Source: a virus
Length of the DNA stretch: 28,678 bases
IMG/VR virus record: IMGVR_UViG_3300027733_000017
Span: 1 to 28,678 of that record
Direction: 5' to 3' (one strand)
The notes under the pieces: generated by a model
Told to the model about the DNA's origin: nothing
The model's input: the letters and a program-made list of their open reading frames with translations, nothing else
The model's database searches: none
Part shown: positions 1 through 28,678 of the stretch, one piece after another
How positions within the stretch are numbered: the stretch's first letter is position 1
How the letters are laid out: each line of letters begins with the position of its first letter
Position numbers and translations under genes: made by a program

Positions 1-127
1 ATAACATTGGTTAAACATTGCATTAAAACTATTACAACTTGCAGTATTAAATAATGGCACTGAATCTAATTCATAACATTGGTTAAACATACTGGCCATA
101 TTTGCAACATATTGAGTATTAAACAAT
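1..127. repeat. Left copy of exact 127-bp terminal repeat
   Basis: These bases are identical to 28552-28678. Collapsing the two copies gives a 28,551-bp circle and restores one uninterrupted fibre reading frame. The length of exactly 127 bp equals a commonly used maximum assembly k-mer, so it is more likely an assembly overlap of a circular or permuted molecule than a biological terminal repeat. It lies inside the 72-bp repeat units of the fibre gene, so the repeat count at the join is the least certain part of the contig. Confidence 0.95.
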
Positions 128-954
128 GGTACTTGAGTTAATGAAAAACATGCGGAAAACATTGTACTCATATTTGTACAACCGCGAGTATTAAACAATG
201 GTACTTGAGTTAATGAAGCACAATTTTGAAACATTCCATACATATTTGCAACATATTGAGTATCAAATAATGGTACTTGATTTAATGCACTACATCCGGA
301 AAACATACTGAGCATGGTATTTGCAACTGATGTAGAATAAAAACTAACATCTCTTAATGCACTACAATTATAAAACATATAACTATAATATGTAACAGAT
401 GATCCAGTTTTTAAATTACCAATATATGCTTTTTCAAGCATACGATGTACTACCTGCTGTGCGGCGGTGGTTAACGTAAAGGTTTGTATTTGATCACCAT
501 TTACTGCAATATCTAACCATTGAGAAAATGTATTCGACGATGATACAGTTGGATGTCTAACATTTAAATTAACTGCAGTTAAATCAGAAGCAATTGGAGT
601 TACTGATATAATTGCTTGTTTATATGATAATCCATTATGTGTAATCAACGTAGTATTTGATATATCAAATGTAGTATAATCATATATATGAGTTGCATTT
701 GTTCCAGAAGTAATTGTTTCTATAGTTCCATCACCCCAATCAATTTGATAAGATCCTATTGAAGTGTTTGCATTTAATGCAATATAATTTGATTCCGGTA
801 ATACTGCAACTAATCCAACAAATTTTTGTAAACCATTAACACTCGGTAAAGTTAACCAATTGGGATCTCTTATCCATGTACTTGGAATTTTATATGGTAT
901 ATTTTCAATTGATTTAGTACTAGTTAAAGATCTTGAAATATTTTTAACTGACAT
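1..954 (-). CDS. Tail fibre with PKD-like domain and BspA-type repeats, N-terminal part
   Basis: This is the first 318 codons of a fibre gene that continues across the circle junction at 28551 and ends at 27352, for 717 residues in total. The start ATG (954-952) overlaps the stop of the preceding gene as TAATG, which suggests coupled translation. Residues 30-50 (RDPNWLTLP onward) lead into a PKD/Ig-like strand pattern with WGDG at 73-76 and an H-x-YDY motif about 15-20 residues later. From about residue 180, 24-residue repeats begin with the pattern MFxxCxxLxxVPLFNT, as in BspA-like leucine-rich (DUF285-type) surface proteins. Phage proteins of this build are usually receptor-binding fibres or adhesins; the ligand is unknown. 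The gene follows two smaller fibre-associated genes in one transcription unit. The role as a fibre is inferred from domain type and position at the end of the tail genes. Confidence 0.85.
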   Translation of the reverse strand, partial: MSVKNISRSLTSTKSIENIPYKIPSTWIRDPNWLTLPSVNGLQKFVGLVAVLPESNYIALNANTSIGSYQIDWGDGTIETITSGTNATHIYDYTTFDISNTTLITHNGLSYKQAIISVTPIASDLTAVNLNVRHPTVSSSNTFSQWLDIAVNGDQIQTFTLTTAAQQVVHRMLEKAYIGNLKTGSSVTYYSYMFYNCSALRDVSFYSTSVANTMLSMFSGCSALNQVPLFDTQYVANMYGMFQNCASLTQVPLFNTRGCTNMSTMFSACFSLTQVPLFNTQYVANMASMFNQCYELDSVPLFNTASCNSFNAMFNQCY

Positions 955-1280
955 TATGCAATCTCACTTCCGTATACAGAGAATGCTACGGTTGCTGTTC
1001 CAGCATAAACTGATACAACATCAGTGGTTGCTAAAGTAATACCAAGTGTTAAAAATAATGTATCATATTGATTCACCGGAGTATCATATACGATATAATG
1101 CTGATTAGCAATACCTGCACCTGCAGGTTGTACTGCAACTCTTACAGTCGTACTTACACCTAAGTTAGCAATCACTAATGTAGAGCATACTGTACTTGTT
1201 GCACTTGGCACTGTATAAAGTGTTGTTAAAGTTGTTGCTGCTGGATTTTGTTGTCCTAAGACTTTGTATGTTGTAGCCAT
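954..1280 (-). CDS. Small virion or fibre-associated structural protein
   Basis: The 108-residue protein begins MATTYKVLGQ and has the layout of a widespread small phage structural protein: an N-terminal LGQxxPAATTxTxLYTVP stretch, a central HYIVYDTPV segment, and a C-terminal run of beta strands ending in YGSEIA. Members of this type sit beside tail fibre genes and are annotated only as structural; the exact role is unknown. A GGGAG ribosome binding site lies in the last codons of the upstream fibre gene. The stop overlaps the start of the large fibre (TAATG), so the three genes 1282-1671, 954-1280 and the 717-residue fibre form a tight cassette. It might be a capping or trimerisation partner of the fibre. 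Confidence 0.8.
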   Translation of the reverse strand: MATTYKVLGQQNPAATTLTTLYTVPSATSTVCSTLVIANLGVSTTVRVAVQPAGAGIANQHYIVYDTPVNQYDTLFLTLGITLATTDVVSVYAGTATVAFSVYGSEIA

Positions 1281-1281
1281 C

Positions 1282-1671
1282 TTACGCTCCCATTAATAAA
1301 AAGTTTGTTTCTAAACCACTTGTTCCGCCACCTGCGGCTGGAGTTGCCCATGATAATACACCACCACTGCCTGCAGTCAATACTTGACCAGTACTTGGCA
1401 TTGATGTTGGCCAATTGGTTGATCCTAATATAATCTGTCCTGTATTTGGGGTAATCATTACATTACCACTACCGTTTGGCGATATCATAATATTTCCGTT
1501 TGATACGGATACAATTGAAAATGAATTTACATCCAAGTTACCACCAAGTTGTGGGGTTGTATCTTCTAATACATTTTCAAGTTTATACGTATTCAAGTTA
1601 GTAAAATTAGCATCACCTTCTACCCAGGTTAACGCAGAGCCTTTACCTGCTCTTGTTACAATTGTTGTCAT
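1282..1671 (-). CDS. Short tail fibre or fibre N-terminal module
   Basis: The 129-residue protein starts with a TRAGKGSALTWVEGDANF stretch and then FTNLN, the N-terminal signature common to many phage tail fibres that attach to the virion. It then has an LGGNLDVNSFSI motif and short repeats NGNIMISPNGSG / NVMITPNTGQI typical of beta-prism or triple-helix fibre shafts. It ends in a glycine-rich tail with no receptor-binding head. It may be a truncated fibre base that carries a separately encoded distal fibre. An AAGGAA ribosome binding site lies upstream of the ATG at 1671. A leftward terminator (1683-1714) separates it from the gene at 1726-2139, so it should begin a new transcript or be expressed by read-through. 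Confidence 0.8.
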   Translation of the reverse strand: MTTIVTRAGKGSALTWVEGDANFTNLNTYKLENVLEDTTPQLGGNLDVNSFSIVSVSNGNIMISPNGSGNVMITPNTGQIILGSTNWPTSMPSTGQVLTAGSGGVLSWATPAAGGGTSGLETNFLLMGA

Positions 1672-1682
1672 CTCAGTTCCTT

Positions 1683-1714
1683 AAAAGAAAAAGGGTGCCA
1701 GAATAGACACCCTT
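1683..1714 (-). terminator. Rho-independent terminator, leftward
   Basis: The minus strand reads AAGGGTG, a 10-nt loop, then CACCCTT followed by a T-rich run (TTTTTCTTTT). The stem arms are at 1708-1714 and 1691-1697. It lies 12 bp after the stop of 1726-2139 and just before the fibre cassette, so it probably adjusts the ratio of the abundant small tail protein to the fibres. Confidence 0.85.
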
Positions 1715-1725
1715 GATTAAAACAA

Positions 1726-2139
1726 TTAAGCCAAAGAGATTGACAAATTGCCTGAAGTAATTTGGAAAGTGTCACCTGAGTCAATTGCTTTTGCAGTAGT
1801 AACAGCACCCCAGAACAAAACGTTTCCGCCTGTTGCAGCATCCATAATTGCAACGTGAGTAATTGTTCCCCATGCAGCAGTTGCAGTAGCGAAAGTTACT
1901 GTAGCATTAGTAGCAGATGTACCACCACTAGCAGCAGCGAATGCAACACTCATACGTGCGTATGCAGTACCTGATAAACTAACTTCGTCAGTTAATGTAC
2001 CTGCTTCTAAGTTAGCAGCAGCATTACCTGATGTATTAATGAACAAACCTAAGTGAAGGCTAGTTGGTTGTGTGTAAGCAGTATTTTTTAGAACGTGATC
2101 TAAAACTTTGTTTTCTAAGTAATTTGATGCAGCAGTCAT
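1726..2139 (-). CDS. Conserved phage tail-region structural protein
   Basis: The 137-residue protein begins with an SNYLENKVLDHVLKNTAYT stretch followed by a P-T-S-LHLGLF segment. It continues with a YARMSVAFAAASGG region, a WGTITHVAIMDAATGGNVLFW-type core cut by short turns, and a C-terminus rich in hydrophobic beta strands. This arrangement matches a very common small phage tail or fibre-associated structural family whose exact role is not established. An AGGAGA ribosome binding site lies about 7 bases before the ATG, and a strong terminator follows. It stands alone between the hub C-terminal gene and the fibre cassette. An 82-bp A/T-rich gap upstream (2140-2221) may hold a promoter, but I could not identify a convincing one. 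Confidence 0.8.
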   Translation of the reverse strand: MTAASNYLENKVLDHVLKNTAYTQPTSLHLGLFINTSGNAAANLEAGTLTDEVSLSGTAYARMSVAFAAASGGTSATNATVTFATATAAWGTITHVAIMDAATGGNVLFWGAVTTAKAIDSGDTFQITSGNLSISLA

Positions 2140-2221
2140 TTGTATCTCCTATAGGTAAAATGTTTGTTTGCACTCGTATTTATGTAATCTTTAAAAATCT
2201 TCAAAAATTGTTAAAAAATTA

Positions 2222-4123
2222 TTATCCATTATCTTCATCTTTCCATTGTGCATATGGAACATATGTCATGGTATCAGTAAATGTTTTTGTTTCACCGTTA
2301 TATGTAATTCTATAATTAATGCTAACAGATTGATCTGGTGGTGGCAATTTAAATGCTGAATGTTGTTCATCTTTATAATAAGTCCATGTTCCTTGTCCTA
2401 TTATTTGATTAACTTCGGCACCTGTACCTGTATAAATTAATGGACATTTTGGTGTAATTTTAACATTATTTTCACTAGTTCTATTAGCAGTTACATTATT
2501 TTTATTAAATGTTGCATTATATAGGGAAAGATCAATTTGACCAATTGTACATGACATGTGTAATGTATATGTACCTTCATATTTTAAATCACTTGGATTA
2601 CTTAAAGTAAAATCTTTTAAATCAACAGGATATCCTGATGTAAATGATGCATTTGTTAATTCAGTTGTTGTTAATTCATTCTTTCCCATTAATCTACCAT
2701 TTATACTCGTACTAATTGGGCCTGGATTATAAATGTATTCCATAGTAATAATTGAACCTGCAATATTAGAACATTTTACATATCCATCACCGTTATATGT
2801 ACTTGATATTGAATAATATGATCCTACTTTTGGAAGTGTATAGGTAGCACCATAAAACTGTTCAAATTCATATCTTACATAAAATGGGCCACTTCCATAA
2901 TTGATTGGTTTAGATAACCTTAAATCAACTGAAAGTGATGTAGATGATGAATCTAATTTAACTGTCCAATGTTTTCCAATTGTACATGATTTTTCCCACG
3001 GTCTAGGTTTAGGAACATATGGAACATAATAAGTTCCAGGTTTAACAAATGATAATGGACATACTTCACCTGCAGTTGATACACTTGATGTATCAGTAGG
3101 TTTAGTGATTGCATTACTACTTGTTCCGGTTCCTGCAGATGCATTGATTGTAACTGTTACATTATCTTCTGATTGAGTAGCAGTAACACCATCACCGACA
3201 AAATTAATTGATTTAGTTTTTTTGGTTAAAATAGTACCTTCATCTTTTGTAATCAATGATGATAGTGGTGTAGTATCGCCAAGTAAGTCAATACCAGTTA
3301 GATCTTTTAATAATCCCATTATGGCTGCAAAGATACCACCTTCTACACTTCCTCCTAATAACTTATCCAACGCACTAAGCAATGCCATAGCGCCTAATGC
3401 TAATCCCATTTGCCCTAAATTAATATCATCCTTAGCAATTTCTTTGTTAGCATTCTTTTGAACAATACCAGTTTTTGGTGTTCTAAGTTGACGAGTTAAT
3501 GTAGTAGTATCATATACAATTGAATTATATTCAAGTGCAGTAACACTAAGACGTAATTCACCATTATTTGAATCAGATTCTGATATACTGATTACTCTAA
3601 ATAATTTACTTGTATATCCATATATTGAATTAGTTATAGTGATTAAATCACCTGCTTGTAAACCTAAACTTGTAAAGTCAGTATCAAATTTAATAATCTG
3701 ATCAATACGACTTTGTTTAAGTTGTACTGCACCAAGTAGTTGTGCCTGTACAGGATCATTAACTGTATCAAAAGATAATTTTAATATCTTTGATTGTTCA
3801 TTTGGTAACCAATCAACAGTTGGGATAGTTTGAATTACTGTATCAGTTTGATCAAGTAGATCTTTGTGTGGAAAATCTACTTGGACTTGATTATAATAAT
3901 CGGTCATACCAGTAGTACTCAAAAGAATACTACCAATAATATTTGAATCATTGAAACTCTTTACAGAAGTTCCAATTTGATTTACAATTACTGACCATTT
4001 ACCTGTATGGACATCAAATGTAAGAAAAGAATTACAAGAACTTGTTAATATTTCTAAATTCTCTAAAACTGTTTTATTGGTATCCAAGATACCATTTATT
4101 TGATATATTTTTGATATTGACAT
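2222..4123 (-). CDS. Tail-tip hub, C-terminal part with fibre-like extension
   Basis: The 633-residue protein opens with SKIYQINGILDTNKTVLENL and then a segment with CNSFLTFDVHTGKWSVIVN. These are the features normally found in the middle of siphovirus tail-tip or baseplate-hub proteins, not at their N-terminus. Residues 1-230 thus look like the second half of the hub begun by 7432-8154. A glycine/alanine-rich hydrophobic stretch (about 235-285) follows, then SINFVGDGVTAT, a motif seen in phage fibre proteins. The remainder is a long beta-rich extension with several cysteines and no recognised catalytic site. It has its own ribosome binding site (AAGGAAACAAG before the ATG), so it is made as a separate chain. 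It probably assembles with the N-terminal fragment at the tail tip. Hub assignment is from family knowledge; the role of the extension is inferred. Confidence 0.75.
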   Translation of the reverse strand: MSISKIYQINGILDTNKTVLENLEILTSSCNSFLTFDVHTGKWSVIVNQIGTSVKSFNDSNIIGSILLSTTGMTDYYNQVQVDFPHKDLLDQTDTVIQTIPTVDWLPNEQSKILKLSFDTVNDPVQAQLLGAVQLKQSRIDQIIKFDTDFTSLGLQAGDLITITNSIYGYTSKLFRVISISESDSNNGELRLSVTALEYNSIVYDTTTLTRQLRTPKTGIVQKNANKEIAKDDINLGQMGLALGAMALLSALDKLLGGSVEGGIFAAIMGLLKDLTGIDLLGDTTPLSSLITKDEGTILTKKTKSINFVGDGVTATQSEDNVTVTINASAGTGTSSNAITKPTDTSSVSTAGEVCPLSFVKPGTYYVPYVPKPRPWEKSCTIGKHWTVKLDSSSTSLSVDLRLSKPINYGSGPFYVRYEFEQFYGATYTLPKVGSYYSISSTYNGDGYVKCSNIAGSIITMEYIYNPGPISTSINGRLMGKNELTTTELTNASFTSGYPVDLKDFTLSNPSDLKYEGTYTLHMSCTIGQIDLSLYNATFNKNNVTANRTSENNVKITPKCPLIYTGTGAEVNQIIGQGTWTYYKDEQHSAFKLPPPDQSVSINYRITYNGETKTFTDTMTYVPYAQWKDEDNG

Positions 4124-4132
4124 CTTGTTTCC

Positions 4133-7100
4133 TTAACTTGCTTTAATAATAACTATACCTGTTTTACCGGCACCGCCATCTTGTAATGTATATGTTGTTC
4201 CAGTTTGACTATCATGAATAAATCCACCTCCATATCCACCAGATCCAGGAATATTATAATTTAATGTAGTTGCATGATTTGCAGGTGCCGAACGTAAATC
4301 ACTTGTTACTGTATTAACAGTTAATGCAGATGGATTTGAATTAGCCGTGCTACCTTGACCAATATCACCACCATGTCCTATTTCATAATTATCTACTGAT
4401 TCTAAAATTGAATATTGAATATCGATACCATCTGCAGAATTTAATAAATCAAGTCCTCTACCATATTGATAAGTGTGTAAATCACTTCTTTGACCAATAG
4501 TTTGAGATATTTGTTCAACATTATTTAATTTATATGAAATTGTATTGAGTACAGCATTATTACTTCCTCTTCCACCAGTTGCAGTATATGTTGTGCTATT
4601 ACTAAATGTAATTAATGAATTAGTTCCATTAGTTGCAGATAATCTATCTGGGATGATTATTATTTTAGATGCAATATATCGTCCTCTTGTTGATGAAGAA
4701 GACTCAACACCATTACTACCAACTCCAACAAATAATCCATTTGAATTTACTGTAATTGCATTTAATTGTCCATATGTTGATGATATTAATGTAGGTTCGG
4801 TCCAATTGGTACCATCAATTGAAGTTGTATAATATGGATAATTATAATTATTCCATCCAGTTGCTACAAAAACATTATCTTTACTACATGTAATTGATTT
4901 TAACACTAACGAAATTGTTGTATTATTGATAATAGCAGATTCGGTCCAATTGATACCATCAGTTGAAGTTGTATAATGTGGTTCAAACCCAATACTACCT
5001 CCACCTCCAACTGCAACAAATAATCCATCTGAATTTACTGTAATTGCATGAAAAGAACTATCCGATGTTACCATTGGAGTTGGACCACTCCAAGTTGTTC
5101 CATTAGATGATACTATACTGTTAGTATCAGCAACGGCAACAAATAATCCATCTGAATTTACTGCAATTGATACAGAATGTAACGCTGGAAAGTTTACTAC
5201 AAACTCCGCCGGCGATATAGATATAGGTGCAGCCCATGTTATACCATTATATGAAATTGAATAAGCAGGTGAACCATAAGTTCCACCAACCTCAATTCGA
5301 TATCCAACTGCTATAAATATATCATCTTTACTACATGTAATTGCATTTAATCGGATTTGGTTACCAGGAGAAATTGGTATTGCAGTCGGTGTTGTCCATG
5401 TTGTTCCATTACTTGAATATGAAGATACCGTATATCCACTATCATTTTCACCAATTGCAACAAATAATCCATCTGAATTTACTGCAATTGAATTCAATTG
5501 AGCATTTACTGTACTACCATTCATTAATGATGGTGTTGTCCATGTTGTTCCATTACTTGAGGTTGAATATAAAGGATCACTAGATGAATTATAACCAACT
5601 GCAACAAATAATCCATCTAAATTTACTGCAATTGAAGTCATATAAGCATTAGTTGTTGAATTAATTACAGACATCGATGGAACTGCAGCAAACGAAATAG
5701 ATGAAGATTTTGATTGAGAAAATAAACCTCCAGCACCGACCGTACCAGTTATAATATTAGTTACTGCAGAAGTATTGATAATTTGATTAGTATTGACTAA
5801 TAAAGATCCACTCCAACCACCATTACCTATTTTACAGAATCCATAATTTGGTAACGGACTTATAGAATTATAATATAATGAACCTGATCCACCACCTCCG
5901 CCTCCAATTATTGCATAATTTATAGTTCCATAATAATATGAATCTAATGGTATTGCATATGTAAATGCACCTGCAGTATTATAGATAGATGTAGTCGTTA
6001 TAATTGTTCCAATAGTACCTGAATAAGATAAATTAAAACTTACTGTTTGTTGTAATACTGAATTGCGATATTTCTTAAACGTAATTGTAGTAGATGCTGT
6101 AGAATCTTTTACAGGATAATATTTTATTTCACTAAATTTAGAATTAATTGTAGTATATGTTCCAGTATAACTTACCATTTGTAATGGAGTAGTAGCCGAT
6201 GCACCTGTTAAATATCCAGTTGTACATCTAACTTCAATTGTAAATGTTGCAGTCGGAAATCCTGTTTCTAAATATGGAGTATTTGTCGCAAAGATTGCAG
6301 TACCGATATTTTTATCATATGTTCTTGCTGCGGTAATATTATATGTATGATCATATGATGGTATTGCAGATACTGTTGATAAAGTTGATAATGCAGCATT
6401 ATATTGATAAGTGTGGCCATAAATTGGAATTATATATAATGATGCAACTGATGAAAGTGCAGGGCTTGGTCTAAATATAATGTTATTATGTATAATACTT
6501 GTACTAATAGATGTTAAATTTGCAGTCAATCTTACTGGACTTAATAACATCCATCTACAAATAATTATTGGATTAAATGCAGATGGTAAATTAATATAAG
6601 GATCAAAAGTATAATTTGGTAATACATTATAATCAAACTCTACATCCATATAACTTCTGCATCGTATATTTGCAAGTTCAATTGAAGGATAAGTCGGTGT
6701 ACGATCATATCCATAACTTGCATTGCATGCAAATACAAAATTAGAATTCATTATAACATCTTTTGGATTTTCACCAATATTACATACAACAGTGAATTTA
6801 GAATATAAATCAACTGATCCAGATTTAGATGTTTTTGCTTCAATTGTAAAATTACTAAGCATTTCTACAATAGCACTTTGTGTTGTACCAACCGTACTTG
6901 ATATAGATGGAACACGTAATACAACAGTTGATTCCATTCTTGCAATATAATAAAATCTTGTATCAAATTCTAACCAAGTATAACTTTGATCTAAGTTTAA
7001 ATCAGAATCAAAATATACAATACTTACTTCAAGATACCAAAATGGTGAACTTGCATAGTTACTTGGTAAATTCCAAGTAAAGTTTTTAATCAATTCCCAC

Positions 7101-7432
7101 TGTGCAACTGTAGTAATACCATTTAATGTATAAACAGATCCACTCGTAGATAAAGTAACACCACTAGGTAATGTTGCAAATGTAATACTACTTCCTGATA
7201 ATGCAGGTATTCTTTCTGTTTTAATTTCAACCCGATATCTTACATTAGCCGTTTCTGGTCTAATAATCTCAGCAATACCAACAATAGGATTTACTAAAAC
7301 TGTCGTTGAACTAATATCCAATTGGTTGTAATATGTAATTGGAGTATAAGTTAAATTTACTCCAGATGGACGTTCATCAGTATATGTTACTGTTTGATTT
7401 GATGCATTATTAAGTTCTGATAATGATTGCAT
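4133..7432 (-). CDS. Giant tail-tip protein with glycine-rich and propeller-like domains
   Basis: The 1,099-residue protein's first ~25 residues (SLSELNNASNQTVTYTDE) look like a short piece of a tail-tip hub. After that, residues 30-480 are beta-rich with no recognised motif. Residues about 500-590 form a glycine-rich domain (IIGGGGGGSGS), which resumes at about 930 and ends with GGAGKTGIVIIKAS, a typical ending of glycine-rich phage tip proteins. Between them, residues about 595-915 hold seven ~45-residue repeats (GLFVAVG ... SxNGTTW). The gene lies between the two halves of the hub, overlaps the upstream stop as TAATG, and precedes 2222-4123 by 9 bp. A receptor-binding role is inferred from domain type and position. 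Long Ser/Thr/Ile-rich runs make mis-assignment to another adhesin family possible. Confidence 0.75.
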   Translation of the reverse strand: MQSLSELNNASNQTVTYTDERPSGVNLTYTPITYYNQLDISSTTVLVNPIVGIAEIIRPETANVRYRVEIKTERIPALSGSSITFATLPSGVTLSTSGSVYTLNGITTVAQWELIKNFTWNLPSNYASSPFWYLEVSIVYFDSDLNLDQSYTWLEFDTRFYYIARMESTVVLRVPSISSTVGTTQSAIVEMLSNFTIEAKTSKSGSVDLYSKFTVVCNIGENPKDVIMNSNFVFACNASYGYDRTPTYPSIELANIRCRSYMDVEFDYNVLPNYTFDPYINLPSAFNPIIICRWMLLSPVRLTANLTSISTSIIHNNIIFRPSPALSSVASLYIIPIYGHTYQYNAALSTLSTVSAIPSYDHTYNITAARTYDKNIGTAIFATNTPYLETGFPTATFTIEVRCTTGYLTGASATTPLQMVSYTGTYTTINSKFSEIKYYPVKDSTASTTITFKKYRNSVLQQTVSFNLSYSGTIGTIITTTSIYNTAGAFTYAIPLDSYYYGTINYAIIGGGGGGSGSLYYNSISPLPNYGFCKIGNGGWSGSLLVNTNQIINTSAVTNIITGTVGAGGLFSQSKSSSISFAAVPSMSVINSTTNAYMTSIAVNLDGLFVAVGYNSSSDPLYSTSSNGTTWTTPSLMNGSTVNAQLNSIAVNSDGLFVAIGENDSGYTVSSYSSNGTTWTTPTAIPISPGNQIRLNAITCSKDDIFIAVGYRIEVGGTYGSPAYSISYNGITWAAPISISPAEFVVNFPALHSVSIAVNSDGLFVAVADTNSIVSSNGTTWSGPTPMVTSDSSFHAITVNSDGLFVAVGGGGSIGFEPHYTTSTDGINWTESAIINNTTISLVLKSITCSKDNVFVATGWNNYNYPYYTTSIDGTNWTEPTLISSTYGQLNAITVNSNGLFVGVGSNGVESSSSTRGRYIASKIIIIPDRLSATNGTNSLITFSNSTTYTATGGRGSNNAVLNTISYKLNNVEQISQTIGQRSDLHTYQYGRGLDLLNSADGIDIQYSILESVDNYEIGHGGDIGQGSTANSNPSALTVNTVTSDLRSAPANHATTLNYNIPGSGGYGGGFIHDSQTGTTYTLQDGGAGKTGIVIIKAS
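4690..5650 (-). repeat. Seven tandem propeller-like repeats inside the giant tail-tip gene
   Basis: Seven coding repeats of about 130-150 bp each encode a strand of the type AVNSDGLFVAVG followed by an S-x-N/D-G-x-x-W turn. The turn resembles the Asp-box/BNR-like element of beta-propellers. The DNA copies still share blocks such as caaataatccatctgaattt, so amplification may be recent or maintained by recombination. Two units replace AVNSDGLF with TCSKDNVF/TCSKDDIF. Seven units would fit a closed seven-bladed propeller, but the fold is an inference. Confidence 0.75.
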
Positions 7433-8154
7433 TATAAATTAATCTCCGAGGTTGGTATTGATCCACCATATATGGTATTAGTCATATAATCATATAAACA
7501 ATCACCTGGCTGATTCATTGAATTAATAATAGTGAATTTAAATTGACCTAACTTAGTTAAACTCTTTGCTGAATCATATTTGATCTTAACAATAGCAAAT
7601 ACTAAATTACCCATTATATGTTCATTTACATTCCAACCTGGCATTATATCATGGGCTGGTGCAGTAAGGCCTGAATAACCAGATGGCATTGCTGGCATTA
7701 ATGAATTACCTGCATAACACCATACATGTACTAATCCTGCATAATTTGAATCTTTATTTCCATCTCTATCAACAGTGTAATCTAATGTAGTACCATCATT
7801 TTTGAATACAATCTTATTATCATCCAAATAGATGCTATTGAATGTAAATGTTGAATCAGCACCTTGACCTAGGTTAACTTTACCTGTCTTCTCGCATATG
7901 GTAATACAGAAGTACATGGTTAAGTTATCACTTGCCATTACTGCATCCGTAATAATACCGCCTAATGTTGTTTGTCCATATACAACAGGTATCTTATTCT
8001 CTGGATTAGCATTATTCTGCATCCTAGTTTGTGCATCAGGTTTTGTTGTAGTAGTCTGAGTACTTTTTGTTACTTGACTTAACAAATAACCAAGTAATGC
8101 AGTCTTTGCTACCCCACCAACAAATCCTCCTGTTAAATCTCCTAAAAAACTCAT
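7432..8154 (-). CDS. Tail-tip hub, N-terminal part
   Basis: The 240-residue protein has an N-terminal hydrophobic glycine-rich segment (MSFLGDLTGGFVGGVAKTAL), then NPENKIPVVYGQTTLGGIITD and an MYFCITICEKTGK stretch. It ends with DYMTNTIYGGSIPTSEINL. These motifs occur in this order at the N-terminus of siphovirus tail-tip/hub proteins, whose next segment would normally begin near the junction with the next gene. Here the frame stops, and the stop overlaps the next ATG as TAATG, so the ancestral hub is divided. The product presumably forms the base of the tail tip, together with 2222-4123. It follows the distal tail proteins directly (9-bp gap), as expected for module order. Confidence 0.75.
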   Translation of the reverse strand: MSFLGDLTGGFVGGVAKTALLGYLLSQVTKSTQTTTTKPDAQTRMQNNANPENKIPVVYGQTTLGGIITDAVMASDNLTMYFCITICEKTGKVNLGQGADSTFTFNSIYLDDNKIVFKNDGTTLDYTVDRDGNKDSNYAGLVHVWCYAGNSLMPAMPSGYSGLTAPAHDIMPGWNVNEHIMGNLVFAIVKIKYDSAKSLTKLGQFKFTIINSMNQPGDCLYDYMTNTIYGGSIPTSEINL

Positions 8155-8163
8155 TATTCTTCC

Positions 8164-8775
8164 TTAAGGTAAATTGCCAAAATTATAATTTGAACCAGTT
8201 AATGATGTGACTCTATCCATTGCAATATCTGCTGGAAAATATAACTTTTGATCATATGGGTTAGTTCTTCTTCCTTTAACAGAGGAACTTAATACATCAA
8301 TTACGCTCTTACAAACAATTGATACTGTATTTGTTGTTTGGGTAGTTCCCCACTGTTCATCAATACCATAGTTATTGATTATACCAAAGAATCTACCCAT
8401 TGGATTACCTGTAATTGCAAGTACTTCATTAGTTACTGGATCAAGTAATACTCTAAAAATTGCAATCCTGCTACCTTTCATGCTTGAATTTAATATAGTC
8501 GAAACAGTTGTTGGAAGTACAGAACTTAATGTAATTGTTACTTCATTGGAACTTGATCTAATCTCACTTATGCTTGATGATAGATCAATAATTTCACCTT
8601 GACCATAATATGTTTCTTGTATACCATTGATAGTAACATTAATAGGATCTATTGAATCACTAAATGTTATAACTGTATTTGATGCAGTATCACCAGGATT
8701 AACTTTATATTTCTTAACATCAATCCTTACTATTAAGGCTGACTTAATACTTGAGTATGGGGTTAAATTAATCAT
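8164..8775 (-). CDS. Distal tail / tail-tip protein
   Basis: I chose the start at 8775 (MINLTPYSSIKSAL, 203 residues). It has a GAGGAT ribosome binding site and its ATG overlaps the TGA of the upstream gene (ATGA). A longer frame starting at 8811 would lie inside that gene. The protein includes MGRFFGIINNYGIDEQWGTT and an IVCKSVIDVLSSSVKGRRTN segment near the C-terminus. It resembles small phage distal tail proteins encoded between the tape measure and the hub, where a beta-rich core carries a short structured C-terminus. No enzymatic motif is visible. Its role in joining the tail tube to the tip is inferred from gene order. Confidence 0.7.
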   Translation of the reverse strand: MINLTPYSSIKSALIVRIDVKKYKVNPGDTASNTVITFSDSIDPINVTINGIQETYYGQGEIIDLSSSISEIRSSSNEVTITLSSVLPTTVSTILNSSMKGSRIAIFRVLLDPVTNEVLAITGNPMGRFFGIINNYGIDEQWGTTQTTNTVSIVCKSVIDVLSSSVKGRRTNPYDQKLYFPADIAMDRVTSLTGSNYNFGNLP

Positions 8776-9374
8776 AGGATATCCTCTGTAAAGATGAATG
8801 GACCTGTCCACTCTACGATGCCTAATGGGGATATCTTATAGTCAGGTAATTGGGTGCATTTGATTTTAAAATTACATGCTCTACCAATGACTAATGAATA
8901 AGATCCATTTGCATCAAGTACAGGTCTATTTAACTGCACAATATTTCCAGTGTTCACATCCGCTGTTACAGTATATACCTTTCCAGTACTTCCAAGTTGG
9001 ATTAAATCACCTACTTTCAATTTCTGTGTACCACTCGAGGAAGTTAATGTAATACTCGTTGCACCTTTGACTGCAGTTGCTACCCAATTGGTAATATTAC
9101 TTGAGTTACCTTGATACCCAAAGATATAATTCACAGAAGCACGATCAAAGTTAATTGTTGCAGAGGTAAATTGATTCAATGCATTGATTGCTTCAATATA
9201 TGGTCTAGCATCTTTCCAATATGTACCTGGACTTGGAGTAACTGTGAATCTCCAAATGTTGTTACCACGTGATACAGATCTTACTGTCTGATCACGTGAA
9301 GTTGTTTGGGCTACTATATCCCGTTTGTTGACTTGTACATCAACTGCATTATCTATAATCCATTGGAAACTCAT
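8772..9374 (-). CDS. Distal tail protein candidate
   Basis: The 200-residue beta-rich protein starts MSFQWIIDNAVDVQVNKRD. Two features fit distal tail or minor tail proteins: a WRFTVTPSPGTYWKDARPYI stretch, in which a region of the tail-protein fold is followed by an AINALNQFT helix, and a middle insertion (about residues 105-165, TSITLTSSSGTQKLKVGDLI), which looks like a small beta-barrel of the kind often inserted in such proteins. It directly follows the tape measure (TAATG overlap) and overlaps the next gene by ATGA. This gene order is the usual one for the start of the tail-tip module. The specific family is not certain. Confidence 0.7.
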   Translation of the reverse strand: MSFQWIIDNAVDVQVNKRDIVAQTTSRDQTVRSVSRGNNIWRFTVTPSPGTYWKDARPYIEAINALNQFTSATINFDRASVNYIFGYQGNSSNITNWVATAVKGATSITLTSSSGTQKLKVGDLIQLGSTGKVYTVTADVNTGNIVQLNRPVLDANGSYSLVIGRACNFKIKCTQLPDYKISPLGIVEWTGPFIFTEDIL

Positions 9375-11872
9375 TATCTTACTCCTGGCATTGATTTAGC
9401 GCCTTGTTGTGTTACAGCATAGATAAAGTTTGGATCTGCTGCTATCATTTGTTTGAAACTCATTGCATCAACTGCACTAATATTGTAAGTGATATGTGTC
9501 ATACCAGTACCTTGTCCAAGTTCGTGATTTGGAATAACAGTTCTACCGGCAGCACCTGTAAGTATTTCAGGACCACGTTCACCTACTAATACTGGATTGT
9601 TAGTTGGAATCATACCACCATTAGCAAATCCAAGCATGCCAAGCAATCCACCGCTACCACCTGTACTACCGCCACCTGATGATCCTAGGAAGAGACTAGC
9701 CATGGTTTGTTTAATTTGGCTTCTAAGTAATTCTTCAAGCATACTAGCAACAAAACTTTTCCATTCAAGTTTACCTGTTTTAGCAAAGGTAACAATCATA
9801 TCTTCCATACCACTCATTGTTTTAGAGAATATACTTTCTGCTTGTTTGGCTGCATTGGTTGCATCATCAACATATGAATTCATTGCATTCTTCCAACCAG
9901 TGCTAAACTCACGATTCAAATTATGTAATTTAGAAGTATTGGCTTGCAATTCATCAATACCTTTTTTAGATGCTGCGTAGTATGCGGCAACATCAGCAGC
10001 AGGCATTTCAGATGGTTTAATATTACGTCTCGATGCCTCTGCTTCAATTTCCGCTTTACCACTTGCTTTAGCCGCGGCTTCGATATCATAATATTGTTTA
10101 CCAAGTTCGCTTAATCCAGTTTTATCGATATTATCTCTAATGCCTTGGAGTTTATTCTCAGTATCAATCTGTTGTTTGATATTGTATAATTCCAATTGAT
10201 GCTGTTCATTTGCTTTCGCTCTTGCTTCAGTTAACCCTTTGATAGCATCCTGTTGTTTATTATATGCCGCGGTAACATCGTTGATACCTTGTTGCAATTT
10301 AGGAATCATTGCTAAGTCTGATTCAGAACCAGTTGATTTCTTAGCAGCAATATCAGCATTCAACTCATCAATTTTAGATTTATAATTAGCAAATGCGTCA
10401 GTGGTCATTTCAAGTGCAAGTCTTTGACGCTCATTTAATGTAATAGCATCAGTGTCAACTTGATATTTTACCATCGAGGCTTGTGTTGCATCTTTATAAG
10501 CAGCAACTAATTTGGCTAATGCAGCAGTTTCTTTAGATATCTCATCAGCAACTTTCTTCTCTGCTTTAGATTGTTCCTCTTTGGCTTGAGCAATCTTTTT
10601 AGTATTATCTAAACCTTCTATAGTTGCTTTGGCTTGTTCTTTTCTAAAATCTTCAACTTTCTTACTGGCTTCTGATGCTGGATCACTGAATGATTTAAAC
10701 CAATCTGCAAGAGATTCCATTTTAAAGAATGCAGCAATCATGGCTCCTAATTGCAATAAAGGTTTAAATGCAGGTAATAGTTCTCTACCTATTATACGTA
10801 CAGTAGCCATGGCGCCTTCGCCTAATGCACCAAATATTTGACCTACTGATAAGGCACCCATTCTTAATGCGCCTGGCACGGCTACTAATAGTCCAAAGAA
10901 ATCTCTTGCTGCTGTCCACCCGCCTGTAAGTGCTGCTCTTATTGCAGTTCCTGCTCCAATTGCTGCAGCACCAAGTAATGAAAATCCTTGAAATAATTTA
11001 CCAACAATTGTAAAAGTTGCTAGTAGTCCAAGTACTTCAAGTATTATCTTTAATGGACCAATGATTTGATCAATATTAGCAGCCAATGATTGCATACTAG
11101 CCGCAATATATTCAATGGCTTTAGCAGTATTTTGTCCAGTTTGTGTATTCTTTTCAAACTCATTAAATGCTACTTTGGATTGAGTACCTAGGATAGTCAT
11201 TGCATCGCTAATAGTAGGTGTCATTTTAGCAAATGCAGTTGCAATTTCATCAGCACCATGTTTTAATGCACTTAACATTACTGTGGCTGTAATTTTGCCT
11301 TCAGATCCTAATTTTTTAATTTCTTGTGTACTAACACCCATTTCTTTAGCAAGTAATTTAACAATGATAACATTGCCTTCAAGGATGGCTCTTAATTCAT
11401 CCCCTTGGAATCTACCAGCACTTAAGCCTTGACTAAATTGTAATAAGACACTATTTGTTTCAGCAGTAGTTGAACCAGTTAATTTAATGGCTTGTGCTAG
11501 TGTAGTAGTATATTGTGCTGCTTGTCGTTGATTGATACCAAGATTATCACTTACCATCATCATCTTATTGTAAACAGATGCAATGCCTTCCAATGGGGTT
11601 CTTGTTACGTTAGCAATAGCGGCTAATGCAGTAAATTGTTTATTAACATCTTCTTGATTCTTAGCAGTAACTCGTAATCTATTATTGATACTGGTTACTG
11701 TATCACTTAGGTCTGCTAATGAATTAATTGATACCGCGGTTACCATTGCTCTAAATGCATGGCCAAGACCTACTGTAGTACGATCAAGTTGGGTTAAAGA
11801 ATTTTGCAACCTATTAATTGATTGTAATGCTTGACTAGTGTTGATATTAATATCATATGATGTACTGGCCAT
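9374..11872 (-). CDS. Tail tape measure protein
   Basis: At 832 residues this is the longest alpha-helical protein in the window. Residues 60-230 form a tape measure domain (SINNRLRVTAK, GISVYN-like segment, GRFQGDELRAILEG, EGKITATVMLSAL). Residues about 265-345 are hydrophobic and glycine/alanine-rich, as in the part of tape measures thought to insert in the host envelope. Residues about 395-690 are highly charged, Lys/Glu/Ala-rich coiled coil. The C-terminus has GSSGGGSTGGSGG and GERGPEIL, a motif frequent at tape-measure ends. It follows the chaperones and the gp10-like gene with TAATG coupling. Length predicts a long non-contractile tail of roughly 120 nm if 0.15 nm per residue holds. No lysozyme or peptidase motif was seen in it. 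Confidence 0.93.
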   Translation of the reverse strand: MASTSYDININTSQALQSINRLQNSLTQLDRTTVGLGHAFRAMVTAVSINSLADLSDTVTSINNRLRVTAKNQEDVNKQFTALAAIANVTRTPLEGIASVYNKMMMVSDNLGINQRQAAQYTTTLAQAIKLTGSTTAETNSVLLQFSQGLSAGRFQGDELRAILEGNVIIVKLLAKEMGVSTQEIKKLGSEGKITATVMLSALKHGADEIATAFAKMTPTISDAMTILGTQSKVAFNEFEKNTQTGQNTAKAIEYIAASMQSLAANIDQIIGPLKIILEVLGLLATFTIVGKLFQGFSLLGAAAIGAGTAIRAALTGGWTAARDFFGLLVAVPGALRMGALSVGQIFGALGEGAMATVRIIGRELLPAFKPLLQLGAMIAAFFKMESLADWFKSFSDPASEASKKVEDFRKEQAKATIEGLDNTKKIAQAKEEQSKAEKKVADEISKETAALAKLVAAYKDATQASMVKYQVDTDAITLNERQRLALEMTTDAFANYKSKIDELNADIAAKKSTGSESDLAMIPKLQQGINDVTAAYNKQQDAIKGLTEARAKANEQHQLELYNIKQQIDTENKLQGIRDNIDKTGLSELGKQYYDIEAAAKASGKAEIEAEASRRNIKPSEMPAADVAAYYAASKKGIDELQANTSKLHNLNREFSTGWKNAMNSYVDDATNAAKQAESIFSKTMSGMEDMIVTFAKTGKLEWKSFVASMLEELLRSQIKQTMASLFLGSSGGGSTGGSGGLLGMLGFANGGMIPTNNPVLVGERGPEILTGAAGRTVIPNHELGQGTGMTHITYNISAVDAMSFKQMIAADPNFIYAVTQQGAKSMPGVR

Positions 11873-12174
11873 TATCCTTTCCTTAAAATAATTAAATCTG
11901 TTTTATTTTTAAGCCAAACAAATAATGGCTTTGTCATACCAATCGGTGCTTGTTGACTATGTCCATTATCCAATGCAGTAGCATATTCATAATCTGCTTT
12001 AATGGTTGTTTTGTTTTTTAATTGCGTATGTCTTCTTGCATTACCAGTCTTAATAGGAGTTAACTCCTTCATCTTGGCTGTTGTTTGTGCAGGAAGTTGA
12101 TTTAAATCTTTACTTAATTGGTTTAGTCTAAGTCCAATACCATCTGCAGACTTTTGTACACTAATACTAATCAT
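11872..12174 (-). CDS. HK97 gp10-like morphogenesis protein
   Basis: The 100-residue protein contains TPIKTGNARRHTQL, then YEYATALDNGHSQQAPIGMTKP, which is the conserved core of the HK97 gp10-like family (phage morphogenesis / tail completion). The N-terminus is a short helix (LNQLSKDLNQLP). It is joined by TAATG overlaps to both the chaperone frameshift ORF and the tape measure, so translation of all three is probably coupled. In many phages this family lies nearer the head-tail connectors; here it lies between chaperone and tape measure, which suggests a role in tail assembly. The family call is from the motif, and its precise function is inferred. Confidence 0.8.
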   Translation of the reverse strand: MISISVQKSADGIGLRLNQLSKDLNQLPAQTTAKMKELTPIKTGNARRHTQLKNKTTIKADYEYATALDNGHSQQAPIGMTKPLFVWLKNKTDLIILRKG

Positions 12175-12721
12175 TATTCGTCCCTCGCTCTTTTAAGCAT
12201 TTCTATCATTTCACTTTGACTTGGATGTTTGGAAGATGGGGTAATTCCATTTTCCTTATCATGCAAATATTTAACGTATTTTGAACTCAAATCCAAAACC
12301 TTTAGATCAAATGTAGTTGCTTTAGCAAGTGCTTCACTTGGTAAGCAATTATAGCGATGTGCTAGATTATCTAGAGTTAACATGGCAAGTACCTCATTAC
12401 TCTCGAAGTCTATGTCATCGCTGATTACTTTCCCAATAATTCAGTAATTTTAGTAATAACTTTTAGTAATATTGTTGTTGGAATTGTAATGCCATCTTTA
12501 ATGATTTCTTTACCTTCTGGATCAAGAATCAATGTACGTACAATATCAATCATTCCAGTAGCATCATTTTCTGTATTGTTTGCTAACTTAAGAAAGACAT
12601 CAAGTGGTTGGCGATCCCATGTATGGAATTCAAGTGGTTCTCCGTATTCTTTGACAACATCTTCGTCATCAATTACTAAAGAAATAAGTTGTGGTTTTGA
12701 GGCTATTTGGTTTAAATGCAT
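12174..12721 (-). CDS. Tail assembly chaperone, -1 frameshift fusion (GT-like)
   Basis: Translation from 12721 that slips -1 at GGGAAAG (12434-12428) misses the TAA at 12427-12425. It continues as VISDDIDFESNEVLAM into the frame ending at 12174, giving about 182 residues. The second part (69 residues from an internal ATG at 12383: MLTLDNLAHRYNCLPSEAL) has the ANRYxCxPSEAL type pattern of lambda gpT-like extensions. No stop lies between the slip site and that ATG in the -1 frame. Such fusions bind tape measure and tube protein during tail assembly. The gene stands immediately before the gp10-like gene and the tape measure, as expected. Frameshift use is inferred; independent initiation at 12383 is the alternative. 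Confidence 0.83.
12425..12721 (-). CDS. Tail assembly chaperone (G-like)
   Basis: I chose the start at 12721 (MHLNQIASKPQL, 98 residues) because an AAAGGA ribosome binding site lies six bases upstream. The longer frame to 12811 overlaps another small gene. Residues 15-50 hold IDDEDVVKEYGEPLEFHTWD and RQPLDVFLKLA, as in siphovirus tail chaperones that shield the tape measure while tube protein polymerises around it. The frame ends with LLGK at the slippery heptamer just before TAA. It lies one base-pair gap after the stop of 12724-12894 and is the zero-frame product of the fusion listed at 12174-12721. Confidence 0.85.
   Translation of the reverse strand: MHLNQIASKPQLISLVIDDEDVVKEYGEPLEFHTWDRQPLDVFLKLANNTENDATGMIDIVRTLILDPEGKEIIKDGITIPTTILLKVITKITELLGK
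12428..12434 (-). promoter_or_regulatory. Programmed -1 frameshift site GGGAAAG
   Basis: The minus strand reads GGGAAAG with zero-frame codons GGA-AAG directly before TAA. It is the same heptamer used by lambda gene G. The -1 frame stays open from this site to 12174. I did not find a clear downstream pseudoknot, but the immediate stop codon may help the slip. Confidence 0.83.
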
Positions 12722-12723
12722 GA

Positions 12724-12894
12724 TTAATCCTTTCTGTTTATCAATTCGTTGGCGACGACTAAAAGAAAGTTTAGTCTGCTTTGCGCCTTTGTTATATCTA
12801 TTTGAGCACATTTTATTTCGTTACCTGCTTTAGCAAGTTCAGCAACAACACTTTTAAGTAATTCATTGCGGCTCTTATCTTCTAATATGGTCAT
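12724..12894 (-). CDS. Small unknown protein before the tail chaperone
   Basis: A 56-residue frame starts ATG at 12894 (MTILEDKSRNELL) and ends at 12724, with the next gene's ATG three bases beyond. It is Lys/Glu/Ala-rich and predicted helical (AELAKAGNEIKCAQIDITKA), so it could be a small coiled-coil protein. Its ribosome binding site is weak (AAGAAATG context only), but it fills the space between a promoter-like repeat (12931-13011) and the chaperone and does not overlap any better frame. No family is recognised. It may be another tail-assembly factor or simply a leader peptide that adjusts chaperone translation. Confidence 0.55.
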   Translation of the reverse strand: MTILEDKSRNELLKSVVAELAKAGNEIKCAQIDITKAQSRLNFLLVVANELINRKD

Positions 12895-12930
12895 TTCTTT
12901 TTATCTTCTCTTGTTACAGTATTGCTATCT

Positions 12931-13011
12931 AATTAATTACCTTATCTGGTTATGGGCCATATGTTAATAACTTGATCATTACTACTATAAGCCGCACACC
13001 TTTTTGTAAAA
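12931..13011 (-). repeat. Copy A of duplicated promoter-like element
   Basis: This 81-bp stretch matches 22870-22951 at most positions (two near-identical blocks separated by a divergent 10-bp segment, plus one indel). On the minus strand it contains CAAAAAGGTGTGCGGCT (13006-12990), followed by TATAGT (12989-12984), with TTTACA (13010-13005) 15 bases upstream of it. This looks like a -35/-10 pair with a short spacer. It lies directly after the tail-tube terminator and before the chaperone/tape-measure block, where a new transcript is needed. Promoter function is inferred from position and duplication. Confidence 0.65.
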
Positions 13012-13037
13012 GTATAATGGGGGACAATGCCCCCATT
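13008..13037 (-). terminator. Terminator after the tail tube gene
   Basis: The minus strand has AATGGGGG, a 6-nt loop, and CCCCCATT (arms 13037-13030 and 13023-13016), followed by TATACTTTTAC. The eight-base-pair GC-rich stem begins 12 bp after the tube stop codon. The T run is short, so termination may be partial. Confidence 0.7.
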
Positions 13038-13048
13038 ATTAAGCAATA

Positions 13049-13549
13049 TTACTCAGTTGCACTAACTGTAAAGTCACCAGTTACAGTAATAGTAATTGGA
13101 GATACCCATACAGGGCTATCAGCACTAACAGTTGGAGCAAGTCCAGTAATATAACCTTGGCCTTTGATGAACTTATCAGTTGCACCGCCTTCTTCAAACT
13201 TCATTGAAAAAGTTACCAATGTTTTGTTTCTAGACAAACCTAAGATGCCTTGTGCAGCAACAGTATCAGTTTGTGTTGAACCAATTGTAGTTCCAAAGAA
13301 TGATACTGAATCAACAACTAAGTTCATTGCTAACGAGTTAGTAGATGTAGTTGCGATTTGTTTTTTAGCAGTTGAATCTAATTGTGACCATGAAAAGATA
13401 TCATTTGATGCATTCATGGTAATATCTTTTAATGCAGGCACAGTCAATGGTGATGCGCCTAATGTTAAAGTACCAAGTGCAATGCCGGCGTCTAATTTAA
13501 GAACGATTTGGCTTGCTGTACCTGGTGCTGGATTAATATAGTTACTCAT
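13049..13549 (-). CDS. Major tail tube protein
   Basis: The 166-residue beta-rich protein (MSNYINPAPGTASQIVLKLD) includes LTVPALKDITMNASNDIFSW and a FGTTIGSTQTDTVAAQGILG stretch, then LVTFSMKFEEGG. It resembles Ig-fold tail tube subunits of siphoviruses in size and strand content. It sits between the tail terminator candidate and the tail chaperones, the usual place of the tube gene, and is followed by a strong hairpin. That hairpin and the AAGGAA ribosome binding site fit the high expression expected of a tube protein. Codons are notably richer in GCA/GCC than in the fibre genes. The assignment rests on order, length and composition rather than on a unique motif. Confidence 0.8.
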   Translation of the reverse strand: MSNYINPAPGTASQIVLKLDAGIALGTLTLGASPLTVPALKDITMNASNDIFSWSQLDSTAKKQIATTSTNSLAMNLVVDSVSFFGTTIGSTQTDTVAAQGILGLSRNKTLVTFSMKFEEGGATDKFIKGQGYITGLAPTVSADSPVWVSPITITVTGDFTVSATE

Positions 13550-13558
13550 TTGTTTTCC

Positions 13559-13948
13559 TTATATAAGTTTGGTAAATGTAAATTCAATCATGGTAACAAG
13601 CATGTCATTGACATAATCAGTTGTTGATTTAGCATCCTTTCCAAGACCGTGTGGTACAGTAATTGAATCTTTTGCTAGTCTAATCAATGATACTACTTGT
13701 GCATAATCTGCTGGTAATTGTTTTGCATCTATTGCGAAGTAAACCTTTACGGTATGAACCGATTGATCTACATCTGGGGAATTCAATAATGGAATGAATG
13801 CTGTTATTTCTACTTGTTCCACATCAACATAAATTCTTTTTGGATTCTTCAAATATAGTTCAGTTCCAGAACTAAATGGTAATTCATCACTAGTACTAAA
13901 GTTCTTTAACTTCAATCCTTTGATATACGCCAGTATGTCTGATCTCAT
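13559..13948 (-). CDS. Tail terminator / head-tail joining protein candidate
   Basis: The 129-residue protein begins MRSDILAYIKGLKLKNFSTS and includes NPKRIYVDVEQVEITAFIPL and a TVKVYFAIDAKQLPADYA segment. Size, mixed alpha/beta character and position between the head-tail connector and the tail tube fit a tail terminator (lambda gpU-like role), which caps the tail at fixed length. The ATG overlaps the connector TGA as ATGA. No diagnostic motif is visible, so another head-tail joining protein is possible. Confidence 0.6.
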   Translation of the reverse strand: MRSDILAYIKGLKLKNFSTSDELPFSSGTELYLKNPKRIYVDVEQVEITAFIPLLNSPDVDQSVHTVKVYFAIDAKQLPADYAQVVSLIRLAKDSITVPHGLGKDAKSTTDYVNDMLVTMIEFTFTKLI

Positions 13949-14451
13949 CTTACTCTCCGTAGATTAATATGTCCGGGGTCCTTTTCTGTACTTTGGATTG
14001 TTCCATCGTCATTAAAGTCATACCAGTCACCTGCAGTTATTAATTCATTAAACAACGCTTCCGCTTTGTTATTATAATAACCCATTTTATTACGTTCTGA
14101 ACTATCCTGGTTACCAAAGTCAGCAATGCTGGGTAAAATATATTCACCCAGCGCCATGTATACACATAAATCTGTAAAATCATTTTGTCTTGCGATAATT
14201 TGACTTGGATCTAATGCAGGTACATCTGCCTTTGTGCGGTAAGTAGTTTGTCCATTATGCTTGACATAATAAGATATCCACCAATCACTTGCACGTAATT
14301 TAGTAAGTAATCGTTCAGTTGCTCTTTGGAGTGCAGACTCAATAATACTTTCAGAAAGGCCTTCATTAGTATCAAAAAGTCTTTGATCATGATCTAGGAC
14401 ATCTTGATACTCAGCAAAACAAATAATTGAATCCTGTACAATGAAAGCCAT
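13945..14451 (-). CDS. Head-tail connector (adaptor) protein
   Basis: The 168-residue protein starts with MAFIVQDSIICFAEYQDVLD, then ESIIESALQRATERLLTKL, followed by a region with FTDLCVYMALGEYILPSI. This is the helical layout of gp6-like adaptors that extend the portal ring. A C-terminal DFNDDGTIQSTEKDPGHINL segment is loop-rich. It follows the capsid gene with a TTAGGAAA ribosome binding site and overlaps the tail terminator candidate by ATGA. The assignment is from order and helical pattern. Confidence 0.7.
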   Translation of the reverse strand: MAFIVQDSIICFAEYQDVLDHDQRLFDTNEGLSESIIESALQRATERLLTKLRASDWWISYYVKHNGQTTYRTKADVPALDPSQIIARQNDFTDLCVYMALGEYILPSIADFGNQDSSERNKMGYYNNKAEALFNELITAGDWYDFNDDGTIQSTEKDPGHINLRRVR

Positions 14452-14464
14452 ATCAGTTTCCTAA

Positions 14465-15298
14465 TTAAAGAGTTGCGTCAGCAGTTAATTTCAAACCTTG
14501 GTTTGCATTAATGATAGCAGCACCTGCACTTGCAGTCAATACTAAATCAGTTGCACGAGCAGCCGCTTGACGTTGTGTTTCTAAACCAATTGTTCCACGC
14601 ATTGCATGTCCAATTGCACCTTGTGTAAAGATAGCACCAACAGCATCACCTAAACCATCAATTGAAACTAAACCTGATTCAAAGATTTGAACACCAGCAA
14701 CAGTACCAATATAACCAGCAGATAAAATTTGGTTACCTAAGTTAGAAAGTGCAGCAGCACCAGTTGTAATTGACAATTCTTTTTTCAATGCATAAGCAAC
14801 TTTTGGGTTAACAACAGCATAGAATGGACCAACATTTTTGCTTGAACGTAATGAAGCAACTGCTTTCAAAATATGATCAACAGTTAATTCAGCACCAGCA
14901 CCTGGACCTGCTTCAGTAAAACCTGAGAACAAGTTGAATACTTGTGCATCCATTGATTCAGCAATAGCACGACCTGATTGGTCACCTAATTGTGCTAAAA
15001 CATTTGAGTAAGAACTATCACGTAATACGTCAGTTACTTTATGGTAAACAACGTGTTCAGCCAATGTAATTGTTTGTGAAGTTGTGTTTGTATCAGCAGC
15101 ACTTGCAGCAGATTCATCAGTAATTAATGAAGCAGCAACTGAAGCCCATACTGGAACTTGTACAATTTTACCAGCGTTAGCAGGTACGTCGAAAGTAGTA
15201 ACCAATTGACGTGCAATTGAACTTTCGTATGCTTGGTATTGAGCAGCACCAACTAGGTTTGCGAATAATTCGCTATTGATTGTAGATGTATTTGACAT
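14465..15298 (-). CDS. Major capsid protein (HK97-fold type)
   Basis: The 277-residue protein (MSNTSTINSELFANLVGAAQ) has an alternating alpha/beta pattern with a GKIVQVPVW strand, an ITLAEHVVYHKVTDVLRDSS element, an SMDAQVFNLF spine-like helix, and a C-terminal ARATDLVLTASAGAAIINAN stretch. This fits small HK97-fold major capsid proteins without a fused scaffold domain. The codons are strongly adapted (many GCA, GTA, ACA), as expected for the most abundant virion protein. It follows the scaffold by 21 bp with a good AAGGAA ribosome binding site. No separate protease gene or prohead protease motif is visible nearby. Confidence 0.9.
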   Translation of the reverse strand: MSNTSTINSELFANLVGAAQYQAYESSIARQLVTTFDVPANAGKIVQVPVWASVAASLITDESAASAADTNTTSQTITLAEHVVYHKVTDVLRDSSYSNVLAQLGDQSGRAIAESMDAQVFNLFSGFTEAGPGAGAELTVDHILKAVASLRSSKNVGPFYAVVNPKVAYALKKELSITTGAAALSNLGNQILSAGYIGTVAGVQIFESGLVSIDGLGDAVGAIFTQGAIGHAMRGTIGLETQRQAAARATDLVLTASAGAAIINANQGLKLTADATL

Positions 15299-15319
15299 GT
15301 AATTTCCTTAAAAGTCTTT

Positions 15320-15994
15320 TTAAATTTTGCCTTTGGCTCTTGCCTCAGCATATAGTTTTCTATGTTCTGGATTCTTCATATCCAACTTAGATAAATCTAT
15401 ACCGTTGTTAACGTTCAACGTATGGCTACTTTGTGTATTAGTAGTACTTGGAGTTGGTTGTACAAAGTGCGGATTAGTATCCAGGAATTCTTTTACTAAG
15501 TCTTCAACTTGTAATAAAGAACCTGAATCCGTATATCTAACACTACCTTTTTGATCAATAACTTCAACTTCGCCATCTTGGTTTAACCTTACGTTAGATG
15601 CCAATAAACTTTTAACTTGTTCTGGATTTACACTACGATATTTGGCAGCGGCACTAACAAGAGGTGTATTAACACGGTAATCTTGGATGATTATATCTCG
15701 TTTTTGGATTTCTGAATCCTTTTTTGCAGCCAATTCCTGTAAAGTCTTTTCAAATTCACCACGCTTAATTTGCTCTGCTTGCTGACGTTGATCAGCCTCA
15801 GATACAAGTCCACGAAGATATTCTGGATCGCCCAGACCATCATATTGTTTTTTGACTTTATTTTCTACACTGGAACGTGTACGTGCCATCATGGCATCCA
15901 CTTCCGCTTGTGTATAGGTTTTGTTTGCTTGTGCCTGACTGTCATTCTCAGTAGCGTCAGTTGCTACATCATTTGCCAATGTTTGATCGGTCAT
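15320..15994 (-). CDS. Capsid scaffolding protein
   Basis: The 224-residue protein is highly charged and predicted coiled coil. It has a YTQAEVDAMMARTRSSVENK stretch near residue 27, then a long Glu/Lys/Gln-rich helix (EADQRQQAEQIKRGEFEKTL), and ends in a short basic helix (NPEHRKLYAEARAKGK). This is the composition and location (directly before the capsid gene) of phage scaffold proteins, whose basic C-terminus often binds the coat protein. A GAGG ribosome binding site precedes the ATG. A hairpin with an AAGG loop lies in the leader (16028-16043). No protease motif is seen, so scaffold release may not involve self-cleavage. Confidence 0.88.
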   Translation of the reverse strand: MTDQTLANDVATDATENDSQAQANKTYTQAEVDAMMARTRSSVENKVKKQYDGLGDPEYLRGLVSEADQRQQAEQIKRGEFEKTLQELAAKKDSEIQKRDIIIQDYRVNTPLVSAAAKYRSVNPEQVKSLLASNVRLNQDGEVEVIDQKGSVRYTDSGSLLQVEDLVKEFLDTNPHFVQPTPSTTNTQSSHTLNVNNGIDLSKLDMKNPEHRKLYAEARAKGKI

Positions 15995-16027
15995 TGTTAC
16001 CTCGCCTCGTATGAGTAAAATATGTTT

Positions 16028-16043
16028 GACAACCCTTGTTGTC
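16028..16043 (-). promoter_or_regulatory. Hairpin in the scaffold/capsid leader
   Basis: Perfect arms GACAAC and GTTGTC enclose a 4-nt loop (AAGG on the transcript strand), centred about 41 bases before the scaffold ATG. It could stabilise the capsid mRNA or be a protein-binding site. Upstream A/T-rich sequence (16044-16080) has TATA-like boxes and may hold the promoter, but I could not fix a convincing -35. Confidence 0.5.
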
Positions 16044-16080
16044 TATGCTACTATTTATATAAAATATACATTTATGGGGT

Positions 16081-16111
16081 AAAAAGCAGCCATTACTTGT
16101 ATAATGACTGC
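16081..16111 (-). terminator. Terminator after the 53-residue gene
   Basis: The minus strand reads GCAGTCATTA, a 6-nt loop, then TAATGGCTGC, followed by TTTTT (arms 16111-16102 and 16095-16086). It is a ten-pair stem with one wobble. It lies 7 bp beyond the stop of 16119-16280 and separates the packaging genes from the scaffold/capsid unit. Confidence 0.9.
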
Positions 16112-16118
16112 CTTTGTA

Positions 16119-16280
16119 TTATTTCTTATACTTAGGTTTCTTCTTCTTTGGCGCTGCTTTATAAGCCATGGACATTGCAATTGCCACTGCTTGTTTGTGT
16201 GACATACTGGGATGCTTCTTCATCTCTGTTCCTATGTTCTTGCCAATCGTTTTTGCTGAATACCCTTTCTTTAACGGCAT
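16119..16280 (-). CDS. Small basic conserved phage protein
   Basis: I chose the start at 16280 (MPLKKGYSAKTIGKNIGTEM, 53 residues). A TAAGGAG ribosome binding site sits six bases before it, whereas the longer frame would overlap the portal end and lacks a site. The motif MPLKKGYS followed by HKQAVAIAMSMA and a Lys-rich tail is common in small phage proteins next to portal genes. The role is not known; the basic tail suggests nucleic acid or capsid binding. It is the last gene of the packaging unit and is followed by a strong terminator. Confidence 0.8.
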   Translation of the reverse strand: MPLKKGYSAKTIGKNIGTEMKKHPSMSHKQAVAIAMSMAYKAAPKKKKPKYKK

Positions 16281-16290
16281 GTTAATCTCC

Positions 16291-17787
16291 TTACTCTTTC
16301 TCAACTAATCCATTTAGAAACGCATTACGTTTACTCATGAAGTCATTGACTATTATGTTTTCTCCAGTCATTGGATTAAACATCTCTTCTGGTGACTCAA
16401 ATGGTTCTGCACTGTCATATGGAACGGTCTGACCATTCATTAAAGTAACCACTTCTGGTAATATTAAATCAGCATCCTCACCTAGGAACTCTACTAACTC
16501 ATGATCCACTAGTGCAATTACTCTTGGATCAGTTGCGGCTGACTTGACTTTAACCAATTCATCTATTTCACGGCTTGTATCTCTTATATTAAAGGAACCT
16601 GGATATTCGATACATCCATCCCATGTTGTACCCATATACTCAGCAAACAGTTTCCATAGTTGTTCTTCAGCAAGTTCAATGTTATCAGCCTTCTCACTTA
16701 ACTTAGCATTTAACAATTGAAATTCTGTTTCCATTGCAACACCACTTAAGGTTTGATTCAATGTACTTCTAGTAGCACCTGTATTAGCCATTTTATCAAT
16801 TGAACTAATTGTATGCTCAATGCTTTCATAGATACTTCCTACGTTAGCACCATCGAAGTTAAGAAGGTATGGTTTTAAGCCAGGATCTAAGTTCTCTGGC
16901 ATATGGATCAAAGATCCTGCACCGATACCTGCATTTGTTTCAGGTGTCTTAACAAGTGATGGGTGTGAATCTAAACGTATGGTTTGTTCTACTTCACTTG
17001 TTGCATTATAGATAAATCGTTGAGCGTCAGCAATATCTCCAATGTCACTAACACCAATACCACGTACAGTACTACGAGCGTTATAACATATAATTGCGGG
17101 GATTTTTCCAAGTCCGTTGATTTCTGTGTAATCTTCATGTATAATAGAATCCTGTATGTTAACAACTGTTGTTCTAATTGTTTCTTGTGTCCATTCTTTT
17201 ACAGTATGAACATCACCATTAATATCTTCTAGGTATTTAAAATATCTTAATTCAAAACGGCCTGCAGGCGAACGTGTCCAATTCCAATCAAGTACTACCA
17301 TTGGGGTCAAAACATTTACATATGGGCGAATGCCAAGTGCTTGTTCATCTGCTCTAGTATTTGCATTAATGTTTGGTTTAGCAACAATGATCCAACTATG
17401 TCCAAAGACACTTGCCCAAGTAGCAACATCTTTCATAAATGCATCAAGGCTTCTACCCTCAAAGTCAGCATCCTTAAGGAAGTCTTCAATCTCTGGCATG
17501 TTCTCCAATGCTCCAAATTCTCTTTCTGGACACTCACGGAATAAGAAACTATTGTATACAGAGATTATACTCTTACAATGATTCTCTAATGGGGTTGCTA
17601 AAAGTCTTGCATTATATTCACCGTCAGTTTCAAGTTGATATCTGGTCAAATGTGCGGCTTCTCTATATTCCTGTCCACCTAAGTATGATTCTAAAAGATA
17701 TTTCCATTGGCTTAGATAAGTCGTATAAAGCCTATTGCCTGACATAATCTCTGCGATTTCTTGTTCAATTGTTTGTATTACATTCAT
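16291..17787 (-). CDS. Portal protein
   Basis: The 498-residue protein has an N-terminal helical region (YLSQWKYLLESYLGGQEYRE), a central alpha/beta region with YVNVLTPMVVLDWNW and KIPAIICYNARS, and a long helix (DAQRFIYNATSEVEQTIRLD). The C-terminal part contains NQTLSGVAMETEF and LNAKLSEKADNIELAEEQLW. Length, order after terminase and this pattern fit siphovirus portals, which form the twelve-fold ring for DNA entry. An AAGGAAAA ribosome binding site lies in the 9-bp gap after the terminase. No head-maturation protease or minor head protein is fused to it. Confidence 0.9.
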   Translation of the reverse strand: MNVIQTIEQEIAEIMSGNRLYTTYLSQWKYLLESYLGGQEYREAAHLTRYQLETDGEYNARLLATPLENHCKSIISVYNSFLFRECPEREFGALENMPEIEDFLKDADFEGRSLDAFMKDVATWASVFGHSWIIVAKPNINANTRADEQALGIRPYVNVLTPMVVLDWNWTRSPAGRFELRYFKYLEDINGDVHTVKEWTQETIRTTVVNIQDSIIHEDYTEINGLGKIPAIICYNARSTVRGIGVSDIGDIADAQRFIYNATSEVEQTIRLDSHPSLVKTPETNAGIGAGSLIHMPENLDPGLKPYLLNFDGANVGSIYESIEHTISSIDKMANTGATRSTLNQTLSGVAMETEFQLLNAKLSEKADNIELAEEQLWKLFAEYMGTTWDGCIEYPGSFNIRDTSREIDELVKVKSAATDPRVIALVDHELVEFLGEDADLILPEVVTLMNGQTVPYDSAEPFESPEEMFNPMTGENIIVNDFMSKRNAFLNGLVEKE

Positions 17788-17796
17788 TATTTTTCC

Positions 17797-19026
17797 TTAG
17801 TTAATTGAATGACCCCAACGAGTAGGTTCCATTGGTTCAATATCTCGTTTGATGGGGAATAAGTAATCCACCATATAACCTAATGCGTCCATTTGATGAT
17901 CATAGCCGGATCCTTTATCAGGTTGTTGTGTACCTTCTTTATACGTATGTCTTTCTAAGCCTTCAATTGTGTACTTACAATTACTGCTTACATAAAGGTG
18001 GTTGTTACCCATGGTATCTTTTAATCTTGCATTGACTGCGTTTATTCTGTCCCTTACTGGGGTATGGGAGTTTGGTACTTTAACAGTGAATCCAGCATTC
18101 TGTAATATGGTTAAATCAGTTGAGCCACCTGCACTTGTTTTACGTTGTCTACATGCAGGATCTGGGAATGCCCATATTCTAGATTTAGGATACCTTTGTT
18201 TAATTTCATCAACTGCTTCTTGTGTGTTAGATCCAAATATTCTTATTTCGTCTATAACGTGCAGAATATCATTACTCCTAGTTGCAATAACAACAGACAT
18301 TGGATCAATGTTAAAGTCCCATCCTGTATATAATACACTTTGATCATATTCGCCTTGTTGGATTACATTCTCCTTACGATCAAATGCATAGTATATTCTA
18401 CCGGCATAAGTCTCAAATGTAGCCATAAACTCTTGTCTAAATGTTCTTTCATCCAAGTCACGTTTGGCTGCTTCAATCTCTTCTAGTTTAACATTACCAC
18501 CATCAACTGTTGTAAATTGAAAACTGCACCAATCGTCATTATCCTCTTGCATACAATATAAGTCGTGTGCCCAATTACCGATACCTTTTGGAGTTCCAAT
18601 AAACAATGCGTGTCCTTGTTTATCAGCAAGTGTTGGACGTAAGACTTCATACCAAGCCTCTTGATCAATATCAGCAAACTCATCCATTACTAAAAAGTCT
18701 AATCCAACACCTCTAAGTGAGTCTGCATTATCCGCTCCTTTTAATGCAATCGTTGATCCATTCTTTAGTAAGATGGTTAACTCTGATTCATTTACTTTCT
18801 TTGTCCAATTCAAATCATTTAACTTATTCTTTAACTTACGCCAAACGATTTGTTTTGCTTGCTTGTATGTTGGGGCAACGTACCAAACTTCTTTATCCGG
18901 TGCCTTTGCAAAATAAGCAAGTTCTCTTATAGATAAATGGGTTTTGCCAAAACGTCTACCAGCGACTACTACTCTAAACCTAGCATAATTATCAGCAATC
19001 TCCTGTTGAGGAAGTGATAATGCCAT
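17797..19026 (-). CDS. terL: Terminase large subunit
   Basis: The 409-residue DNA-packaging motor ATPase and nuclease. Walker A is GRRFGKT at residues 23-29, Walker B FLVMDE at 111-116, and a coupling motif GTP at 144-146. The RuvC-like nuclease domain shows D237 in GWDFNIDP, D289 in FPDP and D376/D380 in DHQMDALGY, so acidic metal ligands are present. The protein is shorter than many TerL but all core motifs are there. The start overlaps the small-subunit stop as TAATG. The symbol is by function, and the packaging type (cos or headful) cannot be read directly. The permuted assembly hints at headful, but circular contigs arise from both. Confidence 0.97.
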   Translation of the reverse strand: MALSLPQQEIADNYARFRVVVAGRRFGKTHLSIRELAYFAKAPDKEVWYVAPTYKQAKQIVWRKLKNKLNDLNWTKKVNESELTILLKNGSTIALKGADNADSLRGVGLDFLVMDEFADIDQEAWYEVLRPTLADKQGHALFIGTPKGIGNWAHDLYCMQEDNDDWCSFQFTTVDGGNVKLEEIEAAKRDLDERTFRQEFMATFETYAGRIYYAFDRKENVIQQGEYDQSVLYTGWDFNIDPMSVVIATRSNDILHVIDEIRIFGSNTQEAVDEIKQRYPKSRIWAFPDPACRQRKTSAGGSTDLTILQNAGFTVKVPNSHTPVRDRINAVNARLKDTMGNNHLYVSSNCKYTIEGLERHTYKEGTQQPDKGSGYDHQMDALGYMVDYLFPIKRDIEPMEPTRWGHSIN

Positions 19027-19430
19027 TAATCATCTGCCCATGGTAAAGGTTGGTTAGCAGAACTGTCAACTGGATTATCACTTTGTCCAAGTAAGTTCTT
19101 ACCAAGCCATATCAACATTGTTGCATTACCTTGTAATGCTAATTTTAATTGAGCACGTCTTAATGACACCTTTAAGTCTTCTCTTCCTTTTATCAATTCG
19201 GGCTTGAAATTGTATACTAACGTATCTTCATTAATACCAAACCAATTGGAAATGTCTCTATTAGTACAACCAATTGAGGCTAAGTCTTTTACTTCTTCTG
19301 GGGCGACAACAATTTTATCTCTACCAACAGGGATACCTAGGTACTCAGCAGTAACCATTTCTTTTGGTTTTGGACCAGTCTTTCTGGGTTGCATTTGTAT
19401 TGAACCAGCATCAATTATATTTTCAGTCAT
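19026..19430 (-). CDS. terS: Terminase small subunit
   Basis: The 134-residue protein includes VKDLASIGCTNRDISNWFGI, a helix-turn-helix typical of terminase small subunits, then REDLKVSLRRAQLKLALQGN and ATMLIWLGKNLLGQ, the conserved oligomerisation helices. The N-terminal 35 residues are Pro/Lys-rich (RKTGPKPKEMV). It recognises phage DNA and hands it to the large subunit. Its start lies inside the end of the upstream small gene (8-bp overlap), and its stop is coupled to terL. Confidence 0.92.
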   Translation of the reverse strand: MTENIIDAGSIQMQPRKTGPKPKEMVTAEYLGIPVGRDKIVVAPEEVKDLASIGCTNRDISNWFGINEDTLVYNFKPELIKGREDLKVSLRRAQLKLALQGNATMLIWLGKNLLGQSDNPVDSSANQPLPWADD

Positions 19431-19632
19431 CTATATTTACCTTATATTTGTTATGCTCTAGTATTGCTATTTGACTGTCTTGCAATACTTGTACGGCATG
19501 TAATAAGATCTGAATTTGATTCTTCAGTCTTTCTGTTTCTATTCTTTGGTTGTTGATCATTGTTTCTAAGTAATCAATCCTAGCATGTGCTTGTATAAGC
19601 ATATCGTATGGATCATGTATATTTTCCATCAT
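19423..19632 (-). CDS. Small coiled-coil protein of unknown role
   Basis: The 69-residue protein starts at 19632 with an AAGGAT ribosome binding site. After MMENIHDPYDMLIQAHAR, heptad-like Leu/Ile spacing (IDYLETMINNQRIETERLKN and on) predicts a coiled coil to about residue 57. It overlaps terS by 8 bp, so it is likely co-translated with terminase. It could aid terminase assembly, but no family is recognised. Confidence 0.75.
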   Translation of the reverse strand: MMENIHDPYDMLIQAHARIDYLETMINNQRIETERLKNQIQILLHAVQVLQDSQIAILEHNKYKVNIDD

Positions 19633-19644
19633 AGTATTATCCTT

Positions 19645-20022
19645 TTAAAAGTGATCAACAATGAATTTAATTTCTTCTTCGTCAAAGGCAATTGCATATT
19701 CATTTATAACATTTTCAATATATGGTAATTGACTTTTACTAATATCATTCTTAAAGTTATGATCCTTATTAAAGTAATTATGCACAACCCCACCTAGTAT
19801 GCTTAATCTATTGTTATGCGTTCCACCTTTACGTGTACCAAATAATTCTTTATTCTTTTGTGTCGCAGTACTTTTACCAGCAGTAGAGGTTGTCATCTCA
19901 GCGTACTTTGCTAAGATTAAAATTGCTCTTTGGATAAAGATTTGCATATCATCATAGTCAATAGTAACATATTCATTACCTGAATTAGTAAATCCGCGAT
20001 TAGTATATTTTACATGAAACAT
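19645..20022 (-). CDS. Unknown 125-residue protein
   Basis: The frame begins at 20022 (MFHVKYTNRGFTNSGNEY), overlapping the end of the next upstream gene by 13 bases with a weak CGGAA site. It has a YDDMQIFIQRAILILAKYAE helix, a Gly/Thr/Lys-rich loop (TRKGGTHNNRL), and an acidic C-terminus (DEEEIKFIVDHF). I recognise no family. The His/Asn/Lys-rich loop could bind nucleic acid, but no catalytic motif is convincing. It does not look like a lysozyme or amidase. Position between polymerase genes and terminase suggests a DNA-metabolism or packaging accessory. Confidence 0.75.
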   Translation of the reverse strand: MFHVKYTNRGFTNSGNEYVTIDYDDMQIFIQRAILILAKYAEMTTSTAGKSTATQKNKELFGTRKGGTHNNRLSILGGVVHNYFNKDHNFKNDISKSQLPYIENVINEYAIAFDEEEIKFIVDHF

Positions 20023-20357
20023 GAGTTTTTCCGTTTTGGTTTATTTTCGTTTATTATTCTACTTCTAATTAATTGTTCATTGCGGGGGATTACTAATATG
20101 TTATTCTTCTGCCATGGTTTATCGACATCATCTCTAGTCATACAAAAGTCGTCAGGATTTCTACCTCTTTGAGTCCAACGATCTTTCCATAGATCATAGA
20201 ACTCGTCAAAGGTAAGATTAAACTCTTCGTTACGAAACTTTGCTTGTGCTTTTGATTTTAAGAATGGCATATGCATGCTGTGTCTAAATTCATCAGCACC
20301 ATATTTCCATGTGTGTGGGCGGGGTTTAATTGGTTCTTTGTTTCTTTTACTTGCCAT
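20010..20357 (-). CDS. Small basic protein, HNH-accessory-like
   Basis: The 115-residue basic protein has an AAGGAG ribosome binding site before the ATG at 20357. It has FDEFYDLWKDRWTQRGRNPD, then FCMTRDDVDKPWQKNNILVI and PRNEQLIRSR. The order (W-x-R-GR, CMTR-x-D, PW-x-x-NN-x-x-V/I) resembles a set of small phage proteins related to the non-catalytic flank of HNH endonucleases, in which this segment binds DNA. No HNH or zinc residues are present, so nuclease activity is not supported. It lies near the endonuclease VII-like gene. Function is an inference from pattern and basic charge. Confidence 0.75.
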   Translation of the reverse strand: MASKRNKEPIKPRPHTWKYGADEFRHSMHMPFLKSKAQAKFRNEEFNLTFDEFYDLWKDRWTQRGRNPDDFCMTRDDVDKPWQKNNILVIPRNEQLIRSRIINENKPKRKNSCFM

Positions 20358-20399
20358 TTGTACATCTCCTTTATAAATGTATTTATACAGAAGATGTAT

Positions 20400-20413
20400 T
20401 TTTAGGCCTAAAA
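20400..20413. promoter_or_regulatory. Perfect 14-bp palindrome TTTTAGGCCTAAAA
   Basis: A perfect inverted repeat with no spacer overlaps the stop codon of 20408-20590 and precedes the gene at 20010-20357 by about 45 bp. It could be an operator or a weak transcription pause. No partner copy was found in the window. Confidence 0.35.
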
Positions 20414-20590
20414 CGGGGCGTTATTAAGGACCAATTGATTGATAAAACTTTTGAACTCAATTTCGTTCATTTCCTTGTACGTCTCTATGAAACGGTCAAT
20501 CATTATAGTACTTGTTGGGGAATCGATGATCCAATCTTCGTACATTCCCCAGTTTAGTTCATGTTCTACTTCGTATTCTAATTCTTGCAT
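20408..20590 (-). CDS. Small acidic protein of unknown role
   Basis: The 60-residue protein (MQELEYEVEHELNWGMYEDW) has an AGGAG ribosome binding site eight bases before the ATG. It is rich in Glu/Asp, with an aromatic centre and a hydrophobic C-terminus (FKSFINQLVL). Small acidic phage proteins of this type can mimic DNA or inhibit host proteins, but no family is recognised here. It lies downstream of the endonuclease gene and in the same direction. Confidence 0.7.
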   Translation of the reverse strand: MQELEYEVEHELNWGMYEDWIIDSPTSTIMIDRFIETYKEMNEIEFKSFINQLVLNNAPF

Positions 20591-20640
20591 ATCAATTCTC
20601 CTAAAACATATATTATACTTGATTAAGGAATAAAGAGCAA

Positions 20641-21000
20641 TTACTTTACTATCCGTAATACAGGTTTCTGTTTCTTTGGTTTTCGTTTAACTTTAGTATG
20701 CAATGGATGTTCTTCAATACGTTCATTGCTTATATACTGTTCATAATTAGCAAGGATTGCTGTTAACATATCCTTATTGATTAAGTTCCGTTTTCTATTA
20801 TTCTCTATTTTACTAATAAACGTATTACAAAAGCGATGCACTGTATTACGGATCTTTCCTGAGGTATGGCTATGATCAAGTACCGGCCCATTTGTTGATT
20901 TTGGATCAATAGGAGTATTGCATAAAGGGCATATATGATTATTTTGGATCAGTAGTTTATCTCTTAATTCTTTTAGTTCTTTATATTTTAATTTAGACAC
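20641..21000 (-). CDS. Endonuclease VII-like (HNH, Holliday-junction type) nuclease
   Basis: The 119-residue protein contains CPLC at residues 24-27, LDHSH at 41-45 and HRFCN at 55-59. In the recombination endonuclease VII family (T4 gp49 type) the corresponding elements are a CxxC, a DHDH catalytic motif and a second CxxC. Here the second pair appears as HxxC, which could still hold zinc. The C-terminus is a basic Lys/Arg/Pro tail (KVKRKPKKQKPVL) likely for DNA binding. The only acceptable start is GTG at 21000, overlapping the tiny upstream frame. Next to the polymerase, it probably resolves branched replication DNA before packaging. Confidence 0.85.
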   Translation of the reverse strand: MSKLKYKELKELRDKLLIQNNHICPLCNTPIDPKSTNGPVLDHSHTSGKIRNTVHRFCNTFISKIENNRKRNLINKDMLTAILANYEQYISNERIEEHPLHTKVKRKPKKQKPVLRIVK

Positions 21001-21061
21001 GCTCTTTCTTTCTCTGTTCTTGGGACTCCGTTGGAGGCGGAGTATATCTTTTTTGTTGCAT
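20993..21061 (-). CDS. Tiny ORF between polymerase and nuclease
   Basis: A 22-residue frame (MQQKRYTPPP followed by a Glu/Gln/Lys/Arg-rich tail) starts at 21061 with a TAGGAG site that overlaps the polymerase stop. It ends inside the first codons of the nuclease, giving an eight-base overlap with the GTG start. It may be a real small protein or a leader that feeds ribosomes to the weak GTG start. Confidence 0.4.
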   Translation of the reverse strand: MQQKRYTPPPTESQEQRKKERV

Positions 21062-21069
21062 TAAATCTC

Positions 21070-22704
21070 CTAAATCTCTTGATTCATAAGTTCATAAAGC
21101 ATTTCTTCCATGCTAGGAATTTCATCGACCTTTACATTATTTGATTTGTAATCTTTTGCTATCTTTTCTTGACTGATAATATATTGTTGATGCTGCGTTA
21201 AAGTATCTTTAGATTCAGCACTAATGTATGTATATGGATTATGTATATCAAGTGTCAATGTCCATAATTCAATTTGAAACTTTTCTCTAATAATCATTTC
21301 AATCTCTTGTTTATCATTTTGGCTTAATTTAGTATCAATAATTACTGCATCATGGATCTTAGCAGTAATTGTTTTACCTAATCCTTCAAGCATCAAATGC
21401 ACTGCATTCATAATCTTTGTTTCTGCTTGTTGATATAAGAATGCGTTTAATTTAGATCTATTTACATTTCCTCTTCTATCCTTTAATTCACTTATTGCTA
21501 ATATACTTGGATTAGATTTATATTTGTTATACAAGTAATCATCAATTAACTTTTGATCTTCGATAAAGTTTTTAATATGCCAAAAGTTTAAGAACTTTGT
21601 ACGTAGTCCTTTATCTGGGATAATATCATTAATGGCTGTTGTTACTTTATCACCTTTTGCATTATACCACATGCCGCCTGTAGTTACTTTAGCACCAAAA
21701 CTTATGGCATTAAGGACATCTTTAATCTTTCTACTAGCATCTTCTTTGGATATTTCAAACCATTGTTCTGTTTTGGTATTAAACATCTTATATCCGCGGA
21801 ATACTTCATTGTACGTATCAAGTACAAAGCCTTTCTTATCTTCTAAAAACAATATACTGGATTTCCAATCTCTTGATGGATCAACTTCTTTAGCATACTT
21901 CATTTTCCATGTAATTGCACTACTGCGGATATCATATTGATAACATTCACCAATGGCTGCGTATCTAAGTGATTTATATGTGCCTTGCATACTAAGTCCT
22001 CGATAATATGTTCTACCAAATAGACTTTTATTTTTATACTGTGGAAGGAAACCGCCTGTTACTTTTGCTATACTATGCATTATTCTTGATTGACGGAACA
22101 TATCTTGTTTTTTAGATTGTTCTATTTTATATGCAGTTGGAAGCCATTCAATGTATCCACGTAATGATACTGTATCAATTGGAGTATAATCAAATAATGG
22201 ATTAGTCAAGTCATCATGGTTTAATTCAGGAAACAACGATTGAAATATCTCATAGTGCATGTCATGATCTAACATATCATCTAAGTCATATGTCGGTAAT
22301 TGAGTATATTCTAAGTATTCAGTAAATTTTGGGTATTTCACAATAGGATCCTGGTAAGTTGCTAATTCTAATTTAATAACAGATAGTTTATGGGTTAAGT
22401 TATTGCCTTCTTCAATTGTAGTAAACAATGGATAGTTCTGTTTAAGCCAATCATGGATGTAAAGTTTCTCTGCACCCATACGCATTGAATTTCTTTTTAA
22501 AATATCAACTGGAACACTGAAATGGACATATCTATATACGCCCTCTGTATTCATAATGCTTTTTGTTATATAGGAATTAAGTTCACTGAGGTATTTGCTT
22601 AGTCCGTTGTTCACGTTCTCTGCTTTCTTTGGGTATGCTTCTTTTAGAGCATCTCTAATATATTCGGGGATTGTTATCATGTTATTCTCGTTAAAAGTTT
22701 CCAT
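21070..22704 (-). CDS. Divergent superfamily-A polymerase, TV-Pol-like
   Basis: I prefer the start at 22704 (METFNENNMI, 544 residues, AAGAGAG upstream); an ATG at 22758 in the same frame is possible. Numbered from 22704, motif A is YQYDIRSSA with D258. The O-helix-like motif B has K328, N332 and F336-G337 (the K-x3-x-x3-YG spacing of family A DNA polymerases and T7 RNA polymerase). The segment NAFLYQQAETKIMNAV precedes motif C, KIHDAVIID, with H451-D452. No 3'-5' exonuclease motif is seen in the first 230 residues, which may hold a primase-like or accessory part. It is the only replication protein recognised. The set of motifs is compatible with the transposon/viral TV-Pol family proposed to combine primase and polymerase roles. 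It follows its own strong promoter and leader hairpins. Confidence 0.75.
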   Translation of the reverse strand: METFNENNMITIPEYIRDALKEAYPKKAENVNNGLSKYLSELNSYITKSIMNTEGVYRYVHFSVPVDILKRNSMRMGAEKLYIHDWLKQNYPLFTTIEEGNNLTHKLSVIKLELATYQDPIVKYPKFTEYLEYTQLPTYDLDDMLDHDMHYEIFQSLFPELNHDDLTNPLFDYTPIDTVSLRGYIEWLPTAYKIEQSKKQDMFRQSRIMHSIAKVTGGFLPQYKNKSLFGRTYYRGLSMQGTYKSLRYAAIGECYQYDIRSSAITWKMKYAKEVDPSRDWKSSILFLEDKKGFVLDTYNEVFRGYKMFNTKTEQWFEISKEDASRKIKDVLNAISFGAKVTTGGMWYNAKGDKVTTAINDIIPDKGLRTKFLNFWHIKNFIEDQKLIDDYLYNKYKSNPSILAISELKDRRGNVNRSKLNAFLYQQAETKIMNAVHLMLEGLGKTITAKIHDAVIIDTKLSQNDKQEIEMIIREKFQIELWTLTLDIHNPYTYISAESKDTLTQHQQYIISQEKIAKDYKSNNVKVDEIPSMEEMLYELMNQEI

Positions 22705-22726
22705 GTATTCTCTCTTGCAAAGAAAT

Positions 22727-22753
22727 GTGTACGCTATTGCAAGTAACGTACAC
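22727..22753 (-). promoter_or_regulatory. Leader hairpin 1 upstream of polymerase
   Basis: Perfect seven-base arms GTGTACG and CGTACAC flank a 13-nt loop that contains TTGCAATAG. It lies in the predicted 5' leader of the polymerase mRNA, 22 bases before the preferred ATG, and could restrict ribosome access or bind a regulator. Because the alternative start at 22758 lies upstream of it, it also bears on start choice. Confidence 0.55.
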
Positions 22754-22769
22754 GACACGGAATAATAAT

Positions 22770-22784
22770 GAAGTATTGCACTTC
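22770..22784 (-). promoter_or_regulatory. Leader hairpin 2 upstream of polymerase
   Basis: Arms GAAGT and ACTTC enclose GCAAT on the transcript strand. Its loop region shares TGCAATA with hairpin 1, so the two may form a paired regulatory leader. Confidence 0.4.
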
Positions 22785-22810
22785 GTAATAGTATTTATAT
22801 ACTTTTGTAT

Positions 22811-22839
22811 ATTTTACCTGATTAAAGGAAAGAAGTCAA
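22811..22839 (-). promoter_or_regulatory. Strong sigma70-like promoter for polymerase unit
   Basis: On the minus strand TTGACT (22839-22834) and TAAAAT (22816-22811) are separated by 17 bases. The predicted start near 22804 gives a leader of about 100 nt that contains the two hairpins. This is the best promoter match in the window and would let host RNA polymerase start the replication genes. Confidence 0.8.
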
Positions 22840-22869
22840 GCAAAAAAGAGATACAGAGTTATGCTTATT

Positions 22870-22951
22870 AATTAATTACCTTTATCTGGTTATGGGCCAT
22901 CTCCTTATTACTTGATCATTACTACTATAAGCCGCACACCTTTTTGTAAAA
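22870..22951 (-). repeat. Copy B of duplicated promoter-like element
   Basis: This is the counterpart of 12931-13011, with shared blocks AATTAATTACC...TATGGGCCAT and CTTGATCATTACTACTATAA followed by GCCGCACACCTTTTTGTAAA. The 10-bp middle differs (ctccttatta versus atgttaataa). The minus-strand TTTACA/TATAGT pair is conserved. It lies upstream of the separate TTGACT promoter, so the polymerase unit may be read from two promoters of different timing. Confidence 0.65.
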
Positions 22952-22985
22952 AACCTCAGAACCTAGCAATAATGCTGGTTCGTAC

Positions 22986-23002
22986 AGCCGCACACCTTTT
23001 TG
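22986..23002 (-). repeat. Third, short copy of the repeat core
   Basis: Seventeen bases (AGCCGCACACCTTTTTG, or CAAAAAGGTGTGCGGCT on the minus strand) recur 56 bp from the same core in copy B. The TATAGT box is not retained, so the 17-bp core itself may be a protein binding site. Confidence 0.65.
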
Positions 23003-23021
23003 GGTAATAACGCCATATAAC

Positions 23022-23049
23022 TTGTAACTTATAAAATATACTGTATAAT
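23022..23049 (+). promoter_or_regulatory. Sigma70-like promoter for the two plus-strand genes
   Basis: TTGTAA (23022-23027) and TATAAT (23044-23049) are separated by 16 bases, 45 bp before the first ATG. The perfect -10 and A/T-rich context suggest early expression by host polymerase. Confidence 0.75.
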
Positions 23050-23094
23050 AGTAAACATTAAAGCAGTACAACATTTTAACTTAACTAGGAGTAC

Positions 23095-23298
23095 ATGATG
23101 AACAAATACTATACTGATTCAAATGACAATGAAGTTTCTTTATATGAATTAGAAAATGAAGATATGGATCAAGAGGATTATGATGCCGAAGAAGCAGCAT
23201 ATCAATACAAGTATGATCAGTTTATTAAACGTATGTTTGCAGAAGGTGGTAAACCAATGTCAATCCAAGAGATACACGCAATCCTTAAAGGACAATAA
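23095..23298 (+). CDS. Small acidic plus-strand protein
   Basis: The 67-residue frame (or 66 from the second ATG at 23098, which has better spacing to AGGAG at 23087-23091) is very acidic: MNKYYTDSNDNEVSLYELEN and then EDMDQEDYDAEEAA. A basic-hydrophobic C-terminal part (FIKRMFAEGGKPMSIQEIHA) looks like a short helix. Acidic early proteins of phages often target host proteins or mimic DNA, but no family is recognised. It is the first gene after the rightward promoter and is followed after one base by a second small gene. The two are the only plus-strand genes. Confidence 0.75.
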   Translation: MMNKYYTDSNDNEVSLYELENEDMDQEDYDAEEAAYQYKYDQFIKRMFAEGGKPMSIQEIHAILKGQ

Positions 23299-23299
23299 G

Positions 23300-23473
23300 A
23301 TGAAAGTAATATCACAAGTAAACAAATTTACTTTTGAAGAAATTGAGATTCCAGACGAGGTAATGGAAGAATTGTACACTGAATGGTATCAACGTAGTTT
23401 AAATGAGATGGACTTTGAATCAACAAAGTTCGATGCCATACAGATGCTTGAGTCAAAAAAAATCCCAGTCTAA
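23300..23473 (+). CDS. Second small acidic plus-strand protein
   Basis: I chose ATG at 23300 (MKVISQVNKFTFEEIEIPDE, 57 residues). An AAAGGA ribosome binding site lies seven bases upstream, in the end of the preceding gene. A longer frame from 23156 would run over that gene in another phase. The protein is acidic with a helical centre (MEELYTEWYQRSLNEMDF) and a short C-terminus IPV. Its stop lies in the left arm of a terminator-like hairpin. No family is recognised; it is probably an early protein co-expressed with its neighbour. Confidence 0.7.
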   Translation: MKVISQVNKFTFEEIEIPDEVMEELYTEWYQRSLNEMDFESTKFDAIQMLESKKIPV

Positions 23474-23496
23474 ATGTCAGTAAAGTCCTGGGATTT
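23455..23496 (-). terminator. Distal leftward terminator overlapping a plus-strand stop
   Basis: Arms AAATCCCAG (23460-23468) and CTGGGATTT (23488-23496) form a nine-pair stem. On the minus strand the stem is followed by a run of eight Ts in total. It would back up the terminator at 23625-23659 for leftward transcripts. It could also act on plus-strand transcripts, but the T run there is short. Confidence 0.7.
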
Positions 23497-23560
23497 CTAA
23501 ACGCGCCAGGGAGCACATTTATATTTGAAAACAGTGGATGGGCTGTCGCTGTAAATAAAA

Positions 23561-23604
23561 TGTATGCTAACCATACATACTAGTACACACACCTGTGTAT
23601 ACTA
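23561..23604. promoter_or_regulatory. Two adjacent inverted repeats in the convergent gap
   Basis: TGTATG-N5-CATACA (23561-23577) is followed four bases later by a 24-bp near-perfect palindrome (23581-23604) with outer arms TAGTA/TACTA and one mismatch. They lie between the two leftward terminators, where no gene is present. They may be operator, replication-pause or extra termination structures. The rest of the 284-bp gap (23474-23757) shows no credible gene. Confidence 0.45.
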
Positions 23605-23624
23605 ATATTATTTATATTTTGGTC

Positions 23625-23659
23625 AAAAAAAAGCCCTGGAACATGACAACCAAGGCTTT
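23625..23659 (-). terminator. Main leftward terminator of the tail-fibre/lysis block
   Basis: The minus strand has AAAGCC, one mismatch, TGG, a 10-nt loop, CCA, one mismatch and GGCTTT, followed by eight Ts in all. Arms are at 23654-23659/23650-23652 and 23637-23639/23630-23635. It lies about 100 bp after the last minus-strand gene. Confidence 0.85.
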
Positions 23660-23757
23660 AATAACGAGATAACAATTATGATGTTAGTAAGCAGGCATAT
23701 GGCAAACACCTGTTGAGAGAACTTGTAATAGAGGATACAATTTTCTTACTAACATAA

Positions 23758-24081
23758 TTATTTATCATCTTTCTTTCCAAACTCAATGATAATCTCTGGT
23801 TGAGATAACTCATTAATACGTTTGATTTTACGATCATGCGTATCCCATTCTTTGTAGACTTCATCCTTTCCATTCAAAATATTACCAGTTGGACCAAGTA
23901 TTGCTCTACATCTTCTGCATTTAGTTTTCCATCTTATACAGTCTTCTAAAATACATTCATGATATGTATAATCAATTACTTGATTTTTAATCATTTGCCC
24001 GCACCCTAAAGTACAGGCATTGATTCTAGATTTATCTTGATTATACAGGATAAATTCATCTATCTCTTCTTTTGTTTTCAT
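23758..24081 (-). CDS. Cysteine-rich small protein, possible zinc-binding
   Basis: The 107-residue protein has cysteines at 23, 27, 43, 48, 55 and 58 and His41: CTLGC, HECILEDC and KCRRC. Such spacing suggests one or two zinc sites rather than disulphides, but no known zinc-ribbon family fits exactly. The C-terminus is acidic then basic (EIIIEFGKKDDK). It is the last gene of the leftward block, after the coiled-coil/membrane protein. The ribosome binding site is weak (TAAGACTT). A lysis or host-takeover role is possible, but function is unknown. Confidence 0.7.
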   Translation of the reverse strand: MKTKEEIDEFILYNQDKSRINACTLGCGQMIKNQVIDYTYHECILEDCIRWKTKCRRCRAILGPTGNILNGKDEVYKEWDTHDRKIKRINELSQPEIIIEFGKKDDK

Positions 24082-24086
24082 AAGTC

Positions 24087-24320
24087 TTAGAATTTAATTA
24101 ATATAGTTACAACTATCCCTATGACACTACTTATGATCAATCCTGTACTTGTTATAATAACCTTGGCTAATGAACTTTTTGATTCAGTTAATTCATCTCC
24201 AATTTTACTTAATTTAACTGCTAATTCGCTTAATCTACGATCTAAATCAGCATAACGTAATGCACACATTTCTACGTGTGATTCTAGATTTTCTTTTTCT
24301 ATATCTGTAGTATGTAACAT
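24087..24320 (-). CDS. Coiled-coil membrane protein, XhlA/holin-like candidate
   Basis: The 77-residue protein has an N-terminal charged coiled coil (residues about 5-50: YADLDRRLSELAVKLSKIGD) and one C-terminal transmembrane segment (about 54-76: VIITSTGLIISSVIGIVVTI). This is the architecture of XhlA-like phage lysis proteins, which act at the inner membrane with a holin or endolysin. The start overlaps the upstream stop as TAATG. No endolysin gene is recognised beside it, so a lysis role is provisional; it could instead be another membrane anchor. Confidence 0.65.
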   Translation of the reverse strand: MLHTTDIEKENLESHVEMCALRYADLDRRLSELAVKLSKIGDELTESKSSLAKVIITSTGLIISSVIGIVVTILIKF

Positions 24321-24643
24321 TATGCTGACCTATTCATAATTCTGATACGGAAATTACGACTATCAGTTAATCCGTCAGTGGTTATGACTTTAACTGTTAC
24401 TGTATATACTTTATCAAGTTGACCTTGGCTTAATTGCACATAAGTTTTAGTCCCAGTAATGCCACTTGATACTTTTAATAATGGTTTTGGATCATTGGAT
24501 CTAGTCTGAACTGTATATACTGCTGTTGCGATTGCATCATTAGTTTCTAACCATTCATTCCATTCAAATGTATATGTCAATACTGCAGTTGGATCTTTGT
24601 CAATCTGCAATAAATTATTCTTGTATTCAAATCCTGTTGTCAT
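24320..24643 (-). CDS. Phage fibre-tail adaptor protein
   Basis: The 107-residue protein has KDPTAVLTYTFEWNEWLETND, then a beta region with VYTVQTRSND, and a C-terminal YTVTVKVITTDGLTDSRNF segment followed by RIRIM. The order DP-x-x-x-L-Y-F-W-x-W-L, then VTxxxTTDGxTDxRxxxIRI is characteristic of small phage fibre-tail adaptor proteins. These are thought to link fibre to tail. It follows the 839-residue fibre-like gene by one base and has an AGGAAAG ribosome binding site. This supports that the upstream protein is a virion fibre. Confidence 0.8.
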   Translation of the reverse strand: MTTGFEYKNNLLQIDKDPTAVLTYTFEWNEWLETNDAIATAVYTVQTRSNDPKPLLKVSSGITGTKTYVQLSQGQLDKVYTVTVKVITTDGLTDSRNFRIRIMNRSA

Positions 24644-24644
24644 T

Positions 24645-27164
24645 TTACTTTCCTATAATATGGGTTCTGTCTTCTTGTTCAATATTCAATGCACGATCTT
24701 CATATTGAATAATCCATTCTCTACTTTCATTTGGAACTATGTAAGTTAATTCAGGATCTAAATAGAATCTTGTACCTATTGCAATCAATGTAGCATTAGT
24801 TGATAATACTGCATTTGTTCTTATACTTTTACTTATACGGATTACTGAAATAACGGTACATTGAGGATTACTAGTCAATGTACGAATACGTTTTTCAGTT
24901 ATTGCTAATCCAAAATTTGAAATCAATGTAGCCTGAATTCTTCCAATAATTACTGTTGCAGTCACTAATACGGTCGCAGTCATATTCATTGAACAAACTT
25001 CATTTACTTTCTTAACCACTGCAGTCAATTGCGTAACAAATGCATTCATTGGTACAGTTGTTTTGCGAATTCTTACTAATTCATTACTTACTGTTACTTG
25101 ACTTGATTGTATTGAATCCAATGTTCTAATACGTCTTGAATTACAAACCATTGTTACAGTTTGATTCAATATTGCATCACTTCTTCTTATTGGATTAATC
25201 GTTGTAATCAAAGATGCATTTGTATTCAATTGACTCTGAATAACAACAATATTACCATTACTTGCATACAATTCAGTACTGATCGATTGTTGACTTGTGA
25301 ATCCAATTATCTTTGTATAAGTTGCAGTCATTGACGTTTGATTCGATAATTGAGCATTGAACTCAATAACCTTTGTCAATACAGTATTCAATACAGCATT
25401 TGTTGAAATTGTAGAATCCAAAGTACGGATTCTAACCAATGTTTCACTTATACTTACATTAGCCTGTAAATTAATCAATTGATCAGTTGTTTTAACTGCA
25501 TCCACAGTTATATTAGTATTAACTTCACAATTAATAAAGAAGTTACCAATACGTCCAATGGCCACAAGTTCAGTTGCAATAGAATCAAATGCAGAAGTTG
25601 TTTCTCTTATTCTTTGATTATCTATTGTTGTATTAAACAAACTATCCATTTGAGAACTAAACTGAATTAATTTATTTGAAGTAGTAATTTGACTAAATTC
25701 TAAACTTAGACTTGCATCAAACTCTAATGGCATGAATTGCGGAGTACAAACTAATGTTGCATTTGAATTTAGATTAGCATTGCCAACTGTTGATTTAATC
25801 AAATTAGCAGTAATAGTTGCATTAGAAATTAATACAGCAGGTACATTATATACACCACCCGATATATCATCAATAAAGTTATTATTGAAATGATACATGA
25901 ATTGTGTCGTTGTTCTCCAACCATCACCAATTTCACCATTAGGTCTATATTGATATACTTGATTCTCTGCAATAGTAAAGAATAATTCATCAACAATTAT
26001 AGGAGTAGATACTGAACTTAATACAATATAATCATTAGTTGGTGTTGCCGATGCAGTACTTGTTAATGTACTTGTATATACTGCACTTGTACTAGTGTTT
26101 GTAACTTTTAATGTAATCGTTGAACTGATTCTGTATACTTCAATTTTAAAAGTAGTCTGATAAGTGCTTACTACATTTACTGTAATAGTAGATGAATTGA
26201 ATCTAAAGTAAATGGTACTATTTCCAGAACCAATTTCCCATGCATCTGCATTAAGTATAGATCCTTGATTAGAAGTATAAAAGTTTACATGCATTGATAT
26301 GTAAAAACTTTGATTAGCAAGTATAGGTGTTTTAGATTTATTTTCAATTCTATAATATCTATTAGCACCATATGGAACAAGTGCATCTGAACCAGTACCG
26401 CTAAATAATCCTAATTCAGCCCATTGTCCTGTACCATATGGATATGAAGGATTATAAATGACTTCATTACCTACTCTTGTAATAGATCTTGGTCGTTTAT
26501 TATTAAATGTTCCATATGCATATATTGACGCAACTGAAGTTAAATTAGCATTATATGCCTTTGATACTTTAGCAACCGATGACAATGTAAAGTTAGATTG
26601 TAAATTACTGATTGCTCCTTTTGTATAATCTGGAGTTACAGATAAACTTGTAGTCAGATCCAATTGAGCAAAAAGATTACGCAATGGATTACAAACAATA
26701 CTTGGAGCAAATGCATCTGTTAAACTTGCACTGAAGTTGATTACTTTATTCGCAGTTACTATAGATGAGAAAACCGCATTAAAGGCGGCTTCATCTTCTC
26801 TAACTCTTGTATAGTCAAAAGAGATGGCTGCATCTGCGTCACACTGTGCGGATACATAACGTACTCGCATTCCTTCAATGGCAATATTGAAGACTGAACT
26901 AACTTGTGTATTATTATCTTTGATTAAACTAACTTCAATTGCCATCAAAGCAGTCATGTATGCAAACATTTGCCCGGAGACTAAATTTCCGAGATCTACA
27001 TCACAAGTTTGAGTAAAGGTAGAGGTTAAACTTACAGCCGTTCCTTTAATCACACCTATAATTGCTGATACCGAGCAGGTTAATTCAAAACTTGCATCAG
27101 CATTAGCAACATAGGTGAAGTATCCATCTTCTATATAACCACTTTCGTAATAATATAGATCCAT
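24645..27164 (-). CDS. Large repetitive fibre-like structural protein with LamG-like centre
   Basis: The 839-residue protein has many short beta repeats of the type A-x-L-x-S-x-x-S-I/V (for example SANLTSVASI-like and NSNATLVC), separated by 30-45 residues. Residues about 245-410 resemble a concanavalin/LamG jelly-roll: WAELGLFSG, FYISMHVNFYTS, STIYFRFNSSTITV. A second short LamG-like trace follows (TTQFMYHFNNNFIDDISGG). It begins MDLYYYESGYIEDGYFTYVA and ends in a charged tail with IQYEDRALNIEQEDRTHIIG. Proteins of this build occur in tail regions of aquatic phages; a fibre or adhesin role is inferred. A GAAGGAAT site precedes the ATG. Confidence 0.75.
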   Translation of the reverse strand: MDLYYYESGYIEDGYFTYVANADASFELTCSVSAIIGVIKGTAVSLTSTFTQTCDVDLGNLVSGQMFAYMTALMAIEVSLIKDNNTQVSSVFNIAIEGMRVRYVSAQCDADAAISFDYTRVREDEAAFNAVFSSIVTANKVINFSASLTDAFAPSIVCNPLRNLFAQLDLTTSLSVTPDYTKGAISNLQSNFTLSSVAKVSKAYNANLTSVASIYAYGTFNNKRPRSITRVGNEVIYNPSYPYGTGQWAELGLFSGTGSDALVPYGANRYYRIENKSKTPILANQSFYISMHVNFYTSNQGSILNADAWEIGSGNSTIYFRFNSSTITVNVVSTYQTTFKIEVYRISSTITLKVTNTSTSAVYTSTLTSTASATPTNDYIVLSSVSTPIIVDELFFTIAENQVYQYRPNGEIGDGWRTTTQFMYHFNNNFIDDISGGVYNVPAVLISNATITANLIKSTVGNANLNSNATLVCTPQFMPLEFDASLSLEFSQITTSNKLIQFSSQMDSLFNTTIDNQRIRETTSAFDSIATELVAIGRIGNFFINCEVNTNITVDAVKTTDQLINLQANVSISETLVRIRTLDSTISTNAVLNTVLTKVIEFNAQLSNQTSMTATYTKIIGFTSQQSISTELYASNGNIVVIQSQLNTNASLITTINPIRRSDAILNQTVTMVCNSRRIRTLDSIQSSQVTVSNELVRIRKTTVPMNAFVTQLTAVVKKVNEVCSMNMTATVLVTATVIIGRIQATLISNFGLAITEKRIRTLTSNPQCTVISVIRISKSIRTNAVLSTNATLIAIGTRFYLDPELTYIVPNESREWIIQYEDRALNIEQEDRTHIIGK

Positions 27165-27166
27165 TT

Positions 27167-27343
27167 TTATTCCTTCGGTAAATTAAAAAAAGCCATGGCT
27201 TCTTCTGTTGTATCAAACCAATACCATCCTTCTACTGGATATGTATAGGTATCTTTTTCTTCTTTGAATAATGCAAATCCTAAACCTTGAACTACATTTG
27301 GTCCTTCAAATAATTCATTATTATCTTGTTTAAAAAAACTCAT
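27167..27343 (-). CDS. Small conserved tail-region protein
   Basis: I chose ATG at 27343 (MSFFKQDNNELFEGPNVVQG, 58 residues). It has an AGGAG ribosome binding site six bases upstream, while the longer frame would overlap the fibre stop. It contains LFEGPNVV, then KDTYTYPVEGWYWFDTTEEA and a short end. The pattern (tyrosine-rich central strand, EGWYWFD, AMAFF) is frequent in small phage proteins beside fibre genes. Its role is unknown; it may help fibre assembly. It lies between two large fibre genes. Confidence 0.75.
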   Translation of the reverse strand: MSFFKQDNNELFEGPNVVQGLGFALFKEEKDTYTYPVEGWYWFDTTEEAMAFFNLPKE

Positions 27344-27351
27344 TTTATCTC

Positions 27352-28678
27352 CTAATAGGTTATATTCCAACCTTTTATATTTGCTAATGACATATCTAAT
27401 TTTCTAAATGTACGTGCCGCTGTTGTCGCAACTTGATATGGTCTATCTACTGTAACTGATGTACTAGTAAATGATACTATTTGTTGTCTATAGAAAACAA
27501 CACCGCCAGTACCTGTATTAAATGTAACTGCTGCTCCACCGGATGTTAATGATATTTGAAACGTATTAGTAGCAGCATTTATTACAAAATACGGCGTACC
27601 AATAGCAATACTTCCACCAGAAGTGCCTATAGTATTAAACATAACCCTATCTCCATTAACAAATCCATTATTGGTTAGATTTACTAATGCCCCTGTACCA
27701 GTAAATGTTACACTAGCACTACCCGTAACAACTGTTGTCATACCTACTGCTACTCCAGTAGTAGATGCTGCAGTAATTGTATAACCGCCGACTGTAACAG
27801 TGCCACTAGCAACTGTTATAACAGTATCAATACCTGGATTACCGGTAATAGTTAAAACATTACCCAAAGTTGCTGCTTTTCCTAAATTATTAGTCAACGT
27901 TTCTAATGAAGTTTTCGATAATCTATAACCTACAGTAAATGCTTGTGTCATATTATATGCATCAATCTTTGATAAAGATGCTAATAAAAATGTAGTTGTA
28001 TAAGAATTATGTAATGCCATATTAATTGCAGGAATTGATGTTATTGATGATCCAATATATAGTTGATTAAAAGATATTGCTGCTGTATTAAATGTTATAG
28101 TTGGATGAACAAATAATAAAACACAATTTTGAAATGCAAAATTTGCTGATGTAACTTTACTAAAATTTAGTGCTGGTAATGTGTTTAATGAAAAACATCC
28201 GGAAAACATTGAAGTTATATTTGTAACGTTACTAAAATTTAGTGCTGGTATTGAAGTTAATGAAGCACAATTTTGAAACATATATGATGTGTTTGTTGCA
28301 GCCGCTAAATTAAACAATGGTACTTGAGTTAAACTATAACAATTATAAAACATATAACTCATATCAATTGCTTTAATTGTATTAAACAATGGTACTGATA
28401 ATAAAGCACTACATCCAAAAAACATTGAACTTGTACTTGTAGCATTTTGAGTATTAAACAATGGTACTTGAGTTAATGAAGCACAATTATAAAACATTGA
28501 ACCCGTATTTGTTGCGGCTGCAGTATTAAACAATGGTACTTGAGTTAAATTATAACATTGGTTAAACATTGCATTAAAACTATTACAACTTGCAGTATTA
28601 AATAATGGCACTGAATCTAATTCATAACATTGGTTAAACATACTGGCCATATTTGCAACATATTGAGTATTAAACAAT
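27352..28678 (-). CDS. Tail fibre, C-terminal part (BspA-type repeats)
   Basis: This is the C-terminal part of the 717-residue fibre that begins at 954 across the circle. In the joined protein about 12 repeats of 24 residues (MFNQCYxLxxVPLFNT type) run from about residue 180 to 480. They are followed by a region with degenerate repeats (SMFSGCFSLNTLPALNF), then a beta-rich end with GNVLTITGNPG, an NNGFVNGDRVMFNT motif and a YFVINAATNTFQISLTSGG segment. The latter is common in phage fibre proteins. The final residues are LANIKGWNITY. Repeats near the end are identical over long DNA stretches, so copy number may vary and the assembly may have collapsed units. Receptor binding is likely but not shown. 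Confidence 0.85.
   Translation of the reverse strand, partial: LFNTQYVANMASMFNQCYELDSVPLFNTASCNSFNAMFNQCYNLTQVPLFNTAAATNTGSMFYNCASLTQVPLFNTQNATSTSSMFFGCSALLSVPLFNTIKAIDMSYMFYNCYSLTQVPLFNLAAATNTSYMFQNCASLTSIPALNFSNVTNITSMFSGCFSLNTLPALNFSKVTSANFAFQNCVLLFVHPTITFNTAAISFNQLYIGSSITSIPAINMALHNSYTTTFLLASLSKIDAYNMTQAFTVGYRLSKTSLETLTNNLGKAATLGNVLTITGNPGIDTVITVASGTVTVGGYTITAASTTGVAVGMTTVVTGSASVTFTGTGALVNLTNNGFVNGDRVMFNTIGTSGGSIAIGTPYFVINAATNTFQISLTSGGAAVTFNTGTGGVVFYRQQIVSFTSTSVTVDRPYQVATTAARTFRKLDMSLANIKGWNITY
28552..28678. repeat. Right copy of exact 127-bp terminal repeat
   Basis: Identical to bases 1-127. See the left copy for interpretation. Confidence 0.95.

Follow-up and report, generated by a model that had tools for sequence, protein, structure and literature searches.

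A rare, divergent polymerase-like protein of a small phage, distantly related to family A DNA polymerases, and its possible role as a primase-polymerase

The polymerase-like gene and its surroundings

The window analysed here, a stretch of 28,678 bp that is a whole IMG/VR record, carries on its minus strand a gene for a polymerase-like protein of 544 aa (P0001), which runs from an ATG at 22704 to a stop codon at 21070-21072, the coordinates being those of the first-pass annotation; comparison with homologs makes M9 (22680) an equally good alternative start. The record ends in an exact direct terminal repeat of 127 bp (1-127 is identical to 28552-28678), which implies a unit genome of about 28,551 bp, apparently circularly closed. 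The terminal repeat falls inside a gene built of 72-bp repeats, and this gene may hide collapsed repeats at the genome join. Its array (44-378 and 28163-28641, across the contig ends) consists of 24-aa units of the form MFNxCxxLTQVPLFNT, which we take to resemble surface repeats of the BspA/DUF285 type, and the product is perhaps a variable host-recognition protein. Repeats spaced by about 144 bp are also found at 4656-5650, within a 1099-aa ORF of the tail region (4133-7432), where the SxDGxxW...NSDGLFVAVG units are reminiscent in sequence of Asp-box repeats.

The recognised phage genes encode terminase, portal, scaffold, major capsid and tape measure proteins, and by terminase the nearest named relatives (53-55% identity) are phage DSL-LC06 and the Pelagibacter phages HTVC202P, HTVC026P, HTVC112P and HTVC111P. 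Among the ORFs scanned against Pfam and/or PHROGs, the only other nucleic-acid enzymes besides the terminase are a recombination endonuclease VII (20641-21000, minus strand; phrog_423, PF02945) and an HNH-like protein with a weak match (20010-20357, minus strand), both encoded downstream of the polymerase gene; none of these ORFs matched an exonuclease, a helicase or an SSB. Nor is an exonuclease domain recognisable in P0001, in agreement with the first-pass annotation. No integrase lies beside the phage polymerase gene. At 31%, the GC content of this gene is phage-like (33.6% for the phage) and unlike that of its chromosomal homologs (about 45-47%), which implies that any transfer was not very recent.

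Upstream of the polymerase gene lies an intergenic repeat of about 95 bp (22857-22951, minus strand) that contains the 17-mer CAAAAAGGTGTGCGGCT. A second copy of the repeat (12918-13011, minus strand) stands upstream of the gene at 12425-12811, the two being identical in 86 of 96 aligned columns, and an extra copy of the 17-mer (22986-23002, minus strand) is again found upstream of the polymerase gene. The 17-mer thus occurs in three exact copies where 0.02 would be expected, all on the coding strand: two shortly precede the polymerase gene, and the third precedes a gene of the tail module that encodes 128 aa. Neither the 95-bp repeat nor the 17-mer was found in the phage relatives that we fetched. 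The repeat may be a promoter, an operator or an initiation site.

A six-member family and its placement

Searched alone, P0001 belongs to no Pfam, NCBIfam or PHROG family and has no credible match in the PDB. We set aside phmmer matches to polyubiquitin chains as noise summed over repeats, since di-ubiquitin chains reach only E 0.3-1, and tblastn matches to annotated phage DNA polymerases are weak (E 5-7) and count as leads only. The first lead to a homolog was an unannotated 767-aa ORF of Desulfovibrio phage 7757 (tblastn E 3e-3; pairwise E 2e-9). The shared hairpin pattern, GRxYxxGxxxQGxxKxxR, scanned over about 85,000 GTDB genomes, gave 87 matches including one true homolog, L183, from the uncultured betaproteobacterium isolate AlinenLipids_bin-2398, which shares 34% identity with P0001 (phmmer E 2e-75) and matches the Desulfovibrio phage protein as well (E 2e-8). 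A two-sequence profile of P0001 and L183 found three more full-length genes in 201 genomes of L183's bacterial family, and it returned only the known homolog from genomes sampled across the class, phylum and order of G001, the genome of L183 (369, 399 and 389 genomes). A sample of 367 genomes from the class of an alphaproteobacterium held no homolog, and searches for relatives in IMG/VR and among plasmids with single proteins or small alignments as queries gave none. Five matches to a motif pattern in IMG/VR were all false, and further patterns gave none. That so few homologs occur in such wide genome samples indicates that the clade is rare and patchy.

The resulting family has six members, namely P0001, four betaproteobacterial chromosomal genes and the Desulfovibrio phage ORF; the four closest homologs are 28-34% identical to P0001. 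The protein of Desulfovibrio phage 7757 (SRB7757) matches over nearly its full length (hhalign 98%, P 1.8e-13), although it is longer, about 20% identical to P0001 and encoded in a 142-kb phage. We note that this remote member (L002, 4167-6470) has an extra C-terminal region.

All six members share R231, Q240, R247, D258, K328, G337, Y424, Q425, E428, H451 and D452, and position 336 is Phe or Tyr throughout. Residues 227-247 (SxFGRxYYxGxSxQxxxKxLR; 21964-22026, minus strand, as for all segments of the protein) correspond by position to the family A arginine hairpin and include the invariant R231. Motif A (residues 255-267, YQYDIRSSAITWK; 21904-21942) holds D258, motif B (residues 328-338, KDVLNAISFGA; 21691-21723) has the form K-x7-[FY]-G-A in every member, and YQxxE (residues 424-428) is followed by the HD of motif C (451-452; 21349-21354) within 21337-21435. 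The N-terminal part (residues 1-195; 22120-22704) has L35, K37, Y38, L42, W86, L87 and S108 conserved in the family and contains no known domain. D258, K328, F336-G337, NAFLYQQAETKIMNAV and H451-D452, which the first-pass annotation had picked out from a single sequence, lie exactly where it put them and are conserved across the six-member alignment; the polymerase family motifs are more than chance and the catalytic residues are invariant in all six members.

Other residues that characterise DNA polymerases have gone. In all six members, the position five residues after the motif A Asp (E710 in Pol I, the steric-gate Glu) is Ala or Val, that four residues after the motif B Lys (F762 in Pol I) is Asn or Thr, and HD is followed by Ala or Gly, Ala453 of P0001 replacing the Glu of DNA polymerases. 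Judging from the alignment, W266, conserved in five of the six, could for example act as a substitute steric gate. The Arg of the RxxxK motif is also absent from all six, the position four residues before K328 being Ser, Val, Leu, Thr, Thr or Val. The missing Arg might indicate that P0001 is catalytically dead, or a non-polymerase RRM/palm protein such as a replication regulator, and some polymerase-like proteins of similar elements are known to have lost their catalytic Asp residues (PMC10061031). Here, however, both putative catalytic Asp residues, the His before D452 and the Lys of the fingers are invariant down to about 20% identity, and we regard a dead protein as very improbable.

To which polymerases the family is related emerges from profile-profile comparison. 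Sequence-profile searches returned nothing above threshold: hmmscan of the family members gave no convincing named polymerase family, PF00476 was not matched by hmmscan or hmmsearch, PF00940 was not matched in a search in which control genomes were silent too, and the divPolA2 HMM (phrog_4756) scored P0001 within the noise of random ORFs. When the family core (residues 196-490) was compared as a profile, with 150 column-shuffled templates as control, it matched family A DNA polymerases (P 7.6e-4) and divPolA2 (P 1.1e-3), in both cases with 0 of 150 shuffles as high. In both alignments HD falls on the motif C dipeptide, and that with divPolA2 also pairs the hairpin GR, Q and R, as well as D258, with the equivalent residues; in that with family A the program left the motif A region unaligned, and this correspondence was matched by eye. 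For T7-like RNA polymerases the comparison gave P 0.31, and 45 of the 150 shuffles did as well. The superfamily A affinity proposed from the single sequence is supported by profile-profile comparison with family A DNA polymerases, but by neither the sequence-profile searches nor the T7-like RNA polymerase profile. AlphaFold models are of low confidence (pLDDT 35.5 for the whole protein alone, 41.1 for the core with L183); in the core model motif C lies in a helix-strand-turn-strand-helix order, and its eleven best PDB neighbours are all DNA polymerases, none of them significant (best E 0.63), which is only suggestive.

P0001 shares with family A DNA polymerases (Pol I, T7 gp5; PF00476) the arginine hairpin GR...Q, the motif A Asp, the motif B K-x7-[YF]-G and the motif C HD, but the clade differs from them in having no exonuclease, steric-gate Glu, F762 equivalent, HDE Glu or RxxxK Arg. 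Like divPolA2 of barbaviruses and Vibrio phages (Yutin et al. 2024), it is stand-alone in a phage and has a GRxYxxG...R hairpin and a Q..S/E segment before motif C, the N-terminal domains being unrelated; most divPolA2 proteins, in contrast, have His or Glu at the position five residues after the motif A Asp and DE or DS in motif C. We think it highly likely that P0001 has a polymerase fold and polymerase chemistry, and the description that fits it best is that of a new divergent clade adjoining family A, which none of the libraries searched names, TV-Pol having been compared by description only.

The likeness to TV-Pols (Iyer, Abhiman and Aravind 2008), a group that includes the SCCmec protein CCPol and that the first-pass annotation had brought to mind, holds in part. 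TV-Pols also have 400-600 aa, no fused nuclease domain, an N-terminal extra region and a hairpin Arg with two Asp residues (R231, D258 and D452, invariant in the P0001 clade), and genes for a resolvase, a lambda-type integrase or a transposase have been described in their neighbourhoods (PMC2579912), a linkage that we find in the form of integrases or a resolvase at the four chromosomal homologs though not at the phage copy. Size and the genomic context of the chromosomal homologs thus agree, whereas the RxxxK of the TV-Pol fingers is missing from all six members, and P0001 is for this reason not filed as a TV-Pol, membership being unsupported; nor is it filed with divPolA2 or the T7-like RNA polymerases. 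CCPol also keeps the equivalents of E710 and F762, the Pol I residues that discriminate against ribonucleotides, and prefers dNTPs (PMC7581432), while the P0001 clade keeps neither. A D5-like helicase, a feature of a subset of TV-Pols, was identified neither near the phage copy nor in the partly scanned neighbourhoods of the homologs. In the third of the Microcystis phage Ma-LMM01 genome that was read for a TV-Pol (95-145 kb), none was found.

The same residues bear on whether P0001 is instead an RNA polymerase of the single-subunit kind, with the 17-mer CAAAAAGGTGTGCGGCT or the 95-bp elements as starting points for the transcription of phage genes. The three residues specific to DNA polymerases have been lost in all members, and P0001 has the GRxY hairpin of T7 RNA polymerase, together with a small residue five positions after the motif A Asp, K-x7-[YF]G and an HD motif C, as in T7-like and N4 single-subunit RNA polymerases. 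The repeats, with three exact 17-mers on the coding strand, are the main support for reading P0001 as an RNA polymerase or a site-specific primase. Yet the core matches the profile of family A DNA polymerases and shows no detectable similarity to that of the T7-like enzymes, P0001 is shorter than T7 RNA polymerase, the 95-bp repeat is far longer than a promoter of the T7 type and there are only three sites. We also note that no repeated 14-mer is found near the polymerase homolog in L205. On balance, we consider transcription of phage genes by P0001 unlikely.

Chromosomal neighbourhoods and phage relatives that lack the gene

A site-specific recombinase is encoded within about 5 kb of each of the four chromosomal homologs: phage-type tyrosine integrases near those in G001, G929 and G826, and a serine resolvase near that in G924. 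The neighbourhoods in G001 and G929 have a DUF6641 gene in common. In G929 (L203; 4158-5946, 10640-13234 and 18270-19498), the surroundings of the polymerase homolog hold two to three copies of a gene for an integrase-like protein of 451 or 455 aa and of the DUF6641 gene, which suggests tandem or nested copies of one element. The phage probably acquired its copy from another member's setting, with an integrative element as the proposed source.

The gene for endonuclease VII that adjoins the polymerase gene raises the possibility that P0001 works together with this neighbour as a polymerase of repair, translesion synthesis or recombination, and for divPolA2 a part in repair, or else an RNA polymerase function, has been suggested (PMC11348598). 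Relatives of the endonuclease VII are nevertheless present in related phages without the polymerase, and none was seen beside the chromosomal homologs in the part scanned. We therefore hold a role in repair to be unlikely.

Among 36 related phage records, found through the terminase, no homolog of the polymerase is present; some of these IMG/VR records are fragments, but five of the 36 are genomes of named phages, 30-32 kb long and complete according to their deposition, and this phage lineage thus replicates without the gene. This counts against the proposal of the first-pass annotation that P0001 is a single-protein replicase for a 28.5-kb phage. Its gene is the only polymerase-like one found in the 28.55-kb genome, and the absence of any other recognised replication enzyme could be taken to mean that P0001 is the phage's own and only replicase, both making primers and copying the genome. 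Against this stand the relatives without the gene, some of which have a DnaD-domain protein instead, and the lack of a helicase, an SSB and a proofreading domain in the phage itself; we judge a sole replicase to be improbable. A wider caution is that the sole polymerase gene of a small phage need not encode its replicase.

A DnaD-domain protein is annotated in the early region of the pelagiphages HTVC202P (L085), HTVC111P (L087) and HTVC026P (L088). Such a protein suggests recruitment of the host helicase. The DnaD-domain genes of these related pelagiphages are consistent with a lineage that recruits the host replication machinery.

Possible roles of P0001

On the motifs that it shares with family A, P0001 would be a palm-type nucleic acid polymerase that stands alone, has no exonuclease and belongs to a rare clade distantly related to that family. 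From the correspondence of the motifs and their invariance, it would most likely use a two-metal mechanism with D258 and D452, K328 and F336-G337 lying in the fingers. The host replisome probably carries out basic replication of the phage, as in the relatives without the gene, and P0001 would most likely be an accessory initiator that makes short primers and then extends them, in the manner of a prim-pol or primase. We give an accessory primase-polymerase an even chance of being its main role. P0001 may also use rNTPs or have a relaxed choice of sugar, since its predicted active site is without the residues by which Pol I and CCPol reject ribonucleotides. A role in priming is suggested by analogy: CCPol, one of the TV-Pols, has proven primase-polymerase activity in combination with its partner MP, which it needs for priming (PMC7581432), whereas no SSB-like partner of P0001 was identified.

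A bolder possibility, which we consider improbable, is that the clade forms a further branch beside Pol I/TV-Pol and the T7-like RNA polymerases. Its enzyme would be a minimal palm polymerase that lacks the usual discrimination between sugars, starts by itself at the 17-mer or 95-bp repeats and supplies integrative elements, and a small phage after its capture, with a primase, a transcriptase or both. Should P0001 prove active, it would represent an undescribed clade related to family A, found near betaproteobacterial recombinase genes and in two unrelated phages, in which the residues that select between deoxyribonucleotides and ribonucleotides have gone. Such a clade would help to test the kinship of DNA polymerases, primases and single-subunit RNA polymerases, and would offer a compact candidate primase or RNA/DNA polymerase.

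Lastly, we note that an uncharacterised protein of 115-119 aa, with a start resembling EITxSLLxFIATVRV, is encoded in the regions of two of the chromosomal homologs (L183, 6193-6540, in G001; L203, 7810-8169, in G929), and is a candidate small partner of these polymerase homologs.
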